Source of the DNA: Lachnospiraceae bacterium
GTDB taxonomy: Bacteria > Bacillota > Clostridia > Lachnospirales > Lachnospiraceae
Assembly: GCA_015057085.1 (NCBI GenBank)
Contig: SVFB01000008.1
Span: forward strand, 1 to 44,284
Length of the DNA stretch: 44,284 bases
Direction: 5' to 3'
Part shown: positions 1-44,284 of the stretch, in pieces
How the letters are laid out: each line of letters starts with the position of its first letter
Numbering within the stretch: position 1 is the first letter of the stretch
Notes under the pieces: model-generated
Seen by the model: only the letters and a program-made list of their open reading frames with translations
Told to the model about the DNA's origin: nothing
The model's database searches: none
Position numbers and translations under genes: made by a program

Positions 1-1
1 A

Positions 2-163
2 GAAAATGCCAGTCGGTCTTTTGCTCCGCTGTAGATTTATGTGCAGGTCAAACTGCACGGATGCAGTTTGAGCCCCGCATCAGCCATGGATGGCGATTCG
101 GGGCGACCTGCACTTGGCTGGCCATAGTGTAAAGCGGAGCAAATATAGACCGACGGCATTTTC
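2..163. repeat. Cloverleaf-like palindromic element
   Basis: The ends form a long imperfect inverted repeat: 2-30 pairs with 133-163, about 27 pairs with small bulges. Inside it, 41-49 pairs perfectly with 105-113 (GTGCAGGTC/GACCTGCAC). Within that arm are two hairpins: 50-57/62-69 (8 bp, loop CGGA) and 72-86/91-104 (loop TGGA, one bulge and one mismatch). The stems nest without conflict, giving a multibranched fold for either DNA or RNA. No protein gene fits here. It could be a small non-autonomous mobile element (MITE or REP-like) or a structured RNA. The left edge touches the window end, so target duplications cannot be judged. Confidence 0.7.
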
Positions 164-190
164 GTCCATGTAGCTGAGCACGGGTGATAT

Positions 191-520
191 GCCATTCGAC
201 GCAGTAAGAAATAGCGCCCTCGTGTCCCGGAGAAAAATTCGGTGTTAGAAGCGAAACACTTGCTTGGGCAATTTTTGCGCAGCGAGCCCCGATTTTGTGC
301 GGGAAGAGGGATGTGGCTGTGGTTGCACAAAATCCGATTTAGAAATCTTGGGAGCCTGCACATTGAAAGGCTTCGGGGACCTGTTGTGGCATAAGTTTTG
401 GAGAAGTGGGCAATTGCTTGCGGACGGGCCTTTGTGTGGAGGGGATGTGGCAGGGCGGAGGAGGCGCGGGGCAAGGGTTGGTGGTGGCGGCCGGCATGGA
501 TGTGGTGGGCGAAAAAAGCT
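191..520 (+). repeat. G-rich dispersed repeat, copy A
   Basis: This stretch aligns with the reverse complement of 43940-44234 at the other end of the window. The best-matching core is 191-338, which shares blocks such as CCCGGAG, AAAAATTCGG, AAGCGAAACAC, GGGAAG, GTGGCTGTG and AAAATCCG in the same order and spacing, with small indels. After the core both copies become rich in G and GT, then end with a GTGGT plus A-run plus AGCT pattern (here 503-520). Open frames cross it on both strands but have no ribosome binding site or conserved-looking protein. Its end abuts the fab operon promoter. Its function is unknown. Confidence 0.65.
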
Positions 521-523
521 TGC

Positions 524-552
524 TTGACAAACATGTAGGTTCTCTATATAAT
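524..552 (+). promoter_or_regulatory. Sigma-A type promoter of the fatty acid operon
   Basis: A perfect -35 box TTGACA (524-529) and a perfect -10 box TATAAT (547-552) are separated by exactly 17 bases. Transcription would start near 559, leaving a leader of about 85 bases before acpP. This is the strongest promoter-like sequence in the window and probably drives the whole operon from 644 to 10238. Confidence 0.9.
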
Positions 553-568
553 CACTTCTGTAAAAATA

Positions 569-592
569 TTTACCTAAATTTATTTAGATAAA
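569..592 (+). promoter_or_regulatory. Operator-like dyad in the fab leader
   Basis: Two 11-base arms (569-579 and 582-592) match at 10 of 11 positions as an inverted repeat around a TT centre: TTTACCTAAAT and ATTTAGATAAA. The dyad begins about 10 bases after the predicted transcription start, a typical roadblock position for a repressor. Its size and two-fold symmetry suit a MarR-family dimer, and the last gene of this operon encodes one. FabT, a MarR protein, controls fab operons in streptococci. The link to this particular protein is inference. Confidence 0.6.
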
Positions 593-643
593 ATTTTTAA
601 GAGAAACCAAAGCGAATAGGATCAAAAAAGGAGAACACAAATT

Positions 644-874
644 ATGTCATTAGAAAAGGTTAAGGAAATTATCATCGATACCATTAGCTGCGATGAGGAT
701 AAGATCACATTAGATGCAAATCTTCACGATGATCTTGGAATTGATTCATTGGATGCAATGGAGCTTTCAATGGCAATCGAGGAAGCTTATGGCTTCACCA
801 TCGAAGAGGAAGCTTTAAAGGGATTCGTTACAGTTGGAAACATTGTAGAGTACATTGACAAAAAGGTAGCATAA
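644..874 (+). CDS. acpP: Acyl carrier protein
   Basis: This 76-residue acidic protein carries growing acyl chains on a phosphopantetheine arm during fatty acid synthesis in the cytoplasm. The attachment motif DSL is clear, with Ser35 inside DDLGIDSLDAMEL. Length and the four-helix pattern match the family. An AAAAGGAG ribosome binding site precedes the ATG. It is the first gene of the operon, which is unusual because Firmicutes fab clusters often place acpP after fabH. An acyl carrier protein for another pathway is unlikely given the neighbours. Confidence 0.96.
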   Translation: MSLEKVKEIIIDTISCDEDKITLDANLHDDLGIDSLDAMELSMAIEEAYGFTIEEEALKGFVTVGNIVEYIDKKVA

Positions 875-878
875 AACT

Positions 879-1340
879 ATGGAACTCAAAGAAATCTATG
901 ATTTGTGGGATCGCTTCGATAAGTCCGAGGTTGCAGAATTTGAGCTAGAGACAGAAGAGCTTCATCTGAAATTAAAGAAGCCGGAACCGGTTCTCGCAAA
1001 TCCATGTGCGGCAAATGTCGCATCTGCAAATACAGGAATGCCGGCAGCGCAGGCAGCACCAGTCAGTGGGGGAGAAACAGGGACTGATGAGGATGCTGCT
1101 TCAATTAAGGCTCCGCTTGTGGGCGTCTTCTACAGTGCTCCTTCACCGGATGCAGATCCATTTGTGAAGGAAGGTCAGCAGATTCATAAAGGTGATGTTA
1201 TCGGTATCATCGAGGCAATGAAGCTGATGAACGAAGTTGTGGCAGATCGTGATGGCGTAGTCGAAAAAATCGTAGTCGAAAACGGTACTCCGGTTGAGTA
1301 TGACCAGCCGCTGATGACAATTGCGGATGCGAAAGCATAG
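879..1340 (+). CDS. accB: Biotin carboxyl carrier protein of acetyl-CoA carboxylase
   Basis: The 153-residue protein carries biotin for acetyl-CoA carboxylase, the enzyme that makes malonyl-CoA. The C-terminal biotinyl domain (about residues 75-150) has the EAMKLMNEV motif with the biotinylated lysine at about 115. An Ala/Pro-rich linker (about 38-70) separates it from the N-terminal helix region, as is usual for AccB. The gene starts four bases after the acpP stop and has only a weak ribosome site, so translation may be coupled to acpP. Confidence 0.95.
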   Translation: MELKEIYDLWDRFDKSEVAEFELETEELHLKLKKPEPVLANPCAANVASANTGMPAAQAAPVSGGETGTDEDAASIKAPLVGVFYSAPSPDADPFVKEGQQIHKGDVIGIIEAMKLMNEVVADRDGVVEKIVVENGTPVEYDQPLMTIADAKA

Positions 1341-1355
1341 TGAGGAGAGCGGCAT

Positions 1356-2717
1356 ATGTTTAATAGGATTCTGATTGCAAACAGAGGAGAAATCGCCTTG
1401 CGAATTCTCCGCTGTTGCAGAGAGATGGGAATAGAAGCAATCGTGGTATATTCGGAAGCAGACAGAGATTCGCTTCCGGTGATGGAAGCGGCGGATGCAA
1501 TCTGTATCGGACCTGCGACTGCAAGCGCAAGTTACCTGAACGAGGATATTATCATTCAGGCAGCGTTACAGAAGGGATGCGACGCAATTCATCCGGGCTA
1601 CGGCTTCTTGTCCGAGAATGCGGACTTCGCCAGAAAGTGCGAGGAGAACGGAATCGTATTCATCGGCCCATCAGCGGATATCATCAGCCGCATGGGCGAC
1701 AAACAGGCGGCCAGAAAGCTGATGATGGAAAACAATATTCCGGTGGTTCCGGGATCAAAAGAATTACTCAATACCACTGAAGAAGCGGTGGCTATGGCTG
1801 AGAAAATCGGATATCCGGTTATGCTGAAGGCTTCCGCCGGAGGCGGTGGGAAAGGAATGCGCCAGGCTTTTAACGCAGAAGAAGTCAAAAGCGCATTCGA
1901 GACCGCTCGTGCAGAGGCGCGCGCAGCATTTGGAAATGATGATATGTATATGGAGAAGCTGATTGTGGATCCACATCATATCGAATTTCAGATTCTGGCG
2001 GATAAGGCCGGAAATACCATATATTTGGGAGAGCGCAATTGCTCGCTGCAGAAGAATCATCAGAAACTTCTGGAGGAATCACCGTCGAGTATCATCGACG
2101 AGAAGTTGCGCAAAGAGATGGGGGAGACCGCAGTACGTGCAGCGAAAGCAGCCGGATATTTCAACGCGGGAACAATCGAGTTTATTTTGGATGGCTCCGG
2201 AAATTATTATTTCATCGAAATGAATACACGTATTCAGGTGGAGCATCCTGTGACGGAGGAAATAACGGGAATCGATTTGATTCGCGAACAGATACGAATT
2301 GCCTGCGGCATGAATCTCTCATTAAAGCAGGAAGATGTCAAAATACAGCGGCATGCAATCGAATGCCGTATCAATGCCTTGACACCGGGGAAAGTAGAAT
2401 TTGTCCATTTCCCATCAGGATATGGCGTGCGAATCGAAAGTCATCTCTACTCCGGATATGAGGTCAGTCCTTATTATGATTCCATGATTGCAAAGGTGAT
2501 TGTCACCGGTAAGACCAGGCTCGAAACGGTACGCCGACTCAGACGCGTGCTGGAGGAAATCGTGATTGATGGCATCAAGACCAATTATGATCTGATGTAT
2601 CTGCTGTCTTATCATCCGGAATTTTTGCGCGGAAATTATACCACGGGATTCTGGGAAGCACATCACAAGCAGTTAGAGGATTGGCTGACAGAGGGATTAA
2701 AGAATAATGAAGCTTGA
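1356..2717 (+). CDS. accC: Acetyl-CoA carboxylase, biotin carboxylase subunit
   Basis: This 453-residue ATP-grasp enzyme carboxylates the biotin on AccB using ATP and bicarbonate. Visible hallmarks are the N-terminal FNRILIANRGEIALRI segment, the glycine-rich ATP lid KASAGGGGKGMR (near residue 160) and the active-site stretch EMNTRIQVEHPVTE (near 290). Length matches the family. A GGAGAG ribosome site precedes the ATG. Its last 11 bases overlap accD in another frame, which suggests translational coupling between subunits. Confidence 0.97.
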   Translation: MFNRILIANRGEIALRILRCCREMGIEAIVVYSEADRDSLPVMEAADAICIGPATASASYLNEDIIIQAALQKGCDAIHPGYGFLSENADFARKCEENGIVFIGPSADIISRMGDKQAARKLMMENNIPVVPGSKELLNTTEEAVAMAEKIGYPVMLKASAGGGGKGMRQAFNAEEVKSAFETARAEARAAFGNDDMYMEKLIVDPHHIEFQILADKAGNTIYLGERNCSLQKNHQKLLEESPSSIIDEKLRKEMGETAVRAAKAAGYFNAGTIEFILDGSGNYYFIEMNTRIQVEHPVTEEITGIDLIREQIRIACGMNLSLKQEDVKIQRHAIECRINALTPGKVEFVHFPSGYGVRIESHLYSGYEVSPYYDSMIAKVIVTGKTRLETVRRLRRVLEEIVIDGIKTNYDLMYLLSYHPEFLRGNYTTGFWEAHHKQLEDWLTEGLKNNEA

Positions 2718-3570
2718 TGAAATTTTTAAGAAAAAGAAAAAGAAATTGTCTTCTTTTCGGGACCGTCGATATGCCGGAACGGATAGCAGGAAGGGCGATG
2801 TAGAATGTCCGGTCTGCAAGACCTTTATGACAAAGGAAGAAATGGAAAGCCATTTTTGGATTTGCCCGAATTGCGGAAACTATTTTACAATGTCAGCAGT
2901 GGAGAGAATTTTATCCCTTTGTGACGAGGATAGTTTTCATGAGATGAACCGCACCATGATGACGCAAAATCCACTTCAATTTCCGGATTATGAAAAGAAA
3001 TTGAAAGCATTGCGAAAAAAGACCGGACAGGCGGATGCATTCGTGGCCGGTGTCGGGAAAATTCAAAAAATCCCTGTGGCAGTTGGCGTGCTCGACAGTC
3101 GCTTCTTAATGGGAAGTATGGGAACCGCTGTCGGCGAGAAAATTGCTCGTTTGACAGAATTTGCGGGCAAAAAGAAATTGCCGCTGATTATCTTCAGCGC
3201 CAGTGGAGGCGCACGCATGCAGGAAGGTTTGTTTTCACTGATGCAGATGGCAAAGACCGCAGCAGCAGTCGGAAAGTTTAAGGATGAAGGAGGTTTGTTT
3301 ATCTCCTTTTTGACGAACCCGACCACAGGCGGTGTCAGCGCAAGTTATGCAAGCTTAGGGGATATCATCTTGGCGGAGCCGAATGCATTAATTGGATTCG
3401 CGGGGCCGCGCGTCATTGAACAGACCATCGGAAGAACACTTCCGGAAGGGTTTCAGCGCTCCGAGTTTCTGTTGGAGCATGGCATGATTGACGGAATTGT
3501 CCCAAGAGAGGAAATCAGACCGATGCTGGCGAAAATACTGATGCTGCATCACAGAGGAAAACGCAAATGA
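2707..3570 (+). CDS. accD: Acetyl-CoA carboxylase, carboxyltransferase beta subunit
   Basis: The 287-residue beta subunit pairs with AccA to transfer the carboxyl group from biotin to acetyl-CoA. An N-terminal four-cysteine zinc ribbon (Cys34, 37, 53, 56) follows a lysine-rich start. The crotonase-like fold behind it shows SASGGARMQEG and TTGGVSASYASLGD, which line the acyl-CoA site. The start lies inside the end of accC, and its stop overlaps the accA start as ATGA. Confidence 0.96.
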   Translation: MKLDEIFKKKKKKLSSFRDRRYAGTDSRKGDVECPVCKTFMTKEEMESHFWICPNCGNYFTMSAVERILSLCDEDSFHEMNRTMMTQNPLQFPDYEKKLKALRKKTGQADAFVAGVGKIQKIPVAVGVLDSRFLMGSMGTAVGEKIARLTEFAGKKKLPLIIFSASGGARMQEGLFSLMQMAKTAAAVGKFKDEGGLFISFLTNPTTGGVSASYASLGDIILAEPNALIGFAGPRVIEQTIGRTLPEGFQRSEFLLEHGMIDGIVPREEIRPMLAKILMLHHRGKRK

Positions 3571-4397
3571 GTAACGGAAAAATACTAACACCTTACGAGA
3601 CCGTTCAGGAAGCACGCAATCCGAAGAGAGCAGGAATCTTTGATTATATCGAAGCGCTCTTTGAGGATTTTGTGGAGCTGCACGGCGATCGATTGTATCG
3701 AGATGATCCATCTCTAGTGGGAGGCATTGCTTCTTTTTGTGATATGACAGTGATGGTCATCGGACATCGAAAAGGAAAAAATACAAAAGAAAATATTGCA
3801 TATAATTTTGGAATGACTTCTCCGGAGGGCTATCGCAAAGCCATCCGCCTGATGAAAATGGCAGAGAAGTTTGGATGGCCTGTTATCACCTTTGTGGATA
3901 CGCCGGGTGCTTATCCGGGCCTGGAAGCCGAAAGCAATGGGCAGAGCAATGCCATTGCCGAAAGCATCGCTTGTATGTGCAGACTGAAGACTCCGGTTAT
4001 CTCCATTGTGACAGGCGAGGGAAACAGCGGCGGAGCTTTAGCCATTGCAGCAGCAAATCGGGTTTGGATGTTAGAGCATGCCATCTATGCGATTCTTTCA
4101 CCGGAAGGATTTGCCTCTATTATGTGGAAGGATGCTTCAAAAGCGGCCGAAGCTTGCGAGGCCATGAAAATTACAGCAAGAGAATTAAAAGATTACGGAC
4201 TGGTGGATGATATAATTCCGGAAGGCGAAAATGGGCTTCGCGTATTAGAAGAAAAATTGCTGAGTGCCATTAAACAATTAAAGAAATACAGTCCGGAAGA
4301 ACTGGCGGAGAATCGCTATCGAAAATTCCGTACACTGGATTCCTTTTCAAGCCAATTGGAATCAAATGTAAGTGAAACAGGAGGAGACAAAAGGTGA
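3567..4397 (+). CDS. accA: Acetyl-CoA carboxylase, carboxyltransferase alpha subunit
   Basis: The 276-residue alpha subunit completes the carboxyltransferase. It shows the typical segments FVDTPGAYPGLEAE and TGEGNSGGALAIAAANRVWMLE, plus the YAILSPEGFASIMWKD region. It is shorter at the N terminus than the Escherichia coli protein (about 319 residues), as is common in Firmicutes. Four-base overlaps join it to accD upstream and to fabH downstream (GTGA). All four carboxylase subunits therefore lie consecutively. Confidence 0.96.
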   Translation: MSNGKILTPYETVQEARNPKRAGIFDYIEALFEDFVELHGDRLYRDDPSLVGGIASFCDMTVMVIGHRKGKNTKENIAYNFGMTSPEGYRKAIRLMKMAEKFGWPVITFVDTPGAYPGLEAESNGQSNAIAESIACMCRLKTPVISIVTGEGNSGGALAIAAANRVWMLEHAIYAILSPEGFASIMWKDASKAAEACEAMKITARELKDYGLVDDIIPEGENGLRVLEEKLLSAIKQLKKYSPEELAENRYRKFRTLDSFSSQLESNVSETGGDKR

Positions 4398-5329
4398 AAG
4401 GAATCAGAATTGTTTCGACAGGCAAAGCCCTTCCGAAACGAATCGTAAGCAATGATGATTTAAAAGAAATCATAGATACCAGTGATGAGTGGATTACCAC
4501 AAGAACAGGAATCAAAACTCGTCGCTATTGTAAAGAAGAAACAAATACATCCCTTGCAATCGAAGCCGCAACAAAGGCCATTGAAAAGGGAAATATCGAT
4601 ATGAATCAAATCGGTGCGATTTTAGTGGCAACCACAACAGCCGATTTGGCCTTCCCAACCACTGCCTGCCGTGTGCAGAAAGCACTGGGAATGGATGAAG
4701 AAGTGATGTCATTTGACTTAAATGCAGGATGTACAGGATTTCTCCTGGGACTGAATGTGGCAAGAGGACTGCTTCAAACACAGCGCAAGAAATATGTGCT
4801 TCTCATCGGAAGTGAACAGTTATCGAGAATCGTGAATTTCGAGGACAGAGGAACCTGCATTCTCTTCGGAGACGGAGCCGGCGCAGCAATTTTAGAAGCA
4901 TCCGACGGAGCATATTTTCAACGGTCATGGACGAGAGGAAACGAAGATGTATTATCCTGTCCGGGCATCGGAAATGGAATTAACAAGTTGCAAATGAAGG
5001 GAAGCGAAGTATTTAAATTCGCTGTTACCGTATTAGAACAGTCCCTTCGCACAGTGATGGAAGATGCGGGTGTGACCATCGATGATGTGGATTACGTGCT
5101 TTGTCATCAGGCAAATGCCAGAATTATCGGTCATGTCCAAAAGAAGTTTAAGGGATACGAAGACAAGTTCATGATGAACATTCAAAAATACGGCAACACC
5201 TCCGCAGCCAGCATTCCGATTTTGATGGATGAGATGCGCGACGAAGGAAAGTTACAGCCGGGCAGTAAAGTATTGCTGGCAGGATTCGGCGCAGGCTTAT
5301 CCTGGAGCAGTGCTTATATAGAGATTTAA
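4394..5329 (+). CDS. fabH: 3-oxoacyl-ACP synthase III
   Basis: This 311-residue thiolase-fold enzyme starts each chain by condensing acetyl-CoA (or a branched starter) with malonyl-ACP. The catalytic triad is visible: Cys113 in NAGCTGFLLG, His238 in CHQANARI and Asn268 in GNTSAASIP. The start is GTG, chosen because GGAGGAG lies just upstream and the codon overlaps the accA stop. Substrate preference for straight or branched starters cannot be read from the sequence. Confidence 0.96.
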   Translation: MKGIRIVSTGKALPKRIVSNDDLKEIIDTSDEWITTRTGIKTRRYCKEETNTSLAIEAATKAIEKGNIDMNQIGAILVATTTADLAFPTTACRVQKALGMDEEVMSFDLNAGCTGFLLGLNVARGLLQTQRKKYVLLIGSEQLSRIVNFEDRGTCILFGDGAGAAILEASDGAYFQRSWTRGNEDVLSCPGIGNGINKLQMKGSEVFKFAVTVLEQSLRTVMEDAGVTIDDVDYVLCHQANARIIGHVQKKFKGYEDKFMMNIQKYGNTSAASIPILMDEMRDEGKLQPGSKVLLAGFGAGLSWSSAYIEI

Positions 5330-5358
5330 TCGTCTGAGAAGAGATAAAGGAGAAAACC

Positions 5359-6285
5359 ATGAAATTAAACGAGTGGCTGGGTATCAAATACCCATTTATA
5401 CAGGGTGGTATGGCAAATATCGCAACCGGTGAATTTGCAGCAGCAGTCAGCAATGCCGGCGGCTTGGGACTCATCGGATCCGGTGGAATGAATCCGGAGA
5501 TACTTCGTGAGCAGATTCAAATTTGCAAAAGCAAAACCGACAAACCCTTTGGTGTCAATCTGATGCTTATGCATCCGCAGGCAAGTGAGATGGCAAAGAT
5601 TATCGCAGATGAGGGCGTTAAGATTGTCACCACTGGAGCCGGTGATCCGGCGCAGTATATGCCAATGTGGAAAGAGCATGACATGATTGTAATTCCGGTT
5701 GTGGCTGCTCCGATTTTGGCTGCCAAGATGGAACGATGCGGTGCGGATGCTGTCATCGCAGAAGGAACCGAAAGCGGCGGCCATGTAGGTGAGATGACAA
5801 CCATGACATTAGTGCCTCAGGTGATTGATGCAGTGAATATTCCTGTCATTGCAGCAGGCGGAATCGCAGATGGAAGACAGCTTGCAGCCGCATATGCATT
5901 AGGCGCAATCGGTGTTCAGGTGGGAACCTGTTTATTGGCATCAGAGGAATGTCCAATTCACGAAAACTATAAGGCTGCAGTCATTAAAGCAAAGGGAAGC
6001 GATACCATCGTAACTGGACGAATTACAGGCACACCGGTGCGTGTATTAAAAAATAATATGTCCAGAGAATATGTGCGTCAGGAAAGAGCCGGCGCAGATA
6101 AGATGGAATTAGAGCAATTTACATTAGGATCACTTCGCAGAGCCGTATTTGAAGGAGATACCAAGACAGGATCCCTGATGGCAGGACAGACTGCAGGCCA
6201 GTTGAAAGAAGTGCGCACCGTGGCAGAGATTTTTGAAACCATGCAAAAGGAATGCGATGAAGTCATCGCAAAGTTACAGGCCTAG
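5359..6285 (+). CDS. fabK: Enoyl-ACP reductase, FMN-dependent (FabK type)
   Basis: The 308-residue TIM-barrel flavoprotein reduces enoyl-ACP, the last step of each elongation cycle. It belongs to the nitronate monooxygenase/FabK superfamily, with QGGMANIATGEFAAAVSNAGG at the N terminus, the EGTESGGHVGE signature near residue 135 and the phosphate-binding AAGGIADGRQ near 168. Its place between fabH and fabD supports the enoyl reductase role rather than nitronate oxidation. FabK enzymes are known to resist triclosan. AAAGGAG precedes the ATG. Confidence 0.94.
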   Translation: MKLNEWLGIKYPFIQGGMANIATGEFAAAVSNAGGLGLIGSGGMNPEILREQIQICKSKTDKPFGVNLMLMHPQASEMAKIIADEGVKIVTTGAGDPAQYMPMWKEHDMIVIPVVAAPILAAKMERCGADAVIAEGTESGGHVGEMTTMTLVPQVIDAVNIPVIAAGGIADGRQLAAAYALGAIGVQVGTCLLASEECPIHENYKAAVIKAKGSDTIVTGRITGTPVRVLKNNMSREYVRQERAGADKMELEQFTLGSLRRAVFEGDTKTGSLMAGQTAGQLKEVRTVAEIFETMQKECDEVIAKLQA

Positions 6286-6296
6286 GAGGATGCAAA

Positions 6297-7247
6297 GTGA
6301 AAACAGTATTTTTATATGCAGGTCAGGGAAGCCAGAGAGTTGGAATGGGACAGGATTTCTATGATCGCTACGAAACCTTCCGTAAATTTATTGATGAATG
6401 TGATGCAAACAATCCGGAAATCGGCATCAAAAAAATGATGTTTGAAGGTCCGATTGAGGAACTGTCTAAGACACAGAACACACAGGCTTGTATGGCAGCC
6501 TTTGCAGCAGGGGTGACAAAACTTTTAGAAGAAAAGAATATCAAGCCGGAAATTGCCTGCGGACTCAGTCTCGGAGAATATGGTGCTCTTTATGCAGCAG
6601 GCGTATTTTCTGCTGATGAATATGTAAAGCTTACCGCCTTCCGCGGAGCCAAAATGGCAGAAGCTGCAAAGGGAATTGATTGTGCTATGAGCGCAATCCT
6701 TGGAGCAGAAAGCGATTTGGTGGAGCGTGCTTGCGCGGAATATGATGGGGAAGGTTATGTAACCGCCACCAATTATAATTGCCCGGGACAGTATGTGATT
6801 TGTGGCGATGAAGTGGCAGTTGCAGCAGTGGAAGAAAAAGTAAAGGAAATGGGCGCACGCAAGTGCAAGCGCATTGCGGTAACCGGACCGTTCCATACCA
6901 AATATATGAAGCCGGCCGGAGACAATCTGGCAGAATATTTTTCAAAGATGGATTTTGCAAAGCCACAGATTCCGGTACTTTGTAACGTAACCGGTGATTA
7001 TTTAAAGCCGGATGAAGATTTAAAAGAAATGCTGGTTCGTCAGGTACAAAACGGCGTTCGAATGGAAGCGGAACTTCGCAAATTGATTGCGGATGGAGTC
7101 GACCACTTTGTGGAAATCGGACCTGGAGAAGTCTTGAGCGGATTTGTAAAGAGAACAGCGCGTGCCATGGGCGCGGAAGTTTGGTTCGACAGCATTGATA
7201 CAGCAGAAGATTTTGAGGAAATCACTTCTTATCTGCTGGCACAATAA
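6297..7247 (+). CDS. fabD: Malonyl-CoA:ACP transacylase
   Basis: The 316-residue enzyme moves malonyl from CoA to ACP. The N-terminal FLYAGQGSQ, the nucleophile motif GLSLGEYG with Ser91, and the His200 segment GPFHTKYM identify it. GTG is the likely start because a strong AGGAGG lies seven bases upstream and the protein begins exactly at the conserved edge. It sits between fabK and fabG with short gaps. Confidence 0.96.
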   Translation: MKTVFLYAGQGSQRVGMGQDFYDRYETFRKFIDECDANNPEIGIKKMMFEGPIEELSKTQNTQACMAAFAAGVTKLLEEKNIKPEIACGLSLGEYGALYAAGVFSADEYVKLTAFRGAKMAEAAKGIDCAMSAILGAESDLVERACAEYDGEGYVTATNYNCPGQYVICGDEVAVAAVEEKVKEMGARKCKRIAVTGPFHTKYMKPAGDNLAEYFSKMDFAKPQIPVLCNVTGDYLKPDEDLKEMLVRQVQNGVRMEAELRKLIADGVDHFVEIGPGEVLSGFVKRTARAMGAEVWFDSIDTAEDFEEITSYLLAQ

Positions 7248-7262
7248 ACGAGGAGATATAAG

Positions 7263-8003
7263 ATGAGCAATCAGAAAATAGCATTGGTAACCGGCGGAAG
7301 CAGAGGCATCGGAAGAGCCATCTGCATCAGATTGGCAGAAGATGGATTCGATATTGTATTTAATTATCGTTCAGGAAAAGAAGCCGCAGAAGAGACCAGG
7401 GCAGCCTGCGAAGCAAAGGGGGCAAAGGTGCTTGCAGTCTGCTGCGATGTCAGCAGCTCAGAAGCCTGCAACGATTTGATCGCAAAGGCGCTGGAATTCG
7501 GCGGACGCATTGATGTTCTTGTAAACAATGCGGGAATCACAAGAGACAATCTTTTGATGAAAATCACAGATGATGATTTGGATGCAGTATTGAATGTAAA
7601 TTTAAAAGGGCCATTTTATATGATGCGTGCAGTATCACGTCAAATGTTAAAACAAAAGGCAGGCCATATCATCAACATGAGCTCTGTTGTGGGAATCATG
7701 GGAAATGCCGGACAGGTGAATTATGCAGCCAGTAAGGCAGCCGTCATCGGAATGACAAAATCTTTGGCCAGAGAATTGGCCACCAGAAAGATTTGCGTCA
7801 ACGCAGTTGCGCCGGGAATGATCGAAACCGCAATGACCGATGCTATGACAGAAGATGCAAAGAAGGCAGTCAAAGACAGCATTCCATTTCGCGAAATCGG
7901 AAAGCCGGAGGATATTGCAAATGTGGTATCTTTCCTGGCCAGCGAGGACAGCCGTTATGTAACAGGCCAGGTGCTTTGTGTAGACGGCGGTATGGCAATC
8001 TAA
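7263..8003 (+). CDS. fabG: 3-oxoacyl-ACP reductase
   Basis: This 246-residue short-chain dehydrogenase reduces 3-oxoacyl-ACP with NADPH. It has the cofactor loop GGSRGIG (about residues 10-16), the NNAG motif near 88, and the catalytic Tyr154/Lys158 pair in YAASK. Length is typical. A GAGGAGA ribosome site precedes the ATG. The operon context makes the fatty acid role secure among the many SDR paralogues. Confidence 0.96.
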   Translation: MSNQKIALVTGGSRGIGRAICIRLAEDGFDIVFNYRSGKEAAEETRAACEAKGAKVLAVCCDVSSSEACNDLIAKALEFGGRIDVLVNNAGITRDNLLMKITDDDLDAVLNVNLKGPFYMMRAVSRQMLKQKAGHIINMSSVVGIMGNAGQVNYAASKAAVIGMTKSLARELATRKICVNAVAPGMIETAMTDAMTEDAKKAVKDSIPFREIGKPEDIANVVSFLASEDSRYVTGQVLCVDGGMAI

Positions 8004-8044
8004 TCAAAACAACAATTATGGATGAAATAAAAGAGGTAAAACAC

Positions 8045-9292
8045 ATGGGTCAGGACAAAAGAAGAGTTGTGGTAACCGGTCTCGGTGCAATCACACCGGT
8101 TGGAAATAATGTATCGGATATGTGGGCAAATCTAAAAGCCGGAAAGTGTGGAATCGCGCCGATCACACACTATGATACAACCGATCGCAAAGTAAAATTG
8201 GCAGCAGAGGTGAAGGACTGGGATCCGACTACTGTTGTAGATAAAGGTGCGCTGAGAAAGACAGATATGTTCACCGTATTTGCCTTAGCAGCTTCAAAGG
8301 AAGCAATGGAAGATTCCGGGCTTGATATGGAAAAAGAAGATACCTCCCGCTGTGGAATCATCTTCTCCAGTGGAATCGGCGGACTTGGAACCATTCAGCA
8401 GGAATGCACAAGAGGATTGGAAAAGGGCTTCGATCGTATCTCTCCGCATTTCGTACCAATGTCTATCACCAATATGGCAGCAGGTCATATTGCCATCAAA
8501 TATGGTTTTCACGGTCTTTGCACCTGTGTGGTAACAGCCTGCGCCGGCGGAACTAATGCAGTAGGTGATGCTTTTCGTCAGATTCGCGATGGCTATCAGG
8601 ATGTAATGCTCTGCGGTGGCGCGGAAGCCTGCATCACAGAACTGGGCGTCGGTGGATTTACCGTAATGCATGCCCTTTGTACTTCAGAGGATCCAAAGCG
8701 CGCATCCATTCCTTTTGACAAGGAAAGAAGCGGATTTGTAATCGGAGAAGGATCCGGAGCTTTGATTTTAGAAGATTATGAACATGCGAAAAAGCGTGGA
8801 GCAAAGATTTATTGTGAAGTATTAGGATATGGCGCAACCTGCGATGCAAATCATGTAACAGCACCGCTTGCAGATGGAAGTCAGGCTGCAAAGGCAATGA
8901 CCTTTGCCATGGAAGATGCAAACTTAAAGCCGGAGCAGATTGATTATATCAACGCCCATGGAACCTCTACTTCATTAAATGATAAAGGAGAGACCAAGGC
9001 CATCCGCACCGCCTTCGGACCTGCGGCAGACCATTTGATGGTTAGCTCCACAAAATCCATGATGGGACATTTACTTGGCGCCAGTGGTGCAGTGGAATCC
9101 ATCGTCAGCTGCCTGAGTGTCCAAAATGATATCGTACCGCCAACCATCGGTTATCAGGTACCGGATGAAGAATGTGATTTGGATATTGTCCCGAATGAAA
9201 TGCGAGAAAGCAAAGTGTGCTATGCCATGTCAAATTCCCTTGGCTTCGGCGGACACAATGCATCTATTATATTTGGAAAAGTAGAGCAGTAG
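8045..9292 (+). CDS. fabF: 3-oxoacyl-ACP synthase II
   Basis: The 415-residue condensing enzyme elongates acyl-ACP with malonyl-ACP. The triad is Cys166 (VVTACAGG), His305 (NAHGTST) and His342 (MMGHLLGASG). I placed the start at 8045 because AGAGG lies eight bases upstream and MGQDKRRVVVTGLG matches the family N terminus. An in-frame ATG at 8018 is less likely, and longer open frame upstream runs into fabG. No fabB paralogue is present here. Confidence 0.95.
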   Translation: MGQDKRRVVVTGLGAITPVGNNVSDMWANLKAGKCGIAPITHYDTTDRKVKLAAEVKDWDPTTVVDKGALRKTDMFTVFALAASKEAMEDSGLDMEKEDTSRCGIIFSSGIGGLGTIQQECTRGLEKGFDRISPHFVPMSITNMAAGHIAIKYGFHGLCTCVVTACAGGTNAVGDAFRQIRDGYQDVMLCGGAEACITELGVGGFTVMHALCTSEDPKRASIPFDKERSGFVIGEGSGALILEDYEHAKKRGAKIYCEVLGYGATCDANHVTAPLADGSQAAKAMTFAMEDANLKPEQIDYINAHGTSTSLNDKGETKAIRTAFGPAADHLMVSSTKSMMGHLLGASGAVESIVSCLSVQNDIVPPTIGYQVPDEECDLDIVPNEMRESKVCYAMSNSLGFGGHNASIIFGKVEQ

Positions 9293-9304
9293 AAAGGAGA
9301 AATC

Positions 9305-9739
9305 ATGGAACTTAATTCAAATCAGATCCAGGAAATCCTTCCGCATCGTTATCCTTTTTTGCTTGTGGATCGTATCACGGAATGCGAGCCAGGAAAATCC
9401 GCAGTGGGCAGAAAATGTGTGACGGCAAATGAAATGCATTTCTTAGGACATTTTCCACAGAAACATGTGATGCCGGGAGTGTTAATCATTGAAGCGCTGG
9501 CGCAAACCGGTGCGGTTGCAATATTGTCAAAGGAAGAAAACAAGGGAAAAATCGCGTTATTTGGCGGAATCAAAAATGCAAGATTTAAGCGTCAGGTCAT
9601 CCCGGGGGATGTGCTTGAATTACGCTGCGAAATCATAGCAGTGAAAGGACCGGTCGGAATTGGTAAAGCCACGGCAACTGTAGACGGCGAGATTGCTGTT
9701 ACGGCAGAGCTCACATTTGCAATTGACAATGAAAGTTGA
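9305..9739 (+). CDS. fabZ: 3-hydroxyacyl-ACP dehydratase
   Basis: The 144-residue hot-dog fold protein removes water from 3-hydroxyacyl-ACP. The catalytic pair His49 ([11 protein letters not shown]) and Glu63 ([11 protein letters not shown]) is present, and the N-terminal [12 protein letters not shown] is typical. AAAGGAG precedes the ATG. No second dehydratase/isomerase (FabA or FabM) is in this cluster, so any unsaturated fatty acid route must use this enzyme or a gene elsewhere. Confidence 0.95.
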
Positions 9740-9779
9740 TAATATACTTGTAACAAAAGAATCAAAGATGGAGATGATT

Positions 9780-10238
9780 ATGACGTTACAAAAAGCTTTT
9801 AGAAAGGTATATACAAACTTTAAATTGCAATTCTATAAAAAGATATTTGAGCGTTTTGAGGATCGCGAGGCATCCCTCACAACCGTGGAGACATTCTGTA
9901 TGGAGATCATTTACGCACTGGGAAATCCTACGGTGGCACAGTTTGCGGAAATGGCTAATCTTTCCTCGCCAAATGCAGCATATAAGATTAATAACCTTGT
10001 AAAGAAAAAGTATTTAAGAAAGGTACAGTCCGAGACAGATAAGCGTGAGTATCATCTCGAAGTGACCGAAAAATACATGAATTATTACAACATCAGCGAG
10101 CACTATCTGAATAAAGTCGTAAAAAGGATTCAAGAGCGCTTTACCACGGAGGAGATTGCGACACTGACTAAGATTTTACGCATTATGGATGAGGAATTGA
10201 TGCCGGAAGCACATCTGGCAGAGAATACAGCGAAATAG
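9780..10238 (+). CDS. MarR-family regulator, probable fab operon repressor
   Basis: The 152-residue protein has a winged helix-turn-helix of MarR type: the segment around PTVAQFAEMANLSSPNAAYKINNL reads as recognition helices, followed by a wing (VQSETDKREYHLEVTEKY). I chose the ATG at 9780 because GGAG lies six bases upstream; ATGs at 9729 (inside fabZ), 9768 and 9774 are in frame but poorly served. As the last gene of the operon it probably regulates it, as the MarR protein FabT does in streptococci. The dyad at 569-592 is the obvious candidate site. Ligand and effect are inferred. Confidence 0.85.
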   Translation: MTLQKAFRKVYTNFKLQFYKKIFERFEDREASLTTVETFCMEIIYALGNPTVAQFAEMANLSSPNAAYKINNLVKKKYLRKVQSETDKREYHLEVTEKYMNYYNISEHYLNKVVKRIQERFTTEEIATLTKILRIMDEELMPEAHLAENTAK

Positions 10239-10284
10239 TCAAATGCAGTTGAAAAACGAAAATTTTTGTGATAAGGTATTCAAA

Positions 10285-10521
10285 GATAAATCGTTGATGA
10301 GGACAGTAGCTGATTGAAATGTCACAGAGAGAAGCCGGTTGGTGCAAGGCTTTGACAGGAAAATCAGGGAAGACCACCTCGGAGAGATCCTTAATCGGAT
10401 ACGTTCGGTCACGTTACGACTGTAAAAGTGGTTATTTGCATAACGCAGATAGCAATTTGGGTGGAACCGCGAGACATCGTCCCAATTCATTATGTATCTC
10501 ATAATGGATTGGGACTTTTTT
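10285..10521 (+). promoter_or_regulatory. T-box riboswitch, threonine specific
   Basis: The leader carries the full T-box layout. Stem I has the AGTA box (10305-10308) and a CAGAGAG..CCGGTTGGTGC distal arm. The specifier region near 10371-10378 reads GACCACC, so the codon is ACC (Thr) in either phase. The T-box TGGGTGGAACCGCG ends at 10471. The antiterminator pairs 10454-10461 with 10481-10487, competing with the terminator. Uncharged tRNA-Thr should stabilise readthrough into thrS. A weak promoter (TTGAAA 10249, TAAGGT 10272) may lie upstream. Confidence 0.93.
10479..10521 (+). terminator. T-box regulated intrinsic terminator
   Basis: A 16-bp stem (10479-10494 with 10500-10515, one wobble) and a five-base loop precede six T residues. 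It includes the CCCAATT strand that the antiterminator would capture. Confidence 0.93.
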
Positions 10522-10554
10522 AATACATTTCATCAAGAAAAGGAGCAAAGTAAA

Positions 10555-12435
10555 ATGGAAAAAGAAGAATTCCTGGGACTGTACCGCCATTCTATGGCAC
10601 ACGTACTGGCAAAAGCTGTCATCGAATTGTATGGCAAAGAAACCATGTACGGCATCGGACCTCAGATTGAGGACGGAGCGTACTATGATTTCGTATTGCC
10701 GGAAGGAAAGACCATCACCGAGGCGGATTACAAGACCATCGAAGATAAAATGAAAGAAATCATCAAGCGCCGCGAGGATTGGACCAGAAAAGAAGTTTCA
10801 AAGGAAGAAGCGCGCGAGATTTTCAAAAATAATAAATTCAAATTAGAATTAATCGAAGAAATGCCGGAAGACGAAGTCATGACCGTGTATTACACCGGTG
10901 ATGACTATGTGGATTTATGCCGCGGACCTCATGTATCCAACTCTCAGGAACTTATGAGCGTATGCTATAAAGTACATTCTTGCTCAAGTGCATATTGGAG
11001 AGGCGATGCAAAGCGCGACCATATGCAGAGAGTTTATTTCTATGCATATCCGGATAAGGTTCAGTTGAAAGAGCATATCAAGATGATTGAAGAGGCAAGA
11101 GAACGCGACCATAAGAAGCTGGGCGCACAGTTAGAGCTCTTCCACTTCGATGAGACTGCACCTGGAATGCCATATTGGGAGCCAAGAGGATGGCAGATGT
11201 ATCAGTCACTTTTGAGCTATTCCCGCAATCTTCAAAGAGCGCATGGATATACCGAAATCTCAGCTCCGCTGATCAACAATAAGAAGCTTTGGCTTGTGAG
11301 CGGACACTGGGCTCATTACTTAAACAATATGTTCATCGTACCGGGAATCGATGGATTTGCACCGGCAGATATGAACTTAGAGGATTTAAATGAGACCTTA
11401 GATGAAGATAGCGCAAAGGTTTCCGCAAGCCTGGAAAAAGATACACCAATCTACAATCGTGAAGCAGTAGATACCATGGCTGCAAAGCCGATGAACTGCC
11501 CGAATGCGATGATGATGTTCAAGAGAAAGACTCGTTCTTACAAGGATCTTCCAATCCGTTACAGCGAGTATGATGTGCTTCACCGCAAGGAGAAATCAGG
11601 TCAGATGAATGGTCTCTTCCGTGTACAGGAATTCCGTCAGGATGATGACCATACCTTCGTAATGGAATCTCAGATCAAGGAAGAAATTGCAGATATCATC
11701 TCAACTGCAGATGAAATTTATAAGACCTTTGGTGTAACTTATCGTGCAGAATTCTCTACCAGACCGGATGATTACATGGGTGATCTTGAAGTTTGGAATC
11801 GTGCGGAAGCAGCATTAAAAGAGATCCTCGACGAGAAATATGGCGAAGATGGATATGAAATCAATGAAGGAGATGGTGCATTCTATGGACCTAAGATTGA
11901 CCTTCAGATTAAGGATGCACTTGGAAGAGAATGGCAGTGTGGAACCATCCAGCTCGACTTCCAGTTGCCGCACAACTTTGGATTGACTTATACCAATCCG
12001 GAAGGAAATCTTGAGATGCCGGTAGTTATTCACCGTGCAATTTATGGATCATTGGAGCGCTTTATCGGTATCATTATCGAAAACTTCAACGGCAACTTCC
12101 CATTCTGGCTCTGCCCTTATCAGGTAGCTGTTGTACCAATAACCCCGGAAAACAACGATTACGCGAAAAAGGTTGTAGAGACACTTGAGGCAGCAGGTGT
12201 GCGTGTGGAAGCAGATTACACTGATAAGAACATGCGCAGCAAGATCAAGAAGTTTAAGCCATATCGCGATCCGTACATCCTTGTACTCGGTGCAAAAGAA
12301 GCAGAGGAAAATACGGTATCAATCAATGTACGCGGATCTAATAAGCAGATCCAGAATGTACCGCTTGATCGCTTCGTAGAAATCTGCAAGCAGATGAACA
12401 AAGAGCATACTTTAGAGTTGATTCAGGAGATGTAA
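10555..12435 (+). CDS. thrS: Threonyl-tRNA synthetase, TGS-less variant
   Basis: The 626-residue class II synthetase charges tRNA-Thr. The editing domain is intact (His12/His16 in HSMAH, Cys122/His126 in CRGPH). In the catalytic core, Cys315 (MNCP), the His of QDDDHTF and the His of VIHRAI match the three zinc ligands. The C-terminal anticodon-binding domain is present. Two oddities stand out. The usual N-terminal TGS domain is absent, since the protein begins at the editing domain. About 40 extra residues (roughly 263-305, acidic) precede MNCP, which is followed by NA instead of the usual GH. The start follows AAAAGGAG; an upstream ATG at 10492 lies within the terminator and is rejected. Confidence 0.93.
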   Translation: MEKEEFLGLYRHSMAHVLAKAVIELYGKETMYGIGPQIEDGAYYDFVLPEGKTITEADYKTIEDKMKEIIKRREDWTRKEVSKEEAREIFKNNKFKLELIEEMPEDEVMTVYYTGDDYVDLCRGPHVSNSQELMSVCYKVHSCSSAYWRGDAKRDHMQRVYFYAYPDKVQLKEHIKMIEEARERDHKKLGAQLELFHFDETAPGMPYWEPRGWQMYQSLLSYSRNLQRAHGYTEISAPLINNKKLWLVSGHWAHYLNNMFIVPGIDGFAPADMNLEDLNETLDEDSAKVSASLEKDTPIYNREAVDTMAAKPMNCPNAMMMFKRKTRSYKDLPIRYSEYDVLHRKEKSGQMNGLFRVQEFRQDDDHTFVMESQIKEEIADIISTADEIYKTFGVTYRAEFSTRPDDYMGDLEVWNRAEAALKEILDEKYGEDGYEINEGDGAFYGPKIDLQIKDALGREWQCGTIQLDFQLPHNFGLTYTNPEGNLEMPVVIHRAIYGSLERFIGIIIENFNGNFPFWLCPYQVAVVPITPENNDYAKKVVETLEAAGVRVEADYTDKNMRSKIKKFKPYRDPYILVLGAKEAEENTVSINVRGSNKQIQNVPLDRFVEICKQMNKEHTLELIQEM

Positions 12436-12446
12436 CAAAACTGTGG

Positions 12447-13298
12447 CTAGGGTTCTTGCTTGCGATACTGCAGCGGGGACACACCCACAATCTGATGAAA
12501 TCTTCGGATGAAATAACTGACATCACTAAAACCGGCCTGCAATGCCACTTCGGTAATTGCAAGGTCGGTTTTTTTGAGCAGATGTTTGGCCTGAGTCAGA
12601 CGCAGATGCTCTAAATACTGGCTGATTGTCACATGAAACGACTCTTTAAAATAGCGCGAAATATATTTTTCGGAAAGATGTGTTTCCGCAGCTAAATCGC
12701 AAAGGCGGATGGATTGCTGATAGTTCTGTTGCAGATAAGTCACAATATTTTTTCCTGCGCTGTTTTTGCCACGGGCGGATGCAACCGGTTTGCTCATAGA
12801 TTTACCGGTTAGCAAACAAAACAGAGAAAGAAGCAAAATCCGCACCTGAAATTGGTTGGTTTCAGAAAGATAGGCGGCCGAGAGCGATTGCAAAATAGAG
12901 CGGGATTTGGCAGCATCAATCTCTTTCGCCGGAACGTTGGATAATTTTCTTGCACCTGATTTTAAAGGCCCGAAAAAAGTCTCTTCCAGAGCATCTTCAC
13001 TCTGAAAAGAAATCAATTCAAGGGGAAAGACAAAGGTATGATAATTCGCATCTCCCGTATCCGATCCCATAAAATGTAGCTCACCCGGATTGACGAAAAA
13101 GATATCTCCGGTTTGTGCTGCATATTCTGTCCCATCAATTGTCACTTGCAAAGTGCCATTTTCGACATAAATGATTTCGAACTCATCATGCCAATGCACC
13201 GGAATCTGATAAGGATGTCCAACATGATGAATATGATAATCGATAAAAGGAAAATCTTTTGTTCCGTGAGTTTTGTTTTCTTTAAGTTCAATATACAT
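12447..13298 (-). CDS. AraC-family transcriptional regulator
   Basis: The 283-residue protein has an N-terminal cupin-like sensor (about residues 20-100, with HWHDEFEIIYVENG and the GDIFFVNPGELH strand) and a C-terminal AraC/XylS DNA-binding domain with two helix-turn-helices (IRLCDLAAETHLSEKYISRYFK and ITEVALQAGFSDVSYFIRRFHQ). Such proteins usually sense a small ligand such as a sugar. It is transcribed away from the MATE gene at 13495 and may regulate it. Its 3' end faces thrS with only 11 bases between and no clear terminator. Confidence 0.9.
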   Translation of the reverse strand: MYIELKENKTHGTKDFPFIDYHIHHVGHPYQIPVHWHDEFEIIYVENGTLQVTIDGTEYAAQTGDIFFVNPGELHFMGSDTGDANYHTFVFPLELISFQSEDALEETFFGPLKSGARKLSNVPAKEIDAAKSRSILQSLSAAYLSETNQFQVRILLLSLFCLLTGKSMSKPVASARGKNSAGKNIVTYLQQNYQQSIRLCDLAAETHLSEKYISRYFKESFHVTISQYLEHLRLTQAKHLLKKTDLAITEVALQAGFSDVSYFIRRFHQIVGVSPLQYRKQEP

Positions 13299-13320
13299 AT
13301 TTTTGCTCCAACAAATGATA

Positions 13321-13365
13321 TATCTTACTGCTTAATTAATATGGCTTCATAATAAGTGTAAGATA
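13321..13365. promoter_or_regulatory. Dyad between AraC regulator and MATE gene
   Basis: TATCTTAC near 13321 is mirrored by GTAAGATA ending at 13365, with further partial symmetry (CTTA at 13330, TAAG at 13353). The dyad sits in the divergent spacer, 23 bases upstream of the AraC-type gene. A TTGTCA at 13371 could be a -35 box for the MATE gene. Operator function is inferred. Confidence 0.4.
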
Positions 13366-13494
13366 AAGCGTTGTCAATTTATAAAAGTAGAAATAATTCA
13401 ATTTTTAGGAGAGTAATTGCAAGTTTTTTAAAAAATGAAGCGGTATAATTCATATACCAAAAGCAAAAATGATAGAAAAGAGTATGAGGAAGAA

Positions 13495-14832
13495 ATGAGT
13501 ATGCAACGAAAATCATTGGTACAGCTGTTTGTACCGATTTTTATTGAAACATTGTTTTATATGTTATCCGGAATGGTGGATACGTTAATGCTGTCCTCGT
13601 TGAATGACCAGGCTGTGGGGGCGGTCGGTACAGCGAATACCTATATTGCCATGTTCATTTTAATGTTTTCAGTGGTTTCTAGTGGAATGATGGCCGTGAT
13701 GACACAATACATCGGAGCAAAGAAGCCGGGTGTCGCCTATCAGGCGCGTAATTTAGGCCTTATTTTTAATCTGATTTTGGGTGGGATTTTGTCCGTATTT
13801 TTGATCATCTTCTCTACTCAAATCCTGCGAGTCATCGGAGTTTCGGCTGCGTTAGAAGCTCCGGCTGCCACATATATTCGCATTGTGGGCGGAGGCTGTT
13901 TCCTAAACGCAATCCTGCCAATTTTTGCCGGATATTTGCGTGCCTTTGGTTTTTCTAAGGAACCGCTTTATGCAACCGTAGTTGGGAATTTAACAAATTT
14001 AGGATTGAATGCGCTATTTTTGTTTTACTTTCGTTGGGGTGTTGCAGGTGTTGCATCTGCCACAGTGATATCAAAGGTTATCAACGCAGCCATTTTGATA
14101 GTGTGTGCATTTCATTTTATCAAGAAAAACGAATTGATAGAACGGGAAAGCAATCGTTTGATTTTTGGACAAATCATTCGCATTGGATTGCCATCTGCAT
14201 TAGAAACTTTTATTTATAATGTTTCGATGACATTTGCCATTCGATATCTTAACCAAATGGATGAGCAGGGCTTTTATGTTTCAGCAAGAGCTTATACAAC
14301 GCAAATCGCAAACTTCTCCTATGCTGCAGGAGCGGCCCTGGCATCAGCCAACGCCATTATGACAGGATGGCGTGTAGGCGCCGGAGAATATGAAGAATGT
14401 AAGCAAAAAACGCATCAGGCATGGCGCATAGGGCTTGTAATTTCGATTGTGATGAGCTCCATCATTGCATTTTGCGCTCCGGTAATCGTTCCCTTTTTTA
14501 CGGATAATCCACAAATGGTTCAAATGGTCACGAAATTGCTGTGGATTGATGTCGCATTAGAGATTGGTCGAGTGACGAATCTGGTATATGGACAATCTCT
14601 TAAGACCTGCGGTGATGCAATTTATCCTGTGATTCTTGGAATTGTATTTATGTTTCTTTGTACGGTGATAGGCGGATGGATATTGGGAATTCGGCTACAG
14701 TGGATGGTAGTGGGATGCTATATGGCGATGGCAGCTGACGAATGTTTCCGAGGCATCGGAATGTTTCTCAGATGGCAGTCAAATCGCTGGCAGAATAAGG
14801 CACTGATTACGGTCGGTGAAACAGCGCAATAA
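13495..14832 (+). CDS. MATE-family efflux transporter
   Basis: The protein has about 445 residues and twelve predicted membrane helices in two MATE repeats. The first begins LVQLFVPIFIETLFYMLSGMVDTLMLSSLNDQAVGAVG, the classic MATE opening. Such proteins export drugs or metabolites using sodium or proton gradients. The start is set at 13495, after GAGGA; the longer frame from 13435 begins over a TATAAT sequence and is less likely, and 13501 is also possible. Its last 26 bases overlap the convergent LysR gene. The substrate is unknown. Confidence 0.9.
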   Translation: MSMQRKSLVQLFVPIFIETLFYMLSGMVDTLMLSSLNDQAVGAVGTANTYIAMFILMFSVVSSGMMAVMTQYIGAKKPGVAYQARNLGLIFNLILGGILSVFLIIFSTQILRVIGVSAALEAPAATYIRIVGGGCFLNAILPIFAGYLRAFGFSKEPLYATVVGNLTNLGLNALFLFYFRWGVAGVASATVISKVINAAILIVCAFHFIKKNELIERESNRLIFGQIIRIGLPSALETFIYNVSMTFAIRYLNQMDEQGFYVSARAYTTQIANFSYAAGAALASANAIMTGWRVGAGEYEECKQKTHQAWRIGLVISIVMSSIIAFCAPVIVPFFTDNPQMVQMVTKLLWIDVALEIGRVTNLVYGQSLKTCGDAIYPVILGIVFMFLCTVIGGWILGIRLQWMVVGCYMAMAADECFRGIGMFLRWQSNRWQNKALITVGETAQ

Positions 14833-15664
14833 ATTCCTCTACCTCCTGCGGCAGCGGCTCCTTACGCCAGGCCAAAAGCACATCTGTTGTCATCGCAACA
14901 TCTTCGATGACACGGATGTGGATTTGCTCTGATACTGTTAAAGTGTCCGGCAGGATTGCAATTCCAAGGCCGAGATTTGCCAGTGTAGCGGCAGAGCGAG
15001 CATCAATGCATTCATAATATATGTCGCAGGTCAGCCCATGTGCTTCAAAAATGGAAAGCACATAATCACGAAAACGACTGGAGAGAATCAGCCGATGATG
15101 CGACAGTTCTTCTAAGGAGAGCTTGGTCTTGCGGCGGATCGGATGGGTGGATTCATATTCCGCTGTGCACATTGCTGCAAGGCGTTCCTTGGTCAAAAGC
15201 CGTGTCTCTACATTTGAGAGTGCAATGGGACTGCGGATGGTGGTCACATCGATCACATGGTTTTCCAATAGATTTTTTAATTCAAATGAAGAACATTCAT
15301 GAATCTCGAAATGCATAGACGGATGAAGCTTACTGAAATGGCTGATGTATTCAGCCATCCGATCAACGGTGGTAGGTGTCATCCCCACATGAATGGTTGA
15401 GGAGTGGCCGATTTTGGCCACTTCTTTTTTGGTTAGGTCTGTCATATGAAGCAGACTTTCAGAACGGGTATACAAGGCTTTGCCGGCATCGGTTAAAGTG
15501 ATTTGTTTTGCCCCGCGCAAAAATAAAGTGACACCAAGTTCTTCTTCTAAAAGCCGCATTTGATAACTAAGCGGAGGCTGTGTCATATGAAGGGTGCGGG
15601 CGGCACCGCTGATGGTCCCGTCTTCTACGATTGCGCGAAAATATTCTAATTGTTTTAAATCCAT
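14807..15664 (-). CDS. LysR-family transcriptional regulator
   Basis: The 285-residue protein begins with a standard LysR winged helix-turn-helix (MDLKQLEYFRAIVEDGTISG, then ARTLHMTQPPLSYQMRLLEEELGV). A periplasmic-binding-like effector domain follows from about residue 90. An AGG-type ribosome site precedes its ATG on the minus strand. It is divergent from the MATE gene at 15829, a common layout for a regulator and its target. The effector is unknown. Confidence 0.92.
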   Translation of the reverse strand: MDLKQLEYFRAIVEDGTISGAARTLHMTQPPLSYQMRLLEEELGVTLFLRGAKQITLTDAGKALYTRSESLLHMTDLTKKEVAKIGHSSTIHVGMTPTTVDRMAEYISHFSKLHPSMHFEIHECSSFELKNLLENHVIDVTTIRSPIALSNVETRLLTKERLAAMCTAEYESTHPIRRKTKLSLEELSHHRLILSSRFRDYVLSIFEAHGLTCDIYYECIDARSAATLANLGLGIAILPDTLTVSEQIHIRVIEDVAMTTDVLLAWRKEPLPQEVEEFIALFHRP

Positions 15665-15695
15665 AAAAACCTCCGGAATAAATTATATAGAAAAT

Positions 15696-15710
15696 ATATG
15701 GTATGCATAT
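15696..15710. promoter_or_regulatory. LysR-type operator candidate
   Basis: The sequence ATATG-GTATG-CATAT is a perfect 5+5 base inverted repeat around a five-base centre and contains the T-N11-A pattern of LysR binding sites. It lies 31 bases upstream of the LysR gene in the divergent spacer with the MATE gene. Confidence 0.5.
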
Positions 15711-15828
15711 AAAAGAAATATTTTTCCTATATCTATTCCTATGATACACTAAATGAGTCGAACTGAAAATAGCCGGATTTCGGCAGGTGGGTTTGGCAAA
15801 TAATAAGGTTAGGGATAAAGAAATTAAA

Positions 15829-17214
15829 ATGAAACGAATTGATTACGAAAACGGAAATATTTCAAAGAGCATTATACAAGCGGCGATTCCCATGTTGGTG
15901 GCGCAGCTTTTAAACCTCTTGTACAACATTGTAGACCGCATTTATATTGCCAGAATTCCGGGAGTGGGAACCACGGCGTTAGGAGCAGTGGGACTTTGCT
16001 TTCCGATTATCGTCATCATCACTGCCTTCTCGAATCTCTTTGGAACGGGCGGTGCGCCAATCTTTTCTATCGAGAGAGGGGAAGGAGATACAAAGCGCGC
16101 CAAAAGAACCATGAGCACCTCGTTTACCATGCTTGTGGCAGGCGGAATTGTATTGATGGCCATCGGATTGATTTTCGCGACGCCGATTTTAAGAGTGTTC
16201 GGCGCCTCAGACAGCGCGCTGAAATATGCATATCCGTATATCATGATTTATATGATTGGAACCGTTCCGTCCATGATTTCAGTCGGAATGAATCCGTTTA
16301 TCAACGCCCAGGGCTATGCCACCAACGGAATGTTTTCTGTTGTGATCGGTGCGGCGATGAACCTGGTTTTGGATCCGATTTTTATCTTTGCATTTGGACT
16401 GGGCATCCAAGGAGCTGCAATTGCAACCGTGATTTCCCAAACTTTGTCAGCGCTTTATGTGTTGTATTTCCTGCGCCAAAAAGCAGAATATAAAGTGCGA
16501 TTCCTGAATCGGGAAGAAATCGCAGGAAGCGGAAAAGTGGCATGGAATATCATCAGTCTTGGAACTGCAGGATTCATCATGCAGCTGACCAATAGCTTGG
16601 TAACTATCTGCTGTAATAATGTTTTAGGTGCAACCGGCGGGGATTTGTATATTTCTGTTATGACCATCATTTCGAGCATCAGACAAATGGTAGAGACTCC
16701 GATTTATGCAATCACGGAAGGGTCTTCTCCAATCATCAGCTATAATTACGGCGCAAAACGTCCGGAACGCATCAAAAAAGCGGCAGTTACCATGGCGCTT
16801 TTGGCACTGGCTTATACTATCATAATATGGGGCGTGATTTTGCTGTTTCCACGTGCTTTGATTCGTGTCTTTAGTGATGACGCAACCTTGTTTAAAGATA
16901 CAATTATTGCAACCAAAATTTATTTCAGCGCCTTTATCTTTATGTTGCTTCAGTATACCGGTCAGACAATTTTTAAAGCATTAAATAAAAAGACTTTTGC
17001 AATTTTCTTTTCGCTGTTTCGAAAAGTAATCCTGGTGGTGCCGCTGACTTATCTTTTGCCATATGCATTTAAAATGGGCACAGCAGGTGTGTTTTGGGCA
17101 GAACCAATCTCAAATATCATCGGCGGCCTTGCATGCTTTATCACCATGTTATTTGTAGTGATTCGCGAATTAAAAATAATGAAAAAAGAGAAATCCCTAT
17201 CTCGGCAAAAATAA
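15829..17214 (+). CDS. MATE-family efflux transporter, second copy
   Basis: About 461 residues with twelve predicted membrane helices. The opening IIQAAIPMLVAQLLNLLYNIVDRIYIARIPGVGTTALGAVG and the FGTGGAPIFSIERG segment resemble the MepA/DinF-type MATE group. I prefer the ATG at 15829; a GTG at 15787 would add 14 residues but has no ribosome site. The gene is only distantly like the MATE at 13495, so this is not a recent tandem duplication. The divergent LysR gene probably regulates it. The substrate is unknown. Confidence 0.9.
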   Translation: MKRIDYENGNISKSIIQAAIPMLVAQLLNLLYNIVDRIYIARIPGVGTTALGAVGLCFPIIVIITAFSNLFGTGGAPIFSIERGEGDTKRAKRTMSTSFTMLVAGGIVLMAIGLIFATPILRVFGASDSALKYAYPYIMIYMIGTVPSMISVGMNPFINAQGYATNGMFSVVIGAAMNLVLDPIFIFAFGLGIQGAAIATVISQTLSALYVLYFLRQKAEYKVRFLNREEIAGSGKVAWNIISLGTAGFIMQLTNSLVTICCNNVLGATGGDLYISVMTIISSIRQMVETPIYAITEGSSPIISYNYGAKRPERIKKAAVTMALLALAYTIIIWGVILLFPRALIRVFSDDATLFKDTIIATKIYFSAFIFMLLQYTGQTIFKALNKKTFAIFFSLFRKVILVVPLTYLLPYAFKMGTAGVFWAEPISNIIGGLACFITMLFVVIRELKIMKKEKSLSRQK

Positions 17215-17259
17215 GGTATAATGGATAAAAACTTGTATTAGACAGATAAGGATAAAACC

Positions 17260-18540
17260 ATGTTATTAATCAAAAACGGACATTTAATCGATCCTGCATC
17301 CGGTGTGGATGCGCCAATGGATTTACTCATTGTTCAGGGAAAGGTTCTGCAGATTGCAAAGCCAAATCAAATAAAGGCAGAGGATGATGTGAAAGTCATC
17401 GATGCATCCGGTATGATTGTAGCGCCTGGATTTGTGGATGTGCATGTGCATTTTAGAGATCCGGGACTGACTTACAAAGAAGATATTCAGACCGGAGCTG
17501 CCGCAGCTGCCGCAGGCGGATATACCACTGTGGTTTGTATGGCAAATACGAAGCCGCCAATCGATTCGGTAGAAACTTTCAAAGAGGTTTGGGAGCGAGA
17601 GCAGAAGCTTCCAATCCATGTACTTCAGGCTGCCAATGTCACCATGGGAATGAAAGGTCAGGAATTGACTGATATGGATGCATTAAAAGCAACCGGTGCA
17701 GTGGGCTTTACCGATGATGGTGTGCCAATTGCAGACGAGAAGCTTATGGTTTCGGCATTGCAGAAATGCAAAGAACTTGATGTGCCAATCTCTCTGCACG
17801 AAGAGGATCCGGCGCTGATGATCAGTCCCGGTGTCAACAAGGGGAAAGTATCGGATGCCCTCGGCCTTGGTGGAGCACCGGAGGAAGCCGAATATGTATT
17901 GGTTGCAAGAGATGTGATGCTCAATCAAAAGATTGGAGCGAAACTGGATATTCAGCATATTTCATCCAAAACCACGGTTGAGATATTAAGACAGGCAAAG
18001 GCACATGGAATCTGTGTGTACGGGGAAGTGACCCCGCAACATTTGGCTGCGACAGAGGATTTGGTTTTGGAGAAAGGCGCACTCGCAAGAGTGAATCCGC
18101 CGCTTCGTACTGAAGCAGATCGTATGGCTTTAATCAAAGGACTTTCTGATGGAACCATCGATATGATTGCCACAGATCATGCACCGCACAGTGCTGAGGA
18201 AAAGTCGGAGCCAATTGCATCTGCACCGAGCGGAATGATAGGCCTAGAGACTGCCCTTGGCCTGGTATGGACATATGTAGTAAAGCCGCAACTTGCATCT
18301 CCGAAGACAGTGATTGCAGCATTGACTGTAAATCCGGCAAATCTGTATCAAATCCCTGCTGGAAAAGTTCAGGAAAATGCATCTGCGGATTTGGTGATTT
18401 TTGATCCAAACGAAGAGTGGACCGTGCCGGAGACATTTGCATCGAAAGCAACCAATTCACCTTTTATCGGTTGGAAGCTATCCGGAAAGGTGAAATATAC
18501 CATTTGCAACGGAGAGATTGTATATCAGAGTTTAGGATAG
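17260..18540 (+). CDS. pyrC: Dihydroorotase
   Basis: The 426-residue amidohydrolase closes carbamoyl-aspartate to dihydroorotate in pyrimidine synthesis. Metal ligands His62 and His64 lie in DVHVHFRDPG, and a later metal Asp306 lies in ATDHAPHS. Length and the GFVDVHVH start of the barrel fit the class I type. No other pyr gene is nearby. A TATAAT at 17217, inside the spacer after the MATE gene, may give it its own promoter. Confidence 0.94.
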   Translation: MLLIKNGHLIDPASGVDAPMDLLIVQGKVLQIAKPNQIKAEDDVKVIDASGMIVAPGFVDVHVHFRDPGLTYKEDIQTGAAAAAAGGYTTVVCMANTKPPIDSVETFKEVWEREQKLPIHVLQAANVTMGMKGQELTDMDALKATGAVGFTDDGVPIADEKLMVSALQKCKELDVPISLHEEDPALMISPGVNKGKVSDALGLGGAPEEAEYVLVARDVMLNQKIGAKLDIQHISSKTTVEILRQAKAHGICVYGEVTPQHLAATEDLVLEKGALARVNPPLRTEADRMALIKGLSDGTIDMIATDHAPHSAEEKSEPIASAPSGMIGLETALGLVWTYVVKPQLASPKTVIAALTVNPANLYQIPAGKVQENASADLVIFDPNEEWTVPETFASKATNSPFIGWKLSGKVKYTICNGEIVYQSLG

Positions 18541-18609
18541 TGCTAGTTTTGTGTCGTATATTTGCTTTTTTTGACGTTTTTTGGATGTTAAAATAATCCA
18601 CGGACAAAA

Positions 18610-18661
18610 ACGGCCTTGGGGAGGTGCCGATTTGGCATAGACCCTTGGCCGTATTTTTTTT
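18610..18661 (+). terminator. Intrinsic terminator after pyrC
   Basis: The stem pairs ACGGCC (18610-18615) with GGCCGT (18647-18652), then GGG with CCC across a TT/TT internal loop, and TGCC with GGCA at the tip. Eight T residues follow. It could instead be an attenuator of the transporter gene if the TTGACG at 18571 is part of a promoter, but no good -10 box is spaced from it. Confidence 0.75.
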
Positions 18662-18688
18662 GCAAAAAAGCAAAAGAGGAGACAAGAC

Positions 18689-20074
18689 ATGCAAGAACAA
18701 AAAACAAACAAATCTGAAGTTAGTACTGCATTTAAGTGGTTTCATGCCACCTCTGTAAATGGTGGTGCGATGATGGTCGCTGCAGTATTGGCAAGCTACT
18801 TATCAGCCTACATGACTGACAACCTTGGCATCCCGGCGGCAACCTGTTCGCTGATTATGTTAATATCTACATTGTGGGATGCGATTAATGATCCGATTAT
18901 GGGTGTGATTGCAGATAGAACACATACAAGATTCGGTCGATACAGAACTTATTTTTTGTTTGCTCCGATTTTATTAATGTTCTTTTCTGTCATGATTTGG
19001 ATTGACTGGGGCTTTACAAGCAGCACTGCAAAGGCGATTTATATTTTAATTATGTATATCGGATATGGTATGACTGTAACGATGTATACCATGCCTCAAA
19101 TGGCAATTTTACCTGCAGCAGTGAAAAGTGATGCGGAGAGAAATAAAATCATCGTGATGGGAGCCGGAACCTGTGCGGCAGCATTTACAATCGGCAATAC
19201 CTTTACACCGCAGATCACTTCCTTCTTTAAGGGAATTGGTTTCTCCAACGGATATGTTCCGTTTATGGCAGTATGCGGAGTCCTGGCGATGATTTCATTC
19301 TGGGGATTGTTCCATACCGCAAAAGGACAGGAGCGTTATATCACTGAGCCGGATCCAAATCCGCTGAAAGGAATTGGAATGGTATTAAAGCATGGTGCGG
19401 TTTGGCCTTATATCCTGGCCTGGGTTATGGCTTCTATGGGTTATGGACTCATGTTCTCATCATCAGTTTATTATATGACTTACTACTGGCAGAGACCGGA
19501 TCTGATTTCTACCTATATGTTGGTCATTTCAATTGGAGCATTGATTTCAATGATCGTAGCAATGCCGATTGTAGTGAAGGTGTTTAAGAATGCAGAACGC
19601 GCATTGATTTTTTCACAGGCAACCACAATTGCGTTATATCTCATTTTATTCTTCTTTGGAAAGACCAATTTTGTATTGCTTTGTGCATTGACTTTCGTGG
19701 CATCAGTTACAGGAGCAATGCAGAATGCGCTTGTGAATATTCTGGTAAATGATACCATTGATTATATTCTCCTTGTAGAAGGCAAGACCGCCAATGGATT
19801 GATTTCTTCTATTAAGGGATTTGCTCAAAAGTGTGGAAATACAGTAACTTCATCCGGAATTCTTGCAATTCTTGCAATTTCAGGATATGTGGCAGGTGAT
19901 ATCGGAGGACAGCCGAAATCAGCAATGTTTGCATTGAACTTTACGAAATTTATGCTTCCATCTATTACAGGTATCATTTTGATTTTGTGTGTGGTATTTG
20001 GTCCAATCAAGCACCACAGAGCTGCGATTGAAAAGATGAAAGAAGAAATGCATGCCAATGCAAAAAATTTATAG
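18689..20074 (+). CDS. GPH-family (MelB-like) sugar:cation symporter
   Basis: The 461-residue protein has about twelve membrane helices and the signature of glycoside-pentoside-hexuronide transporters: DAINDPIMGVIADRTHTRFGRYR (about residues 66-88), whose paired aspartates bind the coupling cation in MelB. It probably imports a sugar or glycoside with sodium or protons. AGAGGAG precedes the ATG. No glycosidase gene lies beside it, so the substrate cannot be deduced from context. Confidence 0.9.
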   Translation: MQEQKTNKSEVSTAFKWFHATSVNGGAMMVAAVLASYLSAYMTDNLGIPAATCSLIMLISTLWDAINDPIMGVIADRTHTRFGRYRTYFLFAPILLMFFSVMIWIDWGFTSSTAKAIYILIMYIGYGMTVTMYTMPQMAILPAAVKSDAERNKIIVMGAGTCAAAFTIGNTFTPQITSFFKGIGFSNGYVPFMAVCGVLAMISFWGLFHTAKGQERYITEPDPNPLKGIGMVLKHGAVWPYILAWVMASMGYGLMFSSSVYYMTYYWQRPDLISTYMLVISIGALISMIVAMPIVVKVFKNAERALIFSQATTIALYLILFFFGKTNFVLLCALTFVASVTGAMQNALVNILVNDTIDYILLVEGKTANGLISSIKGFAQKCGNTVTSSGILAILAISGYVAGDIGGQPKSAMFALNFTKFMLPSITGIILILCVVFGPIKHHRAAIEKMKEEMHANAKNL

Positions 20075-20209
20075 AAAAGTGATAAAGGAGGGATGAAAAA
20101 AACGATACGATGTGATATAGTTGTTATATCTAGTTATGTTATGAGGGGGAAAAGGGAAAGAATTTGGATACATAGACAGATGATTTAACAACTATGAGGT
20201 TGGGACAAA

Positions 20210-20599
20210 TTGGGCAAAAAAGTAGAAGTGACGCCGGGAGAAATGCTTGACATTATCAGTCGAAGCAGCGTTGTCCATACGAGCGAACGTACAGAACTGT
20301 ATAGTATATATGATTTTGAAAAGCTGGTGAGGGATGGAAGTGTCTCGGATAAGACTGCCACTGCAAGATTGGTAATAGGTGGCTTTGCCAATGATTCTTA
20401 TCATATTTATATTGATCGAAGACTGGTTGCCAGAAGCACCGGATTGATTACCTATGAAGGCTTGCTGAAAATGTATGATGCAACACAATTGCAAGTTGAA
20501 GTGACATACAAAGCGCAGCGTTTCTTTACCAGAGAAGAATATAAGCGAAATAAAGCAAACACTCGTAAAAATAAAAATAAAAAGCAGGCAACTGCATAA
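20210..20599 (+). CDS. Uncharacterised 129-residue basic protein
   Basis: I do not recognise this protein. It starts at TTG, chosen because GAGG lies about ten bases upstream and no suitable ATG exists near the front (the ATG at 20243 has its purine run only two bases away). The body (residues 1-105) looks like a compact alpha/beta fold. The last 25 residues are rich in Lys, Arg and Asn, which suggests nucleic-acid or ribosome contact. There is no signal peptide or membrane helix. It is followed directly by a strong terminator, supporting a real gene. Confidence 0.75.
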   Translation: MGKKVEVTPGEMLDIISRSSVVHTSERTELYSIYDFEKLVRDGSVSDKTATARLVIGGFANDSYHIYIDRRLVARSTGLITYEGLLKMYDATQLQVEVTYKAQRFFTREEYKRNKANTRKNKNKKQATA

Positions 20600-20600
20600 A

Positions 20601-20635
20601 AGACCGTACATTTGAAGGAATGTACGGTCTTTTTT
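20601..20635 (+). terminator. Intrinsic terminator
   Basis: AGACCGTACA (20601-20610) pairs with TGTACGGTCT (20621-20630), a perfect 10-bp stem, followed by a T run to 20635. On the minus strand the A-rich flank gives little U tract, so it mainly ends the 20210-20599 gene. Confidence 0.92.
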
Positions 20636-20643
20636 GAATCAAT

Positions 20644-21408
20644 TTATAATTCATGTTCGCCTTTTTTCTTTGTAATCTCTTTCATATAAGCGGCTGTGAT
20701 AATACCGGAAGGAAGGGCGATTACGGCGACACCTACGAGGGAGGATAGAACCGTAATGAAACGTCCGATATCAGTCTGGGGCGAGATGTCACCATAACCG
20801 ATAGTCGTAATCGATATCGCGGACCAATAAACTGCCTCAAAGAAACTGTTAAAAGTTGCCACTGGAGCCTCAGGCTCTACCTGGTAAATAATCATGGCAG
20901 TCGCAATGATATAGATAACGGTCAACAGAAGGACTGCAAACAGCTGACTCTTGACTCTTCGGATAACATTTTCGATGATGCGCATGGTCTTTGAGTATCG
21001 GGCCAGTTTGAGCAGACGGAACACTCGGAAAATGCGGAACATACTGAAAATCTTACCCGCCGGTCCCGGAAGGATGCTTAGAATCGGGATGATGGAGAGC
21101 AAATCCACTATGGCCATGGGAGAAAAAGCATAGGCAATGTATGCTTTATAGATTTTCACACCCATCTTATAGTCTGCGGTAAACACACGCAAAACGTAAT
21201 CTAAAAGAAATAAAACAACAGTGAAGATATCAATCAGTTTGACATAAATATTGGCAGATTGAACCGAAGGCTTTAACATCAGTGGAATCAGCCCCACAAT
21301 CACAGCTACAAGAATCATAATATCATATGCTTTGCTGGCGATATCGCCTTTATGGGAGGCTTCTACAATTTCATATATTCTTTTCTTAATGCGATCCAGT
21401 TTAGTCAT
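20644..21408 (-). CDS. Voltage-gated potassium channel
   Basis: The 254-residue membrane protein has six helices with a Kv-type plan. S4 shows positive residues at every third position (FRIFRVFRLLKLARYSK, about residues 120-137), a voltage sensor. The pore has the selectivity filter TTIGYGD (201-207). It should pass potassium out of or into the cell in response to membrane potential. The ATG at 21408 is chosen, with AGGAG 11 bases upstream; a TTG at 21432 is in frame but overlaps that site. It appears co-transcribed with the small membrane protein at 21441-21593. Confidence 0.92.
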   Translation of the reverse strand: MTKLDRIKKRIYEIVEASHKGDIASKAYDIMILVAVIVGLIPLMLKPSVQSANIYVKLIDIFTVVLFLLDYVLRVFTADYKMGVKIYKAYIAYAFSPMAIVDLLSIIPILSILPGPAGKIFSMFRIFRVFRLLKLARYSKTMRIIENVIRRVKSQLFAVLLLTVIYIIATAMIIYQVEPEAPVATFNSFFEAVYWSAISITTIGYGDISPQTDIGRFITVLSSLVGVAVIALPSGIITAAYMKEITKKKGEHEL

Positions 21409-21440
21409 AATAGTAGATGCTCCTTTGTCCAAAATTTATA

Positions 21441-21593
21441 TCAGTAAATAGAAAGAAATGCCATAATTCCGAGGAACACAAGGATAACCACAGAAGCCGC
21501 ACAGAAGAGAACCACAAGCAGATTGGCGATGTGATTTTTTTCTTCAATGCCGGAATCTCCAATGACTTTTTCTTTGGTTTGAAACAATTTCAT
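21441..21593 (-). CDS. 50-residue single-helix membrane protein
   Basis: This small reading frame begins with ATG at 21593, seven bases after a GGAG site, and ends with TGA at 21441. The first 20 residues are charged (MKLFQTKEKVIGDSGIEEKN), followed by one hydrophobic helix (about 22-48, NLLVVLFCAASVVILVFLGIM) and a short end, so it is a probable single-pass membrane protein. It lies 32 bases upstream of the potassium channel start on the same strand. I infer it may be an accessory subunit or regulator of the channel. I do not recognise a family. Confidence 0.75.
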   Translation of the reverse strand: MKLFQTKEKVIGDSGIEEKNHIANLLVVLFCAASVVILVFLGIMAFLSIY

Positions 21594-21753
21594 AAAGTAA
21601 CTCCAATTAACATAAGATTATAGTACGAATGTCCTATAAAAATTATAGCGACTGTAATGAAAAGACACAAATAATTTTTTGCACAAAAATTGATGCGTAA
21701 AATAGTGGAAAATGTATAAATGGAAAACATATATATAAATATTCTGATAATTG

Positions 21754-21762
21754 TGCTAGAAT
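21754..21762 (+). promoter_or_regulatory. Extended -10 promoter of the GGDEF/EAL gene
   Basis: TGC-TAGAAT fits the extended -10 pattern (TGnTATAAT with one mismatch) and lies about 35 bases before the start codon. The region 17 bases upstream (TATAAA) is a poor -35 box, which extended -10 promoters tolerate. Confidence 0.45.
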
Positions 21763-21796
21763 TTAATTATTAATTAACTAAAATCGGAGGATGGTT

Positions 21797-24700
21797 ATGG
21801 TTTATCAAGAGTATACGAAGGAAGATTTTAGTAAGAATTATATGGCAAAGCTATTGTCGGCAATGCCTGGGGGGTTTTTCGTTTATTGTGCGGACTTTGA
21901 TCGGGAAGAGATTTGGTATGCGAATCGTGCATTGCTTGATATCTACGATTGTGAGACTTCGGAAGAGTTTATGGAATTGACTGGTGGCTCTTTTAAAGGG
22001 ATGGTTCATGAAGCTGATTATGAGGCAGTCAAAGAGAGCATCTTAAGCCAGATAAATTCTAATGTTGAAAAGATGGACCAGGTTAGTTACCGCATTCGAA
22101 CCAGAAGCGGTGTGGTAAAGTATGTCAATGATTACGGTCGCTATTATGAAGATCCGAGTCTGGGACCGTTGTTCTTCGTTTTTATAGAAGATACGGATTT
22201 TTATATCGATCATTTGACCGGTCTTTATAATCGTGCGGGTTTTTTGGCAAATGCTGAAAAAGTAAAAGCAAATTATTTATCAGAGGGAGAGGAACCTACG
22301 ATTATCGCCTTTGATTTTAAAGGCATGAAAGGATTTAATGCGCGCTACGGGCTTCCGGAGGGCGATAATATATTGTGCATTTTTGCATCGATTATCAGCA
22401 GTCACTTTGGAAGGGACTGCTGTTCGCGTTTTGGAGAGGATCATTTCTATGCAGTTGCCAGGGCAGAGAATCTGCAAAGTCATCTGGAAGCAATCATAGA
22501 AGAATTGCATCATGCAAATGATGGTCGAACGCTTCCGGTGAAGATTGGCTTGTCGGAATATCAAAAGGAAATATCTCTGAATGCAGCCTGTGACCGCGCC
22601 CGTATGGCCTGCGAAGCACAAAAGAGTGTGTTTGGTTCCAGTATTGGCAGCTTCACGGAAAAGATGTCGGAGCAGTATTTAAAAAATGAATATATTTTGA
22701 CACATCTGGATGAGGCGATTGAAAAAGGATGGATTATCCCATACGTTCAGCCAATTGTCCGTACTTTATCCGGGCGTGTATGCGGCGCGGAAGCATTGAC
22801 AAGGTGGATTGACCCAATCCAGGGATTTATTTCTCCGGGAGATTTTATTCCGTTGTTGGAGTCAAATGGTCTGTCTTACAAATTGGATGCATATATGATT
22901 CGCCGCGTGGCAGAAAAAATGGGGCAGATTTTGAAGGCAGGCATGCCAATTGTACCGGTTTCTGTCAATATTTCTCGTGCCGATTTTGATTATTGTGATC
23001 CGGTACAAATTGTAACGGATGCATTAGATGAGTTTGGTGTGCGTCATTCGTTGATGTCTGTTGAAATCACCGAGAGCGCGTTTATGGCGGATACAGAATT
23101 TTTAAAGGAGGCCATAGAGCGGTTTCATGATGCAGGAATTGAAGTGAAAATGGATGACTTCGGAAGCGGATATTCCTCTTTAAATACGATAAAAGATTTT
23201 AATTTTGATGAGATTAAAATTGATATGTTATTTATGCGCTCCTTTGATGAGCGTTCGAAGGTGATTATCAAAAAGACTGTACAGTTGGCTAAAGAAATCG
23301 GAATGCACACTTTGGCAGAAGGTGTGGAAACCGAGGAACAGGTTGAATTCTTAAAGGAAATCGGCTGTGAAAAAATTCAGGGATATTATTATTTCAAGCC
23401 GGATTTGTATGAGCATCAGGTGGAGCGCCTGAAGGAAAAGAATTTGATTCCTGAGACAAGGGATGATAATGTGGTATATCAGCAAATCGGAAAGATTGAT
23501 TTGCTTTCCGATGTTGCGATTGGGCTGTTTAATTATGATGGAGAAAACTTCCGTTCAATTCACGAGAATCAACGCTATAAAGATTTGATTCAAAAGACGG
23601 GTATTTCTGTGCGCGAGGCGCTTGAGAAAAACATGAATCAGGGGGATTCTCTATTGCGCCAGCGCTTCCGTGCTTTGGCAGAGCGCACCGCCATCAGCAA
23701 AGAAACGGAATACATGAACTTTGTGCTGCGGGATCGCTATTATCAATATACATTTAAAGAAGTGATTCAAGGCGACAAGGGACAGGTGCTGTATGCCACC
23801 ATTGATGATATGGCTTTTGAGGAAAAGGAACACTCAAAGCGGTTAGATGGTGTATTGCGAAATGTAGTCTCTTTGTATGAGGCAATCTATCTTGTGGATT
23901 TAAATGAGGATACAAGAACAGTGGTTCTCAGCAATGTTCCGACGGAGCGAGAAGGTGATGTGAATACCGGATTACATGCATTTTATGCGCAGTATGCTCC
24001 ACGTACATTTTATCCGGAAGACTTGGCAAGATGGAAGGAATTTACCAGTCGCGAATATATCCGCAAAGGATTTGAAGAATCAGAAAAAGGATTCTATCAG
24101 GATGCATTTCGTGTAAAAGATGGGGATGGCAATTTTGTATGGAAAAACTTTTTTATCGCTGCCATTCCGGAATCTGATGGAAAGCGTTTTTTGGTATGTG
24201 TGCAACCGTCGACGATTGAAAAATATAATCAAAAATTTACAAGTGAAAGCACTATTGTAGATGAGGCATTGGAGAAGAGCCTTTTGGATGCACTCTTAAC
24301 GGAATCCGGGCTCCGGTTCTTCTGGAAAGATACCAATCGCAGATTTGTGGGTGTGACACAGGCCTTTTTGGATTATTACGGATTTGAATCGGCAGATAGA
24401 GTCATTGGTAAAAATGATGAAGAAATGTGCTGGCATACGAATGATTCTTTTTATCGGGAGAACGAGATTCGTGTATTGACAAAAGGGGAGATTATTCGAC
24501 ATTCTCCTGGGCAAAATATTGTCAAAGGAGTTGTGCATAATATCGCTGCGACCAAATTCCCGCTTTATCAAAACGGCAAAATCATCGGTTTGATGGGATA
24601 TATGATTGACATCGAAGATGATATCAAATCGGAAAGCGCGTTAAATCGCGGAAGCCTGATCGATCAGGTTACAGGAATGATGAATGCGAATGGGCAGTTG

Positions 24701-25111
24701 GTGGTTATGATGGGCATGGACGAGAATCTTCATACCAATAAAGAAGACTATATCTATATTGCGATTGATGTCCCGGAGTATGCAGAAATTCTAGAGGATT
24801 ACTCAGCTTCTATAGCAGAAGAGCTAATCAAAAAGGTATCAAAGGTGATTCAAACATCCTTTGGCCCTACAGCGGTTATTTTTAGAGAAAACGATTGCAG
24901 ATTCGGTGTGGCAATGAGATCTGGAACCTCGGATAAAATTGAGAGCGCTGTGATGAAATGTGTAGATGCTATCAATGATATCAAAGAGGTATCTGATCGC
25001 AAATGCAGAGTTCATGTGAAATGTGGTATTGCCCACAGTGCGGAAGGCGCAAATATGCAAGAAGTCATAGAATTGGCTAAAAAACGTGGGAAAGAGAGAA
25101 AAGATTCCTAA
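21797..25111 (+). CDS. Multidomain PAS/GGDEF/EAL protein, probable c-di-GMP phosphodiesterase
   Basis: This 1104-residue cytoplasmic protein probably degrades cyclic di-GMP. In order it has an N-terminal PAS-like domain (about 1-130), a GGDEF fold whose signature is degenerate (FGEDH at 212-216), an EAL domain (about 300-550), two or three PAS-like domains (about 560-950), and a C-terminal GGDEF-like fold that is also degenerate (RENDCRFGV where GGDEF should be). The EAL catalytic motifs look intact: AEALTRW with Glu332, DDFGSGYSS, KIDMLF and EGVETEEQ. The start at 21797 has GGAGG six bases upstream; the ATG at 21791 is too close to it. No membrane helix is seen. Confidence 0.9.
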   Translation: MVYQEYTKEDFSKNYMAKLLSAMPGGFFVYCADFDREEIWYANRALLDIYDCETSEEFMELTGGSFKGMVHEADYEAVKESILSQINSNVEKMDQVSYRIRTRSGVVKYVNDYGRYYEDPSLGPLFFVFIEDTDFYIDHLTGLYNRAGFLANAEKVKANYLSEGEEPTIIAFDFKGMKGFNARYGLPEGDNILCIFASIISSHFGRDCCSRFGEDHFYAVARAENLQSHLEAIIEELHHANDGRTLPVKIGLSEYQKEISLNAACDRARMACEAQKSVFGSSIGSFTEKMSEQYLKNEYILTHLDEAIEKGWIIPYVQPIVRTLSGRVCGAEALTRWIDPIQGFISPGDFIPLLESNGLSYKLDAYMIRRVAEKMGQILKAGMPIVPVSVNISRADFDYCDPVQIVTDALDEFGVRHSLMSVEITESAFMADTEFLKEAIERFHDAGIEVKMDDFGSGYSSLNTIKDFNFDEIKIDMLFMRSFDERSKVIIKKTVQLAKEIGMHTLAEGVETEEQVEFLKEIGCEKIQGYYYFKPDLYEHQVERLKEKNLIPETRDDNVVYQQIGKIDLLSDVAIGLFNYDGENFRSIHENQRYKDLIQKTGISVREALEKNMNQGDSLLRQRFRALAERTAISKETEYMNFVLRDRYYQYTFKEVIQGDKGQVLYATIDDMAFEEKEHSKRLDGVLRNVVSLYEAIYLVDLNEDTRTVVLSNVPTEREGDVNTGLHAFYAQYAPRTFYPEDLARWKEFTSREYIRKGFEESEKGFYQDAFRVKDGDGNFVWKNFFIAAIPESDGKRFLVCVQPSTIEKYNQKFTSESTIVDEALEKSLLDALLTESGLRFFWKDTNRRFVGVTQAFLDYYGFESADRVIGKNDEEMCWHTNDSFYRENEIRVLTKGEIIRHSPGQNIVKGVVHNIAATKFPLYQNGKIIGLMGYMIDIEDDIKSESALNRGSLIDQVTGMMNANGQLVVMMGMDENLHTNKEDYIYIAIDVPEYAEILEDYSASIAEELIKKVSKVIQTSFGPTAVIFRENDCRFGVAMRSGTSDKIESAVMKCVDAINDIKEVSDRKCRVHVKCGIAHSAEGANMQEVIELAKKRGKERKDS

Positions 25112-25115
25112 AAAC

Positions 25116-25131
25116 ATTGACAGTTGTCAAT
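25116..25131. promoter_or_regulatory. Dyad ATTGACA-GT-TGTCAAT upstream of suf
   Basis: A perfect 7+7 base inverted repeat around a two-base centre. Its inner half-sites (TTGACA/TGTCAA) are identical to those of a dyad at 43767-43780 beside the TetR gene. The left half could also serve as a -35 box, with a weak TAACAA 17 bases on (25140). It lies just after the GGDEF/EAL stop codon. Confidence 0.4.
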
Positions 25132-25182
25132 AAAATTTGTAACAAATATGTATTGTCAGCAGTAGATCTAGTGAGTACAATG

Positions 25183-25228
25183 AAAATGCAACCAAGCTAT
25201 ATGTGGTGATATAGGGAGGTTGCATTTT
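25183..25228 (+). promoter_or_regulatory. Leader hairpin of the suf operon
   Basis: AAAATGCAACC (25183-25193) pairs perfectly with GGTTGCATTTT (25218-25228). Inside, CTATAT (25197-25202) pairs with ATATAG (25209-25214) around the loop GTGGTG. The 3' arm contains part of the GGGAGG ribosome site (25214-25219) of the leader ORF that starts at 25229, so folding would hide that site. No U tract follows, so it is probably not a simple terminator. Confidence 0.7.
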
Positions 25229-25312
25229 ATGATATTCAATTCCTTGTATTTCGGTAGGAATATAGGGATAAGGACAAATGGATTAAAAAATGAGAGGAAA
25301 TGTGAAGGATGA
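25229..25312 (+). CDS. Putative 27-residue leader peptide of the suf operon
   Basis: The frame starts with ATG at 25229, nine bases after GGGAGG, and encodes MIFNSLYFGRNIGIRTNGLK plus seven more residues including one Cys three from the end. Its TGA stop overlaps the sufC ATG (ATGA, 25309-25312). That arrangement and its good ribosome site contrast with the poor site of sufC (GAGAGG 11 bases away), so sufC translation may depend on ribosomes finishing this ORF. Whether the peptide itself matters is unknown. Confidence 0.55.
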   Translation: MIFNSLYFGRNIGIRTNGLKNERKCEG

Positions 25313-26070
25313 ATAAAACGTCAAAAGAAGTTCTCTTACAAGTAAAAGATATATCAGCATCCGTAGATGGGAAAAAAATTCTTTATGGAGTGAATTTGGA
25401 AGTGGGAGCCGGTGAGACCCATGTACTGATGGGACCAAATGGAGCCGGTAAGTCTACTTTAGGAAATGTATTAATGGGGAATCCGACCTATCAACTCGAG
25501 GGAGGACAAATTATCTTTGACGGTGAAGATATTACAAAACTATCACCGGATAAGCGTGCAACTGCCGGAATGTTTATGTCTTTTCAAAATCCGCTGGAAG
25601 TTCCGGGAATCTCTTTAAGCAGCTTTATCCGAAGCGCATTGATTGCTAAGACGAATAAACCGGTGAAGATTTTTCAGTTCCAAAAGCAGTTGGAGGAGAC
25701 GATGAAGCTGTTGGATATGGATCCGGATTATGCAAACAGGGATTTGAATGTGGGCTTTTCGGGAGGCGAGAAAAAGAAGGCTGAAATATTACAATTATTG
25801 ATGCTTTCCCCGAAACTTGCAATTTTGGATGAGACAGATTCCGGGTTGGATGTGGATGCTGTCCGCACTGTATCAAAGGGTATCCAGGAATATCAAAAAA
25901 AGCAAAACGGTGCCTTACTCATCATCACACATAGCACGAAAATACTGGAATCATTGGATGTGGATTACACGCATGTCATGGTGAAAGGTGAGATTGTGGA
26001 CAGCAAAGATGCCTCATTGGTAGAGGAAATCAATCGTGAAGGATTCGAGCGATACGAAGAAACGAGGTAA
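25309..26070 (+). CDS. sufC: Fe-S cluster assembly ATPase
   Basis: The 253-residue ABC-type ATPase powers the SufBCD scaffold that builds iron-sulfur clusters. Walker A GPNGAGKST, the signature FSGGEKKKAEIL and Walker B LAILDETDSGLD are all present, with the switch His in ITHS. It is soluble. It opens the operon sufC-B-D-S-U, which is the usual Suf system of Gram-positive bacteria. Its start codon overlaps the leader ORF stop. Confidence 0.96.
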   Translation: MNKTSKEVLLQVKDISASVDGKKILYGVNLEVGAGETHVLMGPNGAGKSTLGNVLMGNPTYQLEGGQIIFDGEDITKLSPDKRATAGMFMSFQNPLEVPGISLSSFIRSALIAKTNKPVKIFQFQKQLEETMKLLDMDPDYANRDLNVGFSGGEKKKAEILQLLMLSPKLAILDETDSGLDVDAVRTVSKGIQEYQKKQNGALLIITHSTKILESLDVDYTHVMVKGEIVDSKDASLVEEINREGFERYEETR

Positions 26071-26072
26071 TT

Positions 26073-27488
26073 ATGGCTGAAGAGATGAAGAAGCAGGTCG
26101 TGGAAATTGACCAAAGCATATATGACTTCAAGGATGAGGAATCAGAAGATCTTTTCTATAGAGAGCAGGAAGGTCTGACCAAAGAAGTGGTGGAGCGTGT
26201 TTCGCAAGAGAAAAACGATCCGCAGTGGATGCACGATTTTCGCTTAAAGTGTTTGGAAATATATCACAATACAGAGATGCCGGACTGGGGGCCTTCCATA
26301 GAAGGTTTGGATATGGATCGCATTTCAACTTATGTGCGCTCAAAAGAAGAGATGAAGAGCAGCTGGGATGAGGTGCCGGAGGATATAAAAAATACCTTTG
26401 AAAAGTTAGGAATACCGAAAGCTGAGAGAGAATCTTTGGCCGGGGTAGGTGCGCAGTATGACTCGGAGCTGGTTTATCATAATGTAAAAGATGAGGTGGC
26501 AGCTCAGGGCGTGGTATATTCGGATTTGGAATCCGCAATGCATGGCGAATATGCGGATATGATTAAAGAGCACTTTATGAAGCTGGTACCGCCGACGGAT
26601 CATAAATTTGCAGCGCTCCATGGAGCAGTTTGGTCAGGTGGATCCTTTGTCTATGTACCAAAGGGTGTAAAGGTGGAGATTCCGCTACAGTCGTATTTTC
26701 GTTTAAATGCAAAGGGCGCGGGACAGTTTGAACATACTTTGATTATTGTGGATGAGGGGGCCGATTTGCATTTTATAGAAGGCTGCTCTGCTCCAAAATA
26801 TAATGTGGCAAATCTGCATGCCGGTTGTGTGGAATTATATGTGGGAAAAAATGCCAGATTGCGTTATTCCACCATCGAAAACTGGTCAAAAAACATGTAT
26901 AACCTTAACACCAAACGCGCAGTGGTGGAAGAGAATGGAATCATGGAATGGGTGTCTGGTTCCTTTGGTTCTCATACATCATTTCTGTATCCAACCACTT
27001 TGCTAAAGGGCGATTACTCCAAGATGGAATATACCGGAATCACTTTCTCCGGAAAGGGTCAGAATTTGGATACAGGAGCAAAGGTTATTCATACCGGAGT
27101 CGGAACAACCTCTGTTATCAATGCAAAATCCATCAGTAAGGACGGCGGAAACGGAACATACCGAAGTGCAGTGGTTATCGGACCGAAGGCAAAGAAAGCA
27201 AAAGCATCGGTGTCTTGCGATTCATTGATGCTCGACTCAATTTCACGCTCGGACACGATTCCGGGGATGGACATACGAACAAATGATGCAGACATTGGAC
27301 ATGAGGCAAAAATCGGACGCATCAGCGATGAAGCAATCTTTTATCTGATGAGTCGTGGAATCAAAGAAGAGGATGCGAAATCCATGATAGTATCAGGCTT
27401 TGCAAATCCTGTATCAAAGGAGTTGCCATTGGAATACGCAGTAGAGATGAACAACTTAATCAAACTGGAAATGAACGGAAATATGTAA
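26073..27488 (+). CDS. sufB: Fe-S cluster assembly scaffold protein
   Basis: This 471-residue beta-helix protein is the main scaffold on which clusters form with SufC and SufD. Characteristic segments include WSGGSFVYVPKGV, FEHTLIIVDEGADLHFIEGCSAP and the C-terminal HEAKIGRISDEAIFYLMSRGI. It begins three bases after sufC ends, inside the same operon. Length agrees with other SufB proteins. Confidence 0.96.
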   Translation: MAEEMKKQVVEIDQSIYDFKDEESEDLFYREQEGLTKEVVERVSQEKNDPQWMHDFRLKCLEIYHNTEMPDWGPSIEGLDMDRISTYVRSKEEMKSSWDEVPEDIKNTFEKLGIPKAERESLAGVGAQYDSELVYHNVKDEVAAQGVVYSDLESAMHGEYADMIKEHFMKLVPPTDHKFAALHGAVWSGGSFVYVPKGVKVEIPLQSYFRLNAKGAGQFEHTLIIVDEGADLHFIEGCSAPKYNVANLHAGCVELYVGKNARLRYSTIENWSKNMYNLNTKRAVVEENGIMEWVSGSFGSHTSFLYPTTLLKGDYSKMEYTGITFSGKGQNLDTGAKVIHTGVGTTSVINAKSISKDGGNGTYRSAVVIGPKAKKAKASVSCDSLMLDSISRSDTIPGMDIRTNDADIGHEAKIGRISDEAIFYLMSRGIKEEDAKSMIVSGFANPVSKELPLEYAVEMNNLIKLEMNGNM

Positions 27489-27511
27489 AAACATATGAAG
27501 AGGTTATTTTT

Positions 27512-28681
27512 ATGATAAATATGCAAGTAAACGAAATGCCGGCTTCAACTTACCGGTGGTTACATATGAATGAAAGCCATTTGAAAAATGATGCTGCTGT
27601 TTTCCGTAAAACACTAGAAAAACCGTCGCAGGTGCCGGAAGGCGTCATGATATCCTATGATGTGGAGGCGCATGTGGCAGAGACAGTATTTGCACAGAAA
27701 CATGAAGAGATGTTGCAAAAAGAAGCAGTTCGTATTTCGCTCCCGAATGGAGACCTGGATAGACGTCATCAGGCTCAGGTTGTGCGAACAGGAATGGGAA
27801 TTGATGTGGACAGGCTTTTGGAAGAGGAGCAGGTGAAAGCCACAGTGATTACAGCAAAGGCGAATTGCAAGATAGAGGAACCGGTGGTTTTTTGTGATGC
27901 TGTAAAGTCTAAAGAGGCAGTGCTTTCACGTCAGGTTATTGTAGCAGAAGAGAACAGTCATTTGACTGTGGTTATGTCTTATGACAGCCCTTTTGATGCG
28001 GAAGGATTCTATGGGATCAGCACTAAATTGTATGTGGAAAAGGGCGCAGATGTGACCTTGGTGAAGGTGCAGATATTAGGTCGGAATACAGATCATTTTG
28101 ATGACATTGGTGGCGTGGTAATGGATGGTGGTCATGTTAATCTTGTGGTGTTGGAACTTGGCGCGGGAAGAGCATGGCACGGATGCCATATCAATCTTTG
28201 CGGCAAGCAGGCTACGTTGCAGGATGAGATGGGATATTTTTGCAATGGCAATCAAAAGTTAGATATCAATTATGTAGCGGAGCAAAATGGAAATAAAACG
28301 GATTCAAAGATGATTTGTCGTGGTATATTGGCAGATGCGTCGGAGAAAATCTTCCGCGGTAGTTTGGATTTTCGTTTGGGTTCGGAAGGCTCCGTCGGTG
28401 ATGAGCAGGAAGATGTGTTGCTTTTAAGTGATGAAGTCGTAAATAGAACCATACCATTGATTTTCTGCGAGGAGGCGGATGTTGATGGCAGACATGGGGC
28501 ATCTATTGGACAGCTGGGAGATGAAATGCTCTTTTATATGCTATCTCGTGGAATTGATAGAGAAATGGCACGTAAGATGATGATTTTGGCGCGACTTCAA
28601 AGTATTACAAGGCAAATTCCGGTAGAGGCATTGCGCAATCGTGCAGATGCTTATGTGGAGCAAATATGCGAAAGAGGATAA
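27512..28681 (+). CDS. sufD: Fe-S cluster assembly protein, SufB homologue
   Basis: The 389-residue protein is a SufB paralogue and forms the SufBC2D complex. The C-terminal stretch HGASIGQLGDEMLFYMLSRGID parallels the SufB ending but the N-terminal part is divergent and shorter, as expected for SufD. GAAGAGG precedes the ATG by about ten bases. The gene ends seven bases before the sufS start. Confidence 0.93.
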   Translation: MINMQVNEMPASTYRWLHMNESHLKNDAAVFRKTLEKPSQVPEGVMISYDVEAHVAETVFAQKHEEMLQKEAVRISLPNGDLDRRHQAQVVRTGMGIDVDRLLEEEQVKATVITAKANCKIEEPVVFCDAVKSKEAVLSRQVIVAEENSHLTVVMSYDSPFDAEGFYGISTKLYVEKGADVTLVKVQILGRNTDHFDDIGGVVMDGGHVNLVVLELGAGRAWHGCHINLCGKQATLQDEMGYFCNGNQKLDINYVAEQNGNKTDSKMICRGILADASEKIFRGSLDFRLGSEGSVGDEQEDVLLLSDEVVNRTIPLIFCEEADVDGRHGASIGQLGDEMLFYMLSRGIDREMARKMMILARLQSITRQIPVEALRNRADAYVEQICERG

Positions 28682-28688
28682 AGAAAAT

Positions 28689-29906
28689 ATGGCAACAGTA
28701 GAACAATTGCGCAAAGATTTTCCGATTCTGGCGCAACAGGAAATCTATTTTGATAATGCGGCGACCACGCAAAAGCCAAAGGTGGTGCTTGATGCAGTAG
28801 ATGCGTATTATCGCAATACAAATGCGAATCCACTTCGAGGATTATACGACTGGAGCATAGAAGCCACAGCGGAATATGAAAAAGCGCGCGAACACGTGGC
28901 AAGATTCATTGGAGCACAAAAGCCGGAGGAAATCATCTTTACCAGAAATACCACAGAGTCTTTAAACCTGGTGGCCTTCAGTTATGGCCTTCCTCATGTG
29001 AGGGAAGGGGATGAAATTGTGGTAAGCATCATGGAGCATCATTCCAATTTCCTGCCATGGCAGAGAATTTGCAAACAAACCGGGGCCAAACTCATTTTTT
29101 TGGAACCGAATCAGGAAGGTGTTATCACAGAAGCTGAATATCGCGGCAAGATTACATCTCACACAAAAATCGTAGCAATTGTACAAGTTTCAAATGTTTT
29201 AGGCATCACAAATCCGGTGAAGGAAATTGTATCCTATGCTCATGAGATGGGTGCTGTGGTTGTGGTAGATGGTGCTCAATCTACTCCGCATCAAAAGGTG
29301 GATGTATGCGAGTTAGATGCAGACTTCTTTGCCTTTTCCGGGCATAAATTAATGGCTCCAATGGGAATCGGTGTACTCTACGGAAAGAAAAATCTCCTGA
29401 AAACTATGGATCCTTTCCTGGTGGGTGGCGAGATGATTGAATATGTCACAAGAGAGGATGCCACCTGGGCTGAACTTCCTCATAAGTTTGAGGCCGGAAC
29501 CGTAAATGTTGGTGGTGCCATCGGTCTGGATGCGGCCATCACATATTTAGAACAGGTTGGTTATGACTTTATTGAAGAACAGGAATTGCGATTGACGAAG
29601 CGCCTGATGGAGGGGCTGAAGGAGATTCCTTATGTAAAGGTTTATGGGTCCAATCAGCCGGATAAACACTGTGGAATCGTAACATTTAACTTGGAGGGCG
29701 TGCATCCACATGATTTGTCTACGCTTTTAAACGAGGAGCATATTTGTATTCGTGCGGGGCATCACTGTGCGCAGCCACTCATGCAATTTTTACAGGTTGG
29801 TTCTACGGCGAGAGCAAGTTTATATTTTTATAATACCATTGAGGAGGTAGATCAATTTTTAGCTTCTCTAAAGGGCATTCGAAAGGAAATGGGCTATGGA
29901 GATTAA
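28689..29906 (+). CDS. sufS: Cysteine desulfurase
   Basis: The 405-residue PLP enzyme takes sulfur from cysteine for cluster assembly. Lys220 in FSGHKLMAP binds PLP, and Cys360 in AGHHCAQPLM is the persulfide cysteine. It is a group II (CsdB/SufS type) desulfurase. I placed the start at 28689, after GAGG, where MATVEQLRKDFPIL matches the family; a longer frame from 28641 overlaps sufD. Its end overlaps sufU by 11 bases. Confidence 0.96.
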   Translation: MATVEQLRKDFPILAQQEIYFDNAATTQKPKVVLDAVDAYYRNTNANPLRGLYDWSIEATAEYEKAREHVARFIGAQKPEEIIFTRNTTESLNLVAFSYGLPHVREGDEIVVSIMEHHSNFLPWQRICKQTGAKLIFLEPNQEGVITEAEYRGKITSHTKIVAIVQVSNVLGITNPVKEIVSYAHEMGAVVVVDGAQSTPHQKVDVCELDADFFAFSGHKLMAPMGIGVLYGKKNLLKTMDPFLVGGEMIEYVTREDATWAELPHKFEAGTVNVGGAIGLDAAITYLEQVGYDFIEEQELRLTKRLMEGLKEIPYVKVYGSNQPDKHCGIVTFNLEGVHPHDLSTLLNEEHICIRAGHHCAQPLMQFLQVGSTARASLYFYNTIEEVDQFLASLKGIRKEMGYGD

Positions 29907-30336
29907 ACAATTGTATCGGGAAATCGTAAATGAGCATAATTTAAGACCGGAGCACAAAGGTCATATGGAGCAGGCAGATGCTACTTTGCGGGGGGTAAAT
30001 CCTTCCTGTGGTGATGATATTGTTTTGCAACTGAAATTCTCTCAGGATGGAACCATTGAAGATGTGATGTATGAAGGGAGCGGTTGCGCCATTTCTCAGG
30101 CATCTGTAGATATGATGGCCGATCAGATTATCGGGAAAACAAAGGAAGAAGCACTGCAGCAGTCGCAACTGTTTATGGGTATGATTAAGGGTGAAATCAA
30201 GGATGAGACAGCATTAATGGAATTGGAAGAAGCTGCTGCTTTGCAGGATATTTCTCATATGCCGGCGAGAGTAAAGTGTGCAGTACTTGGCTGGCGCACC
30301 ATGCGTCAAATGCTCACGGGCGAAGAAAATGAATAA
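29896..30336 (+). CDS. sufU: Zinc-dependent sulfurtransferase of the Suf system
   Basis: The 146-residue protein accepts sulfur from SufS. Its three conserved cysteines (38, 64 and 128) and Asp40 in NPSCGDDI form the zinc site of SufU. It lacks the features of a scaffold IscU. It starts within sufS and ends the operon, followed by a terminator. Confidence 0.94.
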   Translation: MEIKQLYREIVNEHNLRPEHKGHMEQADATLRGVNPSCGDDIVLQLKFSQDGTIEDVMYEGSGCAISQASVDMMADQIIGKTKEEALQQSQLFMGMIKGEIKDETALMELEEAAALQDISHMPARVKCAVLGWRTMRQMLTGEENE

Positions 30337-30357
30337 AATGGATGAAAATTTATGCAT

Positions 30358-30384
30358 GAGCTCCGTCTTTTCGGAGCTCTTTTG
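30358..30384 (+). terminator. Terminator of the suf operon
   Basis: GAGCTCCG (30358-30365) pairs with CGGAGCTC (30372-30379) around a short T-rich loop, followed by a short T run. Confidence 0.8.
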
Positions 30385-30467
30385 TAGTATTTGGGCGCAG
30401 AATATGATAAGATAGCGAAAGAAAATACGAAAAACAACAATCATAAACAAAGATAAGAGGCACAGAT

Positions 30468-31052
30468 ATGAAAATCTGGTTGACGAGACATGGTCAGACC
30501 GACTTAAACAAACTGAATTTGATGCAAGGTTTGACAGATCAAAAACTAAACGAAACAGGCATTGCGCAGGCGAAAGCGGCGCGTGAACTGATAGGAGATA
30601 TTACATTCGATGCGGTTTATGCAAGCCCTCTTGACAGAGCAATTACGACGGCATCCATTATCGGAAATGTGCCCAAGGAAGATGTCATTATCGATGAGAG
30701 AATCATTGAGACGGATTTCGGGAAGTACGAGAAATGTAACTATTATCGAATGGGACCTGCAATGACCTTGTATTGGGCATGGCCGGAGGTGATTCCCGCA
30801 CCGAAAACGGTGGAGACGATTGCGTCTATGGTAGAAAGAAGCAGCTCGTTTCTAAAGGAATTGGAGAAACAAGATTACGAAAATGTATTAGTAGTTTGTC
30901 ATGGTGGAATTATCCGTGCGCTTTGCGGTTATTTAGAGGATCGCAAAAATGGTATTAAATGGCGCCCGAAAGCAAAAAATTGCGAGATTCGAGTATATGA
31001 GAGCAACGAGAGAGGACATCAGTTTATAAAGTCTTATAAACACGATAGATAA
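30468..31052 (+). CDS. Histidine phosphatase family protein
   Basis: The 194-residue protein has the branch-1 histidine phosphatase catalytic motif TRHGQTD with His8 near the N terminus and a second catalytic His in VVCHGGIIRAL near residue 140. Members include phosphoglycerate mutases and alpha-ribazole phosphatase (CobC). It lies 18 bases upstream of a B12-enzyme reactivation gene, so a role in cobalamin metabolism is possible, but the family is broad and this is only context. A TATGAT about 60 bases upstream may be the -10 box of the methionine cluster. Confidence 0.85.
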   Translation: MKIWLTRHGQTDLNKLNLMQGLTDQKLNETGIAQAKAARELIGDITFDAVYASPLDRAITTASIIGNVPKEDVIIDERIIETDFGKYEKCNYYRMGPAMTLYWAWPEVIPAPKTVETIASMVERSSSFLKELEKQDYENVLVVCHGGIIRALCGYLEDRKNGIKWRPKAKNCEIRVYESNERGHQFIKSYKHDR

Positions 31053-31070
31053 AAGAAAAGGAACACTGCA

Positions 31071-31796
31071 GTGAGCGAGAATCGTGGAAAGTTGTTATGG
31101 GAAGAAAAGGAAATCTCAACGGTTCGGTTATCGGAAGATGATCGCAATGAGATTTTGCGCTATGTGGGCTATACAGGACAGGAAATCACGCCGGAGTTCG
31201 AAGCGCAATTTGAAATTTGCATAGAGAAAATCAATCGCGTTGCACAACCGAGACTTCAGGCTTGCTTAATCGAATGCAATCCGAGAACCGGAGAATGGCC
31301 GGAGTCCTTATCTTTTTTGACGGGAAAGGATATTCACAATCATCTGGAAGGTTGCAGAGAGGTATTGCTGTTTGGCACCACCATTGGCTCCGGTGTGGAC
31401 CGTGCCATTCATGTGGAGGAAGTGCGCGATCCGGTGCAAGCAGTGATCATGGATTCCTGCGGAAGCACTTTGGTAGAAGCAGTTTGCGATAGTTTTGAAG
31501 CGATTCTGCGCAGACGGTACGAAACCGGAAGCGAAAAGCGCTATATTACAACCCGGTTTTCCCCGGGATACGGAGATTTACCACTTGAGATTCAAAATCA
31601 TTTTGCTCAGGTGATAGAGGCCAGACGCATTGGTTTAACTGTTACACCGGAGCATATTATGATTCCTAGAAAGTCGGTTACGGCCATTATTGGAATCGCA
31701 GATAAGCCCCTCGGAGAGAAGAAACGCTCTTGCGATGCTTGCAATCTGAAAAGCAGCTGCAGATTTCGAAAGCATGGTGTGCTATGCGGAGAATAA
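31071..31796 (+). CDS. Methionine synthase reactivation-domain protein
   Basis: This 241-residue protein resembles the C-terminal activation domain of cobalamin-dependent methionine synthase as a free-standing unit. It has the MDSCGSTLVEAVCD segment and the RFSPGYGDLPLEIQ motif of the S-adenosylmethionine site, then TPEHIMIPRKSVTAIIG. A C-terminal cysteine cluster (CDACNLKSSCRFRKHGVLC) is added. It probably reductively remethylates the cobalamin of the MetH encoded next. GTG start, with AAGGAA eight bases upstream. Confidence 0.9.
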   Translation: MSENRGKLLWEEKEISTVRLSEDDRNEILRYVGYTGQEITPEFEAQFEICIEKINRVAQPRLQACLIECNPRTGEWPESLSFLTGKDIHNHLEGCREVLLFGTTIGSGVDRAIHVEEVRDPVQAVIMDSCGSTLVEAVCDSFEAILRRRYETGSEKRYITTRFSPGYGDLPLEIQNHFAQVIEARRIGLTVTPEHIMIPRKSVTAIIGIADKPLGEKKRSCDACNLKSSCRFRKHGVLCGE

Positions 31797-31852
31797 CAAA
31801 AGAAGATATAAAGAATGATACAAAGAATGGGATAACGCAACAGGAGTAAGAA

Positions 31853-34318
31853 ATGAGCAACAAGAAATTTACAGTTTTAGATGGCGGAATGGGAACCATG
31901 CTTCAGGCTGCAGGATTAGCACCGGGGGAGCATCCGGAGGTTTTTGGATACCAAAATCCTGATGTGGTCAAGCATGTGCACGAACAGTATATTGATGCGG
32001 GAAGCCGTGTGATTTATGCCAATACCTTTGGTGGTAATCCGCGCAAACTAATGGGCTGCGAGATTGATACCAAGACAGCAGTCGCTAGCGCAATTAAAAC
32101 TGCAAAGGCTGCAGCAGCAGAAGGCGAAGCAAAATACCATGAGCAAATTTCCGTAGCACTTGATGTGGGACCAATCGGTGAATTATTAGAGCCTCTTGGT
32201 ACTGTTACATTTGAAGAAGCTTATGATGCATATAAAGAAACGATGATTGCCGGAGAAGAAGCCGGCGCGGATCTGGTGGTGATTGAAACCTTTACAGATT
32301 TACAGGATGCAAGAGCAGCAGTGCTTGCAGCTTTAGAAAATACCAGCCTCCCGATTTGGGTAACGATGACATTTGAAGACAGTGGCCGTACCTTCACGGG
32401 AACTACGTTGGCTTCCTTTGCATTAACAATGGAGGGATTGGGCGTCAGTGCTGTGGGAATCAACTGCTCATTGGGACCTGTGGAGATTTTACCATTGGCA
32501 AAGGAACTATCCGAATGGACCAATCTTCCGATTGTCATCAAGCCAAATGCAGGACTTCCGGATCCGGAAACAGGGGAATATCTGTTGAAGGCACCGGAAT
32601 TTAGCTGTCAGATGATGGAATATCGAAAGCTGCCTTTGATTGCTATGGGAGGTTGTTGCGGAACCAATCCTTCTTATATCAAGGCTCTAAACGAAGAGAT
32701 GCAAAAGCAAGGAATGTGTCGTGTGTCCTTATCTTCGGAAGGGGAATATCGATATGATGGAACAGGTCTCTTTACAGAGGCGCGAACGGGCGTGAGACGA
32801 GGAATTTGTTCGGCCACAAATGTGGTGGAATATGGTGGGGTGCGTGTCATCGGAGAGCGCTTAAATCCTACCGGAAAGAAGAAATTTCAACAGGCTCTTT
32901 TGGATCGAGATATGGACTATATCTGCAAGATTGCCCTGGCTGAAGAGGAGGCGGGCGCAGATGTTTTGGATGTAAACGTGGGCGTACCGGGAGCCGACGA
33001 AAAGCGTTTGATGGTAGAAGTGGTCAAGGCACTTCAAGGCGTGATTTCTGTGCCGCTTCAAATTGATTCTGCGGAAGCGGATGTGGTAGAAGCAGCTCTG
33101 CGTGTGTATTCAGGACGCGCAATCGTAAATTCTGTCAATGCGGACGATGAGAGATTGGATGCATTCTTGCCTGTACTGAAGAAATATGGCGCTGCGACAG
33201 TCGGACTTTGCCTGGATGAAGATGGAATACCACAGACGGCAGAGGGAAGATTTGAAAAAGCTGCTTATATTCTAAAGCGCGTGACAGAATATGGAATTCC
33301 AAAGGAAGATATTTTAATCGACTGTTTAACTTTGACTGTATCCGCGCAGCAGAACCAGGCTATCGAAACCTTAAAAGCATTAAGACGCGTTCATGAGGAA
33401 CTGGGACTTCATGCATGTCTCGGCGTTAGCAATATTTCTTTTGGACTTCCAGCGAGAAGTCATATCACGGAAAACTTTTTGATTCAGGCAATGCATTGTG
33501 GATTGGATTTCCCGATTATCAATCCAAATACCTTAAGCCTGATGGATGCAGTCGCTTCCTACAAAGTACTTTCAATGGAAGATGTGAATTGTGATGCCTA
33601 CATTAAGCGATTCAGTAATCGTACGGAGCAGACGGTTGTCACCACACAGGGTGCGCAAGGCGCAGACAATGGCAAGTCGAATGCATCGAAAGAGATGACA
33701 GTACAGGATGCAGTTTTAAAGGGACTAAAAAATGAAACCAGAAATCTTGCGAAAAAGCTGTTAGAAACCATGAGTGAAGAAACTGTCATCAATGACTATC
33801 TGATTCCGGCACTGGATCACGTGGGAGATTTATACGAAAAGCAGGTCATCTTCCTGCCGCAGCTCATCAGCTCAGCAAATGCAGCCACGGCAGCCTTCGA
33901 TATGATAAAGGAACGTATCCTGACCAATGGAGCCGATGGTGCAGTATCAAACGGTACCATTGTCATCTGTACCGTTAAGGGCGATATTCATGATATTGGA
34001 AAAAATATCGTAAAGGTTATCCTTGAAAATTACGGATACAAAATGATTGATTTGGGCCGCGATGTACCTGTGGAAAAAGTCGTGGAAGCAACCTTGGAGC
34101 ATGATGCAAAAATGGTAGGATTATCAGCGCTTATGACCACAACGCTTCCTGCTATGGAAGAGACCATCGAAGCCCTTCATGCGGCTGCGCCGGATGTGAA
34201 GATTATGGTGGGAGGCGCTGTTCTGACACCGGAATATGCTGAAAAAATGGGTGCAGATTATTATTGTGTCGATGCACGTGCTTCCGTGGCTGCAGCAAAG
34301 GAAGTCTTCGGAAAATAA
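31853..34318 (+). CDS. metH: Cobalamin-dependent methionine synthase, short form
   Basis: The 821-residue enzyme transfers methyl from methyltetrahydrofolate to homocysteine through cobalamin. The homocysteine domain (about 1-290) has zinc ligands Cys205 (GINCSLGP), Cys268 and Cys269 (GGCCGTNP). The pterin-binding domain follows (about 320-585, RVIGERLNPTGKKKF). Then come a helical cap (about 620-695) and the B12 domain with GDIHDIG and lower ligand His713. The reactivation domain of long MetH proteins is absent and is supplied by the gene just upstream. GGAG precedes the ATG. Confidence 0.95.
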   Translation: MSNKKFTVLDGGMGTMLQAAGLAPGEHPEVFGYQNPDVVKHVHEQYIDAGSRVIYANTFGGNPRKLMGCEIDTKTAVASAIKTAKAAAAEGEAKYHEQISVALDVGPIGELLEPLGTVTFEEAYDAYKETMIAGEEAGADLVVIETFTDLQDARAAVLAALENTSLPIWVTMTFEDSGRTFTGTTLASFALTMEGLGVSAVGINCSLGPVEILPLAKELSEWTNLPIVIKPNAGLPDPETGEYLLKAPEFSCQMMEYRKLPLIAMGGCCGTNPSYIKALNEEMQKQGMCRVSLSSEGEYRYDGTGLFTEARTGVRRGICSATNVVEYGGVRVIGERLNPTGKKKFQQALLDRDMDYICKIALAEEEAGADVLDVNVGVPGADEKRLMVEVVKALQGVISVPLQIDSAEADVVEAALRVYSGRAIVNSVNADDERLDAFLPVLKKYGAATVGLCLDEDGIPQTAEGRFEKAAYILKRVTEYGIPKEDILIDCLTLTVSAQQNQAIETLKALRRVHEELGLHACLGVSNISFGLPARSHITENFLIQAMHCGLDFPIINPNTLSLMDAVASYKVLSMEDVNCDAYIKRFSNRTEQTVVTTQGAQGADNGKSNASKEMTVQDAVLKGLKNETRNLAKKLLETMSEETVINDYLIPALDHVGDLYEKQVIFLPQLISSANAATAAFDMIKERILTNGADGAVSNGTIVICTVKGDIHDIGKNIVKVILENYGYKMIDLGRDVPVEKVVEATLEHDAKMVGLSALMTTTLPAMEETIEALHAAAPDVKIMVGGAVLTPEYAEKMGADYYCVDARASVAAAKEVFGK

Positions 34319-34324
34319 AATTTG

Positions 34325-34368
34325 GAAAAGAAATAGAAAAGAAATAGAAAAGAAATGGAAACAAAATG
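34325..34368 (+). repeat. Four 11-base direct repeats running into a start codon
   Basis: Units GAAAAGAAATA, GAAAAGAAATA, GAAAAGAAATG and GAAACAAAATG lie end to end in the metH/metF-fusion spacer. The last unit ends in the ATG of the next gene. Repeat number could change the spacing between the genes. No ordinary Shine-Dalgarno site is visible in front of that ATG. Confidence 0.85.
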
Positions 34369-36189
34369 AAAGCAATTCGTGATTATTTAACAGATGCCCC
34401 GCTCTTGTTTGATGGAGCTTTTGGAACTTTTTATTCACAAAAATATTTAACAGACATCACAGATTGTGAGGCCGAAAATATATATCATCCGGATCAAGTG
34501 AAGGAAGTGCATCGTGCTTATCTTCGTGCCGGTGCTAATGCAATCAAAACGAATACATTTAATGCATATAATCTTGATGAAGCCTTAGAGGCTAAGCAGG
34601 TGAAGGCTGCGATTAAGATTGCAAGAGAAGCAATCGAAGCAGAAAATCAAAACTCAGGTGCATATTTATTTGCGGACCTTGGACCGGCTCCGGGCGATTC
34701 AGATGAGATGAAGGAAGCACACTATCTGCGTCTTGTGGATTTATTCTTGCAGGAGAATGTGGAATGCTTTTTGTTTGAAACACTGTCTGAGAATGTAGGG
34801 TTGAAATCGGCAATCGAAAAGATCAGAGACGTCAATCCTGATGCCTTTATCATCTTATCCTACGCGGTACTGCCGGATGGATATTCCAGAGAAGGTCGGT
34901 ATTATCGCAATCTGATGAAGGAGATGCTTGAGAGCGGATTATGCGATGCAGTTGGATTTAATTGTGCGTCTTCGCCGAAGCATCTGGGCGTTTTATTAGA
35001 CCGGCTCCACACCAGACATATCGGTCGTATCAGTATGATGCCGAATGCCGGATATCCGGTGGTGCGCGGATTTAGATCATTTTTTGATGGAAGTGCCTCC
35101 TATTATGCAAAGCAGGTGGGAGAAATCGCGCGAAAGGGAGTGCGAATCCTTGGTGGATGCTGCGGTACTAACCCGGAATATATTGCAAATATAAGGGCCG
35201 AATTGGAACAGATTTCTTATCAACCAATGGACTTTTCTCGAGACATATACACTTCCGGAAAGCTTGCATGGGAAGATGAGGACAGACAGGTCAATAAATT
35301 GCATCTTTCCAATCGTTTGAGAACAAAGATGGAAGCCGGACAAAAAGTGATTGCAGTGGAGCTGGATTCTCCAAAGACTGCAGATATAAGTAAATTTATG
35401 GAATCTGCTGTTCGATTGCAAAAAGCCGGAATTGATACCATGACAATTGCAGATTGTCCGATTGCGGTAGCACGTATGGATTCTACTCTGCTGGCTTGCA
35501 AAATCAAGCGGGAATTAGATTTGGATGTAATTCCGCATCTGACCTGTCGCGATAGAAATACAAATGCGACCAAAGCGCTTTTGTTGGGGGCGCAGGCAGA
35601 GGGCATTCGCAATGTCCTTTTGATTACAGGTGATCCAATCCCTACAGCTCAGCGAGACGAGGTGAAGCAGGTTTATCAATTCAACTCCCGAAAACTGATG
35701 GGATATGTTTCTTCTTTAAACCAGGAATTATTTGAAGAAGAACCATTGAGCATTTTGGGAGCATTGAATGTAAATGCGGTGAATTTTGATATGGAACTAA
35801 AACGCGCGCATCAGAAGGTGGAGGAAGGATGTGTCGGCTTTTTGACACAGCCTGCCATGATAGAAGAAGCGATTGCAAATTTACGTCGGGCAAGGGAAAG
35901 CCTTGGCAATCAAATCTTTATGTTGGGCGGAATCATTCCGGTTATCAGCGAAAAGAACGGTCGCTTTATGAATGAAGAAATTAATGGTATCAAAATTCCG
36001 GAGGATATGATTGAAAGCTATGTGGGTGCAGACCGTGCAAAAGGTGAAGAACTTGGACGAATGTATTCCAAGCAAATCGCAAAAAAAATTGCTCCGTTTG
36101 TAGATGGCTTTTATCTGATGACTCCGTTTAATCGGATTGCTTTGATGGAATTAATTGTGTCTGATTTAAAAAACGAATTTTTCGCGTAA
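34366..36189 (+). CDS. Homocysteine S-methyltransferase / methylene-THF reductase fusion
   Basis: The 607-residue protein joins two enzymes. The N-terminal half (about 1-285) is a homocysteine methyltransferase fold with zinc ligands Cys200 (GFNCASSP), Cys265 and Cys266 (GGCCGTNP). The C-terminal half (about 320-605) is a MetF-like barrel (VIAVELDSPKTADI, HLTCRDRN, LITGDPIP) that reduces methylene-THF to methyl-THF. It sits right after metH, so it could both make the methyl donor and methylate homocysteine. Which methyl donor its N-terminal domain uses is unknown. Bifunctional proteins of this layout are known in Firmicutes. Confidence 0.93.
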   Translation: MKAIRDYLTDAPLLFDGAFGTFYSQKYLTDITDCEAENIYHPDQVKEVHRAYLRAGANAIKTNTFNAYNLDEALEAKQVKAAIKIAREAIEAENQNSGAYLFADLGPAPGDSDEMKEAHYLRLVDLFLQENVECFLFETLSENVGLKSAIEKIRDVNPDAFIILSYAVLPDGYSREGRYYRNLMKEMLESGLCDAVGFNCASSPKHLGVLLDRLHTRHIGRISMMPNAGYPVVRGFRSFFDGSASYYAKQVGEIARKGVRILGGCCGTNPEYIANIRAELEQISYQPMDFSRDIYTSGKLAWEDEDRQVNKLHLSNRLRTKMEAGQKVIAVELDSPKTADISKFMESAVRLQKAGIDTMTIADCPIAVARMDSTLLACKIKRELDLDVIPHLTCRDRNTNATKALLLGAQAEGIRNVLLITGDPIPTAQRDEVKQVYQFNSRKLMGYVSSLNQELFEEEPLSILGALNVNAVNFDMELKRAHQKVEEGCVGFLTQPAMIEEAIANLRRARESLGNQIFMLGGIIPVISEKNGRFMNEEINGIKIPEDMIESYVGADRAKGEELGRMYSKQIAKKIAPFVDGFYLMTPFNRIALMELIVSDLKNEFFA

Positions 36190-36206
36190 ACACAGATGTG
36201 TTTTTT
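36188..36206 (+). terminator. Short terminator of the methionine cluster
   Basis: AAACAC (36188-36193) pairs with GTGTTT (36198-36203), followed by three more T residues. The stem is only six pairs, so efficiency may be modest. Confidence 0.55.
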
Positions 36207-36218
36207 CTTACGAAACCC

Positions 36219-36247
36219 TTGTTAGTATGGTACTAAAGTGCTAAAAT
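36219..36247 (+). promoter_or_regulatory. Promoter with embedded dyad before the chemoreceptor gene
   Basis: TTGTTA (36219-36224) and TAAAAT (36242-36247) are 17 bases apart and fit a sigma-A promoter. A perfect dyad TTAGTA-TGG-TACTAA (36222-36236) overlaps the -35 box and spacer, a repressor-like position. A weak hairpin (36265-36270 with 36283-36288) follows in the leader. A sigma-28 type reading (TAAT, 16 bases, CGGATATA) is possible but poorer. Confidence 0.5.
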
Positions 36248-36336
36248 AATAACTGTCAATTCTATTCGGATATACAATGTTGTCCGAAAAGAAAATAATA
36301 TTTGAATCGGTTTCGCACTGATTCGAAGGGGGAAAA

Positions 36337-38406
36337 ATGGGTAAGAAGACGAATGCAAGCAAAAAAAAGCGAGGAAGTGGCGTTAAGATTAGCGTCAAAC
36401 TGTTAGCAACAGTATTTATTGTATTAGTAGCTATTTTGACGATTAATACATTTGTTGCTACACAAACTGTTCGAACCAAAATCACACAGGAAGAGCAAGA
36501 GACTTTGATTCAAGCCGCAACCGAAAAGGCAAATGCCATGGAGCAGTATCTCGAGGATCAAAAATGTCTGGCAATGACATTGCGAAATGATGCAACCTAT
36601 CTGGAAGCGGCAATGGCAGTTGCGCAAGGTCAGGCGTTTGATCCAAATGGACAGCAGACGGTTGCAAACAATCTGGCAAGCATATTTGAAAGCACAGGAA
36701 ATGTGTATGAAAATTTCTTTGTGACGGTAGGTACTCAGGGATATGCGGATTGTCTTGGCAATGCAACCTTGCATGATGTCGCAGAAGAAAACTTCTATAT
36801 TCAGTGCCAGGAAAACGGATATTATTTTGGTAATAACGTATCGCCTGTTACAGGCCGGCCTGTTTATGTAATCGCCTATGCGGTATACAATCCTAATGAT
36901 TCTTCACAGATGATAGGTTCCATCAATATGTCCATTGATATGGAATCCATGGGAGCTGGAATTATCGCATCAGATGAGTATGACATTACTGTGCTAGACA
37001 GCGCAGGTGTCATCATTGCTTCTAATAGAGAAGAAACAACCGATTACATTTTGAGTGATATGTCACAGGAACAGCCGGAAGGATATCAGAATATGATTGC
37101 AACAGGCTCAGGATGTAATTATCTAGATTTAAGAGCCTATGGCAAAGATGAGTCTTATCTTGCATACTATGTTTCAGATAATTTTATCGTGCAGGTGTCT
37201 GTATCTACTGCCTCAGTGAAAAAGAGTGCAAACGAGATGGCAATCAAGATGGCGACTATGGCAGCGGTTATGGCAGTAATTGCGCTTCTTATTTTGTTTG
37301 TAGTCATTACATGGATTGTCAGACCGCTTAAGATTGCAACAAAGGCTGTACAAAAACTCAGTCGTGATCTTGGAAACGGTCAAGGGGATCTAACGCATAA
37401 GATTTTGGTGAATTCACGAGATGAAATCGGAATCATGGTAAACGGTATTAATGATATGATGGATGCCATGAGCGGAATCATTTCTTCTGTTCAGACGACA
37501 ACAAACGGTGTTACCACCTCAAGTTCTGATATTAATTCACAGATTGAACGTGCGGAAATGGAAATCTCAAATGTTTCTTCTACTATGGAGCAAATGTCTG
37601 CCTCCAGCGAAGAAACCAGCGCTTCGCTGACACAGGTGCTGGTACAAGTAGACAATGTGGCCGGACTGGTGGAAGAAATGAACAAAACCAGTATCCAGAA
37701 TGCAGATTATGCGGAAGAGGTCGTACAAAAGGTAAAGCAGATTCAAGAGACCTCTATCGTAACCAGAGAAGAAGCAAATTCACACTTGCAGGAAGTTGCT
37801 GACCGCTTGAGAGAAAAAATTGCAAATGCAAAGCAGGTTGAGGAAATAGCAAATCTGACAGATGAGATTTTAAATATTACATCGCAGACCAATCTTCTTT
37901 CTCTGAATGCTTCGATTGAAGCAGCAAGAGCAGGAGAAGCCGGCAAGGGATTCGCAGTTGTGGCAGATGAGATTCGTCAGTTGGCCGATTCTTCAAAAGA
38001 GGCTGCAAATCGTATTCAGGATGTGACTGCAAGCGTAATAGTTGCAGTTGAAGATTTGGCAAATGAAGCCGGAAACGTGACGGAATTTATGGTACAGAAC
38101 AATGAGGAAACCCATAAAGAAACCGACGAACTAACAGAATCTTACAGTGATGATATTAGCAAGCTTGCAGATTCGATGTCCGGATTTAAGGAGAGCAGTG
38201 ATGTTATTCAAAACTCAATGGATGTCATTCGTGATGCAATTGATGCAGTCAACCGTGCAGCCGAGGAAACTGCAAATGGAATTACGAATGTTGCCCGTGC
38301 GACTATAGATTTAAGCGGAGAGTTGCAGCAGGTATTGGATCATGCGACAGATAATGTGGCGGAAACCACTTCGCTTTCTGCGGAAATCAATAAATTTAAG
38401 GTTTAA
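36337..38406 (+). CDS. Methyl-accepting chemotaxis protein
   Basis: The 689-residue receptor has a basic start, a first membrane helix (about 19-40), an extracellular sensor of about 265 residues with double-CACHE character, a second helix (about 306-328), a HAMP domain, and a long cytoplasmic coiled coil. The signalling tip [20 protein letters not shown] (about 517-537) is the conserved kinase-control hairpin. It implies that the organism has a chemotaxis system and probably flagella. The ligand is unknown. AGGGGG lies before the ATG. No che gene is adjacent. Confidence 0.94.
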
Positions 38407-38432
38407 ATCCAACTGAATTAGAACATAAATGG

Positions 38433-38467
38433 CAGCTGTCCGAAGTTACAATCGGACGGCTGTTTTT
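38433..38467 (+). terminator. Terminator of the chemoreceptor gene
   Basis: CAGCTGTCCGA (38433-38443) pairs with TCGGACGGCTG (38452-38462) with one wobble, followed by five T residues. Confidence 0.88.
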
Positions 38468-38504
38468 GTAAAAAGCAGAAGCAATCTAGTATTTGTGGGA
38501 CTTT

Positions 38505-38513
38505 TGGTATAAA
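38505..38513 (+). promoter_or_regulatory. Extended -10 promoter of the dehydrogenase/lipid kinase operon
   Basis: TGG-TATAAA matches the extended -10 pattern and lies about 40 bases before the 38554 start codon. No good -35 box is visible. Confidence 0.5.
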
Positions 38514-38553
38514 ATTAAAACATAATATGCGACAAAAACAGGGGGATCATGTA

Positions 38554-39666
38554 ATGGCGGAGACAAGACCATATGTAGATTGGAAATTAGTAAATGACTT
38601 TATGGTGGACGTATTTGAAAAATACGGTGTGCCAAGAGAAGATGCAATCATCTGTGCGGATGTGTTGCTGGAAAGCGACCGAAGAGGAATCGAGAGTCAC
38701 GGATGCAATCGCTTTAAGCCAATTTATTTAGACCGTATTAAGAAAGGCACACTGTTGCCGAAAACGGAAATAGAGATTATAAAAGATACGCCGACCACTG
38801 TTGTGATGGATGCCCATGATGGAATGGGTATGGTGGCAAGCCACAAGATGATGGAACTTTTAATCGAAAAGGCAAAGACCTATGGAATGGCAGGCGGCAC
38901 CATATATAATTCAACTCATTACGGAATTGCCGGCTATTGGTCAGGAATGGCTGCAAAGGCAGGCATGATTGGTGTGACAGGAACAAATGCCCGTCCGTCT
39001 GTGGCACCGACTTTTGGTGTAGAGCCGATGATGGGTACCAATCCTCTGACCTTTACGATGCCGACGGATGAGGAATTCCCGTTTAATTTAGATTGTGCAA
39101 CCTGCATCATGCAAAACGGCAAAATCGAATTCTATGAAAGACAGGGCAAATCCACTCCGGAGGGTTGCGTAATCGATGAGAACGGCGGGACTATGACAGA
39201 TTCGGGACAAATCCTTAAGGAAATGCGCGCAGGACATGCGGCACTGTTGCCATTGGGTGGACCTGGAGAAGAGACCGCCGGATATAAAGGATATGGATTT
39301 ACCACAGTTGTGGAAATTTTATCGGCTGCGCTTGCAGGAGGACCGTTTATGAAAGCGCTTAGCGGGGTAGGCGCTGCAGGAAATCCGCAGATGTATCATT
39401 TGGGTCACTTCTTCTTTGTGATTAATCCTGAATTTTTCATGGGGCTTGATACATTTAAAAAGACTGCAGGAGATATTTGCAGAGGCCTTCGTGCATCGAA
39501 GAAGGCACCGGGGGCAGAGCGGATTTATACCGCAGGAGAGAAGGAATATCTGGCTTGGCTTGACCGAAAGGATAAGGGTGTTCCGGTGGGAGAAGCTATC
39601 CAAAAAGAATTTATACAATTGAGAGACGAATGCGGTTTAACGCAGTATCGTTTCCCGTTTGAATAA
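38554..39666 (+). CDS. Malate/L-lactate (Ldh2-type) dehydrogenase family protein
   Basis: The 370-residue protein belongs to the NAD(P)-dependent Ldh2/malate-sulfolactate-ureidoglycolate dehydrogenase family, which is unrelated to classical lactate dehydrogenase. Typical segments are ESDRRGIESHGCNRF near the N terminus, STHYGIAGYW (near residue 120), and TNARPSVAPTFG. The substrate is a 2-hydroxy acid that cannot be fixed from sequence. I chose the ATG at 38554 because GGGGGA lies eight bases upstream; the frame opens at 38527. The next gene starts 26 bases later, so they may be co-transcribed. Confidence 0.88.
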   Translation: MAETRPYVDWKLVNDFMVDVFEKYGVPREDAIICADVLLESDRRGIESHGCNRFKPIYLDRIKKGTLLPKTEIEIIKDTPTTVVMDAHDGMGMVASHKMMELLIEKAKTYGMAGGTIYNSTHYGIAGYWSGMAAKAGMIGVTGTNARPSVAPTFGVEPMMGTNPLTFTMPTDEEFPFNLDCATCIMQNGKIEFYERQGKSTPEGCVIDENGGTMTDSGQILKEMRAGHAALLPLGGPGEETAGYKGYGFTTVVEILSAALAGGPFMKALSGVGAAGNPQMYHLGHFFFVINPEFFMGLDTFKKTAGDICRGLRASKKAPGAERIYTAGEKEYLAWLDRKDKGVPVGEAIQKEFIQLRDECGLTQYRFPFE

Positions 39667-39692
39667 GGTATGGCAGTGGGGTTAGTCGAACT

Positions 39693-41399
39693 ATGACAGA
39701 GTTACAATTGGTACAAATCTATATTGAGTCCTGGGCTGCCGTACTTTGTGGGGTTTTTGCAATCAGTCTCTTTTTGATTCGAAAGACAGAACCAAAGAGT
39801 ACCAAAATGTTGATGCTTTTAATCATCAATGTGGCAGTAAATCTGTGGAGTGATATGCTTGCCATCTATTTCCGCGGAAATGTGACGGAGGTGGGATATT
39901 ACGGCGTGCGTATAACAAACTATATCGCTTTTGCCACAAATGCACTTACTCCCGCACTTGCAATGCTTTTCGTCGTAGAAGCAATCAGGGATCACAAAGA
40001 GCAAATTACAGTGATGTGGGTCAGTGTCACAGGAGCGATTTCAACTGTTTCACTTCTGATTTTGACAATCTCTTTATTTGGTCATTTTATCTATTATTTT
40101 GATGAACAGAATTTTTATCACAGAGGCGAGTGGTTTTATCTGTCACAGGTGGGACCGGGATTGGTACTGTTGATGCTTGTGATATGTATTTTCCGATATC
40201 GGAAGGTCTTATCAAAAGGCGAAGTGGCAGTGATGATTGGATATATCATTTTGCCAATGTGCGCATTGTTGGTGCAGTATTGGTTTTATGGATTAAGCCT
40301 GATTAATATGGCAACCACTCTATCTGTTACATTAATGTTTGTATTGCGCATTACCTCCCGCTCGAAGACGATTCGGGAAGTTCGCGCGAGGATTCAGAGA
40401 GAAAATGCAATCAAGAAGTTGCGTCCGGAGGATCCGGAAGTAAGCGAGCGTATGAGAAAGGCTTCTCTCGGTAAAGGCAATATCAAACATATCTTTATCG
40501 TAAATCCGCTTGTAGTAGACCCAACCCAAATCGAAGAAATTCGTGCAATCATCGAAAAGATGCCGGAGCATGACTACTTTATATTCACCAGCCGAGCGAA
40601 GCAGTCAGAGTCGGATTTGGTAAAACAGATTCAGCATTATTTCGTGGATTATAAACTCCGCATTTATGTATGCGGCGGTTCCGGAACATTGCGCAATGTA
40701 CTAAGCGGAATCGAAGACTTATCAAAAGTAGAAGTTGGTTTCTATCCATGTGGGTTGACCAATGATTTCTTGAAATGCTTCGGAGAAGATGCCGAAAAAT
40801 TCACACATATAGAGAATCTGATTGACGGAACCACCATTGCGGTTGATTATATCAAATCCAATTATGGAATCGCTTTAAATTCCTTTTCGGTGGGACTTGA
40901 TACCAATGTGATGAAGGCGGTAGAGCATTTTAGAGCATTGAAATTTTTAAACTCCGGAGCACCGTATATACTCTCATTGTTCTGTGCAATTTTCACTTCG
41001 CGTATCAGAGAGTATCGTGTCGTTTTGGATGGAAAAGAATATATCGGAAAACGTTCTGAAGTTATATTTGGAAATGGAAGCTACATCGGAGGCGCTTTGC
41101 AATTTGCAAAGAAAGCCAATATTGCTGATGGAAGAGGAACTTATATTATCACAGACAACAAAAAGCGATTCGGACTTTTTCGTGCGGTGGTGGCATTGTT
41201 GCGCGGGGATGAAAGCGAATTGGAGAAGCAGGCATTGTTTGGATATGCGGAGAATGTGAAGATTTCCGCACTTGATCATAATGGAATGTATGTGGACTTC
41301 GATGGCGAATTGGAGTTCGGATATGAAGATTTTGAAGCACATATTGTGAGAAAAGGATTGCATTTCATAGTGCCGAAGGGGGTGGAGATTCATGCGTGA
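39693..41399 (+). CDS. 7TM protein fused to a diacylglycerol-kinase-like domain
   Basis: The 568-residue protein has about seven membrane helices in residues 1-225, with a YYFDEQNFYHRGEWF segment of a kind I associate with 7TM sensor modules of histidine kinases and GGDEF proteins in Clostridia. From about 265 to the end it has a YegS/DGK-like catalytic fold (KHIFIVNPLV, then the nucleotide loop, PCGLTND at 352-358, and a DGE motif at 537-539). Such domains phosphorylate lipids using ATP. The nucleotide loop reads GGSGT (328-332) where the family has GGDGT, so activity is uncertain. No strong ribosome site precedes the ATG. Its end overlaps the next gene by eight bases. Confidence 0.85.
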   Translation: MTELQLVQIYIESWAAVLCGVFAISLFLIRKTEPKSTKMLMLLIINVAVNLWSDMLAIYFRGNVTEVGYYGVRITNYIAFATNALTPALAMLFVVEAIRDHKEQITVMWVSVTGAISTVSLLILTISLFGHFIYYFDEQNFYHRGEWFYLSQVGPGLVLLMLVICIFRYRKVLSKGEVAVMIGYIILPMCALLVQYWFYGLSLINMATTLSVTLMFVLRITSRSKTIREVRARIQRENAIKKLRPEDPEVSERMRKASLGKGNIKHIFIVNPLVVDPTQIEEIRAIIEKMPEHDYFIFTSRAKQSESDLVKQIQHYFVDYKLRIYVCGGSGTLRNVLSGIEDLSKVEVGFYPCGLTNDFLKCFGEDAEKFTHIENLIDGTTIAVDYIKSNYGIALNSFSVGLDTNVMKAVEHFRALKFLNSGAPYILSLFCAIFTSRIREYRVVLDGKEYIGKRSEVIFGNGSYIGGALQFAKKANIADGRGTYIITDNKKRFGLFRAVVALLRGDESELEKQALFGYAENVKISALDHNGMYVDFDGELEFGYEDFEAHIVRKGLHFIVPKGVEIHA

Positions 41400-43170
41400 T
41401 CAAAGCTATTACATCGGCCGATTGATTTCCATAGTGCTGTACATGGCGCAAGGGTTGTTTACCACAATTAAAATGTTTACGGACAGAAATGTCCCGAATC
41501 CTGCAGCTGCGACAATCTTGATTTTCTGGCTGGTGACCTGTGTCATCATTATCAGACTGACGGAAGAACATGGAATGTCATCTTATGTATTTTGTGTATT
41601 TACATGTATCTCTTCTACCGTGATGGCTGTGGTGATGGCGTATTTGTACCGCTCCATCGTCCTTGTAATGATAGTATATATGGTGCAATGTCTGGCAGTC
41701 ATTTGCTTCAAACAACGGCGAAGTTGTCTGGTGATTGGATTTACTACTGCTTTTGCATTGGTTCAATTTGCAGTTTTGGATATCATGGGAATCTATTGCT
41801 TTATCAATTGGCTGGAATTCTGGTGCTGTCTGATTGCTGTACTGGTCAGCATGTGGGTGGCTTTTCACCAAATAGAAATTCTGCAGATCCAGGAAAAAAA
41901 GAATGAGATTAATCAAAAGGGCCTGGATGATATGCTTCACGTGGTTGAAGTTATGTGCGACGAAGCCCGTGATGCAACAAAAAGCAAATCGCAATTTCTT
42001 TCAAATATGTCTCATGAAATTCGTACTCCAATTAATTCGATGTTGGGGATGAACGAGATGATTTTGCGCGAATGCACGGATGAGCAGACAATTAAGTATG
42101 CCAGAAATATTGAAAGTTCCGGAAAGATGTTACTTTCACTGATTAATGATATTTTGGATTTCTCAAAGATTGAATCCGGAAAAATGGAAGTCATCTACAG
42201 TGACTATCGTCTCAGCACCATGCTAAATGACTTGACCAATATCATCGCGACCAGAATGCAGGAAAAGAAGTTGGATTTTTCTGTGGAGGTTGATCCGATG
42301 ACTCCAGAATGTCTTATGGGAGACGAGATTAAAATCAAGCAGATTGTCACAAACTTCCTGACAAATGCGGTTAAATACACTGATGAAGGAAGCGTGAAAT
42401 TGAAGGTCTATCCGGAGAATCGCAGAAAAGATGCCAATACCGCAATCTGTTTCGAGGTTATTGATACCGGACGTGGAATCAAGATGCAGGACCAGGAAGT
42501 GCTGTTTCATGCCTTTGAACGCGTGGATCAAAAGAAGAATCGCAGCATCGAAGGAACCGGTTTAGGCCTGGCCATTGCCAGCAATTTTACAGCGTTGATG
42601 GATGGCGAAATCGGTGTGGAAAGTGAATATGGAAAGGGCTCTGATTTCTATGTGAAGATTCCGCAGATTGTCACAAGCGGTGTGCAGATCGGAGAATATT
42701 CCTTCAATCAAAAGGCGCCAAAAGGTGAGCGAAGAAAGCATATGCCATGCTTTATCGCGCCGGATGTGAAATTATTGATTGTCGATGACAACGAGATGAA
42801 TTTGACAGTGGCTTCATTCCTCTTAAAGGAGAATCAGATGCAAATTACCACTGCAACAGGCGGCTGGCAATCGGTTGAACTGTTGCGACAGCAGCACTTC
42901 GACGCAGTATTGCTGGATCATATGATGCCTGAACTTGATGGAGTGGATGCACTTAAGATTATGAAAGCGGAAGGATTGGTGGTGAATACACCGGTGATTG
43001 CACTCACAGCAAATGCAGTATCTGGTGCAAGAGAAAAATATTTGGAAGCCGGCTTCTCGGACTATCTCTCTAAACCGATTGTGGGAAGAGATTTGGAAAA
43101 GCTTTTGATGCGCTGGCTCCCGCAGGATAAACTTCAAATCGTAGCAACGGAGGAAGACGCCGGGGCTTAG
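41392..43170 (+). CDS. Hybrid sensor histidine kinase with receiver domain
   Basis: The 592-residue protein has five or six membrane helices in residues 1-165, a coiled linker, then a kinase core: the phosphorylated His208 in NMSHEIRTPIN, an N box NFLTNAVKYTDEG, and ATP-lid motifs DTGRGI and GTGLGLAI. A receiver domain (about 460-585) follows with acceptor Asp509 in LLDHMMPELDG and Lys in SKP. No extracellular sensor is evident. No separate phosphotransfer protein or response regulator is nearby, so the output is unknown. GGTGGAG precedes the ATG. Overlap with the lipid-kinase gene suggests tight co-expression. Confidence 0.93.
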   Translation: MRDQSYYIGRLISIVLYMAQGLFTTIKMFTDRNVPNPAAATILIFWLVTCVIIIRLTEEHGMSSYVFCVFTCISSTVMAVVMAYLYRSIVLVMIVYMVQCLAVICFKQRRSCLVIGFTTAFALVQFAVLDIMGIYCFINWLEFWCCLIAVLVSMWVAFHQIEILQIQEKKNEINQKGLDDMLHVVEVMCDEARDATKSKSQFLSNMSHEIRTPINSMLGMNEMILRECTDEQTIKYARNIESSGKMLLSLINDILDFSKIESGKMEVIYSDYRLSTMLNDLTNIIATRMQEKKLDFSVEVDPMTPECLMGDEIKIKQIVTNFLTNAVKYTDEGSVKLKVYPENRRKDANTAICFEVIDTGRGIKMQDQEVLFHAFERVDQKKNRSIEGTGLGLAIASNFTALMDGEIGVESEYGKGSDFYVKIPQIVTSGVQIGEYSFNQKAPKGERRKHMPCFIAPDVKLLIVDDNEMNLTVASFLLKENQMQITTATGGWQSVELLRQQHFDAVLLDHMMPELDGVDALKIMKAEGLVVNTPVIALTANAVSGAREKYLEAGFSDYLSKPIVGRDLEKLLMRWLPQDKLQIVATEEDAGA

Positions 43171-43706
43171 CCCAGGGCGGTTCCACCGAGCAAACTGTGG
43201 ATAATCTCGTATAATTCGTCCTGGGAAAGCTTCTTTCCTTCGGTGATATAAACCTTCGCAATACCGAACAAACCGCAAGCAACAAATTCAGCTGCATACA
43301 TGCGTTGCTCCTCAGGGAGATTAGGCTGAAAACATACACAGTTAAAAAAAGTTTCAGAGAGGGACTTATGCATCATGTAAATGATATCGTTTTGGACGAG
43401 AAGCGTGAGGACCTCTTGTTTTTCGATAATATAATGTGTATATTCGTGGCTTAAATCTTCTAAAGAAAGATGCGGCTTCTTGCATTCTGCGCCGGGCTGA
43501 AACGAATTCTTGAAACATAATTCAAAAAGGATAATATTTTCTTTTGATTCAAAAATGGAATAGAATGTCTGACGTGAAACTCCTGCGGCTTTGCAAATCG
43601 CACTGATGCTAATATCAGAATACGGCGTTTCATGTAATAATTTCAAGAAAGCATCGGCGATATGTTTCTTGGAAGCAAGAGCAGTTTTGTTGGTTCCTTT
43701 GTACAT
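43167..43706 (-). CDS. TetR-family transcriptional regulator
   Basis: The 179-residue protein has the N-terminal TetR helix-turn-helix (residues about 8-55, SKKHIADAFLKLLHETPYSD, then ISAICKAAGVSRQTFYSIFESKENI). The remaining helices form a ligand domain that I cannot assign. GAAGGAG lies before its ATG on the minus strand. Its stop overlaps the stop of the hybrid kinase gene tail to tail. Two inverted repeats upstream suggest self-regulation. Confidence 0.92.
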   Translation of the reverse strand: MYKGTNKTALASKKHIADAFLKLLHETPYSDISISAICKAAGVSRQTFYSIFESKENIILFELCFKNSFQPGAECKKPHLSLEDLSHEYTHYIIEKQEVLTLLVQNDIIYMMHKSLSETFFNCVCFQPNLPEEQRMYAAEFVACGLFGIAKVYITEGKKLSQDELYEIIHSLLGGTALG

Positions 43707-43766
43707 TTGGAAATTCTCCTTCGTGGCAACAATATATAAAATAATTATAAATTTGTCGCCAAGAAC

Positions 43767-43780
43767 TTGACAAGTGTCAA
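43767..43780. promoter_or_regulatory. TetR operator candidate 1
   Basis: TTGACA-AG-TGTCAA is a perfect 6+6 base dyad. It lies in the transcribed leader of the TetR gene and includes the -35 box of the plus-strand promoter (43767-43795). Confidence 0.6.
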
Positions 43781-43795
43781 ATCTAGTATTATCAT
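43767..43795 (+). promoter_or_regulatory. Promoter of the candidate small RNA
   Basis: TTGACA (43767-43772) and TATCAT (43790-43795) are separated by 17 bases, a near-consensus sigma-A promoter. Transcription would begin near 43802. Confidence 0.6.
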
Positions 43796-43802
43796 CAATT
43801 AC

Positions 43803-43831
43803 ATCTTAGACAAATGTCTAAGTTTCGTCAA
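43803..43831 (-). promoter_or_regulatory. Promoter of the TetR gene
   Basis: Read on the minus strand, TTGACG (43831-43826) and TAAGAT (43808-43803) are 17 bases apart. Transcription would begin near 43796. The box overlaps the start region of the plus-strand transcript, so the two promoters probably exclude each other. Confidence 0.6.
43805..43822. promoter_or_regulatory. TetR operator candidate 2
   Basis: CTTAGACA-AA-TGTCTAAG is a perfect 8+8 base dyad. It covers the -10/spacer region of the TetR promoter and the first transcribed bases of the plus-strand transcript. The half-site resembles that of operator 1 (TWGACA). Confidence 0.7.
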
Positions 43832-43914
43832 GAGAATTTCAGCTGTTTACTTTGATCTTATAAAATACCCTCCCCCATCATTTTATAAATCTCCTAATAA
43901 ACAGCGTTATTCGC

Positions 43915-43948
43915 GCTCCGGGATTGAAATGCCCGGAGCTTTTTTTTT
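43915..43948 (+). terminator. Strong intrinsic terminator without an upstream protein gene
   Basis: GCTCCGGG (43915-43922) pairs perfectly with CCCGGAGC (43932-43939), followed by nine T residues (43940-43948). The nearest plus-strand gene ends at 43170, so it most likely ends a non-coding transcript. Confidence 0.88.
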
Positions 43949-44234
43949 ACCACATTCACATCTCCACACCTCCCCTCACACACAACATCAAAGCGCGCCT
44001 CACAGGCAAAATCCACCATCTCTTACTTCGTGCCGGCAACAAGCCTTGCAGCCGCTCCCATGTCCAGGCCACCACACCTTTACGACCCGGATTTTGTTTC
44101 GCGTCACAGCCACCATTCCCCCTTCCCACACAAGGTCTTGCTGCGAAAATTGCACCAACGTGTTTCGCTTCTTCTATTACCGAATTTTTCTTCTCCGGGG
44201 TATCCGGGCCGATATTTCTAGCCGCCTCGCTGGC
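43940..44234 (-). repeat. G-rich dispersed repeat, copy B
   Basis: Read on the minus strand this is the second copy of the element at 191-520. The well-matched core is 44087-44234. It begins GCCAGCGAGGCGG against GCCATTCGACGCA in copy A and carries the same ordered blocks. The far end (43940-43960) has the GTGGT plus A-run plus AGCT pattern, which here merges with the terminator U tract. Plus-strand frames through it lack ribosome sites and look non-coding. The remaining 44235-44284 shows only a short TTCGAA hairpin. Confidence 0.65.
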
Positions 44235-44284
44235 ATAAGTCCACCTTCGAAGTTTTTCGAAAGCAACAGGTCTTTGTAGTTTAT

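Follow-up and report, generated by a model that had tools for sequence, protein, structure and literature searches.

A small RNA possibly born by loss of lon from a TetR-controlled module in a Lachnospiraceae bacterium

Near the right end of contig SVFB01000008.1 of a Lachnospiraceae bacterium, analysed here over its whole 44,284 nucleotides (the window), a TetR-family gene lies back to back with a second promoter, behind which we found no convincing gene from about 43802 to a T-run ending near 43949. What does this second promoter make, and why does it stand where it does? The regulatory part of the locus is laid out as follows.

43167-43706, minus strand: tetR, a TetR-family regulator of 179 aa (open reading frame with TetR_N domain)
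43773-43744, minus strand: P−, the tetR promoter, TTGTCA, 18 bp, TATAAT (11 of 12 consensus positions; expected start near 43737)
43767-43795, plus strand: P+, the divergent promoter, TTGACA, 17 bp, TATCAT (11 of 12 consensus positions; expected start near 43802)
43767-43780, no strand assigned: O1, perfect dyad TTGACAAGTGTCAA, spanning both −35 boxes and kept in relatives
43805-43822, no strand assigned: O2, perfect dyad CTTAGACA-AA-TGTCTAAG, covering the first transcribed bases of P+ only

P+ and P− ranked as the top two among 11 promoter-like sites between 42400 and 44284, where shuffled sequences average 3.2, and their −35 boxes (43767-43772 and 43768-43773, respectively) overlap by 5 bp inside O1. 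The first-pass annotation had described opposite-strand promoters starting only a few bases apart, with two dyads lying across both. Both promoters and both dyads stand, but the −10 boxes place the starts about 65 bp from each other, and only O1 spans the two promoters. A search of the 2.79-Mb genome for the motif TDGACANNTGTCHA gave four places, O1 and O2 among them, and none for the reversed control. The other two are found within an open reading frame (contig C49) and 5′ of a sufC-like gene at 25117; this last one is a perfect operator-like dyad, TTGACAGTTGTCAA (25117-25130), and could be an extra TetR site or a chance occurrence.

The TetR_N domain (PF00440) of the regulator scores 35.2 bits for a cut-off of 24, which places it in the TetR family. 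The solved structures closest to its profile are DhaS (2iu5) and the similar 4mk6, with E values of 2e-12 and 3.3e-12. However, the protein reaches only 45.8 bits with the DhaS model TIGR02366, below the cut-off of 129, and DhaS is an activator according to the model name. Judged by sequence, we have little doubt that the regulator–operator–promoter anatomy is real, and repression of both promoters by TetR appears highly probable. TetR would bind O1 and O2 and repress its own gene. Because O1 covers the overlapping −35 boxes, its occupancy would silence tetR and P+ together, while O2 would add TetR control on P+ alone. At its other end, tetR meets a convergent hybrid histidine kinase gene on the plus strand, the two stops overlapping by 4 bp (43167-43170). 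Directly before the kinase gene lies an open reading frame (39693-41399) with a diacylglycerol-kinase catalytic domain and a long N-terminal part that looks membrane-spanning by eye.

The divergent arrangement had also been read as a bistable choice between regulator and RNA. The overlapping −35 boxes do imply competition between polymerases, but overlap alone gives competition and not two stable states. A repressor at O1 would shut both arms, which is ordinary autorepression combined with target repression. Nor does the RNA seem to act back on tetR: its pairing with the tetR start region is at chance level, being equalled or bettered by 251 of 500 shuffled RNAs, and this region lies outside the best 12 among 36 start regions of the window. 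A 17-nt direct repeat considered as a link between RNA and tetR gave only −10.5 kcal/mol locally and was rejected. In 20 relatives, the same divergent layout faces a protein gene. We regard the bistable switch as extremely improbable.

We then turn to the product of P+, for which the following elements were predicted.

43802-43949, plus strand: non-coding RNA of about 148 nt, its ends placed by the −10 box and the T-run
43842-43905, plus strand: main hairpin, with a 13-nt C-rich loop ACCCTCCCCCATC at 43867-43879
43915-43949, plus strand: intrinsic terminator with an 8-bp G+C-rich stem, a 9-nt loop and a T-run (z −3.77; 0 of 200 shuffles as good)

The RNA (43802-43950) folds at −39.9 kcal/mol with a z of −6.25, and the inner hairpin piece (43838-43909) gives −6.84; in neither case was any of 200 shuffles as good. 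Pair probabilities range from 0.87 to 1.0 in the hairpin and terminator stems, and the loop ACCCUCCCCCAUC is open at 0.98-1.0. In a fold scan of both strands with 30 shuffles, over 72-nt grid windows (7370 in all) plus this piece, the hairpin came third by z (−8.3); a grid window one base off gave −5.5 and 29 grid windows lay at −5 or lower, and the rank depends on register and on the few shuffles. The top-ranked place, near 20581, is an ordinary terminator-like hairpin. Our terminator scan listed none in this stretch; it takes loops of 3-8 nt, and the terminator loop here has 9.

In agreement with the first-pass annotation, we see no convincing protein gene in the predicted plus-strand transcript, which would be a terminated, strongly structured product. 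An ATG frame within the RNA has 13 codons (43814-43855) and, by eye, no Shine-Dalgarno sequence. A TTG frame of 170 aa (43767-44279) was discounted, crossing promoter, terminator and repeat. By prediction, the stretch thus has the features of a trans-acting sRNA gene: its own promoter, no protein gene and an intrinsic terminator. No Rfam family was found at the gathering cut-off on the predicted RNA; a sub-threshold match to a Betaproteobacteria toxic small RNA (22.5 for 50 bits, E 0.035) was taken as chance. Elsewhere in the window, a TwoAYGGAY RNA motif (5-161, at the left contig end) and a T-box leader (10285-10487) score above gathering. A repeated or mobile hairpin was rejected, the search of the own genome returning the query place alone at E up to 0.1, and so was viral carriage: hairpin, TetR profile and operator pair all lacked a match in viral_contigs. 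The hairpin was seen in one genome only, the search covering 61 other genomes of the genus. A discrete non-coding RNA is likely to be made from P+; for its being a functional sRNA the odds look even.

To see what P+ faces elsewhere, we compared related TetR loci. A scan of genome contigs gave eight TetR relatives (L043-L050), to which the window TetR is 56-62% (L043-L045) and 37-41% (L046-L050) identical. TetR searches found 5 of 299 family genomes at E up to 1e-20 and 13 of 397 at 1e-25. In the genus of G085, 13 of 79 genomes were positive at 1e-25, and in the order 3 of 392 at 1e-40; the family and order counts include the own genome. The family and order genomes are even samples of larger groups, and no more than eight candidates per genome were scored in the 397- and 392-genome searches. 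Within the window's own genus, 23 other genomes gave a TetR match of E 7.6e-17 and 27% identity at best. The comparison comprised 35 rows: the window, 16 loci with lon (L043-L045, L049, L075, L076, L078, L120, L135-L142), four with a DUF1858 gene, five near TetR loci without a lon match and nine distant TetR loci, which do not enter the counts. Among duplicates, L122 and L129 (of L078) were kept out of this comparison, and L118 (of the window) and L119 (of L076) were left out throughout. The loci are not all independent, L138, L140 and L142 being alike over 330 bases.

The O1/O2 pair was present in all eight first relatives. In four of them (L043, L044, L045 and L049) P+ faces lon behind a CIRCE site, the lon of L043 being endopeptidase La by TIGR00763; in the others (L046, L047, L048 and L050) it faces a 67-residue DUF1858 protein, in L046 a hybrid-cluster-associated redox disulfide domain. 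Over the 20 lon or DUF1858 loci, O1 with TTGACA was found in every case, and both a −10 with at least 4 of 6 positions at 17 bp and an O2 at 38-42 bp from O1 in 19, with L075 failing for each. The O2 pattern was widened (TACA allowed) after inspection of L076; with the narrower pattern O2 occurs in 18 of 20. The dyads thus passed the conservation check on which the first-pass annotation had staked its reading. Of the 16 lon loci, 14 showed a clear CIRCE repeat and two, L076 and L078, a good left arm only. This arrangement suggests double control of lon by TetR and HrcA. Of the nine distant loci, five lack both dyads and three have just O1; in L127 the O1/O2 pair precedes another gene. As a separate observation, nine genomes of the order, including one of the same family, have TTGACATATGTC-type dyad pairs around a −10-like stretch (L054-L058, L060, L063-L070 and L072-L074); these pairs perhaps belong to another regulator with a similar layout.

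A different picture came from L077 and L131-L134, the five near TetR loci where no lon was matched. None has O2; O1 is found in three, none of which has a −10 with at least 4 of 6 positions. L131 resembles L132, L133 resembles L134, and L077 has only 145 nt upstream, leaving perhaps three independent cases, and these loci may never have had lon. The window is likewise without lon and yet, unlike these five, keeps P+ and a perfect O2, and it is mainly on this contrast that we base the idea of a useful RNA. That O2 is perfect in the window and absent from these five hints at selection on the RNA; in many relatives it is imperfect.

We examined whether the lon leaders resemble the window RNA. From the leaders of 14 of the 16 lon loci (L140 and L142 left out), we picked the best hairpin that precedes the final U-tract upstream of CIRCE; this procedure yields some hairpin for nearly any sequence, and shuffles are therefore needed. 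At most 10 of 200 shuffles matched the hairpin in seven loci (L043, 3; L044, 1; L045, 3; L049, 0; L120, 7; L135, 8; L137, 10), while the other seven showed no clear outlier (L076, 13; L139, 19; L141, 21; L136, 23; L138, 25; L078, 54; L075, 79). The window gave 0 of 200 in the same test. In L049 the leader hairpin is the O2 dyad itself. ACC comes after the T-run in the window, as in 8 of 14 lon leaders, and the bases after O2, GTTTCGTCAAG, are common to the window, L043 and L044. On account of the leader hairpins with U-tract, the ACC and the shared GTTTCGTCAAG, we read the window RNA as what may be a terminated lon leader. The C-rich loop is absent from lon leaders and the window hairpin is not part of those examined; the leader may have been enlarged by a new hairpin.

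If the layout descends from a TetR/lon module, usually with CIRCE, lon would have been lost here and the terminated leader kept and remodelled into a free-standing small RNA, in an order of events that we infer. No CIRCE inverted repeat follows P+ in the window. With the L043 lon protein as query, the own genome gave no better match than a lon of 41% identity on contig C66, besides two weaker ones. The CIRCE pattern used was found at five sites of this genome, by reading before clpB, hsp20, htpG, groES and hrcA; it demands a perfect right arm, and imperfect sites would escape it. With no close lon or CIRCE-lon elsewhere, mere displacement of lon in the assembly was judged unlikely, as was its position in an assembly gap given a genome 96.7% complete. 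Repeat-like DNA begins at 43962, about 13 bp past the T-run, with a close repeat match from about 44088 up to 44284. Elsewhere in the own genome this repeat matched 60 more places (with 40 of 120 first-look candidates scored), 47 of which start less than 500 bases from the left end of a contig; L003 and L006 show a unit of 226-229 bp, and the repeat stands in tandem in some of L002-L008. The assembly probably breaks at this repeat, and a repeat-associated rearrangement is a plausible cause of the loss of lon.

Loss of lon need not have left a working RNA. P+ and the terminated leader could be idle leftovers of a recent loss, O1 persisting for tetR autorepression. Such a remnant fits the presence of lon or DUF1858 genes behind the same promoter in relatives, and a repeat that sets in some 14 bp after the terminator, as a rearrangement might leave it. 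It also fits the poor recovery of the RNA from 61 further genomes of the genus, where the matches were short and weak (78% over 45 bases at best, E 0.004). It explains less well that O2 and the −10 of P+ are intact, though neither is needed for autorepression at O1, that O2 is a perfect dyad here and imperfect in many relatives, and that a hairpin so far from random (z −6.84) is absent from the lon leaders examined. We give this remnant a substantial chance, somewhat short of even.

Two further readings keep the terminator and drop the free RNA. The stretch 43802-43949 could be an attenuator leader, with read-through to a gene past the contig-end repeat: lon leaders of relatives may hold a terminator before the gene, and the contig breaks off inside the repeat, 335 bp after the terminator. 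But no competing fold was predicted against the terminator stem, whose pair probability is about 1. The repeat-like DNA beyond it, 320 bp or more, holds no convincing gene, and no second close lon was found in the 96.7% complete genome; we consider an attenuator improbable. Alternatively, the terminator might serve read-through from the histidine-kinase gene (41392-43170, plus strand), P+ being incidental. The terminator scan (loops of 3-8 nt) does list no terminator-like site between the convergent kinase gene and tetR, but its silence weighs little, the 43915 terminator having been missed too, and this terminator lies about 780 bp past the kinase stop, directly behind a near-consensus promoter. 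Kinase read-through is thus a very remote prospect.

The best explanation is, in our view, an sRNA derived from a lon leader whose loop would act on Shine-Dalgarno sites, to which we assign a probability of about one half; all odds in this report are judgements, not computed values. A signal would lift TetR, P+ would make the short terminated RNA, and its C-rich loop would probably pair with the G-rich Shine-Dalgarno sequence of other mRNAs, blocking their translation. GGGGAGG-N2-10-ATG occurs at 31 sites in the own genome, compared with 8 for the reversed control. A LysR-type gene on contig C59 gave the best loop pairing at its start region (−23.3 kcal/mol), among 29 rows from 30 loci (none for L111), several rows being without an evident gene and one being the window itself. 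This predicted target pairing is a lead only, and GGGGAGG sites are ordinary, common ribosome sites. The complete history, in which loss of a heat-shock lon gene by repeat-associated excision turned its terminated, TetR-controlled leader into a free-standing C-rich-loop regulator, so that a stress signal that formerly raised a protease would now silence mRNAs, is unlikely to hold in every part and is offered tentatively. If true, it would give a regulatory RNA with a traceable origin, its promoter, operators and leader inherited from a protein gene that was itself lost. Independently, a lon module is described here in which operators of TetR type are joined, at most loci, by a CIRCE site; among the titles and opening lines of abstracts searched, we found no description of such a TetR/CIRCE lon module in Lachnospiraceae.

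Compared with the TetR/lon module of its relatives, the window shares TetR, O1 inside the −35 box, P+ with 17-bp spacing, O2 at 38-42 bp (except in L075) and a leader that often has a hairpin and a U-tract; it differs by the absence of lon and CIRCE and by the extra hairpin with its C-rich loop. Similarly, the TetR/DUF1858 loci (L046-L048, L050) have TetR, O1, O2 and P+ as in the window, but there P+ faces the gene of 67 aa shortly past O2. The closest known RNAs are IsrR and FsrA of Firmicutes, which, like the predicted window RNA, are short, expose C-rich bases in a single-stranded loop and end in an intrinsic terminator (PMC9410917). C-rich regions of IsrR join in pairing at the Shine-Dalgarno and start codon of its targets, and a C-rich motif of FsrA binds Shine-Dalgarno sequences (PMC9410917). 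Both are iron-controlled, IsrR via Fur (PMC9410917), whereas the window RNA is without an Rfam match and its targets are candidates only. For the regulator, LuxT of Vibrio harveyi, a TetR-family protein, represses the sRNA gene qrr1, and repression of an sRNA gene by a TetR-family protein, as proposed in the window, thus has a precedent (PMC8764538). Qrr1 differs in being a quorum-sensing sRNA with known targets (PMC8764538).
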